From: Kushneria sinocarnis
GTDB taxonomy: Bacteria > Pseudomonadota > Gammaproteobacteria > Pseudomonadales > Halomonadaceae
Direction of reading: 5' to 3'
DNA length: 64,000 nucleotides
Assembly: GCF_003633775.1 (NCBI RefSeq)
Contig: NZ_RBIN01000001.1
Span: 310,001-374,000 of the forward strand
A program made the translations under genes and the position numbers. Shown piece after piece: positions 1 through 64,000 of this stretch; the first letter of the stretch is position 1; each line of letters starts with the position of its first letter. The notes beneath the pieces are model-generated. The model saw only the letters and a program-made list of their open reading frames with translations, did no database searches and had not been told where the DNA came from.

Positions 1-379
1 GGGCCAGCCAGCCGAGAAAGGCCAGTGCGGTCAGCCCCAGCCCGCCGAGGATCTCGATCGACATCCCGAACAGCATGATGCGCCGGCGATCGTAGTTGTC
101 GGCCACCACGCCGGTGACGATCGCCAGCAGCACCAGCGGCAGGGCGGTGACGACCTGGATCATCGCCACCTGCAGCGCACTGCCGTGCGCAGCGGTGACC
201 ACCCAGGCGGCGGCGACCGACTGCGCCCAGACGCCCAGATTGGCGAACAGGTTGGCGATCCAGATGGCGCGAAAGGCGGGAATGGTCAGCGGCGTGAAGG
301 TTCCCACATCGGCCGGGCGGGGCGGTGGGGTAGCCGACTCGACGGTCAGATCGCTCTGGCGGGAAACAGGCTGCAGCAT
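1..379 (-). CDS. MFS transporter, EntS/MFS_3-like (3' end outside window)
   Basis: Only the first 126 codons are present; the gene runs off the left edge. A hydrophilic N-terminal tail of about 28 residues (several prolines) is followed by FRAIWIANLFANLG and WAQSVAAAWVV, then a loop with DNYDRRR before the third membrane segment. This is the pattern of the MFS_3/EntS-type drug or siderophore exporters of the inner membrane. Start is the ATG at 379; the Shine-Dalgarno is weak. The substrate cannot be predicted from this fragment. Confidence 0.75.
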   Translation of the reverse strand, partial: MLQPVSRQSDLTVESATPPPRPADVGTFTPLTIPAFRAIWIANLFANLGVWAQSVAAAWVVTAAHGSALQVAMIQVVTALPLVLLAIVTGVVADNYDRRRIMLFGMSIEILGGLGLTALAFLGWLA

Positions 380-550
380 GAGACCATCCGAAAACCATGA
401 AAACCGGCAACCTGTACTACTACAGCGGCCGCGCCGGGAAAGCAAGACGGCGGGCACTGCCGCCCGGCGGCCGGGGCGGTGACAATCCGTCGCTTCCGGC
501 GCCTCGTGCGTCATGGCAGGCTGAAGGCTACTTACCCGTTGGAGTCAGCC

Positions 551-1555
551 ATGCGTGTCACGGTCTTCAGTGCCCAGTCCTTCGATCAGCGCTTTCTGGA
601 TGCGGCGCTGGCCGAGACGCCCTTCGAGCCGGTCTATCACCCGGTGGCGCTGTCGCTGCAGACCGTGGCGCTCGCCGAGCATGCCCGGGCGGTCTGCGTG
701 TTCGTCAACGATGTGCTCGACGCGCCGGTGCTGGAAGCGCTGCATGGCTTCGGGGTGCAGATCGTGGTGCTGCGCTGTGCCGGCTACAACCAGGTCGATC
801 TCGACGCCGCCCGCCGCCTCGGGCTGGCCGTGGCGCGGGTGCCGGGCTATTCGCCGCAGGCGGTGGCCGAGCACACCCTGGCGCTGGTGATGACCCTCAA
901 CCGCCATACCCACCGCGCCTTCAACCGGGTGCGCGAAGGCAACTTCAACCTCGATGGCCTGCTGGGTGTCACCCTGCACGGGCGCACCGTGGGGGTGGTG
1001 GGCACCGGCCGGATCGGGCTGGCCACGGCGCGGATATTCGCCGGCATGGGCTGCCGGGTACTCGGCTACGATCCCGCTCCGGCACCGGCGTTCGAGGCGG
1101 TCGGCGAGCTGGTCGACTTCGATACCCTGCTGGCCCGCGCCGACATCGTCTCGCTGCACTGTCCGCTGGCGGATGCCACCCACCACCTGATCAATGCCGC
1201 CACGCTGGCCCGCATGAAGCCCGGCGCGATGCTGGTGAATACCTCACGCGGCGGGCTGATCGATACCCGCGCGGTGATCGAGGCGCTGCGCACCCACCGG
1301 CTGGGGGCGCTGGCGATCGATGTCTACGAGCAGGAGAGCGAGCTGTTCTTTCGCGACCACTCTCAGGAGATCATCAACGATGACATGTTCGCTCGGCTGG
1401 CGATGTTCCCCAACGTGCTGATGACCGGCCATCAGGGCTTTTTCACCGAGGAGGCGCTGGACGAGATCGCCCGCACCACCCGCGACAATCTGCTGGCGCT
1501 GAGCCAGGGCCATGACTGCGCCAATGCGCTGGTCCGGCCCGGCGACCGGGCGTGA
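551..1555 (+). CDS. ldhA: D-lactate dehydrogenase, LdhA type (D-2-hydroxyacid dehydrogenase)
   Basis: Cytoplasmic NAD-dependent D-2-hydroxyacid dehydrogenase of 334 residues that interconverts pyruvate and D-lactate. Visible motifs are the N-terminal substrate lobe with RCAGYNQVDL, the Rossmann glycine motif VGTGRIGLATA, the catalytic arginine in NTSRGG, the catalytic glutamate region DVYEQE and the catalytic histidine in TGHQGFFT. The pattern GHQGFFTEEAL and the overall length fit LdhA better than PGDH or glyoxylate reductases. The ATG at 551 is preceded by TTGGAG, better than an in-frame GTG-type start further upstream. It converges on the MFS gene with only 5 bp between stops. Confidence 0.9.
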   Translation: MRVTVFSAQSFDQRFLDAALAETPFEPVYHPVALSLQTVALAEHARAVCVFVNDVLDAPVLEALHGFGVQIVVLRCAGYNQVDLDAARRLGLAVARVPGYSPQAVAEHTLALVMTLNRHTHRAFNRVREGNFNLDGLLGVTLHGRTVGVVGTGRIGLATARIFAGMGCRVLGYDPAPAPAFEAVGELVDFDTLLARADIVSLHCPLADATHHLINAATLARMKPGAMLVNTSRGGLIDTRAVIEALRTHRLGALAIDVYEQESELFFRDHSQEIINDDMFARLAMFPNVLMTGHQGFFTEEALDEIARTTRDNLLALSQGHDCANALVRPGDRA

Positions 1556-1560
1556 CGGCA

Positions 1561-2745
1561 TCAGGCTTCATCGCGGCGCTGGCGCCGAATCAGCAGCCCC
1601 CGTGCGGTCAGCGCCAGTGCCGCGACGATGAGGGCGAAGGCGATGCCTGCGGCGGTCAGCCCGATCAGCGCCGAGGTGACGCCCAGCCCCACCACCGGCA
1701 GCGAGATGGCGATGTAGATGATCACGAAGTAGGTCGAGGTGACCTCGCTCCTGCGCTGCTGTGGTGAGTGGGCCACCACTTCTCCCAGCCCGGCCCGCAG
1801 CGTGATCCCCTGGCCCAGCCCGGAGACGGTGGCGCCCAGCAGCATCAGCCAGAGCGAGGCCAGGCCGATACTGCCGCCCACCAGCAGCACGCCCAGCGCC
1901 AGCACCAGACAGCCGCCGGTCAGTCGCATGGCTTCCGGAATCCGGCTCAGCAGCGCCTGGCCGATGGCCGAAGCGATGAAGAGCGTGATCACCACCACGC
2001 CGATCATGGCGAGATTGTCGATTTTCAGGATCTGCTGCACGAACGAGGGGGCGGCGGCGGTAAACAGTCCCAGCACGGCGGTACCGGCAAAGCCGGCGAT
2101 GCCGGCAGGGATAAATACGCCGCGCACCTCTTCGGGGACCGACAGGCGCTGGCGGTGCAGGCGGACCCGTTCGGGTGGCGTGACGGTTTCCGGCGCCCGG
2201 GCGACCCCCGCCATGGCGACCAGCGACAAAAGCAGATGCAGCAGATAGGGCAGGGTCAGCGGCCAGCCGGCGTACTGGGCGAGCACGCCGCCCACCAGCG
2301 GTCCCAGCCCCAGCCCCAGCACATTGGTGGCGGTGGCCACCAGCGTGGCATTGCGCTGCCACTGTGGTGGCGCCTGCTCGATGATTGCCACCGTGGCGGT
2401 GCCGGTGAAGATGCCGGCCGAGAGTCCCGAGAACAGCCGGGCGATCAGCAGCGGCGTCAGGCTCGCGCTGAACAAAAAGATGACATCGCTGATCAGGGCC
2501 AGAACCAGCCCGCCCAGCAGCAGCCGCTTGCGGCCCAGCTGATCCGACCAGCTGCCGAAGCCGATCAGCGCGGCGATCACCCCCACGGCATAGGCGGCAA
2601 AGATCACCGTGATCATGATCTGCGAAAAGCCCATCCGCGCCTGATAGAGGGGATAGAGCGGGGTGGGCAGGCTGGTCCCCAGCATGGTCACCAGAAACGC
2701 GAAGGTGACCAGGCAGAAGGAGAGGCGGCCGGGCCGGTCGGACAT
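1561..2745 (-). CDS. MFS transporter (12-TM drug/sugar efflux type)
   Basis: Inner-membrane major facilitator of 394 residues. The first segment is followed by PTPLYPLYQ, and the canonical loop 2-3 motif appears as GSWSDQLGRKRLLLGG; helices alternate with short loops to the end. The ATG at 2745 has GAGG 8 bp upstream; upstream in-frame starts would add about 90 non-hydrophobic residues and are rejected. It resembles the MFS protein at 56.5-57.7 kb, which has the same PTPLYxLYQ motif after TM1, so the two are probably distant paralogues. Substrate unknown. Confidence 0.8.
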   Translation of the reverse strand: MSDRPGRLSFCLVTFAFLVTMLGTSLPTPLYPLYQARMGFSQIMITVIFAAYAVGVIAALIGFGSWSDQLGRKRLLLGGLVLALISDVIFLFSASLTPLLIARLFSGLSAGIFTGTATVAIIEQAPPQWQRNATLVATATNVLGLGLGPLVGGVLAQYAGWPLTLPYLLHLLLSLVAMAGVARAPETVTPPERVRLHRQRLSVPEEVRGVFIPAGIAGFAGTAVLGLFTAAAPSFVQQILKIDNLAMIGVVVITLFIASAIGQALLSRIPEAMRLTGGCLVLALGVLLVGGSIGLASLWLMLLGATVSGLGQGITLRAGLGEVVAHSPQQRRSEVTSTYFVIIYIAISLPVVGLGVTSALIGLTAAGIAFALIVAALALTARGLLIRRQRRDEA

Positions 2746-2920
2746 GGGAACCTCGAAGAGCGATGAACGGTGGGCCCAGCCTGGTAGATTGTGAGCGGCT
2801 TGACCCGGCGCAAAGCGAAACCGAGGCGCCGGATACCGTTGGTAACTGCAGGAACCGGGGCGGCGTGGCACTGTCCGACACGCTGTGCATGCAGCTTCAA
2901 CACGCGCAACCGGAGGTTCG

Positions 2921-3616
2921 ATGAAAAAGCGGATTGTAGCAGTCGCGACCGCGCTCACTGCGCTGGGCACTACGCCGACGATGGCCTTTACGCTCAACGA
3001 TGTCGGCAACGCCATGCAGGCGCTCGACCAGCCGTCGTCGAATCAGCAGCAGGCCCGCTCGACTGCGCGCGATTCCAGCGGCAGCGGTCTGTCGCAGCAG
3101 GTGCTGGATGCCTTCGGCAGTCGCCAGGCCGATCAGTCGCTGTCGAACCGGCAGCAGGCCACGGTTGCGGGGACCACACCGAACAATCTCGACCAGGCCT
3201 CGGAGCTGATCTCGACCCTGACCAGCCAGCTGGGCGTGACCCGTCAGCAGGCCATCGGCGGCTCGGCGGCCCTGCTGGCCTCGGCGAAGAATCAGCTCGG
3301 CAGCGATCAGTTCAATCAGCTGAGCAATCAGGCGCCGGGCATCGACGGCCTGCTCTCCAGTGCCCGCGCGGCGACCTCGGCCTCCGGCGGCTCGGGATCG
3401 CTGCTGTCGACCCTTTCCGGGCTCGGCGGGGGCGGTAACGAGGCCGGTAGCGGCTCGCTGACCGGGGCGGCCTTCAGTGCGCTGGGTATCGACTCCTCGG
3501 TGGCAAGCCGGTTCGCGCCGACCATGCTGCAGTACTTCAGCGGCCAGGGCGTGGGCAGCAGCCTGCTGGGTCAGCTGGCCGGCATCTGGGGCACCTCCCT
3601 GCCGGGCAGCGGCTAG
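2921..3616 (+). CDS. Exported DUF2780 (VcgC/VcgE-like) protein
   Basis: 231-residue protein with a clear signal peptide (MKKRIVAVATALTALG then TMAFT) and a mature part rich in Q, S, G and A. The segment LTSQLGVTRQQAIGGSAALL followed by AKNQLGSDQFNQLSNQAPG matches the DUF2780 family of unknown function. A Ser/Gly-rich linker sits around residues 150-185. The ATG at 2921 has a strong CGGAGG at the right distance. It is divergent from the MFS gene at 1561-2745 and stands alone, followed by a perfect hairpin. Confidence 0.75.
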   Translation: MKKRIVAVATALTALGTTPTMAFTLNDVGNAMQALDQPSSNQQQARSTARDSSGSGLSQQVLDAFGSRQADQSLSNRQQATVAGTTPNNLDQASELISTLTSQLGVTRQQAIGGSAALLASAKNQLGSDQFNQLSNQAPGIDGLLSSARAATSASGGSGSLLSTLSGLGGGGNEAGSGSLTGAAFSALGIDSSVASRFAPTMLQYFSGQGVGSSLLGQLAGIWGTSLPGSG

Positions 3617-3638
3617 ATCCGGACGCGACGGCCGGGCT

Positions 3639-3664
3639 CCTGCCGGTCGGCATCGACCGGCAGG
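3639..3664 (+). terminator. Perfect 11-bp hairpin after the DUF2780 gene
   Basis: CCTGCCGGTCG at 3639-3649 pairs perfectly with CGACCGGCAGG at 3654-3664 around a GCAT loop, 22 bp after the stop codon. There is no U tract, so it may be a transcript-end stabiliser or a weak terminator. Confidence 0.45.
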
Positions 3665-3714
3665 GGCGGGCCAGGGTAGGCTGAAGCCTTTCATCGGCCT
3701 GCCGGACTGCCGTC

Positions 3715-4620
3715 ATGACCACTGCCGCGACTCCTGCCGAGACCACCCCTGCCGCCCCCGTTACCGAGACCCTGAGCTGGCAGTGGCAGGGCCGGCAGCT
3801 CGATGTCGGCCTGACCCGCCAGGGCAGCGGGCCGACCCTGCTGATGCTGCCGGCGCTCTCCACCATCTCCACCCGCGCCGAGTTCGCAGCCCTTCAGGCG
3901 GCGCTGGCCGATCGCTTCACCACCGTTGCCATCGACTGGCCGGGCTTCGGCGATCGCCCGCGACCCTTCATCGACTGGAGTGTCGAGACGCTGCTGGCGT
4001 TCGTCGATCATTTGTTCACGGCAATCGATCCACGCCCGGCCGGGGTGGTCGCAGCGGGCCATGCCGGGGGGCTGATGATGCGCTATCTGCGCGATCATCC
4101 CGGCGCCGTCGAGCGCCTGATCCTAGTCGCGCCGACCTGGCGCGGGCCGCTGCCGACCATGACCCGGGGCGACTACCGGCCCTGGTTTGCGCGCCTGCGG
4201 CGCTGGTTCGATCAACCCTTCGGACGCACCCTCTACTGGCTCAATACCCGCGAGTGGTGCATTCACCGGATGGCCGATGAGCACGTCTATGAGACGCCGC
4301 GCTATCTGAATGCCGAGCGCATGGCGATCAAGCGGCGGGTGCCGGCCTCGCCCGGTGCCCGTCACGCCTCGATCCGCTTCGTGACCGGCGCGCTGGACGC
4401 CTTTCGCACCCGGGATGCCGCGCTGGCGGCGATGCGCGGTATCACTTCACGCACCCTGATGATGACCACGCCCCACATGCCGCGCCGGTCGGGCGAGAAC
4501 ATGGAGGCGCTGGCGACGCTGGAGGGCGTCGAGACCCACCGGCTGCCGCACGGCCGGCTGCTGGTGCACGAGGAGTATCCCGCCGACGTGGCCGAGGCGA
4601 TCCGCCGCTGGTGGCCCTGA
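3715..4620 (+). CDS. Alpha/beta-hydrolase-fold protein lacking the nucleophile serine
   Basis: 301-residue protein with the alpha/beta hydrolase layout: GSGPTLLMLPAL (oxyanion strand region), DWPGFGD, the nucleophile-elbow strand VVAAGHAGG, APTWRG after it, and HGRLLVHEEYP near the C-terminus, where the catalytic histidine would sit. The elbow reads G-H-A-G-G (residues 115-119), so the usual serine of GxSxG is alanine 117. No signal peptide. Either the protein is not a classical hydrolase or it acts through another residue. The ATG at 3715 has only a weak Shine-Dalgarno. It is a single gene between the DUF2780 gene and the metal ABC operon. Confidence 0.75.
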   Translation: MTTAATPAETTPAAPVTETLSWQWQGRQLDVGLTRQGSGPTLLMLPALSTISTRAEFAALQAALADRFTTVAIDWPGFGDRPRPFIDWSVETLLAFVDHLFTAIDPRPAGVVAAGHAGGLMMRYLRDHPGAVERLILVAPTWRGPLPTMTRGDYRPWFARLRRWFDQPFGRTLYWLNTREWCIHRMADEHVYETPRYLNAERMAIKRRVPASPGARHASIRFVTGALDAFRTRDAALAAMRGITSRTLMMTTPHMPRRSGENMEALATLEGVETHRLPHGRLLVHEEYPADVAEAIRRWWP

Positions 4621-4783
4621 ACGGGCCCCGGCGGCGCCGCGACCGACCCCCTCATCCTGCTTTCCCCCGATCGCCCGCCCGGCTGATGCCGTGATTCTGC
4701 AGGGCATCCGATGCCCGCATGAGCTGTGCCCATGCTTAACGATGGTTCACAGCGTTGCTGCCCGGTGCTATTGATATAACCAT

Positions 4784-4799
4784 GTTAATCTCAGTTAAC
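4784..4799. promoter_or_regulatory. Candidate metalloregulator operator upstream of the metal ABC operon
   Basis: GTTAA (4784-4788) and TTAAC (4795-4799) form an inverted repeat with a 6-bp spacer, ending 10 bp before the ATG of the binding-protein gene. It lies in the only A/T-rich stretch of the intergenic region, next to ATAACCATGTT. Operons of this type are normally controlled by MntR, Zur or Fur; the site does not match a textbook box, so the regulator is open. Confidence 0.4.
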
Positions 4800-4809
4800 C
4801 GGGGTGAAA

Positions 4810-5796
4810 ATGCGTGCCGCTGTCTTCCTGCTGCTGGCCGGACTGATGCTGGCCAGCACTGCCCGCGCCGAGGCGCCCTCGCCGCCGCTCAGGGTGGTTG
4901 CCACCATCGGCATGATCGGTGATATCGCCGAACGGGTGGGCGGCGAGTGTGTCGAGGTCACCACCCTGATGGGGCCGGGCGTCGATCCGCATCTCTATCA
5001 GGCGAGTGCCGGGGATGTGCGCACCTTCCGTCAGGCGGACACGATCCTCCATGCCGGCTATTCGCTGGAGGGCCGGCTGGGCGAGGTGCTGACGCGCTTC
5101 GGGCGCATGAAGCCGACGCTGGCGGTGGCGCCCGAGTCGATTGCCCGCGAGCGGCTGATCACGGTGCAGGATCGCTATGGCGTCGACCCGCACCTGTGGA
5201 TGGATGTGGGGCTCTGGTCGAACATCGTACCGACGCTGGTGACGCACTTCAGCGAGCAGCGCCCCGGGTGCGCCGGGACCTTCCGGGCCAACGGCGCGGC
5301 GTACCGCCGCGAGCTCCAGGCGCTGGATGGCTGGATCAGCGCGAGTATCGCAACCATTCCCGCACGCCAGCGCATTCTGGTCACCGCCCATGATGCCTTC
5401 GGTTACTACGGCCGCGCCTACGCCATCGAGGTGGTCGGCATCCAGGGCATCAGTACCGAGACCGAAACCGGTGTGGCCGACATTCGCCGCATGGCGCGCA
5501 TCGTCAGCGAGTGGAACGTGCCAGCGCTCTTCATCGAGAGCACCATCAATCCGCGCACGGTGCAGGCCGTCATCAATGCCGTCCGCCAGCAGGGGCACGA
5601 GGTCGGCATCGGCGGCGAGCTCTACTCCGATGCGATGGGCGAGGCCGGCACCCCGGGCGGCACCTATATCGGCATGCTCCATGCCAATACCACACGCATC
5701 GTGAGCGCCCTGGGAGGCGAGGTGCCGGCGCTGCCCGCGGCGCTCGAGGGGTGGGCACGCCGGTGGCTGCCCGCCAGCGAACAGGAGGGAGAGTGA
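4810..5796 (+). CDS. Metal ABC transporter, periplasmic binding protein (TroA/ZnuA family)
   Basis: 328-residue cluster A-I binding protein that would capture Mn2+, Zn2+ or Fe2+ in the periplasm. A signal peptide (RAAVFLLLAGLMLASTARA) precedes the mature protein. The four expected ligands are visible at His61 (VDPHLYQ), His128 (VDPHLWMD), His194 (TAHDAFGYYGRAY) and Asp274 (LYSDAMG), the His-His-His-Asp set of TroA. There is no long His-rich loop, unlike many ZnuA proteins. The ATG at 4810 has GGGGTG 6 bp upstream; a GTG at 4804 is too close to that site. First gene of a four-gene operon overlapping by ATGA. Confidence 0.88.
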   Translation: MRAAVFLLLAGLMLASTARAEAPSPPLRVVATIGMIGDIAERVGGECVEVTTLMGPGVDPHLYQASAGDVRTFRQADTILHAGYSLEGRLGEVLTRFGRMKPTLAVAPESIARERLITVQDRYGVDPHLWMDVGLWSNIVPTLVTHFSEQRPGCAGTFRANGAAYRRELQALDGWISASIATIPARQRILVTAHDAFGYYGRAYAIEVVGIQGISTETETGVADIRRMARIVSEWNVPALFIESTINPRTVQAVINAVRQQGHEVGIGGELYSDAMGEAGTPGGTYIGMLHANTTRIVSALGGEVPALPAALEGWARRWLPASEQEGE

Positions 5797-6599
5797 TGTC
5801 GAACAGGCTCCACGAACCCGGGCTGGCACTGCATGTCGAGGACCTGACCGTCAGCTATCACGGCAAGCCGGTGCTGTGGGATATCGACTTCGATATTCCG
5901 CCCGGCGTGATGGCGGCGATCGTCGGCCCCAACGGCGCCGGCAAGAGCACGCTGATCAAGAGCGTGCTGGGGCTGATCCCGCCGATGGCCGGTCACGTGA
6001 CGCTGTTCGGCCGTCCCTACCGGGCGCAGCGCAAGCGGGTGGGCTATGTGCCGCAGCGCTCCAGCGTCGACTGGGATTTTCCCACCACCGCGCTGGATGT
6101 GGTCACCATGGGGCTCTATGGCCAGCTCGGCTGGCTGCGCTGGCCGGGGCGCCGCGAACGCCGCCGCGCCATGGAGGCGCTGGCGATGGTGGGCATGCAG
6201 GATTTTGCCGGCCGCCAGATCAGCCAGCTCTCCGGCGGTCAGCAGCAGCGTGTCTTCCTCGCCCGGGCGCTGGTGCAGCAGGCCGACATCTACCTGCTCG
6301 ATGAGCCGATGGCGGGCGTGGATGCCACCACCGAACGCGCCATCGTCGAGCTGCTGCAGCGCCTGCGCGACGAGGGCCGGACCGTGATCGTGGTCCACCA
6401 CGATCTGCAGACGGTACGCTGCTGGTTCGACTGGCTGCTGATGCTCAATGTGCGCGTGGTGGCCCAGGGGCCGGTCGAGCAGGTCTGGACTGCCGAAAAC
6501 CTGCGCCGCACCTACGGCGGTCAGATCGCCCTGCTGGATGGCGATACGTCGATTACCGCTCCGGCCGGACCCGCGGCGCGAGCGTCGGGCGCATCATGA
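5796..6599 (+). CDS. Metal ABC transporter, ATP-binding protein (TroB/MntB-like)
   Basis: 267-residue ABC ATPase energising the metal importer. Walker A is GPNGAGKST, the Q-loop region is YVPQRSSVDWDFP (the motif typical of Mn/Zn importers), the signature is LSGGQ and Walker B is IYLLDEPMAGVD, followed by the switch histidine in VVHHDL. The start overlaps the stop of the binding-protein gene (ATGA) and has AGGAGGGA upstream. The next permease starts inside its stop codon, indicating translational coupling. Confidence 0.92.
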   Translation: MSNRLHEPGLALHVEDLTVSYHGKPVLWDIDFDIPPGVMAAIVGPNGAGKSTLIKSVLGLIPPMAGHVTLFGRPYRAQRKRVGYVPQRSSVDWDFPTTALDVVTMGLYGQLGWLRWPGRRERRRAMEALAMVGMQDFAGRQISQLSGGQQQRVFLARALVQQADIYLLDEPMAGVDATTERAIVELLQRLRDEGRTVIVVHHDLQTVRCWFDWLLMLNVRVVAQGPVEQVWTAENLRRTYGGQIALLDGDTSITAPAGPAARASGAS

Positions 6600-7714
6600 G
6601 CGCGGCGGCGATGCTCGGCGACTACACCCTGCAGAACGTGGTCATGGGCGCGCTGCTGCTCGGCGCCATCAGCGGGGTGCTGGGCAGCTTCGCGATGCTG
6701 CGCCGGCAGAGTCTGCTCGGCGATACCCTCTCGCATGCCGCGCTGCCGGGCGTCTGTCTCGGGTTCATCATGGCCGGGTCGCGGGAGATGGGCAGCCTCA
6801 TGGCGGGGGCGCTGGGCACCGGCGCGGTGGCGGCACTGATGGTGGTGCTGCTGACCCGCTACAGCCGGCTCAAGACCGATGCGGCACTGGGGATCGTGCT
6901 GAGTACCAGCTTTGCCCTCGGGGTGGTCCTGCTGACCTTTATTCAGGGCATGAACAATGCCGCCCAGGGGGGGCTGAATGCCTTCCTGTTCGGCCAGGCG
7001 GCGGCCACCCTGCGCAGCGATCTGCTGCTCATGGCCGGGATCACGGCGCTGGCGCTGATACTGGTGCTGGGGCTGTGGAAGGAGTTCAAGCTGATCTGCT
7101 TCGATCCCGGCTTTGCCCGGGCACAGGGGCTGCCGGTGCTGCTGCTGGAGGTCGTGCTCACCGTGATGATTGCGCTGGCGGTGGTGGTCGGTCTGCAGAT
7201 GGTGGGCGTGGTCCTGATGGCGGCGATGGTGATCGCGCCGGCAGTGGCGGCGCGCCAGTGGAGCCCGCGGCTGGAGGTGATGGTGCCGCTGGCGGCGCTG
7301 TTCGGCATGGCGGCCGGGGTCAGCGGCGCGCTGATCAGTACGCTCGGACGGGGGCTGGCCACCGGCCCTCTGATCATCATCTGTGTCTCCGGGTTCGTGC
7401 TGGTCTCGCTGCTGCTGGCCCCGCGCCGGGGCCTGCTGTGGGAGGCGGCATTCCGCCTGCGTCAGCGCCGCCGGCTGCGTCAGCAGCAGTTGCTGACCCG
7501 GCTGTATCGGCAGGCGTCGTGGCATGGCGAGCCCCGCCGGGGCAGCGGCCGAAAGCTTGCGGATGATGACTGCGATCCCCGCACGCGCCGCGTCGTGCGG
7601 CAGCTCGAACAGCGTGGACTGGTCGGGTGCCACGATCGCCACTGGATGCTGACGGCCGAAGGTCACGAGGCAGCGGCGCGCATTCTGGCGCAGCTGGAAG
7701 GGAGGGCGACCTGA
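6596..7714 (+). CDS. Metal ABC transporter permease with C-terminal cytoplasmic domain (TroC-like)
   Basis: 372-residue permease of the ABC-3 family. About eight or nine membrane helices occupy the first 285 residues; family motifs include LLGDTLSHAALPGV and LGRGLATGPLIIIC. After the last helix (PRRGLLWE) about 85 charged residues remain, ending in TRRVVRQLEQRGLVGC and LTAEGHEAAARILAQL, which reads like a winged-helix of the kind found in DtxR/MntR-type regulators and in TroC. The TroCD pair rather than a single ZnuB points to a Mn/Fe/Zn system. Confidence 0.88.
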   Translation: MSAAAMLGDYTLQNVVMGALLLGAISGVLGSFAMLRRQSLLGDTLSHAALPGVCLGFIMAGSREMGSLMAGALGTGAVAALMVVLLTRYSRLKTDAALGIVLSTSFALGVVLLTFIQGMNNAAQGGLNAFLFGQAAATLRSDLLLMAGITALALILVLGLWKEFKLICFDPGFARAQGLPVLLLEVVLTVMIALAVVVGLQMVGVVLMAAMVIAPAVAARQWSPRLEVMVPLAALFGMAAGVSGALISTLGRGLATGPLIIICVSGFVLVSLLLAPRRGLLWEAAFRLRQRRRLRQQQLLTRLYRQASWHGEPRRGSGRKLADDDCDPRTRRVVRQLEQRGLVGCHDRHWMLTAEGHEAAARILAQLEGRAT

Positions 7715-8841
7715 TGCTGGCCGCGCTGCTCGACAATCCCGGTGTCATGATCGTCACCGTCGGGGCGCTGGTCGGCATCGCCGCCACCCTGGTGGGCACC
7801 TTCCTGGTGCTGCGGGGGACCAGCATGCTGGCGGATGCGATCAGCCACTCGATCGTCTTCGGCATCGTCATCGTCTGGCTGCTGACGCATCAGCAGAGCG
7901 GCCCGCTGCAGCTCATCGGTGCGGCGCTGACCGGTCTTCTGACGGTGGTGCTCACCGAGCTTCTGATCAACTCGAAGCGGGTCCGGCAGGATGCCGCGAT
8001 CGGGCTGGTATTTCCGCTGCTGTTCTCGATCGGCGTGCTGCTGCTCAATCTCCATGCCGGCAATATCCACGTCGACACCCATACCGTGCTGCTCGGCGAG
8101 ATCGGCTTCGTGTGGCTGGATACCGTCTCGCTGGGCGGTTACGAGGTGCCCCGCGCGCTGCTGTCGATGGGCGCGATGACGCTGCTCAATGCGCTGTTCG
8201 TGGGGCTGCTGTTCAAGGAGCTGAAGCTCGCCACCTTCGATGCGGCGCTGGCCCGGGCGCTGGGCCTGGCGCCGGGCGTGCTGTTTCATGCGCTGCTGCT
8301 CACCAGCGGCACCGCGGTGGCAGCCTTCGATGCGGTGGGGGCGATTTTGTTCGTGGCCTTCGTGATCGTCATCCCCGCCACTGCCTATCTGCTCACCGAC
8401 CGGCTGACGCTGATGCTGGCGATCGGCGTGGCGGTGTCGATCGGCGCGAGCCTGGCCGGCTACGGCCTGGCGATCCTCTGGGACGTCTCCATCGGCAGCA
8501 TGATGGCGGTGATGACCGGGGTCTGCCTGCTGCTGGCCTTCCTGTTCGGGCCGCGCCATGGGCTGGTGGCACAGGCGCACGAGCGTCGCCGGCAGCGCCG
8601 GCTCAACGAGAGCCGCACGCTGGCGGTGCATCTCTACAACCACGAGGGCACTCCCGAGCAGGGCGAGGAGAATGTCGCCCGGGCACTGCGCGAGCATCTG
8701 CTGTGGCCCTCCGAGCGGGCGCAGCAGGCGATTCTGAAGGGGCTCGACGAGGGCTACATCGAGCGCCACGGCGAACTTCTGCAGCTGACCGCCACCGGTC
8801 GGGCGATGGCGCGGGAGATCCTGGCGCCGGGGCGGGAGTGA
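7714..8841 (+). CDS. Metal ABC transporter permease with C-terminal cytoplasmic domain (TroD-like)
   Basis: 375-residue second permease. The ABC-3 motif RGTSMLADAISHSIVFG and a later helix set with ALGLAPG and TAVAAFDAVGAIL are visible, then FGPRHGLVAQ marks the membrane exit. The remaining ~90 residues (ENVARALREHLLW, ILKGLDEGYIERHGELLQLTATG) again look like a winged-helix tail. Both permeases carrying such tails suggests they form a heterodimer whose cytoplasmic domains may sense metal or oligomerise. ATG overlaps the previous stop; GGAGGG precedes it. A strong terminator follows. Confidence 0.88.
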   Translation: MLAALLDNPGVMIVTVGALVGIAATLVGTFLVLRGTSMLADAISHSIVFGIVIVWLLTHQQSGPLQLIGAALTGLLTVVLTELLINSKRVRQDAAIGLVFPLLFSIGVLLLNLHAGNIHVDTHTVLLGEIGFVWLDTVSLGGYEVPRALLSMGAMTLLNALFVGLLFKELKLATFDAALARALGLAPGVLFHALLLTSGTAVAAFDAVGAILFVAFVIVIPATAYLLTDRLTLMLAIGVAVSIGASLAGYGLAILWDVSIGSMMAVMTGVCLLLAFLFGPRHGLVAQAHERRRQRRLNESRTLAVHLYNHEGTPEQGEENVARALREHLLWPSERAQQAILKGLDEGYIERHGELLQLTATGRAMAREILAPGRE

Positions 8842-8906
8842 CCGGGACGCCGGCATGCGTCGCGCGCCGGAGGGCGAGCAGCCCGGAGCGGGCGCGAAAC
8901 GCTGCT

Positions 8907-8935
8907 GCAACGGTTGCCGGGTCCGTTGCTTTTTT
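8907..8935 (+). terminator. Rho-independent terminator of the metal ABC operon
   Basis: GCAACGG (8907-8913) pairs with CCGTTGC (8923-8929) and is followed immediately by TTTTTT (8930-8935). It lies 66 bp after the last permease gene. Confidence 0.85.
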
Positions 8936-9171
8936 AATGACAGATGTCGGCAGGCGCTGGCTCATGGCGTGATATCGCGCCACGAGCAGCACCAACAGTC
9001 GTCCCCGCCGGGCGCCCGTGCCCGCCGCCCCCCCCATTCCCTGCTGTGCTTATCCGCTGCCTTCGCCCTTGGTTGAATTGTGGGCCGACCGGCACTGCGC
9101 AATATTCGGCAGAAGCCTGAACAAAGGTCAACAAGCCACAGGCTTTCCATTCAGAACAAACTGATTCGGGC
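8936..9171. other. Intergenic region before the sugar ABC operon
   Basis: No convincing gene. Short open frames here lack ribosome sites and recognisable protein features. The stretch includes a run of C around 9029-9040 and becomes A/T-richer from 9110, where the promoter of the sugar operon is expected. Confidence 0.6.
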
Positions 9172-9184
9172 CTGATCGGATCAG
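9172..9184. promoter_or_regulatory. Palindrome upstream of the sugar binding-protein gene
   Basis: CTGATC (9172-9177) and GATCAG (9179-9184) form a perfect dyad about a single central base, 20 bp before the ATG. Its position suits a repressor site for the sugar operon; the regulator is not in the window. Confidence 0.4.
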
Positions 9185-9203
9185 ATCACAGGGAATGCAC
9201 GCC

Positions 9204-10487
9204 ATGATTGCAAGACGTCTTATCGGTGGAATCGGTTGTACGCTGCTGCCGCTCGCGCTGGCCATGCCGGCATCGTCGTGGGCCGGCGATCAGCAGGGTG
9301 ACAAGCAGGTCGAGGTGCTCAACTGGTGGACCTCGGGCAGCGAGGCCCAGGCACTGGGCGTGCTCAAGAGTGATCTGGCCGAGCAGGGCATCGGCTGGAA
9401 GAACATGCCGGTGGCCGGCGGCGCGGGCACCAATGCCATGGCGGTGCTGCGCTCGCGGGTTACCTCCGGCAACCCGCCAACGGCCGCCCAGGTGCTGGGC
9501 TTCGATGCCCGCGACTGGGCGCAGCGCGGGGCGCTGACCTATCTCGATGACGTGGCCCAGTCACAGAGCTGGGGCGAGGTGTTCCCGGCGGCAATCAAGA
9601 ACTTTGCCCAGCACGAGGGGCACTGGATCGGCGCGCCGTTCGAAGTCCACTCCACCAACTGGGTGTGGGCCAACAAGTCGCTGATGGACGAGCTGGGCAT
9701 CGAGCAGCCCGAAAGCTGGGATGACTTCATCGCCTCGATGCAAAAGGCGCAGGAGGCCGGCTATCTCGGTCTGGCCTACGGCGGTCAGCCGTGGCAGGAC
9801 GCCACCGTGTTCGAGAACGTGGTGCTGGCGACCGGCGGGGCGGACTTCTATCGACAGGCCTTCATTGAGCTGGACGAGTCGGCGCTGAACTCGGACACCA
9901 TGGTGCAGGCGTTCGATCGCATGCGCGAGCTGCTGCAGTACAAGGATGACAACTCGCCGGGGCGCGACTGGAACCTGGCCACCGCCATGGTGATCAACGG
10001 CAAGGCGCTCTATCAGATCATGGGCGACTGGGCGAAGGGCGAGTTCATCAACGGTGATCTTCAGCCGGGCCAGGATTTCATGTGCTTCCGCACGCCGGGC
10101 ACCCAGGAGGCGGTCACCTTCAACAGCGATCTGATGATCATGTTCCAGACCGACAACGAGCAGCAGCGTGAACTGCAGAGCACCATGGCGCGCGCCATTG
10201 CCTCGCCCGAGTTCCAGATCGCCTTCAGCCAGGCCAAGGGCTCGGTGCCGGCGCGCATGGATCTCGCCGCCGACCAGCTCGATGCCTGCGCCGCGAAGGG
10301 CTATCAGCAGGTCAAGGCCGCAGCCGACCACAATACCCTGATGGGCAGCATGGCCCACGGTTATGCCGCTCAGGCCTCGGTCAAGAACGCGGTATTCGAC
10401 ATCGTCTCTTCCTTCGTCAACAGCAGCATGCCCAGTGATACGGCTGCCGAGCAGCTGGCGATGGCAGTGCAGGGCGCGCAGTCCTGA
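9204..10487 (+). CDS. gtsA: Sugar ABC transporter, periplasmic binding protein (GtsA-like)
   Basis: 427-residue extracellular binding protein of the CUT1 type. A signal peptide (RRLIGGIGCTLLPLALAMPASSWA) is followed by VEVLNWWTSGSEAQAL, typical of glucose/mannose binding proteins such as Pseudomonas GtsA, and later GDWAKGEF and FSQAKGSVPARMDL, both conserved in this group. The ATG at 9204 is chosen because AGGGA lies 9 bp upstream; the ATG at 9195 sits directly on that site. It heads a binding protein-permease-permease-ATPase operon. Glucose or mannose is the likeliest substrate. Confidence 0.85.
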   Translation: MIARRLIGGIGCTLLPLALAMPASSWAGDQQGDKQVEVLNWWTSGSEAQALGVLKSDLAEQGIGWKNMPVAGGAGTNAMAVLRSRVTSGNPPTAAQVLGFDARDWAQRGALTYLDDVAQSQSWGEVFPAAIKNFAQHEGHWIGAPFEVHSTNWVWANKSLMDELGIEQPESWDDFIASMQKAQEAGYLGLAYGGQPWQDATVFENVVLATGGADFYRQAFIELDESALNSDTMVQAFDRMRELLQYKDDNSPGRDWNLATAMVINGKALYQIMGDWAKGEFINGDLQPGQDFMCFRTPGTQEAVTFNSDLMIMFQTDNEQQRELQSTMARAIASPEFQIAFSQAKGSVPARMDLAADQLDACAAKGYQQVKAAADHNTLMGSMAHGYAAQASVKNAVFDIVSSFVNSSMPSDTAAEQLAMAVQGAQS

Positions 10488-10541
10488 TGCGTCCGGGCCC
10501 CGGGCTGCCGGGGCCTCACTGTTCAATCGGAGATCAATGCA

Positions 10542-11447
10542 ATGCCGAATTCGCCCTCCCCCCAGGGTGGCGGGGCACGGGCCCGCATGCAGCGCTGGCT
10601 GCCGAAGCTGGTGCTCTCGCCCTCGTTCGTTCTGATCCTGTTCTTCGTCTACGGCTTCATCCTGTGGACGACCTATATCTCCTTCAGCAACTCCGGGATG
10701 CTGCCCGACTACAGCTGGGCCGGGCTGCGCCAGTGGTCGCGGCTGTGGAACTCCTGGACCTGGGGGATTGCGCTGCACAACATCTGGATCTTCGGGCTGC
10801 TGTATATCGTCAGCTGTATCGTGCTCGGTCTGCTGCTGGCGATCCTGCTTGATCAGCGCATTCGTGCCGAGGGCGCGCTGCGTACCATCTATCTCTACCC
10901 CATGGCGCTCTCGTTCATCGTCACCGGTACGGCCTGGCAGTGGTTCCTCAACCCCGGGCTGGGGCTGGAGAAGACGATGCACGAGCTGGGCTGGCAGAGC
11001 TTCAGCTTCAACTGGCTGATCGATTCCGGGATGGCGATCTACACCATCGTGATTGCGGCAGTGTGGCAGGCCACCGGCTTCATCATGGCGATGTTCCTGG
11101 CGGGACTGCGCGGCATTGACGGCGAGATGATCAAGGCCGCCCAGATCGATGGCGCGCCCGCCTGGAAGATCTATCTGCGCATCATCATTCCGCAGCTGCG
11201 CCCGGTATTCTTGAGCGCGGTGGTGGTGCTGGCACACCTGGCGATCAAGAGCTTCGATCTGATCGTGGCGATGACCGGCGGCGGACCCGGCAACTCCACC
11301 GCGGTGCCGGCGACCTTCATGTACTCCTACGCCTTCTCGCGCAACGAGATGGGCATTGCCGCTGCCAGTGCGGTGTTCATGCTGGCGGTGATCGCGGCGC
11401 TGATCATCCCCTATCTGTATTCCGAGCTGAGGGAGTCCCGTTCATGA
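10542..11447 (+). CDS. gtsB: Sugar ABC transporter permease (GtsB-like)
   Basis: 301-residue MalF-type inner-membrane permease with six predicted helices. The first helix covers VLSPSFVLILFFVYGFILWTT without a large periplasmic loop. The EAA-type coupling motif appears as EMIKAAQIDGAPAWKIYLRI near residue 200. ATG at 10542 has CGGAG 9 bp upstream. It follows the binding protein after a 54-bp gap and overlaps gtsC by ATGA. Confidence 0.88.
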   Translation: MPNSPSPQGGGARARMQRWLPKLVLSPSFVLILFFVYGFILWTTYISFSNSGMLPDYSWAGLRQWSRLWNSWTWGIALHNIWIFGLLYIVSCIVLGLLLAILLDQRIRAEGALRTIYLYPMALSFIVTGTAWQWFLNPGLGLEKTMHELGWQSFSFNWLIDSGMAIYTIVIAAVWQATGFIMAMFLAGLRGIDGEMIKAAQIDGAPAWKIYLRIIIPQLRPVFLSAVVVLAHLAIKSFDLIVAMTGGGPGNSTAVPATFMYSYAFSRNEMGIAAASAVFMLAVIAALIIPYLYSELRESRS

Positions 11448-12319
11448 GTACCGCACCTCCCACAGCGCGGGCCGGGGTCCTCTCGCGCGCGATTCTCTAT
11501 GCGATTCTGGCGGTCTTCGCGATCGCCTATCTGATGCCGCTGTACGTCATGCTGACGACCTCGTTCAAGACACTGGACGAGATCCATCAGGGCAACATGC
11601 TGGCGCTGCCCGACAACTGGACCATCCAGCCCTGGCTCGAGGCCTGGGGCAGTGCCTGCATCGGGCTCGAATGCAACGGCGTGCACGGCTATTTCTTCAA
11701 CAGCATCCGGATCGTGGTGCCGGCGGTACTGATCTCGGGGCTGCTAGGCGCGTTCAACGGCTACGTGCTGACCAAGTGGCGCTTTCGCGGTCACCGGATC
11801 GTCTTCGGGCTGATCCTGTTCAGCTGTTTCATTCCCTTCCAGATCATCCTGCTGCCGATGGCGCGGGTCCTGGGCATCCTGAACATCGCCAACAGCGTGA
11901 CCGGGCTGGTACTGGTGCACATCGTCTACGGCATCGGCTTTACCACGCTGTTCTTTCGCAACTACTACGAGACCTTTCCCAACGAACTGATCCGTGCCGC
12001 GCAGCTCGACGGCGCCGGCTTCTTCACCATCTTCTTCCGCATCCTGCTGCCGGCGTCCACGCCGATCATCGTGGTCACCATCATCTGGCAGTTCACCAAC
12101 GTGTGGAACGACTTCCTGTTCGGGGTTTCCTTTGCATCGGGTGACAGCGCGCCGATCACGGTGGCGCTCAACAATCTGGTCAACAGCTCCACCGGCGTGA
12201 AGGCCTACAACGTCAACATGGCAGCCGCCATGGTGGCGGCGGTGCCCACGCTGATTGTCTACATCCTGGCGGGCAAGTACTTCCTCCGGGGCCTGATGTC
12301 GGGTTCGGTCAAGGGTTGA
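11444..12319 (+). CDS. gtsC: Sugar ABC transporter permease (GtsC-like)
   Basis: 291-residue MalG-type permease. TM1 ([20 protein letters not shown]) leads to [11 protein letters not shown], standard for this subunit; the EAA loop is [20 protein letters not shown] and a WNDFLFGV motif follows. A cysteine-containing insertion ([11 protein letters not shown]) in the first periplasmic loop is also found in proteobacterial glucose permeases. Start overlaps the stop of gtsB, with GGGAG upstream. Confidence 0.88.
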
Positions 12320-12326
12320 GAATTAC

Positions 12327-13439
12327 ATGAGTTTTCTACACATCAACAACATCCGTAAGCACTTTGGCGAGACGACCGTGCTCAAGGGCATCGATATCGC
12401 CATCGAGCAGGGGGATTTTCTGGTGCTGGTGGGGCCGTCGGGCTGTGGCAAGTCGACCCTGCTCAACATGATCGCCGGGCTGGATTCGATCAGCGACGGT
12501 GAGCTGCTGCTTAATGGCCGGCGCATCAACGAGGTGCATCCCGCCCAGCGCGATATCGCCATGGTGTTCCAGTCCTATGCGCTCTATCCCAGCATGACGG
12601 TGGCAGGCAATATCGGCTTCGGCCTGGAGATGCGCAAGGTACCGAAGCACGAGCGCCGCGAGGCGATCGAGCGGGTAGCGAAGATGCTGCAGATCGAGAA
12701 CCTGCTCGATCGCAAGCCCGGACAGCTCTCCGGCGGCCAGCGTCAGCGCGTGGCGATGGGGCGGGCGCTGGTGCGCGAACCGCAGCTGTTTCTGTTCGAC
12801 GAACCGCTCTCCAACCTGGATGCCAAGCTGCGCGTCGACATGCGTACCGAGATCAAGCAGCTCCATCAGCGTCTCGGCGCCACCATCGTCTATGTGACCC
12901 ACGACCAGATCGAGGCGATGACACTGGCGACCCGGATTGCCGTGATGCGGGCCGGTGAGCTGCAGCAGCTGGGCACCCCCCAGCAGGTGTACGACGATCC
13001 CGGCAATCTGTTCGTGGCCGGCTTCATGGGCTCACCGTCGATGAATCTGCTCAATGCCCGCATCGTGATGGTGGATGATGAACCGGTGGCACGGATCGCC
13101 GCCGGCGAGGGCACGCTGGAGCTGCCGATCGTACGCGATCGCGAGGCGCTGCGTGGCTGGCAGGATCGGGAGGTGATCATCGGCCTGCGGCCGGAGGCGA
13201 TCACCGACCCTGCCAGCGCCAACCGGCAGGATGGCGTGATCCACGAGACCTCGCTGACGGTCAGCCTGGTCGAACCGACCGGCGCCGATGTCTATGCCGT
13301 CACCCACCTCGGCGGCCGCGACATCAATGCCCGCATGCGCCCCGGCACCCAGCTCTCGCCGGGCGAGCAGACCCGCTTTGCCTTCGACGTCTCGCGCATG
13401 GTGGCCTTCGACCCCCAGAGCGAAGAGCGCATTCGCTGA
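12327..13439 (+). CDS. gtsD: Sugar ABC transporter ATP-binding protein (MalK/UgpC family, GtsD-like)
   Basis: 370-residue CUT1 ATPase. Walker A is GPSGCGKST, the Q-loop [13 protein letters not shown], the signature [14 protein letters not shown], Walker [16 protein letters not shown] and the switch [11 protein letters not shown]. The C-terminal ~130 residues form the TOBE/MalK regulatory region with GLRPEAI. It starts 8 bp after gtsC with a poor Shine-Dalgarno, so translation probably depends on coupling. It should be the energy subunit for the GtsABC importer. Confidence 0.9.
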
Positions 13440-13451
13440 AGTCGCATGACG

Positions 13452-13478
13452 CCGGCCGGCCGTGAAGCTGCCGGCCGG
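13452..13478 (+). terminator. GC-rich hairpin after the sugar ABC operon
   Basis: CCGGCCGGC (13452-13460) pairs with GCCGGCCGG (13470-13478) around a 9-base loop, 12 bp after the ATPase stop. No T run follows, so terminator function is uncertain. Confidence 0.35.
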
Positions 13479-13630
13479 TCGCTTCTCCCGGCGTCGGGCG
13501 TGCTGGCCGCTGCCGATCATGATCGCTCCACTGCTGCTCAAGAAGTCCGGCGCGCTGCCGATACCCGGTCTATTACCTTCTGTTACAAAATCGCCACGGC
13601 CGCCGGTGCCGAAGCGGAGAGGGAAACGAC

Positions 13631-14809
13631 ATGGATGGTCGAAGAGTGCGTCCGGTGGGAGCATGGCGTTATCTGCTGAGCCTGCTGTTGAGCCTGCTGC
13701 CTGTCTCGGCCGGGGCGCAGGCCCTGGCCGGCAATGAGCCCCTGACCGTCAGCGGCTTCGGTACGCTGGGGGTGATCCACAACAGCAGCAGCGAGGCCGC
13801 CTTCGTCCGTGACCTCGGCCAGCCGAAGGGGGCAGGGGAGGGCTGGAGTGCGCGAGTGGATACCCTGCTCGGCGGCCAGGTCGACCTGAAGCTGAATGAC
13901 CGCTTCGATGTCACCCTGCAGGGTATCAGCCGCTATCATCACGAGGGTGATTTCAGCCCCGAACTGACCTGGGCCTTTCTCCGCTATACCCCATCCCCCG
14001 GCTGGCAGCTGCGTGCCGGTCGGCTGGGCTGGGATTCCTATCTGTTCTCCGAATCCCGTTATGTCGGCTATGCCTATCCGTGGGTGCGCCCGCCGGTGGA
14101 TCACTACGGCATCCTGCAGCTGGATTACATCGAGGGTGTCGATGTCACCTACCGCCGGCCGCTGGGCAGCGGACTGGCCTGGGCCAAGCTGTTTGCCGGC
14201 CGCTCCACCAGTCATCTCGTGCTGTCGGAAGCGCTGTCCGCCGAAATGGACATCAGCAACCTCTACGGCGGCCATCTCAACTATGCCCTCGGGCCCTGGC
14301 AGTTCCGGGCAAGCTATGCGCGCGCGGACAGTGACGCCGACTTTTCCGTGGATCGTGAAGCGTTCGCCCGCAACCCGCGCACGCTGGTGCTCAATACCCT
14401 GATCGGCCGGGCCTTCGACTATGGCGCCATCGAGCTCTATTCGCTGGGCATGACTTACGAACAGGGTCGCTGGCAGGTGCAGGCCATGCAGAATCGCAGC
14501 ACCACCGACAGCGAGGGCGTCATCGATTCGGGCTTTGTCTCGCTCGGCTATCGCACGGGGCAGGCCACGCCCTATGTAATGTTCTCCCGGGTGCGCACCA
14601 GCTTTCCCGAGATTCCGGCGGGAGAAAGCTTCCGACAGCGGACCTGGTCGCTCGGCATGCGTTACGACGTGGCCACCAACCTGGCCCTCAAGACCCAGCT
14701 CGATCGCGTGCATGTTATCAGGCCCGGGCTGCTCTGGCGGGAGACCGATGCCGACTGGGAGGGCGACCGGATCACCCTGGTCAGTCTCGGGCTGGACTTC
14801 ATCTTCTAG
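13631..14809 (+). CDS. Outer-membrane beta-barrel porin-like protein (copy 1, intact)
   Basis: 392-residue protein with a signal peptide (YLLSLLLSLLPVSAGAQA), alternating amphipathic strands rich in Y, R, G and D, and a C-terminal ...LGLDFIF ending in phenylalanine, the outer-membrane assembly signature. The start of the mature part, LTVSGFGTLGVIHN, and the strand pair GWQLRAGRLGWDSYL recur in the second copy. ATG 13631 is preceded by GAGAGGGA. It begins an apparent five-gene unit porin-SBP-porin-SBP-diguanylate cyclase; the substrate is not evident. Confidence 0.75.
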   Translation: MDGRRVRPVGAWRYLLSLLLSLLPVSAGAQALAGNEPLTVSGFGTLGVIHNSSSEAAFVRDLGQPKGAGEGWSARVDTLLGGQVDLKLNDRFDVTLQGISRYHHEGDFSPELTWAFLRYTPSPGWQLRAGRLGWDSYLFSESRYVGYAYPWVRPPVDHYGILQLDYIEGVDVTYRRPLGSGLAWAKLFAGRSTSHLVLSEALSAEMDISNLYGGHLNYALGPWQFRASYARADSDADFSVDREAFARNPRTLVLNTLIGRAFDYGAIELYSLGMTYEQGRWQVQAMQNRSTTDSEGVIDSGFVSLGYRTGQATPYVMFSRVRTSFPEIPAGESFRQRTWSLGMRYDVATNLALKTQLDRVHVIRPGLLWRETDADWEGDRITLVSLGLDFIF

Positions 14810-14819
14810 GGAGAGACAG

Positions 14820-15236
14820 ATGAGCCGGGTACGCCTGCCTGCCATCATGGCGCTGCTTTTGGGCAGCGCCATGGTGCGCGCCGATATTGCCGTGGTGACC
14901 CATGACGCCAGCCACGCGGTTCACCTGAGTCGCCACCAGGTCATCAACATCTTCATGGGCCGCTATCGCCAGCTGCCCGATGGCGGGCTGGCACTGCCGA
15001 TCGATCTTGTCGGTCTCAAGGATCGCTTCTATCGCGCGCTGGTCGATCGGGATCTGGCCGAGATCAACGCCCTGCGGGCGCGCCAGGTCTTTTCCGGTCA
15101 GGGGTCGCCCCCCTATCAGGCGGACGCCCCCGAGGAGGTGGCCGCCCTGGTCCTGCAGAACCCGGGGGCGCTGGGGTATGTCGATGCCGCCGGGGTCACC
15201 CCGGATCAGCAGATCGTGTTCATGCTGCACGAATAG
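14820..15236 (+). CDS. Small periplasmic phosphate-SBP-like protein (copy 1)
   Basis: 138-residue exported protein with signal peptide RLPAIMALLLGSAMVRA and mature start DIAVVTHDASHAVHLS. The core HQVINIFMGRYRQLPDGGLALPIDL and GALGYVD resemble the half-size PstS-like proteins often annotated as phosphate ABC transporter substrate-binding proteins. No ABC permease is nearby, so transport is unlikely to be its role; these genes often accompany a porin and a GGDEF protein. The ATG sits 10 bp after the porin stop behind TAGGGAGAGA. Confidence 0.7.
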   Translation: MSRVRLPAIMALLLGSAMVRADIAVVTHDASHAVHLSRHQVINIFMGRYRQLPDGGLALPIDLVGLKDRFYRALVDRDLAEINALRARQVFSGQGSPPYQADAPEEVAALVLQNPGALGYVDAAGVTPDQQIVFMLHE

Positions 15237-15329
15237 GTGCCGAGTGCTGTGCTGTTCTTCCTCTCCCGGTTGGGTGGCCGGACGCGGCGCCCCCGTCACG
15301 AATCACAACGCCGAAAAGCCAGGTTTACT

Positions 15330-15357
15330 TAAAGGGGAACGACCCTCCGGCCGAAAT
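15330..15357 (+). promoter_or_regulatory. Sigma-28-like promoter before the second porin copy
   Basis: TAAAG (15330-15334) is followed, 16 bp after TAAA, by GCCGAAAT (15350-15357). The flagellar sigma-28 consensus is TAAA-N15-GCCGATAA. The first five bases of the -10 match and the spacing is one base long, as for the chemoreceptor promoter at 40187. It would transcribe the second porin, second SBP and the GGDEF gene. Confidence 0.4.
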
Positions 15358-15452
15358 TAACGCTGTTACGTTCGATTACATCCAGCCAGGGAGCCGGCTG
15401 GAGATCGAAGGGTAATCCACGTGAATGGATAAGGATGGCCGAGGCACGCCCG

Positions 15453-16627
15453 ATGATGACATGCCGATATCTGCTGATCGTTCTGCTGGCCCTGCTGTCC
15501 GGGCCGGCGCAGGCGCTGTCCGGCGGTGATCGTTTCAGCGTCAGCGGTTTCGGTACGCTCGCCCTGGCACACAGCAATCTGGACGAGGCCGATTTCGTGC
15601 GCGATATCGGTCAGCCGAAGGGCGCCGGCAAGGGCTGGAGTGCCCGCCCCGACTCCCTGCTGGGTGCCCAGCTCGGCATTGAGCTGCAGGAGACGCTGGA
15701 TGTCGTGGTTCAGGGCATCAGCCGCTACCACGACAGCGGCGATTTCAGCCCCGAGCTGAGCTGGGCCTTTGCGCGCTGGACACCGCAGCCCGGTATCCAG
15801 CTGCGCGCCGGCCGACTGGGCTGGGATGTCTACCTGCTCTCCGATTCCCGCTACGTGGGCTACGCCTATCCCTGGGTACGGCCACCGGTGGATCACTTCG
15901 GCACCCTGCAGCTGACCCATGTCGACGGCGCTGATATTACCTTCCGGCGGCCGATCGGCAGTGATCTGGTAGCCCTCAAGCTCTATGCCGGCCGTTCCAG
16001 CGGTCGCATCTTCATGGGCGAAGGGTTTGCTGCCGATTTCGAGGTGGACCGGGTCTATGGTGGTCACGTCGATTACGAAACCGGCGCCTGGCGCTTTCGT
16101 CTCGGTTATACGCAGATGGAAGCCGACGTGGATTTCCGGGGCGCAGTGCCCGACATGATCGCGCATTATTTTCATGTCGATGCCGATCGGCTACTGACCG
16201 AGGCGTTCGGTTTCGACCGGTTTCGACGCTACTCGGCCGCGACCGGTTTCGACGCTACTCGGCCGCGGCCGGTTTCCGTCAGGGCCCGATCCAGCTGCAG
16301 GCGATGTGGAACACCAGCACCACCAGTGCCGATGGCAGGATCGATTCGGGATTCGTCTCGGCAGGCTATCGCATCGACCGGACCATGCCCTTTGTCATGT
16401 TCTCCGGGGTGGATACCTCCGCGCGGGAGGAAGCCGATCCCAGCGGCTTCCGACAGTACACCTGGTCACTGGGGGCCCGCCATGACGTGACCAACCGCAT
16501 GGCACTCAAGGCGCAGGTTGATCGCATCAATGTTCAGCAGCCGGGCTTTCTGTGGCGGGATATCGACCCCGACTGGCAGGGCGGCTGGGCCACCATGGTC
16601 AGCCTCGGGCTGGACTTTGTCTTCTAG
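15453..16627 (+). pseudogene. Outer-membrane porin-like protein (copy 2), frameshifted by a 26-bp duplication
   Basis: Paralogue of the porin at 13631-14809: signal peptide CRYLLIVLLALLSGPAQA, mature start FSVSGFGTLALAHSN, shared IQLRAGRLGWDVYLL and YVGYAYPWVRPPVDHFG, and a C-terminus LGLDFVF. The frame is lost at a perfect 26-bp tandem repeat (16215-16266), after which an out-of-frame product would end at 16490. Removing one repeat copy joins FDRFRRYSAAAGFRQGP to QLQAMWNTSTT and restores alignment with copy 1 through to the final phenylalanine. The ATG at 15453 has GAGG 8 bp upstream; the ATG at 15435 lacks a usable site. It could be a true pseudogene, a reversible mutation or a sequence error. 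Confidence 0.8.
16215..16266 (+). repeat. Perfect 26-bp tandem duplication inside porin copy 2
   Basis: The unit starting GACCGGTTTCGACGCT occupies 16215-16240 and is repeated exactly at 16241-16266. Its length is not a multiple of three, so it breaks the reading frame. A shorter imperfect match (GGCCGGTTTC) follows. Confidence 0.95.
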
Positions 16628-16637
16628 GAGCACGGCG

Positions 16638-17054
16638 ATGACCCGGTTTCGTCACTTCATTGCTGCTGCCCTGCTGGTGACCGGTGGCCTGGCGCACGCC
16701 GATATTGCCGTGGTGACCAATGCCAACAGCGGCATCGCGCAGATGAGCCGCAGCGATGTGATCAATATCTTCATGGGGCGCTATCGCAAGCTGCCCAACG
16801 GTGAGCTGGCCCTGCCGATCGATCTGGCCCCCGTGAAGGCACGCTTCTATCAGGCCCTGGTCGACAAGAACCTGGCCGAGATCAACTCCTGGTGGGCACG
16901 ACTGGTGTTCTCCGGTCAGGCGTCGCCACCCCATCAGGCCGAAACGACCGCCCAGGCCATTTCGCTGGTCGTGCACAATCCCAGTGCGCTGGGGTATGTC
17001 GATACCCATCACCTGACCTCCGAGCTGCATGTCGTGCTCGTCCTGCACGAGTAG
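16638..17054 (+). CDS. Small periplasmic phosphate-SBP-like protein (copy 2)
   Basis: 138 residues, the same length as the copy at 14820-15236. Signal peptide FRHFIAAALLVTGGLAHA, mature start DIAVVTNANSGIAQMS, and shared SDVINIFMGRYRKLPNGELA and ALGYVDTHH. The start codon follows the porin stop by 10 bp with TAGGAG upstream, as in copy 1, so the whole pair was duplicated. It lies directly before the diguanylate cyclase gene (6-bp gap), and may be a periplasmic partner for that sensor. Confidence 0.72.
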   Translation: MTRFRHFIAAALLVTGGLAHADIAVVTNANSGIAQMSRSDVINIFMGRYRKLPNGELALPIDLAPVKARFYQALVDKNLAEINSWWARLVFSGQASPPHQAETTAQAISLVVHNPSALGYVDTHHLTSELHVVLVLHE

Positions 17055-17060
17055 CCCGCC

Positions 17061-18656
17061 ATGGCACATCTGATCGAACTCTTCCGAACCCGACTGGCAC
17101 TGCGTACCGCGGCCATCATCCTGCTGATGGTCGCTCTGCTGGGGGCCGGCTTTCTGGTGCTGGCGGTCGAGATACGCGCCGACAGTGAACAGCGGGCCCA
17201 GTACACCCGGATCGAGGAACTGCTCTCCACGGTCGAGCGCACCACCCAGATTGCCTGCTTTCTGGGCGATCGTGAACTGGCCGGCGAGGTGGCCGATGGG
17301 CTGCTGGTCAATCGCATCGTGCGCGAGGTGCGCATCATCCGCCAGACGGGCGATGTGCTGGCCGATGCCCGTTCCGAGCAGGGGCGCACCGGGCCGGCGA
17401 TCAGCCGTGCCGTGTACTCCCCCTTCGAGCAGGCTCAGCCGCTGTGCCGGATCGCGCTGATACCCGATCAGCAGCGCATTGATGACGCGGTGTTCGAGGC
17501 CTCGCGCTTTCTCGCCGTGGCGCTGCTGCTGCAGCTGGCCGGCGTGGGCCTCTGCGTGGTGCTGGTGGTGGTGCATTTCGTGACCCGGCCGATCACCGGC
17601 ATTTCGCACCGCCTGAGCAGGCTGGAGGCCGAAACCGGCCACAAGCTGCAGGCGCCGCGCGGCAATCAGCATGACGAGATCGGGCAGCTGGTCGCCAGCG
17701 TCAACGCCATGATCGACCACCTGGTCAGCAGCCTGAGCGAAGAGCGTCGGCTGCGGCTGGAGCGCGAGGTCGAGGAGCGCCGTTATCGCACCATCTTCGA
17801 TAGCGTGGAAGCCGGCATCTTCGAGCTCGATGGCGAGGGCCGGATCGTGGTGGCCAACCCGGCCTTCCGGCGGCTGTTCCGGCTGGCCGAGGAGTGCGAT
17901 CCGGTGCGGCGTCGGGTGGCCCTGACCGAGCTGGCCGGCGACGGGGGGCCCAGCATCGAGGAACTGGTCCATCACAGTGAGCCGGGCCGGGCACGGCAGT
18001 GGGAGCTGGCGCTGGGCAGCGGAACGCTCAGGCGCTGGATCAGCATCCTGCTGAATCGCCTCGAGGAGGGGCGGCTGCAGGGGGTGGCGCACGATATTAC
18101 CGAGCGCAAGATGGCGACCGATGCCGCCGAGCGGCTGGCGATAACCGATCCGCTGACCGGGCTGGGCAACCGGCTCGGCATGGAGCGCCGGCTGGCCGTC
18201 ATTGCGCGTCATCACAGGCTCTATCCCGAGCGACCGCATGCCCTGGTGGTGCTCGACTTCGATCACTTCAAGCACGTCAATGATACCTGGGGGCATCAGG
18301 CCGGGGATCGGGTGCTCGAACATGTCGCTGCCCTGCTGACCACACTGGTCGGTCAGCGGGACTATCTGGCCCGGCAGGGTGGCGACGAGTTCGTGATGGT
18401 ACTCGAGGGGCAGGGGCAGCGTGACCAGGTCGCGGCACTGCTGGCGCGCTTCATCGAACTGCTGGCCGACCCCATCGAGCTGGACGAGGAGGTGCGAATC
18501 CGCATGGGCGCGAGTATCGGCGTGGCCATCCTGGGCCTGGACACCGAGGATGTGCAGGAAGCCCTGCACTTCGCGGATCAGGCGATGTACCGTGCCAAGC
18601 GCGCCGGACGCAACAACTGGCGGTTTCATCAGACGACCTCCGAGCTGTCCGGCTGA
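17061..18656 (+). CDS. Membrane PAS-GGDEF diguanylate cyclase
   Basis: 531-residue inner-membrane protein. TM1 is at about residues 15-37, a periplasmic sensor region of ~110 residues with Cys residues (IACFLGDRE, PLCRIAL) follows, TM2 at ~150-175, then HAMP (RPITGISHRLSRLE), a PAS domain at ~240-355 (YRTIFDSVEAGIFELDG) and GGDEF at ~360-525. The active-site motif is intact (RQGGDEF) with DFDHFKHVNDTWGH upstream, so c-di-GMP synthesis is expected. No RxxD inhibitory site is visible at the usual position. The gene ends the porin/SBP unit, suggesting the periplasmic domain reads a signal from those proteins. Confidence 0.85.
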   Translation: MAHLIELFRTRLALRTAAIILLMVALLGAGFLVLAVEIRADSEQRAQYTRIEELLSTVERTTQIACFLGDRELAGEVADGLLVNRIVREVRIIRQTGDVLADARSEQGRTGPAISRAVYSPFEQAQPLCRIALIPDQQRIDDAVFEASRFLAVALLLQLAGVGLCVVLVVVHFVTRPITGISHRLSRLEAETGHKLQAPRGNQHDEIGQLVASVNAMIDHLVSSLSEERRLRLEREVEERRYRTIFDSVEAGIFELDGEGRIVVANPAFRRLFRLAEECDPVRRRVALTELAGDGGPSIEELVHHSEPGRARQWELALGSGTLRRWISILLNRLEEGRLQGVAHDITERKMATDAAERLAITDPLTGLGNRLGMERRLAVIARHHRLYPERPHALVVLDFDHFKHVNDTWGHQAGDRVLEHVAALLTTLVGQRDYLARQGGDEFVMVLEGQGQRDQVAALLARFIELLADPIELDEEVRIRMGASIGVAILGLDTEDVQEALHFADQAMYRAKRAGRNNWRFHQTTSELSG

Positions 18657-18668
18657 CCCTCGGAGGTC
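18635..18668. terminator. Bidirectional hairpin between convergent GGDEF and TRAP genes
   Basis: GACCTCCGAG (18635-18644) pairs perfectly with CTCGGAGGTC (18659-18668). The hairpin spans the stop codon of the cyclase gene and sits 8 bp from the end of the TRAP permease gene. No strong T run on either side. Confidence 0.4.
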
Positions 18669-18675
18669 GGCTCGC

Positions 18676-21279
18676 TCAGCTCGAGGGAGCCGGCTTCCGC
18701 GACGCTTCGGCGGGGCGCCGGCGACGCTGCAGCAGCACGATCAGCCCCAGTACCAGCAGCGCCGGCAGCCACAGCCACTCCTTGGCGAAGCGTTCGGCAG
18801 GCAGGCGCACGGCGGTAATGGTCTGATCGAGATCGAACCCGAGCTCCTTCGCCTGACTGCCCCAGGTGACCATGTCGACCAGGGTGTCGCCATCCTCCTC
18901 GCGCAGCATCAGCCCGAGGTTTTCAAGCCGGGCCTGACCGGTATCGCCTGCCACCACCGGCACTTCCACCACGAAGTGGGTCGGCTCGCCGTAGTCATCC
19001 ATGCCATTCACCGCGATGCGCAGCTGCTGGTTCTCTTCCAGCTGGCCATAGGCCTGGGCCAGCTGGGCCGGCGGCACCTCGTTGTAGGGCGGCACGATCA
19101 TGTCCTGCCAGAAGCCGGGGCGGAACAGGGTGAAGGCCACCAGCAGCAGCATGATTGTCTCGTACCAGCGGTTGCGGGTGATGAACCAGCCCTGGGTGGC
19201 GGCGGCAAAGATCAGCATCGCCAGGGTCGCTACCACGAAGATCAGTATGCCGTGCCAGAGATCGACATTGATCAGCAGCAGATCGGTGTTGAAGATGAAC
19301 AGAAACGGCAGTGCCGCGGTGCGCAGGCTGTACCAGAACGCCTGGGCGCCGGTCCGGATGGGATCGGCGCCGGAGATGGCGGCGGCCGCGAACGAGGCCA
19401 GTCCCACCGGTGGGGTGACATCCGCCATGATGCCGAAATAGAACACGAACAGATGCACGGCAATCAGCGGTACCAGCAGCCCCTGCTGCTGGCCGAGCTG
19501 GACGATGACCGGCGCCAGCAGCGCCGAGACCACAATATAGTTGGCCGTGGTGGGCAGCCCCATGCCGAGGATCAGGCTGAGCACCGCGGTCAGCAGCAGC
19601 ATCAGCAGCAGGCTGCCCATCGAGAGCTGCTCGACCAGATCGGCCAGCACCAGCCCCACGCCGGTCTGGGAGACTGCACCGACGATGATGCCGGCGGTAG
19701 CGGTGGCAATGCCGATGCCGACCATGTTGCGGGCCCCGTCGGTCAGGCCCGCCCACAGATCCCGCAGGCCCTCGGCCAGATCGGCGCGCAGGTCGAGGCG
19801 GCCGCGGAACAGCGCATCCAGCGGGCGCTGGGTGATCATGATCACCATCATCAGCACGGTCGCCCAGAAGGCCGACAGCCCCGGCGAGAGCCGCTCGACC
19901 ATCAGACACCACACCAGCACCACCACCGGCAGCAGGAAGTGCAGGCCGACCATTACGGTCGGCCTGGTGCGCGGCAGCACGGTGATGTCGCTGTCCGGGG
20001 TGTCATGCTCGAGTTCGGGATACTGCGCGCCCAGCCGGAGCAGGGCGACATAGACCACGGCCAGCACGCCGGCGACCACCCAGGGGGTGGCCCCGCCCAG
20101 CGCCGGCTTGAGCCAGCCCAGGCCGTAATAGACCGCCGCACTCAGCGCCATCAGCCCGATCAGGCCGGTCAGGAAACCGGTGATCCGGATCAGCCAGGGG
20201 CGCACCGGGTTGCTGCTCTCCAGCCCCTTCATGCCGGCCTTCATGGCCTCCAGGTGGACGATGTAGAGCAGGGCGATGTAGGAGATGACCGCCGGCAGGA
20301 AGGCGTGCTTGATGACCTCGACATAGGGAATGCCGACGTACTCCACCATCAAGAAGGCGGCCGCGCCCATTACCGGCGGCATGATCTGACCGTTGACCGA
20401 GGAGGCCACCTCCACGGCGCCGGCCTTGGTCGAGGAGAATCCTACCCGCTTCATCAGCGGAATGGTAAAGGTGCCGGTGGTCACGGTGTTGGCGATTGAG
20501 GAGCCCGAGATCAGGCCGGTGAGCCCCGAGGCGACCACCGCGGCCTTGGCCGGGCCGCCGCGGTAGTGGCCCAGCAGCGAGAAGGCGACCTTGATGAAAT
20601 AGTTGCCGGCGCCGGCCTTGTCGAGCAGCGCGCCGAACAGCACGAACAGGAACACGAAGCTGGTGGAGACGCCCAGCGCAATGCCGAACACCCCCTGGGT
20701 GGTCAGCCACTGGTGATTGACCAGCGCCTCCGGCCCGACCCCGCGGTGCGCCAGCATGCCCGGCATGTACGGCCCGGCCAGCGAGTAGCCGAGAAAGACC
20801 AGCGCCACGATGGTCAGCGGCGGCCCCAGCGAGCGCCGGGTGCCCTCGAGCAGCAGCAGCAGTCCGGCAATCCCGACCACCACATCCTGGGTGATGGGAT
20901 TGCCCGGGCGGCCGGCCAGCTGATCGTAGAAGAGGTAGATATAGAGTGCGCAGAAGGCGCCGACCAGCGCCATTGCCCAGTCGGTCAGGGGAATGCGGGT
21001 CGAGGGCGAGCGTTTGAAGGCCGGATAGGAGAGAAAGGCCAGAAACAGCGCAAACGCCAGATGGACCGAACGCGCCTCGGTGGCGCTGAACACGCCGAAG
21101 CCGAGCTGATAGGGCAGTGGCGAGGTGATCCACAGCTGAAACAGCGACCACGCCAGGGCCACGCCCAGCAGCAGGCGGCCACTGAAGCCCTGCAGCTTGC
21201 GGCCACCGGTGTCGGCTGCTGCCGCCATCTCCCGGGCGTCGGAACCGGACTCGTCATGACGAGACGCGGGGTTGTTCAT
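18676..21279 (-). CDS. TRAP transporter fused permease (4TM/12TM) with C-terminal DUF3394
   Basis: 867-residue inner-membrane protein combining the small and large TRAP permease subunits, the form that pairs with TAXI binding proteins. Many helices are visible; large-subunit signatures include SGSSIANTVTTGTFTIPLMKR, GAVEVASSVNGQIMPPVMGA and LGMGLPTTANYIV. The last ~170 residues after WYETIMLLL form a largely soluble region (DUF3394) ending in a final helix. ATG 21279 has GAGGG 8 bp upstream. It lies downstream of the TAXI gene, separated by 130 bp of stacked hairpins. Confidence 0.9.
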   Translation of the reverse strand: MNNPASRHDESGSDAREMAAAADTGGRKLQGFSGRLLLGVALAWSLFQLWITSPLPYQLGFGVFSATEARSVHLAFALFLAFLSYPAFKRSPSTRIPLTDWAMALVGAFCALYIYLFYDQLAGRPGNPITQDVVVGIAGLLLLLEGTRRSLGPPLTIVALVFLGYSLAGPYMPGMLAHRGVGPEALVNHQWLTTQGVFGIALGVSTSFVFLFVLFGALLDKAGAGNYFIKVAFSLLGHYRGGPAKAAVVASGLTGLISGSSIANTVTTGTFTIPLMKRVGFSSTKAGAVEVASSVNGQIMPPVMGAAAFLMVEYVGIPYVEVIKHAFLPAVISYIALLYIVHLEAMKAGMKGLESSNPVRPWLIRITGFLTGLIGLMALSAAVYYGLGWLKPALGGATPWVVAGVLAVVYVALLRLGAQYPELEHDTPDSDITVLPRTRPTVMVGLHFLLPVVVLVWCLMVERLSPGLSAFWATVLMMVIMITQRPLDALFRGRLDLRADLAEGLRDLWAGLTDGARNMVGIGIATATAGIIVGAVSQTGVGLVLADLVEQLSMGSLLLMLLLTAVLSLILGMGLPTTANYIVVSALLAPVIVQLGQQQGLLVPLIAVHLFVFYFGIMADVTPPVGLASFAAAAISGADPIRTGAQAFWYSLRTAALPFLFIFNTDLLLINVDLWHGILIFVVATLAMLIFAAATQGWFITRNRWYETIMLLLVAFTLFRPGFWQDMIVPPYNEVPPAQLAQAYGQLEENQQLRIAVNGMDDYGEPTHFVVEVPVVAGDTGQARLENLGLMLREEDGDTLVDMVTWGSQAKELGFDLDQTITAVRLPAERFAKEWLWLPALLVLGLIVLLQRRRRPAEASRKPAPSS

Positions 21280-21303
21280 GTTCGAACCCTCGATGCTGGT
21301 AAA

Positions 21304-21404
21304 GGGCCCGGCAAGAAAGGGCCCTCATGACGACGTAACGCCCCCGAGGTCATCGGAGGCGTCATGAGGATCATGCGGATGACCGGCCCGGCGGCCGGTC
21401 ATCC
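21304..21404 (-). promoter_or_regulatory. Stacked hairpins between TAXI binding-protein gene and TRAP permease gene
   Basis: Three inverted repeats occupy the spacer: a perfect 12-bp stem (21377-21388 with 21393-21404, 4-base loop), a 10-bp stem CCTCATGACG/CGTCATGAGG (21323-21332 with 21360-21369) and GGGCCC pairs at 21304-21309 and 21319-21324. No long U tract. They are placed to stabilise the binding-protein mRNA or reduce read-through, giving more binding protein than permease. Confidence 0.5.
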
Positions 21405-21409
21405 GGGGC

Positions 21410-22408
21410 TCACCGGGACTGCTGCTCGTCGAGCCAGCCCTGCTCCTGGAAGTAGCGCTTCGCGCCTTCGTGCAGGGGCGCCGACAGCCCTTCGCTGATC
21501 ATTGTCTGCGGCTTTAGATTGCCGAAGGCCGGATGCAGCTTCCTGAAGCGATCGAAGTTGTCGAACACGGCGCTGGTGGCGGCGTAGACCAGCTCCGGGC
21601 TGACCTTTTCGGAGCTGACCAGGGTAGCCCCGACCCCGAAGGTCTTCACGTCATCCGGATTGCCCTTGTACATGCCGCCGGGCACGGTATAAAAGCTGTA
21701 ATAGGGATTGCTCTCGACCAGTTTCTGGATCGCCGGCCCATCCAGCGGAATGATGCGGGCGTTGGTGGTGGTCGCCGCTTCCTGGATCGAGCCGTTGGGA
21801 TGGCCCGCCACGAAGATCATGGCATCGATGTTGTTGTCGGCCAGCGCGGAAGCCTGTTCGGCACTGTCGAGCTCGGAGGCCAGCGCGAAGTCGTCGGTGC
21901 TCCAGCCCTTGGCCTCCATGATCACTTCCATGGTGGCACGGTTGCCGGAGCCGGGGTTGCCGATGTTGACGCGCTTGCCCTTGAGGTCATCCAGCGTCTC
22001 GATGCCGGAATCGGCGCGTGCCACCAGGGTGGCCGGCTCGCCATGCAGGGCGAACACCGAGCGCAGATCCTGGTGGGCATTGCCCTTGAACTGGCCTTCG
22101 CCGTTATAGGCGTTGTACTGCACGTCGGACTGGGCCACGCCCAGATCCAGATCGCCGTTCTCGATGCCGTTGACGTTGGCCACCGAGGCGCCGGTGGAGG
22201 GGGCGTTGCACTTGTAGCCGCTGTCGCCCTGGTTGACGAAGCGACAGATCGACTGACCGACCACGTAGTAGACGCCGGTCTGGCCGCCGGTGCCGATGGT
22301 CATGAACTGGTTGTCGGCGGCCCGGGCAGCGCCCGAGGAGGCCGCGAGCGCGCCCAGTGTCATGACGGTCGCCGACAGCAGCGCGGTAAGGGTCTGGCGT
22401 TTGATCAT
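21410..22408 (-). CDS. TAXI-family TRAP transporter solute-binding protein
   Basis: 332-residue periplasmic protein with signal peptide TLTALLSATVMTLGALAASS. The family motif FMTIGTGGQTGVYYVVG, then NAPSTGASVANVNGI and the LDDLKGKRVNIGNPGSG region, identify a TAXI binding protein. The ligand cannot be read from sequence; close relatives bind glutamate-like compounds, but here the operon carries a CocE-type hydrolase and an ATP-grasp enzyme beside a ureide cluster. ATG 22408 follows AAGGGATCC. Confidence 0.88.
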   Translation of the reverse strand: MIKRQTLTALLSATVMTLGALAASSGAARAADNQFMTIGTGGQTGVYYVVGQSICRFVNQGDSGYKCNAPSTGASVANVNGIENGDLDLGVAQSDVQYNAYNGEGQFKGNAHQDLRSVFALHGEPATLVARADSGIETLDDLKGKRVNIGNPGSGNRATMEVIMEAKGWSTDDFALASELDSAEQASALADNNIDAMIFVAGHPNGSIQEAATTTNARIIPLDGPAIQKLVESNPYYSFYTVPGGMYKGNPDDVKTFGVGATLVSSEKVSPELVYAATSAVFDNFDRFRKLHPAFGNLKPQTMISEGLSAPLHEGAKRYFQEQGWLDEQQSR

Positions 22409-22531
22409 GTGAGGATCCCTTGTTGTCCCTTGTAATAAGCAGCTGGCGACAAGTTACTGCCCCCGGGGTGATGCTGCAAAACGACCCTGGTCGCATATTA
22501 AGTTTCACAAAAGCCTGTTGCCGGCAGCCGG

Positions 22532-24589
22532 CTACACCAGATCGCGCGGGATCCGCTCGTCCCAGCTCTGGGCATGTAGCCGGGTCTCGCCCTCATAGGC
22601 ATCCAGGGTGGCGCGTATCCTGAAGTGCTCCGGATCGGAGGTCATCAGGGTGCGGGCGATCGTGGTCACGCGCCAGTCGCCCCGCTGAAAGTGACGGACC
22701 CACTCGGTCCAGCCCTCGACACTGTCGTAGTCGCCGTAGGCGTAGCCGTAGCGTTCGGTGACCCGGGCGGCAATCTCCATGCCGGTATCATCGAAGCGGT
22801 AGCGCCCCTCGTCATTGATGATCTCCAGGGTGGTGCGGTCGTTGGCCAGATCGCGCAGTACCTGCCAGGCCTCGTGGCCGGACTGCAGCACCGTGGTCGG
22901 CAGCGGAGGCGCGGCTTCCGGCGCTTCGAACGCGGGCAGGGCTGCCTCCTCCGCCGGGCGGGGCTCGCGAAACGGCAGCAGCAGCCGGCACTGGTCCGGA
23001 TAAAGCGTCAGCCGTACCGGCCGGGGTGCCGGCCAGGCGAGCGGCCAGTAGCTGGTGGAGACCGACACCCGGATACAGTGGCCGATCGGGAACTGCTGGG
23101 CGATGTGCTTGAGCGGCACCCGCACCCGGTAGCGCTGGCCGGGCACCAGCGGCTCGGGGTGCTCGTCGCTGTCGCGATGGGTGAGGTTGAGCAGCCCGTA
23201 GGAGACCCGCGTGGCCTTGTCGTCGGGATTGATGTCGACCAGGCGTACCGCCACCATCGCGATCGGCTCATCGGCGGCCAGTTCGAGTTCGAGTACCGGC
23301 TGCCCGCAGATCTCGATGGTCCGGCTCAGCGCGGCCGTCTGGAAGACCAGCGAGCCGCCATCCTCCTCGCGCTGATCGTGGGGCAGATCGGGCGGCGCAT
23401 TGTAGGAGCACCACTTGCCGGCGTAGAGGCCGACCGACAGCGAGGAGCGGATCGTCAGCGGAATCGAGCCCTCGTCGCGACCGAGATGCCGGCCGCTGGC
23501 ATCGACCTCGACCGACTCGGGGATCAGGTCATGTCCGCTGGTCAGCCGGAAGCTCTGCAGCTCGATATGGGGCGACGGCCAGCTCGGCTCCGCTACCCAG
23601 CGGCCGGGACGGACATCGTAGCGGGTCGAGGGCGGCACCGATTCCTGCATCCAGACCCGCAGCATGGGCTCGTCCATGATGCCGGTATCGATCCCCTTGA
23701 GCCAGTAGTCCCACCAGCGCAACGACTCCTGCAGAAAGCCGATCGCCGGACCGGGAATGCCGAGATGAGGGTACTTGTGCGCCCACGGGCCCACCAGCCC
23801 CCTGCGCGGGCCTTGCAGTCCTGCCAGCAGGCGGAAGACGGCATTGCAGTAGCCGTCGGCCCAGCCGCTGATGGCGTAGACCGGACAGCGGATGCGCGAG
23901 TAATCCTCGCCGACCGAACCGTGCTTCCAGTAGTCGTCGCGGCGCTGGTGACGCAGCCACTTCGCCAGCCACAGCCCGCTGCCTTGCAGCCGCTCCTGCC
24001 ACATCTCGCGCCAGCGGCTGCCGACCAGCGCCGGGTCCGGCGGGCAGGCATTGCCATCGAACATGGTCGAGGCCCAGGAGAGGTTGTCGCCCAGCAGGCA
24101 GCCGCCCATGTGATGCACGTCGTCGGCATAGCGGTCATCGGTGGAGCACAGCGTGATCACCGCCTTGAGCTCGGGCGGCTGCAGGGCCGCAATCTGCAGG
24201 CCATTGAAGCCGCCCCAGGAGATGCCCACCATGCCGACATCGCCGCTGCACCAGGGCTGCTCGCCCAGCCAGCGCAGGATCTCCACGCCGTCATCGAGCT
24301 CCTGCTGCAGGTACTCGTCAAGCAGCACGCCGTCGGATTCACCGGTGCCGCGAATGTCCACGCGCACCCCGGCATAGCCGTGGCCGGCCCACCAGCGGTG
24401 TGTCCCGGCATCGCGCTGGGCGGTCAGGTCGCGCTTGCGATAGGGGAGATATTCCAGGATCGCCGGTACCGGCTGCGTTTCGGCATCCACCGGCCGCCAG
24501 ATGCGAATGGCCAGCCGGCAGCCATCGGCCAGTTCGACCCAGCTCTCTTCTTCCAGTACCCGACAGGGCAGATCGTGCGCGATGCGCAT
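22532..24589 (-). CDS. CocE/NonD-type hydrolase (X-Pro dipeptidyl-peptidase S15 family)
   Basis: 685-residue cytoplasmic serine hydrolase with three parts: an alpha/beta hydrolase with ILEYLPYRKRD, DIRGTGESDG and nucleophile elbow GISWGG; a catalytic aspartate region around YAISGWADGY and a catalytic histidine in VGPWAHKYPH; and a C-terminal jelly-roll domain (QPVLELELAADEPIAMVAVRLVDI) as in CocE and PepX. Typical substrates are esters, amides or Xaa-Pro peptides. No signal peptide. It sits between the ATP-grasp gene (48-bp gap) and the TAXI gene, so it may act on the imported compound. Confidence 0.85.
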   Translation of the reverse strand: MRIAHDLPCRVLEEESWVELADGCRLAIRIWRPVDAETQPVPAILEYLPYRKRDLTAQRDAGTHRWWAGHGYAGVRVDIRGTGESDGVLLDEYLQQELDDGVEILRWLGEQPWCSGDVGMVGISWGGFNGLQIAALQPPELKAVITLCSTDDRYADDVHHMGGCLLGDNLSWASTMFDGNACPPDPALVGSRWREMWQERLQGSGLWLAKWLRHQRRDDYWKHGSVGEDYSRIRCPVYAISGWADGYCNAVFRLLAGLQGPRRGLVGPWAHKYPHLGIPGPAIGFLQESLRWWDYWLKGIDTGIMDEPMLRVWMQESVPPSTRYDVRPGRWVAEPSWPSPHIELQSFRLTSGHDLIPESVEVDASGRHLGRDEGSIPLTIRSSLSVGLYAGKWCSYNAPPDLPHDQREEDGGSLVFQTAALSRTIEICGQPVLELELAADEPIAMVAVRLVDINPDDKATRVSYGLLNLTHRDSDEHPEPLVPGQRYRVRVPLKHIAQQFPIGHCIRVSVSTSYWPLAWPAPRPVRLTLYPDQCRLLLPFREPRPAEEAALPAFEAPEAAPPLPTTVLQSGHEAWQVLRDLANDRTTLEIINDEGRYRFDDTGMEIAARVTERYGYAYGDYDSVEGWTEWVRHFQRGDWRVTTIARTLMTSDPEHFRIRATLDAYEGETRLHAQSWDERIPRDLV

Positions 24590-24637
24590 GCGGCAGTGCT
24601 CCCGTGATTCGGCGTGGCCCGCGGAGTGACATCCGAT

Positions 24638-25939
24638 TCAGCCGATGATGTCGGTGAATTCGAACGTCAGGCGTTCGGCAAGCTGCGCATAGTTGTTTTC
24701 CAGTGCTTCATCGCTGTCGGCGCCCATCCAGATATAGGCCAGTGCATAGCTGTAGCTGTCCTGCTCCGGCAGCGTCGAGAGCTGCTGGCCGGGCTCGACC
24801 TGCAGTTCGATGAAGGTGCCGGGGAACGTCTGCTCGAGCGCCTTGAGCTCCTGATCGGTGGGCACCCGGGTCACCCGGGCATCGACGAAGAATACCCGGT
24901 AGAAGAACTTGCCGGCCACCCTGAATCCGCCCTCGCGATGCGGCATGTCGGGTCGGCGTCCGAGGGCAAGATCGACGGTGACCTGCTGATGACTGACGCC
25001 ATCGACCTTGGCGAACAGATCGCAGTGCGACTGGGAGATGCGGGTATTGATCTCCAGCAGCCAGACGCGGTTCTGGATCTCGTCCCAGAAGAACTCGATG
25101 TTGAAGGCGGCATTGTCATAGCCGATGTGCGTCATGATCGTCTGCGTCAGGTCGCGCATGCGCGCCTGGATGTGCTCCGGCAGGCGCGAGGGATAGTGAT
25201 AGCGGAAAAAGCTCAGTACCTGCGGGTAGCGGATCGAGTCGACAATGCCGTAGGGCACCACCTCGCCTTCGAAGACATAGCCCTCCACCGTGCACTGCCA
25301 GCCACCGATGATCTCCTCGGCCATGCAGTAGCCGCCATCCACGGCGCGCACCTCTTCGGGCAGCCTGGCCTGCTCGAGGATGAAGTTGAACGGTTCGGAG
25401 ATCAGCCCGATCTCGTTACGCAGCCGGCCGATGGCCAGCTGGAAATCCTCGGGGCTGTCGATGCGAAACCCCAGCCGCGAGCCGGAGGACTTGATCGGCT
25501 TGACGAAGAAGGGGAAGTAGAGCCCGGCTGCGCCGATCTTCGCCAGGGCGTCGTCATCGAACGGGTCGAAGGCGGTGAAGCGCGGGATGTAGTTGCCGAT
25601 CACCTCGCGCTGCACCAGCCGGCTCCAGTACTTGTGCTCGCAGCGCAGCAGGCTCTCCAGGCTGGTGGTGCGGGTACCGAAGCGCTGGCAGAGAATCGGC
25701 AGCATGGTGGACACCGGGAAATCCATGTAGCCGATGATGGCATCGATCGGTTCGTCGAATGCGCTCAGCGTCTCGCCGGCGCGGCGGACCATGTCCTCCA
25801 GGGGAAAGACCTCGGTGTCATAGATCTCTTCGGGGGCAATGAGCCCATGGATGCGGTGCGCTTCGGCACCCCGCAGCTGCTGCAGTCGCTGCCGGTTCAG
25901 GTCGTTGAGACCGACGACGAAGATGTTGTTCCGGGACAT
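24638..25939 (-). CDS. ATP-grasp domain protein (carboxylate-amine ligase-like)
   Basis: 433-residue cytoplasmic protein. An N-terminal preATP-grasp region (NNIFVVGLNDLNRQRLQQL) is followed by a central ATP-grasp core: ATP-binding lysine in FFVKPIKSSGSRLGF, a strand with GYCMAEEIIGGWQCTVEGYV, and metal-binding residues in NIEFFWDEIQNRVWLLEINTRI. Enzymes of this fold join a carboxylate to an amine or thiol using ATP. The substrate is unknown. ATG 25939 has GGAG about 9 bp upstream. It leads the minus-strand TRAP operon and is divergent from the ureidoglycine aminotransferase gene. Confidence 0.8.
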   Translation of the reverse strand: MSRNNIFVVGLNDLNRQRLQQLRGAEAHRIHGLIAPEEIYDTEVFPLEDMVRRAGETLSAFDEPIDAIIGYMDFPVSTMLPILCQRFGTRTTSLESLLRCEHKYWSRLVQREVIGNYIPRFTAFDPFDDDALAKIGAAGLYFPFFVKPIKSSGSRLGFRIDSPEDFQLAIGRLRNEIGLISEPFNFILEQARLPEEVRAVDGGYCMAEEIIGGWQCTVEGYVFEGEVVPYGIVDSIRYPQVLSFFRYHYPSRLPEHIQARMRDLTQTIMTHIGYDNAAFNIEFFWDEIQNRVWLLEINTRISQSHCDLFAKVDGVSHQQVTVDLALGRRPDMPHREGGFRVAGKFFYRVFFVDARVTRVPTDQELKALEQTFPGTFIELQVEPGQQLSTLPEQDSYSYALAYIWMGADSDEALENNYAQLAERLTFEFTDIIG

Positions 25940-26102
25940 GAAAGGTCTCCGACTCACTGACTGAGTGGATGACCTCCGGCCGGCCAGGGGCACCGGACCT
26001 CGGGTCGCAGGGGCACTGCATGAGCTGAAGCATAGCCGACCCGGACGTGTCGGGAGCCGGCAGGCAGCAGAACTTTGGTGGCAGGTCCGGCGGGGGTCGC
26101 CT

Positions 26103-26116
26103 GAAACCATGGTTTC
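26103..26116. promoter_or_regulatory. Perfect 14-bp palindrome between divergent operons
   Basis: GAAACCATGGTTTC is fully palindromic and lies in the 219-bp region shared by the minus-strand ATP-grasp/TRAP operon and the plus-strand ureide genes, 43 bp before the aminotransferase ATG. The RpiR-family regulator encoded at 28665 is the obvious candidate binder. Confidence 0.45.
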
Positions 26117-26158
26117 CATTACGATTGCAGGGAAACAAAAGTAACAGGTCCGCTGATC

Positions 26159-27403
26159 ATGTCCGCTGATGCCTTCAACCCGCCCTCCCGTCTGCTGATG
26201 GGGCCCGGGCCGATCAATGCCGACCCGCGTGTGCTGCGTGCCATGTCGGCGCCCCTGATCGGCCAGTTCGACCCTGCCATGACCGCCTGCATGAACGACA
26301 CCCAGGCGCTCTATCGCCGGGTCTTCGAGACCGCCAACGAGGCCACCCTGCTGATCGATGGCACCTCGCGTGCCGGCATCGAGGCCGTGCTGGTCTCGCT
26401 GATCGAACCCGGCGACCGGGTGCTGGTGCCGAGCTTCGGCCGCTTCGGCCAGCTGCTGCGTGAAATCGCCGAGCGTGCCGGCGGCGAGGTGCACGTGATC
26501 GAGGCCGAGTGGGGCGAGGTGTTCACGCCCGAGCGGATCGAGGCCGCCATTCGCGAGGTGCGCCCGAAGCTGCTGGCACTGGTGCAGGGCGACACCTCGA
26601 CCACCATGTGTCAGCCGCTGGCCGACATCGGCGCCATCTGCCGCGCCCATGACGTGCTGTTCTACAGCGATGCCACGGCCTCGCTGGCGGGCAATCCGCT
26701 GCCGGTGGACGAGTGGCAGCTCGATGCCGTCACGGCCGGGCTGCAGAAGTGCCTGGCCGGGCCCTCCGGCAGTGCGCCGACCACGCTCTCGAAGCGCGCC
26801 GTGGACTGCATCCGGGGGCGCGCTCATGTCGAGGCCGGCCTGCAGGGCGCCACCCATGCGGCCGGTGGCGGCAGCCGCATCCGCTCCAACTACTTCGATC
26901 TGGCGATGATTCTCGACTACTGGGGCGAGGCCCGCCTCAACCACCATACCGAGGCTACCAGCATGCTATACGCGGCCCGCGAGTGTGCCCGGCTGCTGGT
27001 CGAGGAGGGCATGCCGCAGGCGGTGGCCCGTCACGCCCTGCACGGTCGGGCGTTGGTCGAGGGGGTCAGGGCGCTGGGCCTGCAGCCCTTCGGCGATCAG
27101 CGTCACCGCATGCACAACGTGGTCGGGGTGTACATTCCCGAAGGGGTCGATGGTGAAGCGCTGCGCCGCACCCTGCTTGAAGACTACGCCATCGAGATCG
27201 GCACCTCGTTCGGACCGCTGCACGGTCGCATCTGGCGCATCGGTACCATGGGCTACAATGCCCGCCGTGATACCGTGATGACGACCCTGGCGGCACTGGA
27301 GCAGACACTGCACCAGGCCGGTGTCCGCCCGGTGGCCGGCAGTGGCGTGGGCGCTGCCCGGGAAGTCTATGCAGACCAACAGGATCGGACGGGAGAGAGC
27401 TGA
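26159..27403 (+). CDS. Ureidoglycine-glyoxylate aminotransferase (PucG/HpxJ-like)
   Basis: 414-residue PLP enzyme of the class V (AGXT) fold. The N-terminal LLMGPGPINADPRVLRAM and IGQFDPAM match the PucG/HpxJ branch, which transfers the amino group of (S)-ureidoglycine to glyoxylate in purine breakdown. The PLP lysine is in TAGLQKCLAGPSG and the aspartate that binds the ring nitrogen is in YSDATASLAG. ATG 26159 has a modest Shine-Dalgarno. It overlaps the next gene by TGATG. Serine-glyoxylate aminotransferase is an alternative, but the neighbours favour the ureide role. Confidence 0.82.
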   Translation: MSADAFNPPSRLLMGPGPINADPRVLRAMSAPLIGQFDPAMTACMNDTQALYRRVFETANEATLLIDGTSRAGIEAVLVSLIEPGDRVLVPSFGRFGQLLREIAERAGGEVHVIEAEWGEVFTPERIEAAIREVRPKLLALVQGDTSTTMCQPLADIGAICRAHDVLFYSDATASLAGNPLPVDEWQLDAVTAGLQKCLAGPSGSAPTTLSKRAVDCIRGRAHVEAGLQGATHAAGGGSRIRSNYFDLAMILDYWGEARLNHHTEATSMLYAARECARLLVEEGMPQAVARHALHGRALVEGVRALGLQPFGDQRHRMHNVVGVYIPEGVDGEALRRTLLEDYAIEIGTSFGPLHGRIWRIGTMGYNARRDTVMTTLAALEQTLHQAGVRPVAGSGVGAAREVYADQQDRTGES

Positions 27404-28638
27404 TGCATGACGGGGCGGCGATCATGGCGGCCTGCGAGGCGCTGGCGGAGATTTCGGCCGATGACGAGCGGCTGGTGCGCTGCTATCTGACAGCCGAGCA
27501 CGCCCGTGCCAATGCGCTGGTTGCGCAGTGGATGCAGGCGGCCGGCATGCGCACCTGGCAGGACAGTGTCGGCAGCCAGTGGGGGCGTTACGAGGGCCGG
27601 GACCCGGACGCGCCGGCACTGGTACTGGGCTCTCATCTGGATACCGTGATCGATGCCGGCCGCTTTGACGGCATGCTGGGCGTGCTGCTGGGTATCGCGA
27701 CAGTAGCGCGGTTGCACGCTGCGGGGGAGCGGCTCAACCGGCCGATCGAGGTGGTGGCCTTCGGCGACGAGGAGGGCACCCGCTTCGGCACGGCGCTGTT
27801 CGGCAGTCGGGCGATGGCCGGGCACTGGGACGAGCGCTGGTGGCAGCTTGCCGACAGTGACGGCATCACGCTCGAACAGGCCTTTCGCGAGTTCGGCCTC
27901 GATCCGGCCCGGGTCCACGAGGCGGCCCGCGATCCGGCCACGCTGGCCGGCTATCTCGAGGTGCACATCGAACAGGGGCCGGTGCTCGAGGCCGAGCGTC
28001 GGCCGCTGGGCGTGGTGACCGGCATCGCCGGGGCGCGCCGTTTCGACATCACCCTCCAGGGCCAGGCCGGTCACGCCGGGACCACACCGTTCGAGCTGCG
28101 TCGCGATGCGCTGGCGGGCGCCGCGGAAGCGATCCTCGCGATCGAGACGCTGGCCCGTGCCGCCGGCGTGGTGGCCACCGTGGGGCAGCTGGAAACCCGC
28201 CCCGGTGCCGTCAACGTGATTCCCGGCGCGGTTCACATGAGCCTCGATATTCGTGCCGAACACGACGAGGATCGTGATCGCACCCTGGAGGCGATCCGCA
28301 ATACCTGTGACAGCATCGGCGAAACGCGCGGTCTCGCCTGGCAGTGGCAGGAGACCCACGCTGCCCCGGCGGTGGCCTGCTCCGAGCACCTGACCGAAGC
28401 GCTGGCCGAGGCGATCGCCACCGCGGACGAACCGGCCATCCGGCTGCCCAGTGGCGCCGGTCATGATGGCATGGCGGTGGCGGGTGTCACCGGTATCGGC
28501 ATGCTGTTCGTGCGCTGTCGCGGTGGCGTCAGTCACCATCCCGATGAGTCGGTGCAGGTCGGCGATGTCGATGCCGCGCTGGATGCCCTGAGCGATGCCG
28601 TGCGCCGCCTGGACAGCACCCCCGTGCCGACGGCCTGA
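27403..28638 (+). CDS. Allantoate amidohydrolase (M20/hydantoinase-carbamoylase family, HpxK/AllC-like)
   Basis: 411-residue binuclear metallohydrolase that would hydrolyse allantoate, or a related N-carbamoyl compound, in the cytoplasm. Metal ligands are visible in GSHLDTVIDAGRFDG (His and Asp), FGDEEGTRF (Glu pair), EVHIEQGP (His) and the C-terminal GVSHHPDE (His). The dimerisation lid region contains GQAGHAGTTPF. AllC and N-carbamoyl-amino-acid hydrolases share this architecture; the flanking PucG, PuuE and racemase genes make allantoate the best guess. Translation is coupled to the aminotransferase; GGGAGAGAG precedes the ATG. Confidence 0.85.
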   Translation: MHDGAAIMAACEALAEISADDERLVRCYLTAEHARANALVAQWMQAAGMRTWQDSVGSQWGRYEGRDPDAPALVLGSHLDTVIDAGRFDGMLGVLLGIATVARLHAAGERLNRPIEVVAFGDEEGTRFGTALFGSRAMAGHWDERWWQLADSDGITLEQAFREFGLDPARVHEAARDPATLAGYLEVHIEQGPVLEAERRPLGVVTGIAGARRFDITLQGQAGHAGTTPFELRRDALAGAAEAILAIETLARAAGVVATVGQLETRPGAVNVIPGAVHMSLDIRAEHDEDRDRTLEAIRNTCDSIGETRGLAWQWQETHAAPAVACSEHLTEALAEAIATADEPAIRLPSGAGHDGMAVAGVTGIGMLFVRCRGGVSHHPDESVQVGDVDAALDALSDAVRRLDSTPVPTA

Positions 28639-28664
28639 CATTCCCGTGAACCACCACCGGGGCG

Positions 28665-29549
28665 ATGAACGTTGCCATCACCCCGGTGGCCCTGAAGATC
28701 CGCCAGCTCATGACCCAGCATCTCGGCCAGCGACTGCGTCAGCAGTTCGATCAGCTCACCCCGCACGAGCGCAGGGTGGCAGGTTTCATTCTCGATCATT
28801 TCGATGACTTCGCCGTCTACAGCGCGGCCGAACTGGCACGTCTTTCCGGCGTCTCGAAGGCCACCGTCAGCCGGCTGTTCCGCCGGCTCGGCTTTGCCAG
28901 CTTCCAGGAAGTGCGCCAGCACGCCCGTGAACTGAGACATCATGGCGTGCCGCTGGTCACCGATCGCAGCGCACTGGGCAACGGGCTGGAACGCTTCCAG
29001 CGTCACTTCGAGCGGGAGCGCGACAACCTGCACCGGCTGCTGGAAGCGATCGATGCCGACACCTTCGACGCCATCGTGGCCCGGCTGGATGAGGCGCCCG
29101 AGGTGGTGATCGTCGGTTATCGCAACGGCTACCCGGTGGCGCTGCATCTGCGTCAGCAGCTCATTCAGGCGCGCGACCGGGTGCGCCTGGCGCCCCAGCC
29201 CGGCCAGCCGCTGAGCGAGGAGATTACCGATCTGGCCCCCGGTACGCTGGTGATCGTGATGGGCTTCCGGCGCCGCGCCCGGGGTTTCGAGGCCCTGATG
29301 GCGCGGCTCGCCGAACAGGACGCGGCCTGCCTGCTGATCGGCGATCCCACGCTGGCGGCCAGTGCGGTCAAACCGACCTGGCAGCTCGAATGTCCGCTGG
29401 ACAGCATCTCGGCATTCGACAGCTATACCGCGGCCATGAGTCTGGTCAACCTGCTCGCCAATCATCTGCTGCACCGCCGCCTGCAGAGCGGCCGCGCCCG
29501 CATCGACGAGATCAGCGCCGGCTACACCGTGCTCGACGAGCTGGACTGA
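28665..29549 (+). CDS. RpiR-family transcriptional regulator (HTH + SIS)
   Basis: 294-residue cytoplasmic regulator. The N-terminal HTH_6 domain (LTPHERRVAGFILDH, YSAAELARLSGVSKATVSRL) is followed by a SIS domain (VVIVGYRNGYPVALHLRQQ ... GTLVIVMGFRRRARG) that normally binds a phosphosugar or similar ligand. RpiR proteins such as HpxU regulate purine/ureide genes in enterobacteria, so this is the likely controller of the cluster. It starts 27 bp after the amidohydrolase gene. Confidence 0.85.
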   Translation: MNVAITPVALKIRQLMTQHLGQRLRQQFDQLTPHERRVAGFILDHFDDFAVYSAAELARLSGVSKATVSRLFRRLGFASFQEVRQHARELRHHGVPLVTDRSALGNGLERFQRHFERERDNLHRLLEAIDADTFDAIVARLDEAPEVVIVGYRNGYPVALHLRQQLIQARDRVRLAPQPGQPLSEEITDLAPGTLVIVMGFRRRARGFEALMARLAEQDAACLLIGDPTLAASAVKPTWQLECPLDSISAFDSYTAAMSLVNLLANHLLHRRLQSGRARIDEISAGYTVLDELD

Positions 29550-29600
29550 CAGCGGGTCGTTTCACTGTCCGTTCCACCTTCAGATAACAAGGACAAATTC

Positions 29601-30563
29601 ATGAGTACACAGCCATTTCCCGATCGGAGCGTCTGGGTCGAGGGAGCACCGGAGCCGGTGGCCACGGCAGGTGCGAGCGGTCCGCTGGCCGGCCTGCGGC
29701 TGGCGGTCAAGGATCTGTTCGACGTGAAGGGCCGGGTGACCGGTGCCGGCAACCCCGACTGGCGCGGCGAGCAGACCCCGGCCGGGCAGGATGCCTCGGC
29801 GGTGGCGGTGCTGCGCGCGGCGGGGGCGTGCTTCGTCGGCAAGACCCAGACCGATGAGCTGGCCTACAGTCTCAACGGCGCCAACATGCACTACGGGACA
29901 CCGCTCAATCCGGCAGCGCCCGATCGCCTGCCGGGCGGTTCGAGTTCCGGGTCGGCGGTGGCCGTAGCGCAGGGTGAAGCCGATATCGGGCTGGGGACCG
30001 ACACCGGGGGCTCGATCCGGGTGCCGGCGAGCTACAACGGGCTCTTCGGGCTGCGGCCGTCACATGGGGTGATGGCCACCGAGGGGCTGGTGCCGCTGGC
30101 ACCGCCCTTCGATACGGTGGGCTGGCTCTGCCGTGATCTCGCCACCCTGGGCGCGGTGGCGGAAACACTGCTGCCCGGAGCCCCGGTCGAAGCCGACAGC
30201 GATCTGCAGCTGCTGCTGCCGGAAGGGGCGCCTGCTGAACTGGCGCACCGCATGACCCGGTACCTGCCGGAGCGCCCCACAGGCTCGATCGGACTGACCC
30301 AGGCGTGGCTGTCGCATGTCAGCCAGACCTTTCGGGTGCTGCAGGGGCGCGCCATCTGGCGTACGCATGGCGACTGGATCACCCGCTGCCAGCCCCGGGC
30401 CAGGATCGGCGGCTGCTCGCATGCGCCGGCCAGGAGGGCCGGCGCTGAGGCGATACGCCGCTCAGGCCGGCGGGTGTTCGCGCTGCCAGTGGCGGGCGAT
30501 ATCCACCCGTCGGGTTATCCACACCCGGTCGTGGGCTTCCAGGTGGTCGAGAAAGCGCTGTAG
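29601..30563 (+). pseudogene. Amidase (amidase-signature family), C-terminally truncated
   Basis: The first ~265 codons are a good amidase-signature enzyme: catalytic lysine in LAVKDLFDV, GKTQTDELAYSLNG, the Gly-Ser-rich core GGSSSGSAVAVA and the nucleophile region GTDTGGSIRVPAS. Similarity ends near WRTHGDWITRCQP at about 30395, where family members continue for another 100 or more residues. The frame then runs through a hairpin and antisense into the convergent PuuE gene before stopping at 30563. The 3' part has therefore been lost by deletion, and a product would carry a foreign tail of ~55 residues. The active-site residues remain. In ureide clusters such amidases are linked to oxalurate or ureidoglycolate processing. 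Confidence 0.75.
30423..30445. terminator. Hairpin between amidase remnant and PuuE gene
   Basis: GCGCCGGCC (30423-30431) pairs perfectly with GGCCGGCGC (30437-30445) around AGGAG. It lies 16 bp past the end of the convergent allantoinase gene and close to the amidase deletion point. No T tract. Confidence 0.4.
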
Positions 30564-31403
30564 TGCCCGAAAGCGCCCCGGGCGCCCGATCAGCCGGCAG
30601 TGCAGGCCGATCGACATCATCTTCGGTGTCTCGCTGCCCTCGGCATAGAGCACATCGAAGGCATCCCGCAGGTAGCTGAAAAACGGCTCACCGTAGTTGA
30701 AGCCGCCCGGCGAGGCGAAGCGCATGTCGTTGTTGTCCAGTGTGTAGGGGACGATCAGGTGATCATGTTCCCGGCCCTCGCTGTCCTCGGCACGGGTCCA
30801 GAAGGGCAGGTCATCGCCGTAGTAGTCGCTGTCGTAGAGCAGTCCGCCCTCATCGAGCAGCAGCCGGCGGGTATTGGGGCTGTCGCGACCCGTATACCAG
30901 CCTGCGGGCAGCTCGCCGTAGAGCTGCCGGAAGCTCGCCAGGGCACGCTGCATGTGTTCGCGCTCGATCGCTTCGGGCACCTCCTGATAGTGGATCCAGC
31001 GCCAGCCGTGGCAGGCGATCTCGTGGCCCAGCTCGTGAAAGGCCCGGGCCGCCTCGGGATGACGCTCGAGCGCCATCGCCACGCCGAACACGGTCAGGGG
31101 CAGATTGCGTCGCTCGAATTCGCGCAGCACCCGCCAGACCCCGGCGCGGCTGCCGTATTCGTAGAGCGACTCCATGCTCAGATGGCGATCCTCAAAGGCC
31201 GGGGCGCCGATCATGTCGGAGAGGAAGGTCTCGCTGTGGCTGTCGCCGTGCAGCACGCTGTGCTCGCCGCCCTCCTCGTAGTTGAGCACGAACTGCACCG
31301 CGACGCGGGCGTTGCCCGGCCAGTTCGGCTGCGGCGGTTGGCGGCCGTAGCCTTTCAGATCACGGGGATAACCGGTGTGCCGAGCCATGGGGGAGTCCGT
31401 CAT
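30462..31403 (-). CDS. puuE: Allantoinase, PuuE/HpxB type (polysaccharide-deacetylase fold)
   Basis: 313-residue cytoplasmic enzyme that opens the hydantoin ring of allantoin to give allantoate without the binuclear metal centre of classical allantoinases. The N-terminal YPRDLKGYGRQPPQPNWPG and VQFVLNYEEGGE are diagnostic of PuuE, as are MESLYEYGSRAGVWR and GHEIACHGWRWIHYQ. The C-terminus (HDRVWITRRVDIARHW) is complete. The ATG at 31403 overlaps the racemase stop (ATGA); an internal ATG at 31388 is also possible. Confidence 0.92.
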   Translation of the reverse strand: MTDSPMARHTGYPRDLKGYGRQPPQPNWPGNARVAVQFVLNYEEGGEHSVLHGDSHSETFLSDMIGAPAFEDRHLSMESLYEYGSRAGVWRVLREFERRNLPLTVFGVAMALERHPEAARAFHELGHEIACHGWRWIHYQEVPEAIEREHMQRALASFRQLYGELPAGWYTGRDSPNTRRLLLDEGGLLYDSDYYGDDLPFWTRAEDSEGREHDHLIVPYTLDNNDMRFASPGGFNYGEPFFSYLRDAFDVLYAEGSETPKMMSIGLHCRLIGRPGRFRALQRFLDHLEAHDRVWITRRVDIARHWQREHPPA

Positions 31404-32143
31404 GCGTCGCTCCGGGTGAGGTGGGCAAAGGCGCCGGCGATCGGCTTGGCGAGCGGCAGGGCGCGGTCGTGGTGCTTGGCGGGGGTCAGGCCGAGCCGTT
31501 CGAGACTCTCCAGCAGGGTGACGCCGGCGGTAACGCCATCGATCACCGGCACGCCCAGGGTATCCCCCAGGCGCGTGGCAAGATCGGTCATGCCGGCGCA
31601 GCCCAGCAGCAGGCCATCACTGGCATCGCTGTCCAGCGCCTGCCGGCAGGCCTCGAGCAGGGTGCGATAGATCGCGTCACTCTCCTCCTCCAGCGCGGCC
31701 ACCGGCAGTTCGCAGGCGTGCAGGCCGGCGCAGTGCTCGCGCTGACCATACTCCCCCAGCAGGCGCTCGGCGATCGGCAGGGTGCGTGCCAGGGTGGTCA
31801 CGATCGAGTAGCGCGCGCTCACCAGCGAGGCCATGTGCATGCCGGCTTCGGCCATGCCGAGTACCGGTACCGAAGCCAGTTCGCGCGCGGCGGCCAGTCC
31901 GGGGTCGCCGAAGCAGGCGATCAGGTAGCCGCTCACCGCGAGCGAGTCATCCTGCTCGCATTCGTGAATGCGTTCGAGCAGCCCCGGTACTGCCAGCGCT
32001 TCGTCCATGTGGCCTTCCAGGCTGGCCGGGCCGTGGCGTGAGGTCAGCATGTGCACGTCGCCATGGGCGGCGCGGCGTGCGCTGGCACCGATGCGCTCGC
32101 TCATCGGGGTACTGGTATTGGGATTGATGATGACCAGGGTCAT
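31400..32143 (-). CDS. Allantoin racemase (Asp/Glu/hydantoin racemase family, HpxA-like)
   Basis: 247-residue cytoplasmic racemase. The start TLVIINPNTSTPMSERI and the two catalytic cysteine motifs, ACFGDPGL and LGCAGMTDL, define the hydantoin/allantoin racemase family. Linkage and translational overlap with PuuE reproduce the hpxAB pair of enterobacteria, where the racemase converts R-allantoin to the S form used by the pathway. ATG 32143 has a weak Shine-Dalgarno. It is divergent from the NCS1 permease gene. Confidence 0.88.
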   Translation of the reverse strand: MTLVIINPNTSTPMSERIGASARRAAHGDVHMLTSRHGPASLEGHMDEALAVPGLLERIHECEQDDSLAVSGYLIACFGDPGLAAARELASVPVLGMAEAGMHMASLVSARYSIVTTLARTLPIAERLLGEYGQREHCAGLHACELPVAALEEESDAIYRTLLEACRQALDSDASDGLLLGCAGMTDLATRLGDTLGVPVIDGVTAGVTLLESLERLGLTPAKHHDRALPLAKPIAGAFAHLTRSDA

Positions 32144-32329
32144 GTTGGGCTCTGCCTGCTCAGCGCCGCGCGCTGCCCCAGAGTGGGGAGATTATGGAAA
32201 CGGATGCCTTGTCATGGTGCATCGACGGCCCCGCGGGCGGGTGCATGAGGCCCGGCCGGGGCCCGCGATGAAGGGCAGTCTGGCCCGTGATTCGGCCGAT
32301 TTGCAACATTTGTTACACCGGCTTATGAA

Positions 32330-32346
32330 TTGGCACGAAGATTGTA
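32330..32346 (+). promoter_or_regulatory. Sigma-54 (RpoN) promoter candidate for the NCS1 permease
   Basis: TTGGCACG (32330-32337), four bases, then TTGTA (32342-32346). The -24 element is a perfect YTGGCACG and the -12 element differs from TTGCA in one base; GG and the -12 G are 12 bp apart as required. It predicts an mRNA leader of roughly 45 bases before the ATG at 32404. RpoN control would place uptake under nitrogen regulation. Confidence 0.65.
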
Positions 32347-32403
32347 TCGGCAAGGGTGAAAGGACGGTACCGAGCCGCCACGCTCCCCCAATCGGAGGCC
32401 CAC

Positions 32404-33888
32404 ATGAGCGATACCACTGATCCTACGGCTCAGGCTGCGGCCGGCCATGATCCCCGGCTCTACAATCAGGCTCTCGCGCCGGCGCGCCAGGACTGGAACG
32501 CCTACAACATCTTCGCCTTCTGGATGGCGGATGTGCACAGCGTCGGCGGATATGTGTTCGCGGCCAGCCTGTTCAGCCTGGGGCTGGCCAGCTGGCAGGT
32601 GCTGATTTCGCTGCTGGTCGGCATTCTGGTGGTGCAGTGCCTGGCCAATGCCATGGCGCGACCCAGCCAGCGCGCCGGCGTGCCGTTTCCGGTGGTGTGC
32701 CGGATGGCGTTCGGCACCGCAGGGGCCAACCTGCCGGCGGTGATCCGCGGCATCATCGCCGTGGTGAGGTACGGCATCCAGACCTGGCTGGCTTCCAACG
32801 CCCTGACGCTGGTGATGCTGCGCTGGTGGCCGGGGCTCGAGGCGCTGTCGCAGAACAGCGTGCTGGGACTGTCGACACTCGGCTGGTTGTCGTTCTGTCT
32901 GATGTGGGCGGTGCAGGCGCTGGTGTTCTGGCGCGGCATGGGGGCGATCCGGCGCTTCAACGATCTGGCCGGGCCGCTGGTCTATGCGGTGATGTTCCTG
33001 CTGGCGGCGTGGATCGTCTGGCGCGCCGGCCCGGAGAACATCAGCTTTACGCTTGGCAGCAAGGATCTCTCCGGCGTGGATGCGCTGTGGCAGATGGTGG
33101 TCGCGGCGGCGCTGGTGGCCGGCTACTTCGCCGGCCCGACGCTCAACTTCGGTGACTTCGCCCGTTACTGCAAGAGCGAGCGTTCGGTACGTTCCGGCAA
33201 CTTCTGGGGGCTGCCGGTCAACTTTCTGGTGTTTTCGATCATCACCGTGGTGGTGGTCTCCGGCACGCCGGCGGTGTTCGGCGAGATGCTGACCGATCCG
33301 GTCGAGACCGTGTCGCGCATCGACAGCGCCACGGCCGCCGCCCTCGGCGTGCTCACCGTGCTGGCCGCCACCGTGGGCATCAATATCGTCGCCAACTTCG
33401 TCTCGCCGGCGTTCGACTTCTCCCATGTGGCACCCTCGAAGATCAGCTGGCGTGCCGGCGGCATGATTGCCGCGGTCGGCTCGGTGCTGCTGACGCCCTG
33501 GAACCTGTTCAACAACCCGGTGCTGATCCACTACACCGTGGATGTGCTGGCGGCCCTGATCGGCCCCATCTACGGCATCGTGCTGATGGACTTCTACCGG
33601 CTGCGCCGGCAGCAGATCGACACCCGCGCCCTCTATGACGGTTCGCCGGGCAGCACCTATCACTACACCGGCGGCACCAACCCCGAGGCGGTCAAGGCGC
33701 TGCTGGTGGCCGGGGTGGTCAGCGTGATCATCAGCATGGCGCCGCTGGGTGATCTCAGCCACTTCTCGGTATTCATCGGTGGTGGACTGGCGGCGATCAG
33801 CTACGCGCTGTTTTCCGGCTACTGGCTGGGCGATGCGGTGGCCTCGCGGCGCGGCGCATCGCAGGCGGCTACCGAAAGCTCCCGCTGA
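32404..33888 (+). CDS. NCS1-family permease, allantoin/purine-related (PucI/HpxP-like)
   Basis: 494-residue inner-membrane symporter with 12 predicted helices. The N-terminal NQALAPARQDWNAYNIFAFWMADVHSVGGYVFA is the NCS1 signature, and FPVVCRMAFGTAGANLPAVIRGIIAVVRYGIQTW forms helix 3-4 of the family. LNFGDFARYCKSERSVRSGNFWGLP follows later. With racemase and allantoinase divergently encoded, allantoin or a related hydantoin is the expected substrate; uracil or cytosine cannot be excluded. ATG 32404 has CGGAGG upstream. A perfect 11-bp hairpin follows. Confidence 0.87.
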   Translation: MSDTTDPTAQAAAGHDPRLYNQALAPARQDWNAYNIFAFWMADVHSVGGYVFAASLFSLGLASWQVLISLLVGILVVQCLANAMARPSQRAGVPFPVVCRMAFGTAGANLPAVIRGIIAVVRYGIQTWLASNALTLVMLRWWPGLEALSQNSVLGLSTLGWLSFCLMWAVQALVFWRGMGAIRRFNDLAGPLVYAVMFLLAAWIVWRAGPENISFTLGSKDLSGVDALWQMVVAAALVAGYFAGPTLNFGDFARYCKSERSVRSGNFWGLPVNFLVFSIITVVVVSGTPAVFGEMLTDPVETVSRIDSATAAALGVLTVLAATVGINIVANFVSPAFDFSHVAPSKISWRAGGMIAAVGSVLLTPWNLFNNPVLIHYTVDVLAALIGPIYGIVLMDFYRLRRQQIDTRALYDGSPGSTYHYTGGTNPEAVKALLVAGVVSVIISMAPLGDLSHFSVFIGGGLAAISYALFSGYWLGDAVASRRGASQAATESSR

Positions 33889-33925
33889 TGATCCGGTCCG
33901 ACCCGGACCCTGCCTCTTGCCTGCC

Positions 33926-33952
33926 CCGACCGACGCGGCCTGCGTCGGTCGG
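33926..33952 (+). terminator. Perfect 11-bp hairpin after the NCS1 permease gene
   Basis: CCGACCGACGC (33926-33936) pairs with GCGTCGGTCGG (33942-33952) around GGCCT, 37 bp after the stop. It lacks a strong U tract. Confidence 0.45.
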
Positions 33953-34094
33953 CGTCATTGTGCCGGATGCCTCTGCCGCGATCCGCTACGCTTGAGTCGC
34001 AGCCCGCTGCTGCCGGCCCGGGAAGCCATTGCGGTAGTTTTACAACATGGCTTTAAACCAAGGTCGAGTATCTAGCGGTCTGTCAGTCTGTACG

Positions 34095-34110
34095 ATGTTA
34101 TCGCTAACAC
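34095..34110. promoter_or_regulatory. GntR/IdnR-like operator upstream of the idonate/gluconate operon
   Basis: ATGTTA-TCGC-TAACAC contains the inverted repeat TGTTA (34096-34100) / TAACA (34105-34109). It resembles the LacI-family GntR/IdnR sites of enterobacteria (ATGTTACC...GGTAACAT) and lies 51 bp before the GntP-type gene. No regulator gene is in this cluster. Confidence 0.5.
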
Positions 34111-34160
34111 GCTTACGCCCACCCCGTATCGGGGCATCGGGAACGGTTCCGGAGAGCACA

Positions 34161-35540
34161 ATGGAAGGATGGACCCAGACAATGTCGGCCGGTCCGCTGC
34201 TGGGCATAGCGGCGGCGGCCATTGCAGTACTGCTGGTGATGGTAATCAAATTCAGGGTGCACGCATTCCTGACCCTGATTCTGGTCAGTCTGCTGACGGC
34301 CTTTGCCACCGGCATTCCGGCCGATCAGATCGTCCCCACGATGGTGGACAAGTTCGGTAGCACCCTCGGTTCGGTTGCGCTGCTGGTTGGGCTCGGTGCC
34401 ATGCTCGGCAAGCTGGTCGAATACTCCGGCGGTGCCGGGGTGCTGGCCGATCGCATGATCTCGATCTTCGGTGAAAACCGCGCGCCCTTCGCGCTGGGCA
34501 TCGCCTCGCTGTTCATGGGCTTCCCGATCTTCTTCGATGCCGGCCTGATCGTCATGCTGCCGGTGATCTTCGCGGTCGCCAAGCGGCTGGGCGGGCCCGT
34601 GCTGCTCTATGCCATTCCCGCGGCAGCGGCCTTCTCGGTGATGCACGTCTTCGTGCCGCCCCATCCCGGCCCGGTGACGGCCTCAGAGCTCTATAACGCC
34701 AACCTCGGCCTGCTGCTGCTGGTAGGCATCATCATCGCCTTCCCGATGTGGATGATTGCCGGTTACTTCTGGGGTCGAGTGACCGCGCGCCAGCACCCCT
34801 TCAAGCTCTCCGATGCACTGTTCGGTGAAGTGGACGACAGCGAGGTCAGCAATCCGCCCACGGTCGGCACGGTGCTGGCGATGCTGCTGCTGCCGATGGT
34901 GCTGATCTTCATGAATACCGGGCTCGACTTCCTGCGCTCGCTGGGCATGGTGGACAGCAGCCAGGGCTGGTACCACGTGCTCTCCGCACTGGGCCGGACC
35001 CCCATTGCACTGTTGATCTCGACGCTGGTGGCAATGTGGGTACTGGGCACCCGGCGAGGCGAGAGCGGCAATGCCCTGCAGAAGCTGCTCGATTCCGCGC
35101 TGGGGCCGATCTGCTCGGTGGTACTGATCACCGGCGCCGGCGGCATGTTCGGCGGCGTGCTGCAGGCCTCGGGCATCGGTGATGCGCTCTCCGATTCGCT
35201 CAACGACATCGGCCTGCCGGTCATCGTGGCGGCCTATCTGGTGGCGGCCATCATCCGCCTTGCGCAGGGCTCGGCCACGGTGGCGCTGGTCACGGCCGCG
35301 GGTCTGATGGCGCCGGCGGTTTCCGGGGGCGACTTCTCCTCGCTGCAGGTGGTGGCGATCACCCTGGCGACGGCCGCCGGTTCGGTCTTTGCCGGTCACG
35401 TCAACGACTCCGGCTTCTGGCTGGTGGGGCGGCTGCTGGGGATGGACGTCAAGACCACCCTGCAGACCTGGACCGTACAGCAGGCGATCGAATCGCTGGT
35501 CGGCTTCGTGTTCGCCTGCATCGTTTTCGTGATCTTCTGA
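34161..35540 (+). CDS. GntP-family gluconate/idonate permease (IdnT/GntT-like)
   Basis: 459-residue inner-membrane transporter. Family motifs are GLGAMLGKLVEYSGGAGVLADRM, FMGFPIFFDAGLIVMLPVIFAVAKR and HVFVPPHPGPVTASEL; the C-terminal NDSGFWLVGRLLGMDVKTTLQTWTV is equally characteristic. Upstream in-frame starts are rejected because CCGGAGAG lies before the ATG at 34161. It heads an operon with IdnO and IdnD homologues, so L-idonate or 5-keto-D-gluconate/D-gluconate uptake is expected. Confidence 0.9.
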   Translation: MEGWTQTMSAGPLLGIAAAAIAVLLVMVIKFRVHAFLTLILVSLLTAFATGIPADQIVPTMVDKFGSTLGSVALLVGLGAMLGKLVEYSGGAGVLADRMISIFGENRAPFALGIASLFMGFPIFFDAGLIVMLPVIFAVAKRLGGPVLLYAIPAAAAFSVMHVFVPPHPGPVTASELYNANLGLLLLVGIIIAFPMWMIAGYFWGRVTARQHPFKLSDALFGEVDDSEVSNPPTVGTVLAMLLLPMVLIFMNTGLDFLRSLGMVDSSQGWYHVLSALGRTPIALLISTLVAMWVLGTRRGESGNALQKLLDSALGPICSVVLITGAGGMFGGVLQASGIGDALSDSLNDIGLPVIVAAYLVAAIIRLAQGSATVALVTAAGLMAPAVSGGDFSSLQVVAITLATAAGSVFAGHVNDSGFWLVGRLLGMDVKTTLQTWTVQQAIESLVGFVFACIVFVIF

Positions 35541-35553
35541 GCAGGAGTACGGC

Positions 35554-36324
35554 ATGGCAAACAACCCCTTTGATATCAGTGGCCGGCTGGCGCTGGTGAC
35601 CGGTTCCTCGCGCGGGCTGGGCAATGCCCTGGCGCGCGGGCTGGCCGAGCAGGGCGTGCGCGTCATCCTTCACGGCCGCTCGCGCGATACGGTCGATGCC
35701 GCCGCCCGCGAGATGGCACAGGCCACCGGGGCCGAAGTCAGCGGCGTGACCTTCGATGTCACCGACGCCGATGAGGTCCGCGCGCAGCTGACGGCGCTCA
35801 TCGAAGAGCACGGCGTTCCGGACATCCTGGTCAACAACGCCGGCCTGCAGCGGCGCGCGCCGTTCACCGAGTTCGACCCCGAAGACTGGGATGCGGTACT
35901 GGCGACCAACCTCTCCAGCGCCTTTTATGTGTCGCGGGCCATTACCCCGGCGATGGCCGAGCGCGGCACCGGCAAGGTGGTCAACATCGGGTCGGTGCAG
36001 TCGAAGCTGGCACGCCAGACCATCGCCCCCTACGGCGCCTCCAAGGGCGGTGTGGTGATGCTCACCCAGGGCATGGCGGCCGATCTGGCGCGCCACAACA
36101 TCCAGGTCAACTGCATCTCGCCGGGCTATTTCCGGACCGAGATGAATACGGCACTGTGGCAGGACGACGAGTTCAACGGCTGGATCGAGAAACGCACGCC
36201 GGCGGCACGCTGGGGTGAGGTCGGCGAGCTGGTAGGCACCCTGATCTATCTCTGCTCGGATGCCTCGAGCTTTGTCTCCGGCCAGAACATCTTCGTCGAT
36301 GGCGGCATGACATCCGTGGTGTGA
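35554..36324 (+). CDS. idnO: Gluconate 5-dehydrogenase (5-keto-D-gluconate 5-reductase), SDR family
   Basis: 256-residue cytoplasmic short-chain dehydrogenase. The cofactor motif is TGSSRGLG, then NNAGLQRRAPFTEF, catalytic tyrosine/lysine in PYGASKGGV and the C-terminal KRTPAARWGE ... GQNIFVDGGM. These segments match E. coli IdnO closely, which reduces 5-keto-D-gluconate to D-gluconate with NADPH. ATG 35554 is 13 bp after the permease stop with GCAGGAG upstream. Confidence 0.9.
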   Translation: MANNPFDISGRLALVTGSSRGLGNALARGLAEQGVRVILHGRSRDTVDAAAREMAQATGAEVSGVTFDVTDADEVRAQLTALIEEHGVPDILVNNAGLQRRAPFTEFDPEDWDAVLATNLSSAFYVSRAITPAMAERGTGKVVNIGSVQSKLARQTIAPYGASKGGVVMLTQGMAADLARHNIQVNCISPGYFRTEMNTALWQDDEFNGWIEKRTPAARWGEVGELVGTLIYLCSDASSFVSGQNIFVDGGMTSVV

Positions 36325-36359
36325 GTGCCCCGGCGCTCACCCGAGAGGAGGACGGCAAC

Positions 36360-37385
36360 ATGAAGGCCCTGTTCATTCATGGCAGACAGGATCTGCGGGA
36401 AGCGGACGTCGAAATACCCGAGCCGGGCGAGGGTCAGGTGCGGCTGCGCATGGCCTTTGGCGGCATCTGCGGCTCCGATCTGCACTACTACCACGAAGGC
36501 GCCAATGGCGCCTTCGTGGTGCGCGAGCCCCTGATCCCCGGCCATGAGGTGTCCGGGGTGGTGGATCACGATCCTGCCGGCCGGCTGGCTGCCGGCACCC
36601 CGGTCACCCTGCATCCGGCCACCTTCGGCGACTCGCAGCCGGGCATCGAGACGCAGCCGCACCTCTGGCCCAACGGCGCCTATCTCGGCTCCGCGTCCAC
36701 CTGGCCGCATACCCAGGGCGGCATGAGCGAGTACCTGCTGGTGGATGCCGGCATGATCCGGGTGCTGCCCGAAGGGCTGTCGCTGCAGCGTGCCGCGCTG
36801 GCCGAACCGCTGGCGGTCGGCCTGCACGGCATCAACGTGGCCGGTGGCGTCGAGGGCAAGCGGGTGCTGGTCTGCGGCTCCGGGCCGATCGGGCTGCTGG
36901 CAGCGGCAGCCGCGCTGGCAAAGGGCGCCGCCGAGGTGACGGCCACCGACGTGCTCGAAGGGCCGCTCGAGCGCGCCCGCGCGCTGGGGGTGACGCGCAC
37001 GCTGCAGATCGGCACCGATGAGCTGCCGGCGGAAGCCTTCGATGTGGTGCTGGAGTGCTCCGGCGTGCCGGCCTCGATCGATGGCGCCATTGCCGCGGTG
37101 CGCCGCGCCGGGGTGATCGCCCAGATCGGCATGATGGGGTCGGGCCCGCAACCGGTGTCGCTGGCGGCGCTGATCGCCAAGGAAGCCCAGTTGCGCGGCT
37201 GCTTCCGCTTCAATCAGGAGATCGACGAGGCGATTGCGCTGCTGGCCGCCGATGCGCGTTTCGATCGGGTGATTACCCATGTGCTGCCGGCAACCGATGC
37301 CGAGGCGGCCTTCGCCGCGGCGAAGGATTCGCAGGCTTCCGGCAAGGTGCTGGTCGAGCTCTGGCCGGACCACGACCGGCACTGA
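36360..37385 (+). CDS. idnD: L-idonate 5-dehydrogenase-like zinc alcohol dehydrogenase
   Basis: 341-residue medium-chain dehydrogenase that would oxidise L-idonate to 5-keto-D-gluconate. Catalytic-zinc residues are in GGICGSDLHYYHEG (Cys) and IPGHEVSG (His-Glu); the Rossmann motif is VCGSGPIGLLAAA. The lobe that normally carries four structural-zinc cysteines (about residues 85-120, LHPATFGDSQPGIETQP onwards) has no cysteine at all, unlike E. coli IdnD, so the structural zinc is probably absent. The family assignment rests on CGSDLHYY and neighbours. ATG 36360 follows GAGAGGAGG. Confidence 0.82.
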   Translation: MKALFIHGRQDLREADVEIPEPGEGQVRLRMAFGGICGSDLHYYHEGANGAFVVREPLIPGHEVSGVVDHDPAGRLAAGTPVTLHPATFGDSQPGIETQPHLWPNGAYLGSASTWPHTQGGMSEYLLVDAGMIRVLPEGLSLQRAALAEPLAVGLHGINVAGGVEGKRVLVCGSGPIGLLAAAAALAKGAAEVTATDVLEGPLERARALGVTRTLQIGTDELPAEAFDVVLECSGVPASIDGAIAAVRRAGVIAQIGMMGSGPQPVSLAALIAKEAQLRGCFRFNQEIDEAIALLAADARFDRVITHVLPATDAEAAFAAAKDSQASGKVLVELWPDHDRH

Positions 37386-37405
37386 AACGGTCACGGGAGA
37401 GCGTC

Positions 37406-38368
37406 ATGAAGATCGTGATCACCGATTGCGACCACGCCGATGTCGCCATCGAGCGTGACTGTATCGCGCAGGTCGGGGGGGAGTGCGCGCTGTATCAGGA
37501 CGCCTCGCCGGCCGGCATCATCGCCAATGCCCGCGGCGCCGATGGCCTGCTGGTGCAGTATGGCCGGATCACCGGCGAGGTGCTCGATGCCCTGCCGGAG
37601 GTGCAGGTGATCTCGCGCTACGGCGTGGGCGTTGATACGGTCGATGTGGCGGCAGCCACCGAGCGCGGCGTGGCGGTCTGCAATGTGCCCGATTACGGTA
37701 CCGAGGCCGTTTCCGACCACGCCATCGCGCTGGCCGTGGCGGTGGTGCGCAATACCGCCGGCATGGATCGGCGGATGCGGGCCGGGCAGTCGGCTCTGGC
37801 GGCCTCGGTGCCGGTGTACGGCTTTGCCGGGCGTCGTTTCGGCGTGATCGGCGCCGGTGCCATCGGCAGCGCCACGGCGCGCAAGGCCGCCGGGCTGGGA
37901 TTCGAGGTGGTGGTCTTCGATGCCCGCTTCGAACCCGGCGCGCGGACGCCCGAGGGCTGGCCGGTGGTGAGCCTGGAGACGCTGCTGGTCTCATCCCATG
38001 TAGTCTCGATACATGTGCCGCTCACCGAGCAGACCCGTCACCTGATCGACGCCGATGCGCTGGCGTGCATGCGCTCCGATGCCGTGCTCATCAACACGGC
38101 GCGTGGCGGGGTGGTGGAGACCACCGCGCTGGTGACGGCATTGCAGCAGGGGCGGCTGCTGGGCGCCGGCCTCGATGTACTCGAGGAAGAGCCGCTGCCT
38201 GTCGATCATCCGCTGATGAGCTGCCCGCGGGTGGTGCTGACCCCGCATGCCGGCTTCTATACCGAGGACTCCTATGCCGAGCTCAAGCGGCGCACGGCGC
38301 AGCACGCCCTCGATGTGGTGCAGGGGCGGCGGCCCGGCAATATCCTCAACCCTGAAGTGCTCAAGTGA
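37406..38368 (+). CDS. D-2-hydroxyacid dehydrogenase (CtBP/2-ketogluconate reductase-like)
   Basis: 320-residue NAD(P)-dependent dehydrogenase. Motifs: SRYGVGVDTVDV, NVPDYGTEAVSDHA, Rossmann glycines in GVIGAGAIGSATA, catalytic arginine in NTARGGVVE, catalytic glutamate in LDVLEEEPLP and histidine in TPHAGFYTEDSY. The pattern is that of the CtBP/glyoxylate-hydroxypyruvate reductase branch rather than LdhA. As last gene of the idonate operon it may reduce a 2-keto-sugar acid to feed gluconate. ATG 37406 has CGGGAGAG upstream. Confidence 0.82.
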   Translation: MKIVITDCDHADVAIERDCIAQVGGECALYQDASPAGIIANARGADGLLVQYGRITGEVLDALPEVQVISRYGVGVDTVDVAAATERGVAVCNVPDYGTEAVSDHAIALAVAVVRNTAGMDRRMRAGQSALAASVPVYGFAGRRFGVIGAGAIGSATARKAAGLGFEVVVFDARFEPGARTPEGWPVVSLETLLVSSHVVSIHVPLTEQTRHLIDADALACMRSDAVLINTARGGVVETTALVTALQQGRLLGAGLDVLEEEPLPVDHPLMSCPRVVLTPHAGFYTEDSYAELKRRTAQHALDVVQGRRPGNILNPEVLK

Positions 38369-38436
38369 AGTACTGGTGCGCAGTGCTGGTGCAAAGCATG
38401 GGTGCAAGGTACCCGGGTGAAGTCCCGGAGTCCGCC

Positions 38437-38455
38437 CGGCGGGGCTGAACCGCCG
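38437..38455 (+). terminator. Possible terminator of the idonate/gluconate operon
   Basis: CGGCGG (38437-38442) pairs with CCGCCG (38450-38455) around a 7-base loop and is followed by CTTTC. It lies 69 bp after the last stop. A separate short dyad CCTGTC-AC-GACAGG at 38492-38505 precedes the next gene. Confidence 0.35.
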
Positions 38456-38610
38456 CTTTCGGCTATGCCACTTTCATCCAAATGTCCCTTGCCTGTCACG
38501 ACAGGTACCGATCCGGATTGATAATCTGAACCGGAACTGAACGGATGGCACGCGGTTTGCTTCCCGTTCGGCGCCGACGACACTCAGCCGCCGACGCCAG
38601 GAGGAGCGGC

Positions 38611-39072
38611 ATGATCTCATTGAGCCTGAACCGAATCCTGCCCGGCCTGTTCACTGCCGGTGTCATGGCCCTGTCGGGAGCGGCAGGCGCCGCGACCGGC
38701 AACGATGTATCCCCGTCACTGAGCGTGAAGGATCAGAGCGAGAGCTTCGGCCGGGTGACCCTGCACAACGTCGACATGCCTGCCAACGGCTTCGTGGTCA
38801 TTCACGAAACCCGGCAGGGCGATGGTCATGGCCCCGTGGTAGGCAGCGCCTTCGCCCAGGCAGGCCATCATGCGAAGGTCAGCGTGGCCCTGGATGACAG
38901 CGTGCAGCAGCAGGAACAGCTCACCGCCATGCTGCATCTCGATACCGCCGAACGCTACGAATTCGAACATGGCAGTGATCACCCGCACCTCGATCCGCCG
39001 GTAGAGCGGGAGGGCCACCAGGTCACCCGTAAGTTCACGGTCACCGATATTGTGGGCGACGAGAGCGGCTGA
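38611..39072 (+). CDS. Exported DUF7282-domain protein
   Basis: 153-residue protein with a signal peptide (NRILPGLFTAGVMALSGAAGAA) and one DUF7282-like beta-domain: VTLHNVDMPANGFVVIHE, VVGSAFAQAGHHAKVSVALD, LTAMLHLDTAERYEFEHG and a closing VTRKFTVTDI. The domain is common in archaeal and bacterial surface or periplasmic proteins and has no established function. Several histidines (GDGHGP, GHHAK, SDHPHLD) could bind metal. ATG 38611 is preceded by AGGAGGAG. It is a single gene with its own terminator. Confidence 0.72.
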   Translation: MISLSLNRILPGLFTAGVMALSGAAGAATGNDVSPSLSVKDQSESFGRVTLHNVDMPANGFVVIHETRQGDGHGPVVGSAFAQAGHHAKVSVALDDSVQQQEQLTAMLHLDTAERYEFEHGSDHPHLDPPVEREGHQVTRKFTVTDIVGDESG

Positions 39073-39111
39073 CATCACGAATGATCGGGTTTCATGTTAC
39101 TTTTTCCCTGC

Positions 39112-39136
39112 ACCCCGGGTTCTTCCCGGGGTTTTT
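39112..39136 (+). terminator. Rho-independent terminator after the DUF7282 gene
   Basis: CCCCGGG (39113-39119) pairs with CCCGGGG (39125-39131) and is followed by TTTTT (39132-39136). Confidence 0.85.
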
Positions 39137-39177
39137 CATGCCGGCTTCGGGGTGCGGCAGATGAACCACATTGCTTT

Positions 39178-39203
39178 CATGTAACGCGCCCTGCCGTTAC
39201 ATG
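39178..39203. promoter_or_regulatory. Perfect 9-bp inverted repeat before the AEC transporter gene
   Basis: CATGTAACG (39178-39186) and CGTTACATG (39195-39203) are separated by 8 bp and end 17 bp before the ATG at 39221. The symmetry and position fit a repressor operator; no cognate regulator is adjacent. Confidence 0.5.
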
Positions 39204-39220
39204 CTGCAGGGAGATGCTGC

Positions 39221-40120
39221 ATGGTTGCCGTCTGGGCCATCCTGCCGATTTTCGGTCTGATCGTTCTGGGATACCTGCTGGGCTGGCGTGGCTGGCTGTC
39301 ACCGGAAGGCATGGGTGGGCTGTCGACGATCACCTTTCGACTGTTCATGCCCTGTCTGCTGTTCACCGGGATTGCCCGGGCGCCGCTGGGTGATGCTCTC
39401 TCGCCGGTTTTGATCGCGCTCTACTTCCTGCCCGCACTGCTCATCTTTACCTTCGTCAATACGGTGGTCGACCGCCGCCGCCATCAGGCCACGGCGCTGG
39501 GGCTGGCCGGCAGCTACTCCAACAACGTGCTGGTCGGGCTGCCGCTGGTGGCGGCGCTGTTCGGTGACCGGGGGCTGGTCTATCTCTACGCCATTCTGGC
39601 CGCGCACAGCCTGGTCCTGTTCACCGCCCAGTCGGTGCATGTGGCGCTGGCCGATGCCGAAGGACGTCGCCCCGGGCTCGGCTCGATCCTCGCCACGCTG
39701 AAGAATCCGCTGGTGATGGCGCTGCTGCTCGGCATGGAGGTGAATGCGCTGGGGCTCGGCCTGCCGGAGACGGTCTGGCAGATGCTGGACTGGCTGTCGC
39801 GGGCGGCCCTGCCATGCGCCCTGCTGGTGCTGGGCATCGGCCTGACCCGCTACCGACTGCGTTCCAACCGGCTGGTGTGGAGTGTCTGCGCGCTCAAGCT
39901 GATTGCCTTCCCGCTGCTGGTGGCGCTGGCGACCACCCTGGCGGGGGTCGGGTCGGTCGAGCAGCAGGTGCTGGTGCTGCTGGCAGCGGGTCCGATCGGC
40001 GTCAATGCGCTGGCCTTTGCCACCACCGCCGAGGATCAGCGCACCGTGGGCGGCCTGATCTTTCTGTCCACCCTGCTGGCGGCCCTGACCCTGCCGATCT
40101 GGATGGCCGTGATGGGTTGA
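39221..40120 (+). CDS. AEC (auxin efflux carrier) family transporter
   Basis: 299-residue inner-membrane protein with about ten helices in two halves. The start ILPIFGLIVLGYLLGWRGWL and FRLFMPCLLFTGIAR are typical, the unwound-helix region GSYSNNVLVGLPLV matches the conserved Asn-containing motif, and the second half repeats the pattern with AAGPIGVNALAFA. AEC proteins export or exchange organic acids or amino acids; substrate unknown. ATG 39221 has AGGGAG upstream. It is a single gene. Confidence 0.85.
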   Translation: MVAVWAILPIFGLIVLGYLLGWRGWLSPEGMGGLSTITFRLFMPCLLFTGIARAPLGDALSPVLIALYFLPALLIFTFVNTVVDRRRHQATALGLAGSYSNNVLVGLPLVAALFGDRGLVYLYAILAAHSLVLFTAQSVHVALADAEGRRPGLGSILATLKNPLVMALLLGMEVNALGLGLPETVWQMLDWLSRAALPCALLVLGIGLTRYRLRSNRLVWSVCALKLIAFPLLVALATTLAGVGSVEQQVLVLLAAGPIGVNALAFATTAEDQRTVGGLIFLSTLLAALTLPIWMAVMG

Positions 40121-40186
40121 GTAAGCTTTTTTCATTAAGCAGGACTCACCGTAAGGTATTAGAAAAAAATTTCCTGTTCGGGCTAC

Positions 40187-40214
40187 TAAAGTACGGCTTT
40201 TCCTGGACCGATAG
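40187..40214 (+). promoter_or_regulatory. Sigma-28 (FliA) promoter candidate for chemoreceptor 1
   Basis: TAAAGT begins at 40187 and ACCGATAG lies at 40207-40214, 16 bp after TAAA. The consensus is TAAA-N15-GCCGATAA. It sits 67 bp before the ATG at 40281, in an A/T-rich gap. Confidence 0.6.
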
Positions 40215-40280
40215 TGCAGTCACGCGGTGACTCGAACGGGGCGGTCACGCGCGCTGACAAGTGACCGGGAGAAGGTGGAA

Positions 40281-42005
40281 ATGGGACTACTGCAAAGGAG
40301 TGTCGGCACCCGACTGGTGGTGACGCTGACGTTTCTGGCGGCGTTGCTGCTGCTGGTGGGGGGCATGGGGGTAACGGCGCTGGGCAGGTCGAACGAGGCG
40401 CTGGGCGATGTCTATCGGCGCAATGTGCTGCCGATGGAGGCGATCAGCGAAGTGATGAGCAGCGTGCTCAACCTGCGCGGCCAGCTGCTGACGCCGGCGC
40501 TGATTCGCACCGAGGAGGAGATGACCCGGGCGCGCGACCACCTGGCCGAATATCGCCGCCATTTCGATCACGGCTGGCCGCTCTACATGGCCTCGGTGCC
40601 GGCCAGCGGGCGCGAACGGGAGCTGGCCGAGCGGGTCATGGCAGAGCAGCAGGCCTTTGCGGACAAGCTGAACCGCTACTTCGCCCTGCTGGCGGCCGGT
40701 CGGTTCGATCAGGCGGTAGACTTCAACAACACCACCCTGCGCGACGAGTTCCGGTCGCTGCGGGAAGATCTGAGCACGCTGTCCGGCATCCAGACCGCCT
40801 CGGTACAGACCGCCTATCAGCAGGGTCAGCAGGCCTATCGGCATCAGCGCCTGCTCGTCTCGGCCATCATCATCACGGCGCTGCTGGCGCTGGTGCTGGT
40901 GGGCTGGCGGCTGACCCGCGGCATTCTGCATCCGCTGCGGCGCGCCCAGGGCTTTACCGAAGAGATCGCCCGGGGGCATCTCGATGTCCGTATCGAGCAC
41001 GGCTATCGCGATGAATTCGGCCGGGTGCTCGATGCGCTCGGCGACATGCGCACCCGGCTCGCCGGGATCGTGCGTGAGGCGCGTCTCGGTGCCGAAACCG
41101 TGGGCGCGGCCTCGGCGCAGCTGGCCAGCAGCAACGATGAGCTCTCCCAGCGTACCCAGGAGCAGGCCGCCAGCCTCGAGGAGACCGCCTCCTCGATGGA
41201 GGAAATGACCGCCACGGTACGCCGCAATGCCGACAACGCCGGTCAGGCCGATCAGGCCGCCGGCAGTGCCCGCGATCAGGCCGTGGCCGGCGGCGAAGTG
41301 ATCAGCCAGGCGGTTGGCGCCATGGAGGAGATCAGCGCCTCCAGCCGTCAGATCAGCGAGATCGTGACACTGATCGACGACATCGCCTTCCAGACCAACC
41401 TGCTGGCGCTCAATGCCGCGGTTGAAGCGGCGCGTGCCGGCGAACAGGGGCGCGGCTTTGCCGTGGTGGCCGGTGAGGTACGCACCCTGGCGACCCGCTC
41501 GGCGGAAGCGGCCCGCGAGATCAAGACGCTGGTCGCGACCAGCGTGGAGCGGGTGGAGAAGGGCAGTGCGCTGGTATCACGCTCCGGCGAGACGCTGCGG
41601 GAGATCGTGACCGGGGTGCAGCGCACCACCGGGCTGGTCTCCGAGATCGCCATGGCCGGCCGCGAGCAGTCCGCGGGCATCGAACAGGTCAACATGGCGG
41701 TCTCGCAGATGGACGAGATCACCCAGCGCAACGCCGCCATGGTCGAGGAAGCCTCCAGCGCCAGTCGGCTGCTGCAGGAGCAGGCCGAGACCCTGCTGGA
41801 ACGGCTGGCCTTCTTCCGGCTGGCCGAGCGTACGCCAGCGCCGGCCAGCAGCGCCCGGCAGCTGATGACTACCGCGGCACATCACTCTGCCCGCACTCCG
41901 GCGCCTCATGCCGCCACGCCGACACGCACTGCCGGGGCCGGGCGGTCATCCGGGGCTGCGCGCACGGTAGCGGCTCAGGTCGAGGATGACTGGGAGAGTT
42001 TCTGA
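40281..42005 (+). CDS. Methyl-accepting chemotaxis protein (4HB ligand domain), copy 1
   Basis: 574-residue transmembrane chemoreceptor. TM1 is at about residues 10-34, a periplasmic four-helix-bundle domain of ~155 residues follows ([20 protein letters not shown]), TM2 is near 190-212, HAMP starts at [11 protein letters not shown] and the long cytoplasmic signalling helix hairpin has its tip at [20 protein letters not shown]. The protein ends in EDDWESF, equivalent to the NWETF docking site for CheR/CheB, so it should be methylated with high efficiency. ATG 40281 (AAGGTGG upstream) is preferred over an upstream GTG. Confidence 0.92.
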
Positions 42006-42026
42006 AGTCTCCCGCCATGTGCCTTC

Positions 42027-42050
42027 AGGCCGCCTTCGGGCGGCCTTTTT
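42027..42050 (+). terminator. Rho-independent terminator after chemoreceptor 1
   Basis: AGGCCGCC (42027-42034) and GGCGGCCT (42039-42046) form a perfect stem around a TTCG tetraloop, followed by a T run to 42050. Confidence 0.92.
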
Positions 42051-42077
42051 GTTGACTCTCCAAAAGAGGGGGAAAGC

Positions 42078-42104
42078 TCAAGTCCCTGCGCGCCGGGCCG
42101 TTAA
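42078..42104 (+). promoter_or_regulatory. Sigma-28 (FliA) promoter candidate for chemoreceptor 2
   Basis: TCAAGTCC (42078-42085), an 11-bp spacer and GCCGTTAA (42097-42104). The -10 element differs from GCCGATAA in one base and the spacing is exact. It lies 69 bp before the ATG at 42173. Confidence 0.65.
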
Positions 42105-42172
42105 CTGCCATTGAGCGGGACTCTATCCGGTCGCTGGGACCGGTCGACAATAATCGCAGGGAGAGTGAACCG

Positions 42173-43942
42173 ATGCGGTTCTGGAACACAAGTGTAGGCA
42201 CCCGGCTGGTGCTGACCCTGGCCCTGCTGGCGGCGTTGCTGCTGGCGGTCGGCGGGCTGGGCATCGTGGCGCTGTATCAGTCGAACAGCTCGATGGGCAG
42301 CGTCTACAAGCAGAATGTCATTCCGATGCGAGCACTCTCTGCGGTGCTCTCCGATACCCTGGGGCTGCGCGGCCAGCTGCTGATGCCGGCGCTGTTTCAC
42401 TCCGATGCGACCATGGCGGCCAACGAGCAGGACCTGGCCCGCTACCGGGAACATGCGAGCGAGGAGTGGCAGCACTATCTGGCGACCAGTCAGCGTGGCC
42501 CCGAAGAGCAGGCGCTGATCGAGCGGGTCGAGCAGCAGCGGGCCGCGCTCGATGAGCAGCTGAAGACCTATCGCCAGCAGCTGGAATTCAACCAGCGGGG
42601 CGATGCGATCGACGCCTACCACGATACCCTGAGCGGCCAGTTCGATGCGCTGCGCGGTGATCTCACCACGCTGATTGACCTGCAGCAGCAGCAGACCGAA
42701 GGTGCCTGGGGCCTCAGTCAGGCGCACTTCGGTCAGCTGGTCTGGCTGATCGGTGCCATGATGGCCGGTGCACTGATCGCACTGGTGCTGATCGGCTGGC
42801 GTCTGACCCGCGGGATCCTGCGGCCGCTGCACCAGGCGCAGCGCTTCACCGAGGAGATCGCCCGCGGGCATCTCGACACCCGCATTTCACACGGCTATCG
42901 CGACGAGTTCGGCCGGGTGCTCGATGCGCTGGCCGACATGCGTACCCAGCTGGCCGATATCGTCCGGCAGGCGCGCCGCAATGCCGAGAGCGTGGGCGCC
43001 ACTTCGGCTCAGCTCGCCGGCAGCAATGATGAGCTATCGCGGCGTACCCAGGAGCAGGCCGCCAGCCTCGAACAGACTGCCTCCTCGATGGAGGAGATTA
43101 CCTCTACGGTGCGCCAGAATGCCGACAACGCCGGGCAGGCCGATCAGCTGGCCGGCAGCGCCCGCGATCAGGCCGTGGCCGGTGGCGAGGTGGTCAACGA
43201 GGCGATCAGTGCAATGGGGCAGATCAATGAGTCCAGCCATCAGATCAGCGAGATCGTGGCGCTGATCGACAACATCGCCTTCCAGACCAATCTGCTGGCG
43301 CTCAACGCCGCCGTCGAGGCAGCCCGCGCCGGTGAGCAGGGGCGCGGCTTTGCCGTTGTGGCCGGTGAGGTACGTACGCTGGCGACCCGTTCCGCCGAAG
43401 CGGCGCGCGAAATCAAGGCGCTGGTCGCGACCAGCGTCGAACGGGCGGAGAACGGCAGCGTGCTGGTGAAGCGCTCCGGCGATACCCTGGCGGAGATCGT
43501 CACCAGCGTGCGACGCACCACCGATCTCGTCTCCGAGATCGCCATGGCCAGCCGCGAACAGACCAGTGGCATCGATCAGGTCACGACCGCGATCAGCCAG
43601 CTCGACGAGATCACCCAGCGCAATGCCGCCATGGTCGAAGAGGCCGCCAGCGCCAGCCGCATGCTGCAGGAACAGTCGGCCACGCTGCTCGAGCGCATGG
43701 CCTTTTTCCAGCTGGCCGATGAGCCCGGGGCGCGCCCCGCATCGCCCGCAGCGCCTGACACGGCACACCGCGCAGACCATCACACGAGCCCCGATCACGC
43801 CTCGCACAACGCGCGCGCTCCGGCGGCCGCCGCCGGGGCAGGGGAGGCGCCCGCCGAGCATCCGCCGGCCCCTGTGGCAGAGCGGCATGAACGCAGCCGA
43901 GTGACCACCGCGGAGAGCAGCGACGACTGGGAGAGCTTCTGA
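42173..43942 (+). CDS. Methyl-accepting chemotaxis protein (4HB ligand domain), copy 2
   Basis: 589-residue chemoreceptor with the same layout as its upstream neighbour: TM1 around residues 10-35, four-helix-bundle sensor, TM2 near 190-215, HAMP ([11 protein letters not shown]), signalling domain with the identical tip [14 protein letters not shown], and a C-terminal DDWESF pentapeptide. The periplasmic domains differ considerably, so ligands probably differ after a tandem duplication. A His/Ala/Pro-rich linker of ~60 residues separates the signalling domain from the pentapeptide tether. ATG 42173 follows GGGAGAG. It has its own promoter and terminator. Confidence 0.92.
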
Positions 43943-43968
43943 AGCGACAGCCCACTGGAAGAAAACGC

Positions 43969-43994
43969 AGACCGCCCCGAGGGGCGGTCTTTTT
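43969..43994 (+). terminator. Rho-independent terminator after chemoreceptor 2
   Basis: AGACCGCCCC (43969-43978) pairs with GGGGCGGTCT (43981-43990), with T's to 43994. The stem is symmetrical enough to also serve the convergent acyltransferase gene. Confidence 0.88.
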
Positions 43995-44038
43995 ACGAAG
44001 GGTCTTCAACTGCGGATCTTGATGCAACCGAGCGCATG

Positions 44039-45130
44039 TCAGGCACGGTTATCGGTGGAGAGGGCCGGCGTGCGTAGCATGAGCTCACGCGAGGGGAGAG
44101 TGAACAGCACCTGCCCCTGGCGACGGTTGGCGAGGCGGTAGATGCCGAGGCACAGCAGCACGGTGGCTGCAGCCAGCAGTGGCGGCATCACGGCGACGTA
44201 CAGCTCGGCAGTGAGGCCGTGCAGCTCGAGCGGGCCAAGCAGCTGGGCGACACCGGCGATGATCAGGCAGTGCATGACGTAGATCGGTAGTGTGACGCGG
44301 CCGATGTTGCGCAGCAGCTTGAGCCTGAAGTGCGCCGTGGCCCACGCCGTCACGTCAATGGCGGTAATGATCATGGCCACGGAGGCCAGCGGACGAACAC
44401 CCGGCATGTGGTTCAGGGTCGGATAGACCTTGGAGATCGTGAGCAGGACCAGGGTGGCGCATGATGCGATGAGCAGGCGCCGGGCGTTGAACTCTCGGGC
44501 ATGCCGGGTGATGAAGGGTTTGGCAAAGCAGCCCAGGGCGAAGAAGATCGCGTTGGCCAGCAGCGACGCCACACTCCAGAACTCGATCCCGAAAAGCGGC
44601 TGATGAAAGACCGAGACTACCCCGATGGCGGTGAGTGTCAGGCCGACGTGGTGGCGCCCTAGGCGGCAGATCACGAAGTAGATGACCAGGCCATAGAGAT
44701 ACCAGATACCCGTGTCGGCCCGCAGGGCCGTGAAGGCCAAGCCGCTCAGGTCGACGGGCAGCGTCCCGGCTCCCGGCACCAGGGTAGGATCGCCGTAATG
44801 ATAGAGCGCCAGGCACACACCCCAGTCGGCCAGCAGCCAGATGCCGTAGAGCCACAGCAACGAGGCGATACGGGAATGGAACACGTCACGCCACGCGGTG
44901 CGATAGACGGCAGAGTGGGCCAGAAATCCCGAGATCATGAAAAACAGCGGCATTCTCATCGGCCGCAGGGCGAGCACGAACGTATTCCACAGCGTGAACG
45001 CCAGGGTGTCGGTCATCAGCCCCATTTTGAAGACGAAAAACATGGTGTGATAAAGCACCACCATGAGAATGCACATGCCTTTGGCGGCGTCTATCCAGTC
45101 AATACGTTGCGTGTTAAAGCGGGTAGGCAT
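44039..45130 (-). CDS. Acyltransferase-3 family membrane protein
   Basis: 363-residue inner-membrane protein with about ten helices. The N-terminal RIDWIDAAKGMCILMVVLYHT (conserved Asp and the His of the YH motif), RMPLFFMISGFLA and the later GIWYLYGLVIYFVICRL identify the acyltransferase-3 family, which O-acylates polysaccharides, LPS or periplasmic glucans. It is not in a polysaccharide cluster, but a TupA-like ATP-grasp gene lies 3 kb away. ATG 45130 has AGGAAAGA upstream. Convergent with chemoreceptor 2. Confidence 0.85.
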   Translation of the reverse strand: MPTRFNTQRIDWIDAAKGMCILMVVLYHTMFFVFKMGLMTDTLAFTLWNTFVLALRPMRMPLFFMISGFLAHSAVYRTAWRDVFHSRIASLLWLYGIWLLADWGVCLALYHYGDPTLVPGAGTLPVDLSGLAFTALRADTGIWYLYGLVIYFVICRLGRHHVGLTLTAIGVVSVFHQPLFGIEFWSVASLLANAIFFALGCFAKPFITRHAREFNARRLLIASCATLVLLTISKVYPTLNHMPGVRPLASVAMIITAIDVTAWATAHFRLKLLRNIGRVTLPIYVMHCLIIAGVAQLLGPLELHGLTAELYVAVMPPLLAAATVLLCLGIYRLANRRQGQVLFTLPSRELMLRTPALSTDNRA

Positions 45131-45358
45131 TGATTCTTTCCTGATGTTTGTAACTTTTCGTTATTCCCACCTCGCTGATGCTATCGATTAAGATGCGTTT
45201 AATGTATGCCGAAGCGGGATATTACGTCGCAACATGCAAAAATGGCTGATCAGAAGCATTACAAATCGGCCTGGGCCTCCGGCCTGCTCCGGGGCTTGCC
45301 TCCCGTTCGCTGCCCCCGATCCTTGATGCGGGCTGAGCCACACCCGCCCCGTGCATTT

Positions 45359-45598
45359 TCTCCGAGTTGCCTGCCCGGCAGCGAACACATATGATGACCC
45401 GCGCAGCATGGCGTTCCCTTTCTGAGCTGCCTGCCCGGCAGCGAACGATCTTGGCGATGCAGTCGATGACCATCTCCATTTCTGAGCTGCCTGCCCGGCA
45501 GCGAACGAGAAGAAAAGGAACTCACCGAAACGGCCAGTTTTCTGAGCTGCCTGCCCGGCAGCGAACGCGCCCCACTTGAGAGCATCAAGTGCCACCTT
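45359..45598 (-). CRISPR. Type I-F CRISPR array, left arm (4 repeats, 4 spacers, transcript orientation minus)
   Basis: 28-bp repeats at 45359, 45419, 45479 and 45539 recur every 60 bp with 32-bp spacers between them. On the plus strand the unit runs TTTCTGAGCTGCC then TGCCCGGCAGCGAAC; read on minus it is GTTCGCTGCC-GGGCA-GGCAGC-TCAGAAA, the type I-F hairpin with a CTCAGAAA 5' handle. The last three repeats are identical; the first (45359) has three substitutions and is the degenerate, leader-distal end. The spacers (45387-45418, 45447-45478, 45507-45538, 45567-45598) are unrelated to each other. No cas gene is in the window. The type assignment rests on repeat length, hairpin and handle. Confidence 0.9.
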
Positions 45599-45629
45599 TT
45601 TCTGAGCTGCCGCACAGGCAGCTCAGAAA
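45599..45629. repeat. Palindromic junction repeat joining two opposed CRISPR arms
   Basis: TTTCTGAGCTGCC, then GCACA, then GGCAGCTCAGAAA: a perfect 13-bp inverted repeat of 31 bp. Its left half is the start of the left-arm repeat as written on plus; the rest is the right-arm repeat. It offers a CTCAGAAA handle to the spacers on both sides and lengthens the Cas6f-type stem. Confidence 0.9.
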
Positions 45630-45749
45630 TTGCCTGTTATTGCCCTGCGGTAAAAGTGCCCGTGCGCTGCCGCACAGGCAGCTCAGAAAAAGTGCGTCAA
45701 CCTGGTCAAGAGCCAGGGCGAGTGCGCTGCCGCACAGGCAGCTCCGGTT
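45630..45749 (+). CRISPR. Type I-F CRISPR array, right arm (2 further repeats, 2 spacers, transcript orientation plus)
   Basis: Spacers at 45630-45661 and 45690-45721 (32 bp each) precede repeats at 45662-45689 and 45722-45749. The repeat reads GTGCGCTGCC-GCACA-GGCAGC-TCAGAAA on plus, so this arm is inverted relative to the left arm. It differs from that repeat in the third base and in the loop (GCACA against GGGCA). The final repeat decays after GGCAGCTC, the usual sign of a leader-distal end. Both arms thus diverge from the junction, with no room for a leader between them. Confidence 0.88.
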
Positions 45750-45769
45750 GGTGAACGAGCCCTGCCGCT

Positions 45770-45985
45770 TCAGTCGTGCTCGGGCTCGAGGGTGTACTGG
45801 CTGTAGCGCACTGCCGCCTGCAGCCTGTCGAGGCGTTGTACACCGGGCTCCTCGACAAAGGCCGCGGCTGCGGCGAGCAGCCGGCGATGGGCAGCGCGCT
45901 CGGCGCGACGGCTCATGCAGCGCTGAAACAGTGAACTCACGCGGAAAAGGCGATGTGACAGCGGCAGTCTGAAAGAGGGCAGCAT
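45770..45985 (-). CDS. Small basic hypothetical protein
   Basis: 71 residues, rich in Arg, Ala and Leu (FRLPLSHRLFRVSSLFQRCMSRRAERAAHRRLL). No signal peptide or known domain is visible. Support for translation is a good ribosome site, GGGAGAG just before the ATG at 45985, nearly the same context as the exported protein gene at 50886-51323. It lies between the CRISPR locus and the trimeric autotransporter gene. Confidence 0.45.
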   Translation of the reverse strand: MLPSFRLPLSHRLFRVSSLFQRCMSRRAERAAHRRLLAAAAAFVEEPGVQRLDRLQAAVRYSQYTLEPEHD

Positions 45986-46042
45986 GGGACTCTCCCGCCG
46001 GAGCCGGGCGTGCCCGGCTCGATGGATGACAGTGGCGCGTGA

Positions 46043-47080
46043 TTACCAGAGCTTGATGTTCATGCCCGCGCCGTAGGCGTTGTTGCCACGTGAGTCGTGC
46101 GACCAGTTGGCATTGACGAACAGGCGGTCATTGAGGGGCGTGCCCAGCGCCAGCGAGGCGGCGTTTTCGCCCTTGTAGGCGCCACCGGCAATGCTCAGCT
46201 GGCCACCGGCGCCTGGGCCGAGATGGAACTGGTGCGAGGCGGCGGCCACGGCGGCGGCCACGCCGGCTTCGAGGTCGTCGATATTGCCGCGCAGGTCGGC
46301 GATATCGGCCCGGTTCTGTTGGATGCCGGCGGCATTGCGGTCAATGGCTTCGGAGTGCTGCGCGAGGCTGCTGCGGGTCTGGCGCTGATAATCGCGAATG
46401 TCGGAAGTGTTGCGGTTGATGACCGTGGCGTGCTGATTCAGCGTCTCGTCCTGGCGGTCGTTGGCCTCGGCATTGGTCCGGATGGCCGTATCCTGCTGCT
46501 CGTTGAGCTCGGCATTGGCAAGAATGCCCTGGCGGTTGTGCTCGATGTTGTCGGCATTTTTGCGACCGGTGGCCGTGTTGCGGTCGGCCTGTGCCGAAAC
46601 CGTATCAACACGCTGGCGGTTATCACGGATCGCTTCATCCTGCCGGTGGTTGGTCTGCGTGTTGGCTTCGATGCCTTGCCGATTGGCGGCAATGCTGTCG
46701 GTGTTTTGTGAAGTCCGGGTCGAGACATTCTCGATCTGCTGCGTATTGTCGCCGATGACGTCATCCTGACGCTGGTTGCGCTGATCCATGTCATCGAGGC
46801 GGCCGCGGTTCTGGCGGATCACGCCCTCCTGGCGATCATTCCAGGCGGACTGCTCGGCGATTTCGCGCTGGTTGGCTTCGGCCAGCCCGGTGTTGCGATC
46901 GGCATGTGCTGCTACCTCGCCGATGGCGTCGCGGTTGCTGTCGATTCGCTGGCTGTTATCGGCTATATCGCCCTGCATGCCGCTGATCACGCAGCCGCAG
47001 TTGTCATAGGGGCTGGCCTGAGCGGAAAAGGAGGCCACGAGGGCTGCGGATATGGCGGAGGCAAGCAGCGTCTTTTTCAT
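46043..47080 (-). CDS. Small trimeric autotransporter with YadA-like anchor
   Basis: 345-residue exported protein. A signal peptide (KKTLLASAISAALVASFSAQA) is followed by SPYDNCGC, then ~215 residues of coiled coil made of short repeating units with Asn and Gln at core positions (for example RIDSNRDAIGEVAAHADRN, RQDEAIRDNRQRVDTVS). The last ~75 residues, DLEAGVAAAVAAASHQFHLG through GNNAYGAGMNIKLW, form the four-strand YadA anchor that trimerises in the outer membrane. There is no head domain, so the stalk itself would be surface-exposed. ATG 47080 has AGGGAAG upstream; earlier in-frame starts lack a signal peptide. Confidence 0.82.
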   Translation of the reverse strand: MKKTLLASAISAALVASFSAQASPYDNCGCVISGMQGDIADNSQRIDSNRDAIGEVAAHADRNTGLAEANQREIAEQSAWNDRQEGVIRQNRGRLDDMDQRNQRQDDVIGDNTQQIENVSTRTSQNTDSIAANRQGIEANTQTNHRQDEAIRDNRQRVDTVSAQADRNTATGRKNADNIEHNRQGILANAELNEQQDTAIRTNAEANDRQDETLNQHATVINRNTSDIRDYQRQTRSSLAQHSEAIDRNAAGIQQNRADIADLRGNIDDLEAGVAAAVAAASHQFHLGPGAGGQLSIAGGAYKGENAASLALGTPLNDRLFVNANWSHDSRGNNAYGAGMNIKLW

Positions 47081-47941
47081 GATCGATCTTCCCTGACTGG
47101 TTCCCTGAAGCGGTCGGCGAGGTGGCCGCCTGTTGTCATTCGTTCCCGGGAGCACGCCGGTCCTGTAGGGGCGAGGGTTTAATGTTTCCCGATGAAACTG
47201 TTTGTAATCATGGGAGAGGGAAGGCGGGGGCGTTGTGCCATTCGGAGTGCGACACACTGCTGATATTAAAGCTGTCATTGATTGACAGTCGGTTTGCGGT
47301 AATTGATGCCCATTTCAATTAATGGGTGATTTGCTCTCGTTGGTATTAGATATTTGATTGCCTCGAGTATGAGACTATTCATCTGCCCGAGTGGCCGCCG
47401 GTAAAATGGCGTGCCGGAGTCGGTTGATATAACGGCATGAAGGAAGCAGTGAGGCGGGAATCAGTCGATGATCAGTCCCCGGTCTGGCGTTGCTCGCAGG
47501 GCGCAAGAACTGCTGTCAGGTGCCGCCGGGCAGTCGGTCAGGCCCGGCACCGTGCGGTGCACGGATGGGCACAGTCCTGCCGGCAGGGTATGAGTGTTTA
47601 TGGTAGCGCGGCCCGGAGATACGCAGGCATCCGGTAAACGTCAGCTTTCAGTTGCGTCGTGTTTTTTTCAAACACATCACAAAAATCACGGAATCGCCGA
47701 TTTTCCGGACTCGCTTTTCGGGGTAGTTTCAGTGCCATGACGAGTGACCGTACATTGGCACCGGCAGAACCAGCCGAACGGACATTATAAGCGATGCCCG
47801 AATAAAGGACTTGTTCGATAGGAGTCCGGTTTCTGCGATAAGTAAGGCTGCATATTATGCTGCCGTTTCCTGTGCCATGTTCTGTTACATGACCGGTTCA
47901 TGAAGCGAAGCAACCGGTGGAAACAGTCAGGGAGCGCAGCC
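47081..47941. other. Long intergenic region between trimeric autotransporter and TupA-like genes
   Basis: About 860 bp without a convincing gene; a 66-codon frame at 47437-47637 has no family features or codon character. It is more A/T-rich than the flanks from about 47180 and 47640 on. Visible structure: CTGTCA-TTGAT-TGACAG dyad at 47272-47288, CCCATT/AATGGG hairpin near 47310-47326 and a GC-rich inverted repeat GTGCC/GGCAC around 47520-47550. It presumably holds promoters for both divergent genes. Confidence 0.6.
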
Positions 47942-48922
47942 ATGACCGAGAGTACTGCCACATGCCAGCACACTTCACATCGCCGATGGCTGAACGGTCT
48001 GCTCGGTACCGTTCGTCACGCCATCACCAGCCGCCTGTCCGATCGTCAGTATGTCGCTCTGGTATATCGACGCGAGTTCGGCTACTGGCCCCATCTGAAA
48101 CAGCCACGCACCTTCAATGAGAAGATATGCCGCCGGCGCATTGATCCCGAGCCGGCCTTTACTCCGCTGAGTGACAAGGTACAGGTTCGTGACTACGTGA
48201 AGGCGGTGGTTGGCGAGCAGTACCTGATCCCTTGCCATGGGGTTTGCAAGCATGTCGACGAGGCTTTCTGGGACACCCTGCCGGAACGGTTCGTGATGAA
48301 GGCGAATCATGGTTCGGGGTTCAACCTGCTGGTGCGTGAACGCCGGGATTACCCGCCGCAGCTGCTGAATGCGCTGGGCCGGCAGTGGCTCGACGATGAT
48401 TTCCACGCGACCAGCCGCGAACGTCACTACCGCGGCATTGATCCACAGCTGATGTTCGAGCAGCTGCTGCTGGACGAGCGCGGCAGGGTGCCGAAGGATT
48501 ACAAGTTCTACTGTTTTCGCCGGCAGGGAGAGGCGCCCCGGGTCTTCATCGAGATCGATCATGATCGTTTCGAAAACCTGGCCTTCGATTACTACGACAG
48601 CGACTGGAATCTGGTTGATATCGTCGAGGAGCGCTTCACGACCGGAGTGCCGATGCCGCGCCCGGCAATGCTGGATGAGGCCATGGCGGTGGCCCTGAAG
48701 CTGTCGGAAGGGTTCGGCTTCGTGCGGATCGATCTCTACCTGACCGATGATCGCGTCTACTTCGGGGAGATGACCTTCACGCCGACCGGCGGGATGAAGC
48801 ATTTTCGATCACACGAGCAGGATCTCGCCTGGGGGCAGCTGTTCGAGGAGCTGGAGGCACCCGCCGAACAGCTCCCGGCGTCTGCCCGGGGGCTGAGTCG
48901 CGCTGAGTACCGGGGCGTCTGA
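47942..48922 (+). CDS. TupA-like ATP-grasp protein
   Basis: 326-residue cytoplasmic protein of the ATPgrasp_TupA type, usually found in polysaccharide or teichuronopeptide clusters. The family start FGYWPHLKQPRTFNEKICRR is followed by LSDKVQVRDYVKAVVG, the nucleotide lysine region RFVMKANHGSGFN, DYKFYCF and the metal-binding end FVRIDLYLTDDRVYFGEMTFTPTGG. Members attach amino acids to glycans or act beside glycosyltransferases. The ATG at 47942 (AGGGAG 8 bp upstream) is preferred over the ATG at 47900. No other glycan genes adjoin it. Confidence 0.82.
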   Translation: MTESTATCQHTSHRRWLNGLLGTVRHAITSRLSDRQYVALVYRREFGYWPHLKQPRTFNEKICRRRIDPEPAFTPLSDKVQVRDYVKAVVGEQYLIPCHGVCKHVDEAFWDTLPERFVMKANHGSGFNLLVRERRDYPPQLLNALGRQWLDDDFHATSRERHYRGIDPQLMFEQLLLDERGRVPKDYKFYCFRRQGEAPRVFIEIDHDRFENLAFDYYDSDWNLVDIVEERFTTGVPMPRPAMLDEAMAVALKLSEGFGFVRIDLYLTDDRVYFGEMTFTPTGGMKHFRSHEQDLAWGQLFEELEAPAEQLPASARGLSRAEYRGV

Positions 48923-49046
48923 CCGTATCCGCAGCGGCTGCCGCGGACGTGCCGGAGGAGTGACGGCGTGATGGTGCCGGGCGTGGGTGTCAGTGCGTCG
49001 GTGCGGTGCAGCTCGCCAGGGTAGTGGGTTCAGCAGGATAACGGGC

Positions 49047-50795
49047 TCAGTACGGAGACAGGCCGTACTGTTCGGGCTGGGCCAGCCCCTCCAGCCGGCC
49101 CAGCTGGGCAAAGTCGACCCGGCCGAGCACGTCGTCCATGGTCATCCGGTTGCGCGCCGTATTGAGCACGACCCGAATCCGCTCGGGCTGACCGTGCTGA
49201 TCGAGCTCCAGCACCCAGGCGAGGAAGCCGCGCGAGAACTTCACCAGGCTGCCGATGGGGTAGAAGCCGTGGCGCTGGATATAGCGCGTCACCCACCACT
49301 TGTCGAAGCGGGCCGGGCGGTTGTAGAGAAAGCGGTAGGCCTCGATCGCGGTGCAGGCCTGGCGGTCGCCCCGGGGGCGGCGCATGGCATCAATGGCATC
49401 GATGACGGCGGCCATGCGGGCGACCGGTGTCAGATCGCCGGCGGTGAAGCCGGCAGGGTAGCCGGTGCCATCGAGACGCTCGTTGATGCAGCCGATCACT
49501 TCATGACGAATCCCGGCATCGAGCCAGGTCACCGAGGCCAGGGCGTCGAGCATGACCTCGACATGGCCTTTCAGATAGACCTTCTGCTGCGCCGTCAGCG
49601 GCCCCTCCAGCGTGGTCAGCTCCTCGCTGATCAGTAGCGCCTTGCCCATGTCGTGCAGCAGTGCCGCCATCACCGCTTCGCCGACCCGCTCGGCATGCTC
49701 GGGTTCGGCCATCATCAGATCGGCGAGATGGCCGGCCACGGTCAGCGAGTGCTGAATCCACTGAGGCTCCTCCTGCAGACAGCAGAGGGCATAGAGGAAG
49801 ACCTGACGGTTCTTCTGCAGCAGTTGCAGCAGCTGGGTGGTGCTCCGGCGCAGCGCTTCGCACGGTATCGGCTGCTGATTCTGCAGCGCCAGCTGGGTGA
49901 CATGCAGCTGGCGGGCAATCTCGTGCACGGCAGTGACCATCGGCGTGGTGCTGCCCCGGGGCTTGCGGTCACGCTGGTGGGCGTTGCGCCGGTAGCCCGG
50001 CTCATCGGAGGCGAACAGCGGCGAGGGCCAGGCCATGCGGCCGCCTTCACCCGCACGATAGGCGGCTTCGCGTTCCACTTCGTTGACGAAGTGCATCAGC
50101 TGCGCCTGCTCCTCTGTCGCCATGTCGCCGAAAGCGATCCCCACGGCAGCGAAGTGCGAACGGCCGGCGGGATGCACATGACGGATCCGGCCGGTGGTTG
50201 TCAGGTTCTGCCGGTTGGGAAAGGTGATGGAGATCTCGGGCAGCCACTCATCGAGACGAAACGCCGCGCTGTAGCGCAGCGGCACTTCCAGCAGGCAGCC
50301 GCCGGCGGAGAGGTTGCGAATCCGGGCCTCGAGGGCGGGCTGGTCGGCAAAGACGCGCACCCGCACCCGGGCCTGCATGCCGCGAATGAATGGCAGCCGG
50401 ACACTGCGACGCTTGGAGCTGGTGCGCAGGCGCCCCGGGAAGCGGCAGTGGATTGCCAGTGTGTCGTGGTCGCGCTGGCAATCGGTGATCTCGAAGGTGT
50501 CGAACTGCAGCGTTTCACGGATCGTTTCGGCACACAGGGTCAGGTCGGTGAGATCGAGCGCGTCGGCATCAAGCGCCTGGGCGTCGAGCAGGGAGAGCGT
50601 GAGCAGATTGCGTTCCGGTTCGATTTGTCTGATCGAGGCCGGGTAGGCCAGCGATGTCGCCGGCAGCGTGATCGTCAGGGTGTGGGTGGCGTCACTCAGC
50701 GTATCCACGACCGTGGCGATGTGGGCGGTGTCCCGGATCTCGATCTGCAAAAGCGATTCGGTCTGTTGCTGCGGCTGGCTCTCGCGCGTCTCCAT
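49047..50795 (-). CDS. PilZ - degenerate HD-GYP protein (c-di-GMP signalling)
   Basis: 582-residue cytoplasmic protein. An N-terminal YcgR-like region leads to a PilZ domain with the c-di-GMP motif pair KRRSVR and RIRNLSAGG. The C-terminal half is HD-GYP-like: LLHDMGKALL carries the HD pair, KGHVEVML the next histidine, and INERLDGTGYPAGF the GYP motif. The two histidines that normally precede ERxDGxGYP are Ile-Asn here, so phosphodiesterase activity is doubtful and the protein may be a c-di-GMP receptor. ATG 50795 has a weak GGA site. It stands alone. Confidence 0.82.
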   Translation of the reverse strand: METRESQPQQQTESLLQIEIRDTAHIATVVDTLSDATHTLTITLPATSLAYPASIRQIEPERNLLTLSLLDAQALDADALDLTDLTLCAETIRETLQFDTFEITDCQRDHDTLAIHCRFPGRLRTSSKRRSVRLPFIRGMQARVRVRVFADQPALEARIRNLSAGGCLLEVPLRYSAAFRLDEWLPEISITFPNRQNLTTTGRIRHVHPAGRSHFAAVGIAFGDMATEEQAQLMHFVNEVEREAAYRAGEGGRMAWPSPLFASDEPGYRRNAHQRDRKPRGSTTPMVTAVHEIARQLHVTQLALQNQQPIPCEALRRSTTQLLQLLQKNRQVFLYALCCLQEEPQWIQHSLTVAGHLADLMMAEPEHAERVGEAVMAALLHDMGKALLISEELTTLEGPLTAQQKVYLKGHVEVMLDALASVTWLDAGIRHEVIGCINERLDGTGYPAGFTAGDLTPVARMAAVIDAIDAMRRPRGDRQACTAIEAYRFLYNRPARFDKWWVTRYIQRHGFYPIGSLVKFSRGFLAWVLELDQHGQPERIRVVLNTARNRMTMDDVLGRVDFAQLGRLEGLAQPEQYGLSPY

Positions 50796-50885
50796 GACAC
50801 CATCCGTGACTTCGGGGCAACGGATGCAGGCATCCGGAACCGCTTTATCGGCCGATATCGGTAGCGCTTTAAACGACGCCCCCGG

Positions 50886-51323
50886 CTACCGGGTCGACCA
50901 GCTGCGGCCGCCGGGAGGCGTGGTCTGCCCGTCCGGGCAGCGGACACCGCTGGTGGAGTACTCCACCGAGCCATCGGGATGGCGGCAGACCTTCGACGTG
51001 CCCCGGCTGTTGCCGTCATAGCCGTTGAGCCGGTAGCTGTCGGGAATGTAGTTCGAGCGCCAGTGCTCGAGCTGGGCAGGAGGCAGTACCACGCCGATGT
51101 CGACGTCGCGGCGCGGGTCGAAGTTGCGCGGGCCGTGGGTGCCGAAGGGCTGGTGACGGGGATGCTTCCAGGTCGGCCGTTCAAGCGGCGAGATCGGAGG
51201 CAGGCCGCCGGTGTCGGTCACGATGACCGGCTGCGCCAGCACCGGCGACAGTGGCAGGCTCAGCAGGATGGCGGTCATGAGGGGCAGGCAGAAGCGTTTC
51301 GATACAGCCGCTGGCATCGTCAT
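50886..51323 (-). CDS. Small exported hypothetical protein
   Basis: 145 residues with a signal peptide (RFCLPLMTAILLSLPLSPVLA) and a Pro/Arg-rich mature part. Near the C-terminus are two cysteines in SKVCRHPDGSVEYSTSGVRCPDGQ, which could form a disulfide. ATG 51323 has GGAGAG upstream; an in-frame start 11 codons earlier is less well placed. No family recognised. Confidence 0.6.
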   Translation of the reverse strand: MTMPAAVSKRFCLPLMTAILLSLPLSPVLAQPVIVTDTGGLPPISPLERPTWKHPRHQPFGTHGPRNFDPRRDVDIGVVLPPAQLEHWRSNYIPDSYRLNGYDGNSRGTSKVCRHPDGSVEYSTSGVRCPDGQTTPPGGRSWSTR

Positions 51324-51428
51324 GGGACTCTCCACGGAGGGCGACCGGATCGACATGCCGGTCTACGGTGGTCATCGGCCGCTGCGGGGCGGGCTTGAGT
51401 CCGCAGCGGCCGAGCACGGGAAAGGCGC

Positions 51429-52631
51429 CTACTGCCGGGCGTCGATCGGCTGCGCATCGGCCTTGATCCGATAGAGCACGAAGGGGCGCTGTCGCTGATC
51501 CTCGCCGTCGTGATACTGCGCCTGGCGCTCGAGCTGATTGGCGGTCACGAACACGCCGCCGTCGGGGCCGATCGACAGGGTGTCCGGCCACAGCAGGCGC
51601 GGGTCATGAGCGATCGTTTGCCACTGGCCGGTACGGGTATCCAGCCGATGGATGGCGTTGTGCTCGTAGTCGGTAGCGTAGAGGCGACCCTGGTTGTCCA
51701 TCGCCAGGCCATCGGAGGCCCCCTTCTGGCCGTGATCGACGACAGCTTCTTCTACCTCCCGGGCACTGGCATCGCGATCGCGCAGCAGCCTGGTTGGCAC
51801 GCTGTAGAGATGGCGGCCCGACAGCGCCGAATAGTAGAGCGTGCTCCCATCCGGCGAGAGGGCGATGCCGTCGGCCGGGACCCGGTTGATCTGCTGCTCG
51901 CCGTTATCACCGGTCACGGTCATGTACTGGCCTTCCACCACGGGCACGAAGTCCGGCTCGGCCTGGGTCGAGGGGTGGCCGTCCAGCCTGCGCCAGGCCT
52001 CTCCCGAGGCGAGATCGACCACGATGATGGCCCCCGGACCGGTAAACGAGGAGTCGGTGATATAGGCCACCCCGGCCTCACCGTGGCTGAAATCGAAACG
52101 CACATCGTTGAGGTAGGTACTGTCGAGGGCGGCGTCATCCGGTAGCACGATGGTCCGGTCGACCCGATTGGTGTCGAGATCGATGGCCACCAGCTTCGGG
52201 CCATGGTCGAGCTGCCCGCTGGCCTGGTAGCCGGCATCCGGCAGGGTGCCGGTATCGAGCAGCCAGAGATGACCATCGCCCGGCGCCACCACGCTCTGTA
52301 CGCTGATCAGCGACTCGGCGGGGGCCTTCGCGTTCGGCCGGTTGAAGTCGCGATCGGGGTAGGGCACGGCCCGGCCATCCTTCAGCTCGGCCACCGTATA
52401 GGCGTTGCCGTCGCCCCAGCGGGGGTAGCTGACGAAGCGCCGGTTGTCGCGGGTGACGGTCACCCCGGTCGGCATCTGCTCGGTAAAGCGAAAGGCCGCC
52501 TCGAGCTGGCCGATGCGCTGCTCGCCGGGCAGTGCATCGCTGGCACTGCTGCTGTCGGCCAGCGCCGCGGGCACACCCTGGCCGAGTGCCAGGGCGCCGG
52601 TCAGCAGTCCGAGTGAGAGGGCGGTGCGCAT
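51429..52631 (-). CDS. Exported MRJP/Yellow-like beta-propeller protein
   Basis: 400-residue periplasmic or secreted protein. The signal peptide (TALSLGLLTGALALGQGVPAALA) precedes a six-bladed propeller of the major royal jelly/Yellow family: MPTGVTVTRDNRRFVSYPRWGD, LWLLDTGTLPD, YLNDVRFDFSHGEAGVAYITDSS and DGIALSPDGSTLYYSAL are the family hallmarks. Bacterial members are often called gluconolactonase-like, but no activity can be assigned. ATG 52631 has CGGAG upstream. Its promoter region is shared with divergent tmcA. Confidence 0.85.
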   Translation of the reverse strand: MRTALSLGLLTGALALGQGVPAALADSSSASDALPGEQRIGQLEAAFRFTEQMPTGVTVTRDNRRFVSYPRWGDGNAYTVAELKDGRAVPYPDRDFNRPNAKAPAESLISVQSVVAPGDGHLWLLDTGTLPDAGYQASGQLDHGPKLVAIDLDTNRVDRTIVLPDDAALDSTYLNDVRFDFSHGEAGVAYITDSSFTGPGAIIVVDLASGEAWRRLDGHPSTQAEPDFVPVVEGQYMTVTGDNGEQQINRVPADGIALSPDGSTLYYSALSGRHLYSVPTRLLRDRDASAREVEEAVVDHGQKGASDGLAMDNQGRLYATDYEHNAIHRLDTRTGQWQTIAHDPRLLWPDTLSIGPDGGVFVTANQLERQAQYHDGEDQRQRPFVLYRIKADAQPIDARQ

Positions 52632-52754
52632 ATAGACTCCGTAAGTTTCGGTAACATGCCCCCAGTGTAGCTGATGCACTCAGGAGCTCATGCGCAGCAG
52701 CGGCATGTTAACCTGGGGCGATCATGTCGAATCAGTCCGTCGGGAAACCGTGTC

Positions 52755-54929
52755 ATGCATGAGGAGCACCATCAGCCACCGTGGTGGCCGCCCTGGCGGC
52801 GCCGGCTTGCCGCCGCGCGTCATCGCGGCCTGCTGTGGCTGGCCGGTTCCGCGAGTTGGACCCGCCAGCAGGCGCTGGCCCTGATCGACGGCGAACAGGT
52901 GCCGTGGGTCGGCGGCCGGGCGCCCGAGAATCCGTGTATCGAGGCGCTGGCGCCCGACCGGGCGCGGACCCGGCTGGGCGGCGAGAGCGACTGTGTGGTA
53001 ATCGATGCCCATGACGATCACGGCGGCGGTTTCGATCCCGATGCCTTCGGGGCGCTGGCCGGGACGGTGCGTGCCGGGGGCGTGCTGCTGCTGTTGACTC
53101 CGACCGACTGGGGCGTGCGGGCCGATGCCGATCACGCCCGGCTCTGTGATGATGCCACGCCGGTGGCGGCGCTGAGTCCGCGCTATCTCGCCCGGCTGGC
53201 GAGTCGTCTGCAGGCCTCGCCGCAGGTGGCCCACTGGCGCGAGGGCGAGGCGCACCCCCGGCTGCCGGAGTGTGCCGCCGACGCCCCGCCGCCGGAAGTG
53301 CCGCCGGATGAGGACTGCCTGACGCCGGATCAGGCCGAGGCCGTGCGCCGCCTCGGCCGGCTGCGTCGGCGGCGTCCGCTGGTGCTGACCGCCGATCGCG
53401 GCCGTGGCAAGAGTGCTGCGCTGGGGATCGCGGCAGCCCGGCGTCTGCAGGCGGGCGAGCGGGAACTGCTGGTGACGGCACCGCGCCCGGCTGCGGTGGC
53501 GCCACTGTTCGAGCGGCTGGCCGAGCTGCTGCCGGGCGGGCGGCGTGATGGCAATGTCTTCTACTGGTTGGATGCGGCCGGCACGCAGCACTGCGTGCGC
53601 TTCATCGCCCCCGATGCGCTGAGCGAACAGGCCGCCGACCTCGGCGGCGCCGGTACCACCCTGTTGGTCGATGAGGCGGCAGCGCTGCCGGCGCAGCTGC
53701 TGACGCGCTGGCTCAGGGCCTTCCCGCGGATCGTCTTTGCCACCACCGTGCACGGTTATGAAGGCAGCGGGCGGGGCTTTGCACTGCGCTTTCGCGCACA
53801 GCTCGAGCGTTATACACCGCAGTGGCGTGCCTTCGAGCTGACCACCCCGGTGCGCTGGGCACCCCATGACCCGCTGGAGCAGCTGACGGCCGAGCTGCTC
53901 TGTCTGGATGCGAGCGTGGCACCGCTGCCGCAGCCGGTCGAGCCGGATGCCATCACTACCCACCCCCTCGATCGTGACGCACTGGCCGCCGATGAAGGCG
54001 CACTGCGTGAGCTGTTCGGGCTGCTGGTGCAGGCGCACTATCGCACCACTCCGGCTGATTTGCGCATGCTGCTGGCGGCGCCCGGTCTCTCGCTGCAGGT
54101 GCTCGAACAGCAGGGCATGCTGCTGGGGGTGGCGGTATGCAGCGACGAAGGCGGCTTCGAACCCTCGCTGGCCGAGGCGGTGACCCGCGGCGAACGGCGC
54201 CCGCGCGGGCATCTGCTGGCGCAGTCACTGGCCATGCACGCCGGGGTGAGCGAGGCGGCCGGCTACCGCTGGCGGCGGGTGATGCGGATCGCCGTGCATC
54301 CCGAGGCCCGCTTTCGGGGCCTGGGGCGGCGGCTGCTCGAGGCGGTCGAGGCCCGTGCCCGGCAGGCAGGGATCGCGCTGCTGGGGGCCAGTTTCGGGGC
54401 CGAGCCGGGGCTGATGCACTTCTGGCAGCAGGCCGGCTTCGCACCGGTGCGGCTCGGGCTGACGGCGGAGACCTCTACCGGCGAACATGCGCTGATGGTG
54501 GCACGGGGGCTGACCGCCGCCGGCGAGGCGCTGCGGGTGAGCCTGCAGGCGGCGCTGCGCGAGCAGCTCGGTGAGCTGCTGCTGATCGAACTGGCGCCGC
54601 TCGACCCCGGGGTGGCTGCCACGCTGCTGGCCCGGGTCGCCGAGCCGCCCGGGCCGCTGACGGCCGCGGAGCACACCCGGCTGACGCGCTTTACCGACGC
54701 CCGGGCGCCGCTGGTGCCGGTGCGCCCGCTGCTGCGCCGGGTACTGCTGGCCGCCCTGCAGGACGACAGCACGGCACGCGCCGAACCCGAGGTGCTGGCG
54801 GCGCTGACCGGCGTGCTCTGGCAGGGGCGCACGCTCGAGTGGCTGGCCGGCGAGCATGGGCTGGCCGGCCGCCAGGCGGCGCTGGACTGGCTGCGCGCCC
54901 GGCTGGGCGAGCTGGGCCCGCTCGCCTGA
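52755..54929 (+). CDS. tmcA: tRNA(Met) cytidine acetyltransferase
   Basis: 724-residue enzyme that forms N4-acetylcytidine at the wobble base of elongator tRNA-Met using acetyl-CoA and ATP. Domains in order: N-terminal DUF1726 region, RNA-helicase-like module with Walker A TADRGRGKSAALG and LLVDEAAALPAQLL, GNAT acetyltransferase with VMRIAVHPEARFRGLGRRLLEAV and GASFGAEPGLMHFWQQAGF, and a tRNA-binding tail. It is somewhat longer than the E. coli protein. The ATG at 52755 is chosen from GGGA 9 bp upstream and from where homology begins. Confidence 0.93.
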   Translation: MHEEHHQPPWWPPWRRRLAAARHRGLLWLAGSASWTRQQALALIDGEQVPWVGGRAPENPCIEALAPDRARTRLGGESDCVVIDAHDDHGGGFDPDAFGALAGTVRAGGVLLLLTPTDWGVRADADHARLCDDATPVAALSPRYLARLASRLQASPQVAHWREGEAHPRLPECAADAPPPEVPPDEDCLTPDQAEAVRRLGRLRRRRPLVLTADRGRGKSAALGIAAARRLQAGERELLVTAPRPAAVAPLFERLAELLPGGRRDGNVFYWLDAAGTQHCVRFIAPDALSEQAADLGGAGTTLLVDEAAALPAQLLTRWLRAFPRIVFATTVHGYEGSGRGFALRFRAQLERYTPQWRAFELTTPVRWAPHDPLEQLTAELLCLDASVAPLPQPVEPDAITTHPLDRDALAADEGALRELFGLLVQAHYRTTPADLRMLLAAPGLSLQVLEQQGMLLGVAVCSDEGGFEPSLAEAVTRGERRPRGHLLAQSLAMHAGVSEAAGYRWRRVMRIAVHPEARFRGLGRRLLEAVEARARQAGIALLGASFGAEPGLMHFWQQAGFAPVRLGLTAETSTGEHALMVARGLTAAGEALRVSLQAALREQLGELLLIELAPLDPGVAATLLARVAEPPGPLTAAEHTRLTRFTDARAPLVPVRPLLRRVLLAALQDDSTARAEPEVLAALTGVLWQGRTLEWLAGEHGLAGRQAALDWLRARLGELGPLA

Positions 54930-55037
54930 GCGGTCAGGGCTGATGGCGCATGCGCGATGGCGTATTCTGACCCCATGGCGACCGGCGACGGCCGCCCGTT
55001 TCATCCTCATATCGCTACCGGCAGTCAGGGAGACGGC

Positions 55038-56492
55038 GTGAACGAACATCTTGAAACCATGGAGCCGACGCTCTTGTGGCGTCATTTCCGGACCTTCTGC
55101 AACACCCCGCGCCCCTCGGGCAGGGAAGAGGCGCTGGCGAAGAAGGTCGAGGCCTGGGCGGATGCACGCGGCCTTCATCACGAGCGTGACGAGGCGGGCA
55201 ACCTGCTGCTGCGCAAGCCGGCCTCACCGGGCCATGAAGAGGTACCGGGCACGGTGCTGCAGGGTCATCTCGACATGGTCTCCCAGGCCGCGCCCGGGGT
55301 GGAGCACGATTTTACCCGCGACCCCATCGAGACCTTCGAGCAGGACGGCTGGCTGCACGCCCGGGGCACCACGCTGGGCGCCGACAACGGCATCGGTGCG
55401 GCGGCCGGGCTGGCCATTCTCGATGATGACAGCCTCACCCACGGCCCGCTGGAGGTGCTGCTGACGGTCGAGGAGGAGGCCTCGCTGGTGGGCGCGATCA
55501 AGCTGCGCGAGCAGTGGCTGCAGGGCCATTTCCTGCTCAATCTCGACTCCGAGGATGAAGGCCAGGTCTATATCGGCTGTGCCGGCGGAGCCTCGGTCTC
55601 GACCGAGGCGGTGCTGGCCGAGGCGCCGGTGGCTCCCGGCATGGCAGGGCTGAAGATCGGCGTGCATGGCCTCAAGGGTGGCCACTCCGGACTGGACATC
55701 CACCAGGGGCTGGGCAACGCCAACTGCCTGCTGGCACGGCTGCTCGATCATCTTGCCGGCACGGGGCTGCAGCTGGCCGATTACGATGGCGGTACCATGG
55801 GCAATGCCATCACCCGCGAGGCCTGGGCCACGGTGGCCGTGCCGCGTGATCGGCTGGAACATGTGACCGGCGAGATCGAGCGCTTCGCGCGGCTCTACCG
55901 CGAGGAGCTCGAGGGGGTCGATGACGGCGTGACGCTCAGCCACGAGCCGGCCTCGGTCGAGCGCGCCATCGCGGCCGCCGACACCCGCCGTATCGTGGGC
56001 GTGATGCACGCGCTGCCCTACGGGGTGGCGGGCATGAGCCGTTCCGCGCCGGGCGTGGTGGAAACTTCCAACAACATGGGCATCGTGCGGCTCGAGCAGG
56101 GGAAATTCCGGCTGCAGCTGATGGTGCGCTCGCTGCGTGACAGTGCCCGCGACGAGCTGGTGGCGCGGCTCGGCACGCTGCTGGAGCTGACCGGCTTCGA
56201 GCCGCGCATCAATCAGGGCTATCCGGGCTGGACGCCGGACCCCGAGGCCCCGCTGCTGGCGCGTTTTCAGCGGGTGCACGAGACCACCACCGGCGAGGTC
56301 CCGGCGGTGAAGATCGTCCATGCCGGGCTGGAGTGCGGCCTGATCGGGGCCAAACACCCCGAGATGCAGATGATCTCGTTCGGCCCCACCATCCGTGGCG
56401 CGCACTCGCCGGATGAGCGGGTCGACATCGGCGCGGTGCAGAACTTTTACGCGGTGCTGCGGGCGATGGTCGAGGATCTGGCCCGCCCGTAG
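55038..56492 (+). CDS. pepD: Aminoacyl-histidine dipeptidase (peptidase D)
   Basis: 484-residue M20C di-zinc peptidase that cleaves Xaa-His dipeptides such as carnosine in the cytoplasm. Zinc and catalytic residues are in QGHLDMV (His, Asp), LGADNGIG (Asp), TVEEEASLVG (Glu pair), LNLDSEDEG (Asp) and IRGAHSPDER (His). The lid domain has GLKGGHSGLDIHQGLGNAN. The start is taken as GTG at 55038 because AGGGAG lies 6 bp upstream; an ATG at 55059 is possible. It ends 7 bp from the convergent MFS gene. Confidence 0.92.
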   Translation: MNEHLETMEPTLLWRHFRTFCNTPRPSGREEALAKKVEAWADARGLHHERDEAGNLLLRKPASPGHEEVPGTVLQGHLDMVSQAAPGVEHDFTRDPIETFEQDGWLHARGTTLGADNGIGAAAGLAILDDDSLTHGPLEVLLTVEEEASLVGAIKLREQWLQGHFLLNLDSEDEGQVYIGCAGGASVSTEAVLAEAPVAPGMAGLKIGVHGLKGGHSGLDIHQGLGNANCLLARLLDHLAGTGLQLADYDGGTMGNAITREAWATVAVPRDRLEHVTGEIERFARLYREELEGVDDGVTLSHEPASVERAIAAADTRRIVGVMHALPYGVAGMSRSAPGVVETSNNMGIVRLEQGKFRLQLMVRSLRDSARDELVARLGTLLELTGFEPRINQGYPGWTPDPEAPLLARFQRVHETTTGEVPAVKIVHAGLECGLIGAKHPEMQMISFGPTIRGAHSPDERVDIGAVQNFYAVLRAMVEDLARP

Positions 56493-56499
56493 GCTCGGG

Positions 56500-57705
56500 T
56501 CAGTGGCCCGGCGCCGCTGCGGCGTCGGGGTTCCGGCGCAGCACGCTGACCGGTACCGACAGCGACAGCAGCATCACCAGCAGGCCGTAGACCCGGGCGG
56601 TGGTCTCCAGCCCCACCGCCTGGGTCGCCATGCCGGCTGCCAGCGCCGGCAGACTGGCCGAAAGATAGCTGGCGACATAGAAGGCCGCCATCAGCGAGGA
56701 GCGCTGGCCCGCCGGCGCCAGCGGCATGATTGCCCGCATCGCCCCCATGAAGCCCGCCCCGAAACCGAGCCCCGCCACGGCGTAGCCGATCAGCAGCAGC
56801 GCGATGAGATGCAGCTGAACCCCGCCCAGCACGATTGCCAGCCCGGTCGGCAGCAGGGTACCGGAGAGCAGCAGGATGGTACGCGTGGTGAAGCGGCGAA
56901 AGCGCCATACCCCGAGGCTGCCCGTGACCGACAGCAGGGAGGCGGGCAGCGCACCCACCAGGGCACTGTCGGTAGCGGCGATGTGTTCGGTCAGGGCCGG
57001 CCCCAGCGAGAGCGTGAACCCGCCCAGCGCCCAGGCGGCAATGCTGGCCGGCATGGCGCGCACGAAGATGGGCATGACCGAGGGCGCAACGTAAACCCGT
57101 GGCTTCATCGAGGCCAGCGCACCCGGCTGCCGGGTGACGGTTTCCTTCATTTCGCGCAGCCCCAGCGTCTGCCAGAGATAGATCAGCACCATGACCGCGA
57201 AGATCAGATGCAGCGGCCAGGGCGCCGTTTCCACCAGAATCCCGGCGCCCAGTACGCCCAGCCCCATGCCCAGCATCGGCGCCACGCTGGCCATCAGCGG
57301 GCCGCGCTGATGATCGCTGTCGAGCAGGGCGGCGCCCAGCGCGCTGGTCACGATGCCGGTGGCCACGCCCTGCAGCGCCCGGGCGGCGAGCAGCCAGCCG
57401 AGATCGGTCGCCAGCAGAAAGCAGAGCATCGCCAGCAGCTGGATGACCAGCCCGCCCAGGATCACCGGCCTGCGGCCGAGATGATCGGAGAGCGCGCCGG
57501 TGAACAGCAGCGTCACCAGCAAAGTGAAGAGATAGGTGGCAAAGACCAGCGTCAGCATCGGTGTCGAGAAGTGCCAGCTTTCCTGATAGAGCTGGTAGAG
57601 CGGCGTCGGCACCCCGGACGCGGCCAGAAAGGTCATCAGCATCAGGGTGTAGAACAGCAGCTGACGCCGATCGGGCGGGCCCCACTCGTGGGCGGAAGGT
57701 GGCAT
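56500..57705 (-). CDS. MFS transporter, divergent from TetR regulator
   Basis: 401-residue inner-membrane major facilitator. After TM1 comes SGVPTPLYQLYQE, the loop 2-3 motif is GALSDHLGRRPVILGG and 12 helices follow. It shares the PTPLYxLYQ motif with the MFS protein at 1561-2745, implying related efflux pumps. ATG 57705 has AAGGA 9 bp upstream. The divergent TetR gene suggests that its expression is induced by its substrate, most likely a toxic small molecule. Confidence 0.82.
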   Translation of the reverse strand: MPPSAHEWGPPDRRQLLFYTLMLMTFLAASGVPTPLYQLYQESWHFSTPMLTLVFATYLFTLLVTLLFTGALSDHLGRRPVILGGLVIQLLAMLCFLLATDLGWLLAARALQGVATGIVTSALGAALLDSDHQRGPLMASVAPMLGMGLGVLGAGILVETAPWPLHLIFAVMVLIYLWQTLGLREMKETVTRQPGALASMKPRVYVAPSVMPIFVRAMPASIAAWALGGFTLSLGPALTEHIAATDSALVGALPASLLSVTGSLGVWRFRRFTTRTILLLSGTLLPTGLAIVLGGVQLHLIALLLIGYAVAGLGFGAGFMGAMRAIMPLAPAGQRSSLMAAFYVASYLSASLPALAAGMATQAVGLETTARVYGLLVMLLSLSVPVSVLRRNPDAAAAPGH

Positions 57706-57773
57706 GCGGTGCGGTCCTTGAAGCCAGGATTGTGCGTTAGAATACGCCCAGTGTAAGCCTTCGGGCTGCTAAG

Positions 57774-57786
57774 GCAAATATTTTGC
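57774..57786. promoter_or_regulatory. Candidate TetR operator in the MFS/TetR divergent region
   Basis: GCAAA-TAT-TTTGC is a perfect dyad 14 bp before the TetR start. A second, weaker dyad GCGT (57734-57737) / ACGC (57744-57747) lies nearer the MFS gene. Either could be the autoregulatory site. Confidence 0.45.
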
Positions 57787-57799
57787 GTTTGAGGCTGCC

Positions 57800-58393
57800 A
57801 TGAGTACGAAATCCGCGGCACGTCCCGGTGGCCGCAGTGCCCGGGTGCAGCAGGCCGTGCACGAGGCGGTGCGGGGGCTGGACGGCGAGCTTGCCCGCGA
57901 GCGACTGACGGTCCCCCTGATTGCCGAGCGCGCCGGAGTGACGCCCTCGACCATCTATCGCCGCTGGGGGTGCCTGCGGGAGCTGCTGGCGGATGTCGCG
58001 GCGCAGCGGCTGCAGCCCGAGGCGCCGCTTGCGCAGACCGGTTCGCTGGCCGGCGACCTGTTCGCCTGGACGCAGGAGTACATGGAGGAGATGACCTCCA
58101 CGCCCGGCCGCCAGGTGCTGGCCGATGTGCTTGGCAGCACGCATCAGGAGCGCCGGACACGTTGCTGGCAGTGGCAGCGTGACCAGCTATCCCTGCTGCT
58201 CGAGCGCGCCGCGTCACGGGGCGAGGCCCCGCTGCCCGGGGTCGAGCAGCTGCTTGACGGGGTCATGGCGCCGCTGATCTATCGGCTCAGCTATGCCCCC
58301 CATACGCTGGACGAGGCGCGACTGCGCCACTGGATACGCCAGACCCTGGACGAGGCGGTGGCCGCGCCCTCGGCAGCGCGCGGTGAAACTTGA
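57800..58393 (+). CDS. TetR-family transcriptional regulator
   Basis: 197-residue regulator. The N-terminal HTH reads LTVPLIAERAGVTPSTIYRRWG, typical of TetR proteins, followed by an all-helical ligand domain with LFAWTQEYMEEMTSTPGRQVLADVLG. It is divergent from the MFS pump and is the probable repressor of it. ATG 57800 has TTGAGG upstream. Confidence 0.87.
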   Translation: MSTKSAARPGGRSARVQQAVHEAVRGLDGELARERLTVPLIAERAGVTPSTIYRRWGCLRELLADVAAQRLQPEAPLAQTGSLAGDLFAWTQEYMEEMTSTPGRQVLADVLGSTHQERRTRCWQWQRDQLSLLLERAASRGEAPLPGVEQLLDGVMAPLIYRLSYAPHTLDEARLRHWIRQTLDEAVAAPSAARGET

Positions 58394-58557
58394 GGGTGAA
58401 GGCGGAATAAGCCGCAAAATCCCGTTCATTCTCTCCCATGGCGAGAGCCCGGCTCGTGCCAGGCTGTGCCCCATCGAGCGCTGTCCTGACGCATCCACCG
58501 GCTGACAGCCGGCATCCGACAACAGCGCTTTATCCGTTACGAGTCATGGAGAGAGGC

Positions 58558-60936
58558 ATGGGGGTACAGCGTTTCATCGGCATCAACGGTCGTGACGCCA
58601 TGCGCCAGGTGCGGGAGGCGATGGGCGACGACGCCCTGATTCTCTCCAACCGGCCGGTCGAGGGCGGGGTGGAGATCATCGCCATGCCGGAGCAGGAGCA
58701 CGAGCAGTCGCTGGCGCAGTTCGATTCCCCGGACTCCGCCTCCGAATCCACTGCCCCGGCGCCGGCGGTCGAACGCGCCGCCGCCACCGACGAGGTATCA
58801 ACCGCAGGTGATGCCACGCAGACCCCCGCCCCCGTGACGCCCGGTGATGACGCCGCCCTGGGCATGATGCAGGCGATGAATCGCCAGCTGCTCGACGAGA
58901 TGCGCAGCATGCTGCGCGAGCAGGGCAGCCCGGCGAAGGCGACGGGCGCCGATGCCCGCCAGCGGCTCTCGGGGGCGCTGCGCCGGCGGCTGCTCAATGC
59001 CGGGTTCAGCGCCACGCTGGTCGGTGAGCTGCTGGAAGGCGTGCCCGAGGAGCTGCTCGCACCGCCCGCCGATGAGGCGGACGAAGCCGCCACCGCCCCG
59101 CTGATGGCCTGGCTGGTGCGTCAGCTGGGCGAGCGGTTGTCGGTACTGGGCGACGAGGGCGAGCTGTTCGACGACACCGGCGTGTTCGCACTGGTCGGCC
59201 CGACCGGTGCGGGCAAGACCACTACTACTGCCAAGCTGGCCTCGCGTTACGTGATGCGCCACGGGCCGAAGGAAGCGGCGCTGGTGACCACCGACAGCTA
59301 CCGCATCGGCGCCGCCGAGCAGCTGCGCATCTACGCCCGGCTGCTCGGGGTCGAGGTGCATGCCCTCGATGCCGAGGGGGATCTCGGCGCCCTGCTGGAG
59401 CGGCTGGTGCAGCCGCGCCGGGCGCTGCTGTCACGCTCCGGCGGCAAGCGCATGATGGTGATTGACACCGTCGGCATGAGCCAGCGCGATCAGCGGCTGA
59501 TGGGCGAGATCGCCCGCCTCGGTGACTCGCCGGTACCGACCCGGCGGCTGCTGGTGCTCGATGCCGCGCGCCACGGCGATACCCTCGAGCAGATCATCGA
59601 GGCCTGGCAGCAGGCTTCCACCCGGGCCGGGGCGCCCCTGTGGGGCTGCATCCTGACCAAGCTCGACGAGGCCGTACGACTGGGCAGCGTGCTGGATGTG
59701 GTAATCCGTCACCGGCTACGGCTGTGCTATGTCTCGCGCGGGCAGCGGGTGCCCGAGGATATCGAGCCCATTGATGTTCAGGCGCTGCTGCACGAGGCGC
59801 TGTCGCTGGATCAGGCCTCGCCGTTCGCCTTTGACGAGGCCGATCTCGCCGCCCACCCCCAGGAGAGCCGGCAGCGCTCGCTGTCGCGCGATGTGCTCCG
59901 CCAGGGCAGCGCGCTGGAAGCCACCTTCGCCACCCTGCGCAGTTACAATCTCGGCATGACCCTGCTGGAGCAGGGCTGGCGCCAGGCCGATCAGGACAGC
60001 GCCGGTGGCGGCGCTTCCGGCTTCGCCCGGCTGATGGCCGCCACCACCCAGCAGACGATGCTGGCCAGCAGCGGCATGGCCCATGCACTGTGGTGGTCGA
60101 AGGAGACGCCGGTCAGCGGCGCCGATCAGGTGATGCCGCTGGTGACGCTGGATCAGCACGGCCTGCCGCAGCCGCTGGTCTGGCCGCGCCATCGGCTGCC
60201 GGTCGGGGCAGCGGAGCAGCTCGCCTGGGCCGAGCAGCTCGGTGCGCAGTGGCAGTTGCTGATGCAGCTGCCGGGCATCGGCGAGCTCGACCGGCTCGAT
60301 GGCCGTGGCTGCGCCTGGCTGGCGCCGGTCAGCGGCAGCCGGCGGGTGCTGCATGGCGGGGTGCGCCAGCCGCTGTCACAGCTGACGAGCTCGGGCGATG
60401 AGCTCGAGCCGGTGGTGGTGCGCCATCAGGGGCGGCGGGTGACGCTGCAGCTGAGTCGGCTGGATGTCACCCTGACCCAGCGCCGGGAGGAGGCGCACGG
60501 TCTGCCGGTCACCGCCTGGTATGGCGAGCTGCGTGATCCCGACGACGGCCGTCGGCTGGCGAAACGCTACTGGCTGGGAACCAGCCGGGCCGGGCGCGAT
60601 GCCGTGACCCGGATCAAGTGCTCGCTGACGCTGGAACAGCTGCCGGTGCTGACCCGTCAGGCGTGGCAGGCGCTGGAGGCGCGCGGCATGGCCCGCACCG
60701 ATCGCGAGCAGCGCTGGCAGCTGGCGGCGGCGCTGGCAGCGCTGGCGCTGCGACTGGCGGTCGAGGAAGCGGAGTGGGCCATGGATGTGCGGGCCCGGTT
60801 GTCGCGAGTGGCGCAGCGGCGCTGCGGACGACGGCCGAAGGCCCTGCTCGAGGGGCTGCTGGACGCGCTCAACGCCCGCGAGGCACTCAGCCGTGCCGGC
60901 GCCATGCAGCCGGTGACCGCGGCGGACCCGGCATGA
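58558..60936 (+). CDS. flhF: FlhF-like SRP-type GTPase with long C-terminal extension
   Basis: 792-residue protein. The N-terminal B-domain start VQRFIGINGRDAMRQVREAM and DDALILSNRPVEGGVEI is typical of FlhF, which places the flagellum. An acidic/proline linker follows (residues 45-130), then the NG domain: G1 VGPTGAGKTTTTAKLA (about 213-227), TTDSYRIGAAEQLRIYA, VIDTVGMSQRD and LTKLDEAVRLGS (to about 420). The remaining ~370 residues have no recognised domain; ordinary FlhF ends near 400-500. ATG 58558 has GGAGAG upstream. It overlaps an FlhG-like gene but no other flagellar gene is in the window. Confidence 0.85.
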   Translation: MGVQRFIGINGRDAMRQVREAMGDDALILSNRPVEGGVEIIAMPEQEHEQSLAQFDSPDSASESTAPAPAVERAAATDEVSTAGDATQTPAPVTPGDDAALGMMQAMNRQLLDEMRSMLREQGSPAKATGADARQRLSGALRRRLLNAGFSATLVGELLEGVPEELLAPPADEADEAATAPLMAWLVRQLGERLSVLGDEGELFDDTGVFALVGPTGAGKTTTTAKLASRYVMRHGPKEAALVTTDSYRIGAAEQLRIYARLLGVEVHALDAEGDLGALLERLVQPRRALLSRSGGKRMMVIDTVGMSQRDQRLMGEIARLGDSPVPTRRLLVLDAARHGDTLEQIIEAWQQASTRAGAPLWGCILTKLDEAVRLGSVLDVVIRHRLRLCYVSRGQRVPEDIEPIDVQALLHEALSLDQASPFAFDEADLAAHPQESRQRSLSRDVLRQGSALEATFATLRSYNLGMTLLEQGWRQADQDSAGGGASGFARLMAATTQQTMLASSGMAHALWWSKETPVSGADQVMPLVTLDQHGLPQPLVWPRHRLPVGAAEQLAWAEQLGAQWQLLMQLPGIGELDRLDGRGCAWLAPVSGSRRVLHGGVRQPLSQLTSSGDELEPVVVRHQGRRVTLQLSRLDVTLTQRREEAHGLPVTAWYGELRDPDDGRRLAKRYWLGTSRAGRDAVTRIKCSLTLEQLPVLTRQAWQALEARGMARTDREQRWQLAAALAALALRLAVEEAEWAMDVRARLSRVAQRRCGRRPKALLEGLLDALNAREALSRAGAMQPVTAADPA

Positions 60937-61355
60937 GCGATCAGGCGGCAGGACTGCGTGCCTGGCATCAGCGGCAGCATGCGGCAGTATCGGCAACGCC
61001 GCTGCTGGTGCTGGGCGCACCGGCGGATGATGAACTCGAGCGGGCACTGGCCGCGCTGCCGAGTCCCGGAGGCCGGGGCTGGCGCCCGGTGACGCCAGCG
61101 GCCGCAGCGGACCTGGCGGCCGTCCGCCACCGGCTGCTGTGGTTCGATGTCGTGCACTCCGAGGTGGCCGAGGTCTATCGTGCCCTCAAGCGCCTCGCCG
61201 CAGCCGAGCCGGGCCTGCCGGTACTGCTGCTGGTCAGTGCCGAGCCCGACCCCGTCACGGCACAGGTGCTGGATAACCTGATGACGACTGCCCGGCATTT
61301 TCTGGGGCTGACCCTGATGCGTGAGCCGCAGCGCTGGCTGACCCCGCGACGCTGA
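60933..61355 (+). CDS. FlhG-like protein lacking the MinD ATPase motifs
   Basis: 140-residue protein whose start overlaps the flhF stop (ATGA), the place normally held by flhG/fleN. Residues 3-9 are DQAAGLR, an exact DQAxxLR motif, the FlhG segment that activates the FlhF GTPase. No KGGVGKT or other P-loop exists. The second half (SEVAEVYRALKRLAAAEPG, VLLLVSAEPD, TARHFLGLTL) loosely resembles the C-terminal third of FlhG. It looks like a reduced FlhG that keeps the activator helix but cannot bind ATP. The FlhG relation is an inference from motif, position and this weak resemblance. Confidence 0.7.
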   Translation: MSDQAAGLRAWHQRQHAAVSATPLLVLGAPADDELERALAALPSPGGRGWRPVTPAAAADLAAVRHRLLWFDVVHSEVAEVYRALKRLAAAEPGLPVLLLVSAEPDPVTAQVLDNLMTTARHFLGLTLMREPQRWLTPRR

Positions 61356-61456
61356 TGCAGGAGTCGGTGGCGGTAGTGACGGGGTAGACGTTGCGCTGCT
61401 TTGATGAAATACTTCGCAGCCTCAGTTTTAACCGCAGACATTTCCCTGAGCCATCC

Positions 61457-61484
61457 TGCCGACTGCTGATACAGTCGGCATTTT
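61457..61484 (+). terminator. Rho-independent terminator after the flhF unit
   Basis: TGCCGACTG (61457-61465) pairs perfectly with CAGTCGGCA (61472-61480), followed by TTTT and, after CCC, another T run. It lies 100 bp past the FlhG-like gene and just before the efflux gene. Confidence 0.82.
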
Positions 61485-61516
61485 CCCTTTTCCGGCAGAC
61501 CGGCGGATTTTCGTTC

Positions 61517-63592
61517 ATGCGACGCATCCCTACCGACCACTGGCTGTTGGCGCTGCGTACGGTGCTGGCCGTCTGGATCGCACTCTACCTGTCGCTGCGC
61601 CTGGATCTCTCCCAGCCGGCCTGGGCGATCCTGGCAGTGATGATCGTCACCCTGCAGCCGGTGATGTTCACCGGCGGCACGCCGCCGATCGGCATTATCA
61701 TCGGGCGCAGTCTGGCGCGCTTTTTCGGCACCCTGTTCGGCGCCATCGCCGGGCTGGTGCTGATCGCCTGTTTCGGTCAGCAGCCGATGCTCTATCTGCT
61801 GTTCGCCGGCGGCTGGCTGGCCGTGTGTACCTATTGCGTGATGCTCGAGCAGGATGAGGCGGTGGCCTACGTGATGATGCTCAGCGGCTATACCGCCACG
61901 CTGGTGTCGCTGACCGCGATCGGCACCGGGGTCGAGCAGATCTGGTCGGTCGCGCTGGCGCGCTTTACCGAAACCGCGATCGGCATCGGTGCCGGCCTCC
62001 TGATGCACATCGTGATTGCGCCACGCTTCGGCAGTCGCGGCCTGCCCGAGTCGCTCTCGACCCTGCTGGCCGAGGCAGCCGGCGAGAGTCTCGAGGCACT
62101 GGAAGGCGAGCGCTCGCGCTCGGCACAGGATCAGCGCTTCACGACCCTGCTGCAGCACTATCAGCAGTTCGAGAAACTCTGCGGGCTGACCCGGCGCGAA
62201 ACGCGCCGCTATCGTCATGTCATTCCGGCGCTGGACCGCTTTGCCAGTGACGGCCTGGCGCTGATTACCGGCCTGCGTGAATTCGAGGAGGCGCTGCGCC
62301 GCCTGCGCGCCCGCCCGGAAGGCGCGCGCTGGCTGGCCGGGCTGAGCGAGCAGGCCGCGCCGCTGCTGCGCGATATCCGCGACCGGCCGGCCGGTGAGCC
62401 GCGCTCACGCGTGGCGCTGCCCGGGTTCGACTGGTCGCAGGCCGAGGCGGTGGAGGATGACCTGCGCATCGATGCCGAGCTGGTCCATCAGCGTCTCGGC
62501 GAGGTGCTGGGGCTTTTGCAGCACGGCCGGCGGCTGCGCCATGCGCTGGAGCATCCGGACTCCTCGCTGGTGCAGAGCCTGCCCCGGGAGCGGCGCCCGC
62601 GCAAGCCGCACAACGAGCACTTTGTGGCCCGCTATAACGCTCTGCGCGTCTTCATTGCCTTCGAACTGCTGGGTCTGTTCTGGATTCACAGCGGCTGGCA
62701 GTCCGGCTATCTGGCCATGATGCTGCTGGGGGTGTTCACGGTGCTGTTTGCCAAGGCGCCCAATCCGGCGGCGATCGTCTATCAGTTCATGTGGGGCTCG
62801 ATTGCTGCCGTTTTGCTCGGCGGTATCATCCTGTTTCTGATCCTGCCGGTGATCAACGGCTTTCCGCTGCTGGCGATCACCCTCGGCATCCCGGTCATGA
62901 TCGCTACCCTGATCACGCCCTATCCGCGCTGGTCGCTGCTGGGGCTGGCGGGGGGGATCACCATGATGACGCTGCTCAATCTGCATACCACCTACAGTTT
63001 CACGCCGGTGCGCTACATCAACGGGGGGCTGGCGTCGATCATCGGCACCATCGTGACCATGATCACCTATTCGCTGTTTCGTCAGCGCACCCCCGATGAG
63101 CGCATCGCGACCCTGCTCGAGGCGTACTGGGCGGGCCTGGCGCGCATCGCCGGCACCCGGCGGCTGCCCAACCGGGCCCGGCTGGAAAGCCGGCTCTATG
63201 ACCGCCTCGGTCGACTGGTGGCGCTGGGTGGCAGCGAAGCACGGCTGCGCGAAGCGATCGATTTGCACGCCCTGGCGCTGTGCGTCTGGCGGCTGCGTCA
63301 CCTGCGCGAGGGGCTGGGCGAGCATCGTGCAGCGATCGAAACCTGGCTCAGACAGGTCAGCGCCCGACTGGAGCACGCCTCCCGGCATGATCCGGCACTG
63401 TGGCGCACACTCGCCGGCGAGGCCGAAACCTGGGCGGCCCGGCTGCATCATGAAACCCGGCTGCCGGTCGCCGTGATCGGTGAGCTGGTGATGCTGGCGC
63501 ATCTGATGCGCAATGCCCCCGGCACCCAGCTGGAGGCCGACAGCCGGCGCGCCGTGACTGCGCGGCAGGCACCGGCCGGAGGGGAGGGGTAA
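61517..63592 (+). CDS. aaeB: FUSC/AaeB-like aromatic-acid efflux protein
   Basis: 691-residue inner-membrane protein with two membrane blocks separated by a cytoplasmic domain. The first block holds RTVLAVWIALYLSLRLDLSQPAWAILAVMIVTLQP and GGTPPIGIIIGRSLARFFGT, FUSC-family hallmarks; the second begins ALRVFIAFELLGLFWIHSGW. With AaeX- and AaeA-like genes following, it should form an aromatic carboxylic acid efflux pump. ATG 61517 has a weak ribosome site; in-frame upstream starts fall within the terminator of the previous unit. Confidence 0.85.
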   Translation: MRRIPTDHWLLALRTVLAVWIALYLSLRLDLSQPAWAILAVMIVTLQPVMFTGGTPPIGIIIGRSLARFFGTLFGAIAGLVLIACFGQQPMLYLLFAGGWLAVCTYCVMLEQDEAVAYVMMLSGYTATLVSLTAIGTGVEQIWSVALARFTETAIGIGAGLLMHIVIAPRFGSRGLPESLSTLLAEAAGESLEALEGERSRSAQDQRFTTLLQHYQQFEKLCGLTRRETRRYRHVIPALDRFASDGLALITGLREFEEALRRLRARPEGARWLAGLSEQAAPLLRDIRDRPAGEPRSRVALPGFDWSQAEAVEDDLRIDAELVHQRLGEVLGLLQHGRRLRHALEHPDSSLVQSLPRERRPRKPHNEHFVARYNALRVFIAFELLGLFWIHSGWQSGYLAMMLLGVFTVLFAKAPNPAAIVYQFMWGSIAAVLLGGIILFLILPVINGFPLLAITLGIPVMIATLITPYPRWSLLGLAGGITMMTLLNLHTTYSFTPVRYINGGLASIIGTIVTMITYSLFRQRTPDERIATLLEAYWAGLARIAGTRRLPNRARLESRLYDRLGRLVALGGSEARLREAIDLHALALCVWRLRHLREGLGEHRAAIETWLRQVSARLEHASRHDPALWRTLAGEAETWAARLHHETRLPVAVIGELVMLAHLMRNAPGTQLEADSRRAVTARQAPAGGEG

Positions 63593-63819
63593 TGTTCGAC
63601 GAATGGGCCTTTCTGGGCTTTCTGGTCCCGCCGCTGACGGTGCCGGTATTCGTGGCGCTGGGACTCTATCTGCTGACCAAGCGGGTGATCGTGCGGCTGG
63701 GGCTGTATCGCTGGTTCTGGCATCCCGCGCTGCTCGATGTCGCCCTGTACATTCTGCTGCTGTGGGCGGTGCTGAAGCTCTCCGGTGCGCTGCCCATTGC
63801 CGGCCTGACCGAAGGATAA
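63592..63819 (+). CDS. aaeX: DUF1656 small membrane protein (AaeX-like)
   Basis: 75 residues with two membrane helices (FLVPPLTVPVFVALGLYLL and LLDVALYILLLWAVLKL). The start DEWAFLGFLVPPL is typical of the DUF1656/AaeX proteins encoded between FUSC and HlyD-type subunits. Its ATG overlaps the last base of the aaeB stop codon. Its exact role in the pump is unknown. Confidence 0.85.
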   Translation: MFDEWAFLGFLVPPLTVPVFVALGLYLLTKRVIVRLGLYRWFWHPALLDVALYILLLWAVLKLSGALPIAGLTEG

Positions 63820-63823
63820 GCCG

Positions 63824-64000
63824 ATGGCACTGACTCTCAAGCCGCGCCGTGTGGTGCGCATCGTTCTGACCGTGCTCATCGTGCTGGCGGCCCTGCTGGC
63901 AGTGCGCGCGATCTGGAATCACTACATGCACGATCCCTGGACCCGTGACGGACGGATCCGCGCCGATATCGTCAATCTGAGCACCGACGTCTCCGGCCTG
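63824..64000 (+). CDS. aaeA: HlyD-family membrane-fusion protein (AaeA-like), 3' end outside window
   Basis: Only the first 59 codons are present. An N-terminal anchor helix (IVLTVLIVLAALLAVRAIW) is followed by HYMHDPWTRDGRIRADIVNLSTDVSG, the conserved beginning of AaeA/EmrA-type periplasmic adaptor proteins. ATG 63824 follows the aaeX stop by 4 bp, with AAGGA upstream. Confidence 0.85.
   Translation, partial: MALTLKPRRVVRIVLTVLIVLAALLAVRAIWNHYMHDPWTRDGRIRADIVNLSTDVSGL

Follow-up and report, generated by a model that had tools for sequence, protein, structure and literature searches.

The stretch of Kushneria sinocarnis (Halomonadaceae) DNA analyzed here, a window of 64,000 nucleotides, carries a long flhF gene and, directly after it, a small gene whose product we call mini-FlhG (Table 1). 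The two genes share four nucleotides, an ATGA that holds the mini-FlhG start codon and belongs to the flhF stop. The protein opens MSDQAAGLRAWHQ. A preliminary description of this DNA had reported a 140-residue ORF at this place, with a DQAxxLR motif near its N-terminus and without the KGGVGKT motif. The ORF and its motif are present as described, and no P-loop pattern, including the deviant Walker A form KGGxGK, occurs in the window protein or in any of 44 distinct mini-FlhG members. Mini-FlhG matches no known family above cut-off in Pfam, NCBIfam or PDB-sequence searches, and we found no prior description of it in the literature searched. AlphaFold predicts a helix followed by a small alpha/beta domain (pLDDT 86.9 for the whole model), and the model has only a helix of 5 residues after the last core strand.

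Table 1. Features of the flhF and mini-FlhG locus, in window coordinates.
Feature	Coordinates	Strand	Basis
long flhF	58438..60936	+	832 aa from first start; TIGR03499 207.4 bits vs cut-off 174.15
FlhF GTPase domain, SRP54-type (residues 249-454)	59182..59799	+	Pfam PF00448, E=3.5e-34
FlhF C-terminal extension, predicted Tn5/IS4-transposase-like fold	59899..60933	+	AlphaFold2 pLDDT 90.6, pTM 0.90; Foldseek
mini-FlhG ORF	60933..61355	+	140 aa, ATG start, stop included; homologues found
DQAAGLR codons (residues 3-9), FlhF-activating enhancer-helix motif	60939..60959	+	DQAxGLR in 44/44 distinct family members
N-terminal helix, predicted (residues 4-19)	60942..60989	+	AlphaFold2, pLDDT about 62 (low confidence)
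small alpha/beta core, predicted, without P-loop (residues 22-140)	60996..61352	+	AlphaFold2; mean pLDDT 81-97 in blocks from residue 21 on
segment of residues 66-131	61128..61325	+	hhalign to last beta-alpha-beta-alpha-beta of FlhG core

Since the TIGR03499 match begins only at residue 41, flhF probably starts at 58546 or 58558 and not at the first start, 58438. Among 45 long FlhF proteins, the GTPase elements G1 and DTxG...D are found in all 45 and TKxDE in 44; strict patterns for two other FlhF elements fail in part (38/45 and 36/45).

Within a set of 58 relatives, a mini-FlhG homologue bearing the motif lies directly downstream of long flhF in 23 of the 24 genomes that have a long FlhF, and a mini-FlhG member follows long FlhF at 29 of 29 named loci. 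The preliminary reading would have been refuted had no such homologues stood beside flhF in related genomes. The two sets overlap and together provide 44 distinct proteins, in which DQAxGLR is invariant. Its six fixed codons are spelled as 36 different DNA words among the 44 genes, which argues that selection acts on the peptide. The count of 44 partly reflects ORF choice, because the motif served as a selection criterion at the 29 named loci and at four others; at L054, L055, L059 and L063 the longest downstream ORF is not mini-FlhG, and the second-longest, motif-bearing ORF was taken by hand. Independent of this selection, a motif-bearing ORF lies beside every long flhF but one. The background of DQAxxLR among ORFs of at least 110 residues in the loci is 82 of 2622, made up of 52 mini-FlhG, 26 FlhG and 4 that are neither. 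Conservation across the 44 distinct proteins rules out a chance motif.

Mini-FlhG proteins range from 136 to 296 residues, with a mean column identity of 24%. Full-length FlhG carries a C-terminal membrane-targeting helix. In 30 aligned mini-FlhG members the tail after the last core strand is 3-22 residues long and thus leaves no room for such a helix, a judgment made without an amphipathicity calculation.

The mini-FlhG profile matches 187 of 275 genomes of the family, made up of 184 of the 210 FlhC-positive genomes and 3 of the 65 FlhC-negative ones. One genome (G575) carries mini-FlhG although the profile search missed it, the match in another (G931) lacks the N-terminal part, and the gene of a third (G579) looks frameshifted. 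Three genomes, all of one genus, have a long FlhF and no profile match, and their loci, when read, contain no motif-bearing ORF of at least 90 residues; the pairing is therefore not obligatory everywhere. A scan of named genomes and a survey of the order show that the pair also exists outside the family. The order survey yielded motif-bearing ORFs at L219, L220 and L221; at L222, L223 and L224 none passed the filter, and these loci are not counted as motif-bearing. Viral contigs were searched with one relative, and of 13 stretches that matched a pattern none was confirmed.

A genome search for a separate full-length flhG, proposed in the preliminary description, found none in K. sinocarnis with MinD and FlhG profiles, so that neither of the two refuting conditions named there was fulfilled. 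The MinD profile returns MinD at 364.8 bits and three weaker matches of 60, 46 and 29 bits; the FlhG profile returns three of the same places, the strongest (75.6 bits) being the MinD gene itself. FlhG profile scores do not exceed 86 bits in any of 37 family genomes, where again no separate full-length FlhG was found by profile; of 21 genomes from elsewhere in the order, 15 score 140-528 bits. Mini-FlhG is a family-wide replacement, not a peculiarity of one genome. In salt-loving, Halomonas-like bacteria, mini-FlhG, together with an enlarged FlhF, appears to have taken over from the usual ATP-driven control of flagellum number, with no more of FlhG left than the GTPase-activating tip and the last stretch of its fold.

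After removal of the motif, the mini-FlhG core still aligns by hhalign to FlhG (P=1.4e-4, score 36.3, probability 52.6%), over the C-terminal part only, at the last beta-alpha-beta-alpha-beta. The weak likeness to the end of FlhG that had been suggested for the C-terminal half is thus reproduced without help from the motif. The top score in 150 column shuffles, a lenient null, is 18.9. FlhG ranks first among 59 other profiles, some of which are shadow ORFs, and the next (named CheZ by Pfam) reaches P=4.7e-3 over 24 columns; a small, four-sequence MinD profile does not match (score 13.2, P=0.43). The order of elements in the aligned segment is the same in the predicted mini-FlhG model and in FlhG. 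On these profile comparisons, the end of FlhG is a closer match to the core than any other family tested.

Conceivably, mini-FlhG instead goes back to a small alpha/beta protein of other descent, with a receiver-like or other Rossmann-like domain, which gained the DQAxGLR helix by fusion and activates FlhF without being a reduced FlhG. The middling hhalign probability leaves room for such an origin, as do the structure searches. Foldseek returns nothing below E=0.001 for the core (best 9e-3); the FlhG structures come at ranks 15 (4rz3) and 30 (4rz2) and one chain of 8p53, the FleQ-FleN complex, at rank 42, all without significance, and GTPases, receiver domains, flavodoxins and BipA are listed beside them. 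Pfam matches to FleQ, HAD and a docking domain all stay below threshold; the receiver/FleQ N-terminal domain (PF06490) scores 17 bits against a gathering score of 22, and it appears at E<=1 in 2 of 23 members. We nevertheless regard a fusion as unlikely, given the lead of FlhG over CheZ and all other profiles, the shared order of elements, and a gene that occupies the flhG slot in a family where no FlhG was found.

Our data favor, with fairly good confidence, a mini-FlhG that activates the FlhF GTPase on its own and without ATP and that is most likely a drastically reduced FlhG; the GTPase stimulation itself is inferred. In this reading, the DQAAGLR helix at the N-terminus would insert into the homodimer of FlhF and provide Q4 as the co-catalytic glutamine. 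FlhF would then hydrolyze GTP and the dimer would fall apart, much as full-length FlhG acts elsewhere. The alpha/beta core may represent the final portion of the FlhG fold. Its task would probably be docking, perhaps to the Tn5-like C-terminal domain that FlhF has in this lineage. Lacking a P-loop and the C-terminal membrane helix, mini-FlhG is inferred to be incapable of an ATP-driven dimer and membrane cycle. A short DQAxxLR peptide, residues 1-23 of B. subtilis YlxH, suffices to stimulate FlhF in vitro; mini-FlhG, by comparison, is encoded by a gene of its own and has a small domain besides the proposed activating helix. Two papers describe DQAxxLR as the FlhF-activating motif (PMC12826062, PMC12327844), and the latter reports that a Q8A substitution within the motif of B. 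subtilis FlhG resembles flhG deletion.

Alternatively, the main role of mini-FlhG could be transcriptional, with the core binding a flagellar regulator (FlhDC here) in the manner of FleN and FleQ and the helix merely tethering the protein to FlhF. FlhG/FleN binds FlrA/FleQ elsewhere (PMC12826062), and FlhC is present in 210 of the 275 family genomes. However, 20 of the 26 FlhC-positive genomes without a mini-FlhG match are also without FlhF above the family cut-off, so mini-FlhG follows FlhF rather than FlhDC. Moreover, FlrA recognizes FlhG only as a dimer with ATP bound (PMC11236974), and this state would be impossible for mini-FlhG. We consider a primarily transcriptional role quite improbable. 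That mini-FlhG is a functionless, decaying flhG remnant retained through translational coupling with flhF is scarcely tenable: its variable length, its low conservation, its apparent absence from three genomes of a single genus that have a long FlhF and the frameshifted appearance of one relative would fit, but 44 distinct genes are open, the motif is kept at the peptide and not the DNA level, both the window and Salinicola L046 retain the pair where its neighbors are non-flagellar genes, and three Pseudomonas/Stutzerimonas genomes with a FleN of their own carry mini-FlhG next to a long FlhF as well.

As a proposed reduced activator of FlhF, mini-FlhG can be set against its better-known counterparts. 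It shares with FlhG/FleN/YlxH (a MinD-type ATPase; PDB 4rz2, 4rz3) the slot after flhF, the DQAxxLR helix present in many FlhGs and the C-terminal profile match; its size, its missing P-loop, its short tail and its long FlhF partner set it apart. A 2025 review presents flhF and flhG as consistently encoded together and FlhG as an ATPase cycling on the membrane (PMC12826062). FleN of Pseudomonas, in the same GTDB order, is likewise encoded downstream of flhF, but it keeps the ATPase and lacks DQAxxLR (PMC12713375), whereas mini-FlhG keeps DQAxxLR and lacks the ATPase. The two lineages have kept opposite halves of FlhG. FlhF-FlhG is a widespread switch for flagellar position and number in bacteria, and a natural split of the GTPase-activating helix from the ATPase would make it possible to ask directly how number and place are divided between the two halves of FlhG.

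The partner FlhF is predicted to be remodeled by a C-terminal domain with a Tn5-transposase-like fold. Foldseek matches the modeled extension to six Tn5 entries (E 1.4e-8 to 3.1e-7, TM about 0.5), the only entries below E=0.001, the next match being at 0.098. Sequence support failed: the extension reaches E=0.19 against a Tn5/IS4 transposase profile by hhalign (collinear when forced), has no match in the PDB by sequence, and yields only scattered Pfam matches, which involve at most 3 of 30 members and never a transposase family. The Tn5 claim therefore rests on the predicted fold alone. No conserved D/D/E was seen at the aligned places of the extension, in an uncertain alignment and at what we take to be the places of the Tn5 triad. 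If confirmed, the domain would mean that a motility regulator has a transposase fold built in, which would be unusual.

It is possible, though we doubt it more than we believe it, that Halomonadaceae and some other Pseudomonadales have a rewired flagellar switch, in which FlhF captured an inactive Tn5/IS4-type transposase fold by fusion and FlhG was cut down to the ATP-free activator mini-FlhG, docked on that fold. Flagellar placement would then depend on the binding partner of the transposase fold, be it nucleoid DNA or a component of the C-ring, and not on a MinD-type membrane cycle, and the two genes would form a cassette that also passed into Pseudomonas keeping FleN. The extension profile matched 3 of 369 genomes of the class, all Halomonadaceae, in a survey that scored no more than five candidates in each genome; it undersamples, because the named-genome scan and the order survey place the pair outside the family. 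The NCBIfam FlhF model NF011312 (PRK14723; 768 aa) matches the long FlhF over positions 1-740 at 432.6 bits, below its cut-off of 951, and carries merely the name 'flagellar biosynthesis regulator FlhF', whereas the C-terminal part of the window FlhF is predicted to be Tn5/IS4-transposase-like.

Mini-FlhG, the 140-residue protein encoded next to flhF in the window, is best explained as an ATP-independent FlhF activator, most likely a drastically reduced FlhG; its stimulation of the FlhF GTPase is inferred. The product opens MSDQAAGLRAWHQ, the ATG sits inside the flhF stop (an ATGA overlap), and a pattern search found no P-loop in its 140 residues. The preliminary description thus located and described this ORF correctly, and its statement that the ATPase P-loop is missing holds. 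The pair is surrounded by non-flagellar genes in a 3.51 Mb assembly of 18 contigs. Upstream of the pair are TmcA-like, M20 peptidase, MFS and TetR family genes; a FUSC family protein is encoded on its downstream side. At a Salinicola-like locus (L046), genes for an SLT transglycosylase and a GARS enzyme lie close to the pair, and in two loci (L058, L067) the gene order is flhB-flhA-flhF-small gene (Pfam Bac_export_2, FHIPEP).

Coordinates of the cassette, its parts and an extended homologue
Feature	Sequence	Coordinates	Strand	Size
Window in its genome (G000)	G000:C1	310001-374000		
flhF/mini-FlhG pair	window	58438-61355		
FlhF C-terminal extension	window	59899-60933		345 residues
mini-FlhG ORF	window	60933-61355	+	140 residues
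mini-FlhG with long linker	L065	7563-8450		296 aa

FlhF was searched in 58 genomes, and the gene 3' of flhF was read in 36 of these. A long FlhF (726-873 aa), which carries a C-terminal extension, occurs in 24 genomes, every one in the Halomonadaceae, and is followed immediately by a short DQAxGLR protein (136-296 aa) in 23 of them; FlhE (Pfam) occupies the slot in the single exception, G016. In six other Halomonadaceae genomes FlhF is short (422-468 aa) and the next gene encodes a sigma-70-family protein, by position FliA, with neither an FlhG match nor mini-FlhG in the loci read (L069-L073, L075). Six genomes outside the family encode an FlhF of 426-554 aa and then FlhG with a P-loop. A scan of named genomes gave 29 loci with the FlhF extension, all 29 with a motif-bearing ORF directly 3', in Salinicola, Kushneria, Halomonas, Modicisalibacter, Litchfieldella, Onishia and Franzmannia, and also in Pseudomonas linyingensis, P. 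sagittaria and Stutzerimonas stutzeri K1. A lack of homologues beside flhF in relatives would have refuted the preliminary description; they are present there. The two sets overlap; without duplicates they comprise 44 small proteins and 45 long FlhFs. A mini-FlhG profile matches 187 of 275 Halomonadaceae genomes at E<=0.01. At the tighter threshold of E<=1e-5 it matches 21 of 390 genomes across the order; six of these do not belong to the Halomonadaceae, and three of the six yielded motif-bearing ORFs. Mini-FlhG reaches the cut-off of no family in Pfam or NCBIfam, and a sequence search of solved structures returned only two matches, at E about 0.9.

The occurrence of mini-FlhG follows that of FlhF. 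The profile matches 184 of 210 FlhC-positive Halomonadaceae genomes versus 3 of 65 FlhC-negative ones (Fisher value 1.4e-36, kinship of genomes ignored). Twenty-six FlhC-positive genomes gave no match, and 20 of these have no FlhF above its family cut-off. Among the other six, the profile missed a mini protein that is present (G575), FlhF reaches the contig end (G478) or is short (G540), and in three genomes of one genus (G016, G532, G533; L068, L192, L269, L270) the long FlhF is divergent and no mini-FlhG was found. Among FlhC-negative genomes with a match, G503 has FlhF; no FlhF above cut-off was found in G523, which is 77% complete, or in G590, whose match (E=0.0085) is probably due to chance. 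Protein distances of mini-FlhG and FlhF correlate (r=0.79, 44 pairs), which shared ancestry alone could produce. Other Kushneria lie further from both window proteins than Salinicola does, a placement that suggests transfer or retention as a unit and hence that the two genes move together.

In a first alignment of 23 proteins, D3, Q4, A5, G7, L8 and R9 are invariant against a mean column identity of 24%. DQAxGLR is present in all 44 distinct mini proteins, and its six fixed codons have 36 different DNA spellings, evidence of selection on the motif. This tally was not made blind, because the named-scan ORFs and those of four of the relatives' loci were chosen partly by motif. A motif-bearing ORF was on offer at every long-FlhF locus of both sets save G016. 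The glutamine of the FlhG helix is a co-catalytic residue for FlhF (PMC12826062), and Bacillus subtilis Q8A has a phenotype like an flhG deletion (PMC12327844). The linker between motif and core varies greatly in length across the family; in the L065 protein it is long and rich in proline, alanine and glutamate.

The origin of the core was addressed by profile comparison, which the preliminary description had proposed. With the motif and the next four residues removed, the core aligned to a profile built from 54 FlhG loci (P=1.4e-4, score 36.3), although with a probability of only 52.6%; residues 66-131 pair with the part of FlhG that surrounds DAYALIK and RFLDV. None of 150 column shuffles scored above 18.9; for the reversed profile the score was 16.3. 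Shuffled columns are a lenient null, and 61 profiles from ORFs of the same loci were therefore also compared. Two of these are the mini family; among the other 59, FlhG came first (34.5, P=3.1e-4), followed by CheZ (Pfam-named; 26.3 over 24 columns). This control is of limited strength because some profiles are shadow ORFs. A small MinD profile scored 13.2, and six-FlhG comparisons gave P=0.011 and 0.0037 with the register unchanged. An AlphaFold2 model from 30 sequences (pLDDT 86.9) predicts a helix at residues 4-19 (pLDDT about 62) and then a five-strand alpha/beta core, whose last beta-alpha-beta-alpha-beta coincides with the FlhG-aligned segment. Foldseek found nothing below E=0.001 for this core; FlhG structures 4rz3 and 4rz2 and a 268-residue FleQ-FleN chain (8p53) ranked 15, 30 and 42, not significantly, alongside BipA, receiver domains and flavodoxins. 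Given the profile alignment, the predicted topology and these non-significant ranks, descent from FlhG is likely but not proven.

A separate full-length FlhG elsewhere in the genome would have undercut the preliminary description. A profile of six FlhG sequences (A2) scored 140-528 bits in 15 of 21 genomes of the order outside the Halomonadaceae (at least 399 in 12) and at most 86 bits across 37 Halomonadaceae genomes, and this search found no full-length FlhG in the window genome or the others of these 37. The window genome's match is its MinD gene (364.8 bits against TIGR01968); those of the other family members are taken as MinD from score, with no second search. When 274 genomes from across the class were sampled, 145 showed an FlhG-profile match at E<=1e-30. 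By a loose pattern, a DQA-like helix is present in 28 of 54 inspected FlhG loci, two of which are the same gene, and absent from all six A2 sequences, in agreement with the Pseudomonas FleN without DQAxxLR described in PMC12713375. P. linyingensis, P. sagittaria and S. stutzeri K1 (L143, L144, L145) have a FleN-like match (289-321 bits) elsewhere in the genome, and the cassette is therefore an addition there.

The partner FlhF keeps most of its GTPase elements and is unusual in its C-terminal extension. The window protein scores 207.4 bits against TIGR03499 (cut-off 174.15), with an SRP54-type GTPase domain at residues 249-454. Among the 45 long FlhFs, G1 and DTxG...D are kept in all, with 36 retaining the latter when the pattern is made stricter; TKxDE is present in 44, and a strict second element in 38. 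The extension of the window FlhF, modelled by AlphaFold2 with pLDDT 90.6 and pTM 0.90, matched six PDB chains below E=0.001 in Foldseek, all of them entries for Tn5 transposase or the Tn5 inhibitor (E 1.4e-8 to 3.1e-7, TM about 0.5; next match 0.098). A viral library gave no significant match to this fold, the top one being an IS4-family transposase (E=0.032). By sequence, the extension had no PDB match and no transposase in Pfam; a Tn5 profile gave no confirmation (E=0.19), with collinearity once the threshold was lowered, and, within this uncertain alignment, no conserved D/D/E was seen at the places aligned to Tn5. We read the extension, on its predicted fold only, as a catalytically dead Tn5/IS4-like domain.

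In the literature on FlhF/FlhG, Halomonas, Halomonadaceae, Chromohalobacter and transposase fusion, as far as its text was available, we found no account of such a protein; most subscription papers and all preprints lay outside this scope. The accessible text on H. bluephagenesis mentions flhF and names no flhG (PMC10185862).

FlhG, as described in PMC12826062, is an ATP-dependent dimer with a C-terminal membrane sequence, and its helix triggers GTP hydrolysis and dimer dissociation of FlhF. Unlike FlhG, mini-FlhG keeps the helix without the ATP site or room for a membrane sequence. Most economically, it would be a constitutive FlhF activator, its local supply set by co-translation with FlhF plus docking, perhaps on the Tn5-like domain. 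Several Halomonadaceae species are described with peritrichous or lateral flagella, one of them with one polar flagellum or peritrichous flagella (PMC10690426). By inference, these patterns would fit an arrangement in which a polar membrane cycle has become dispensable.
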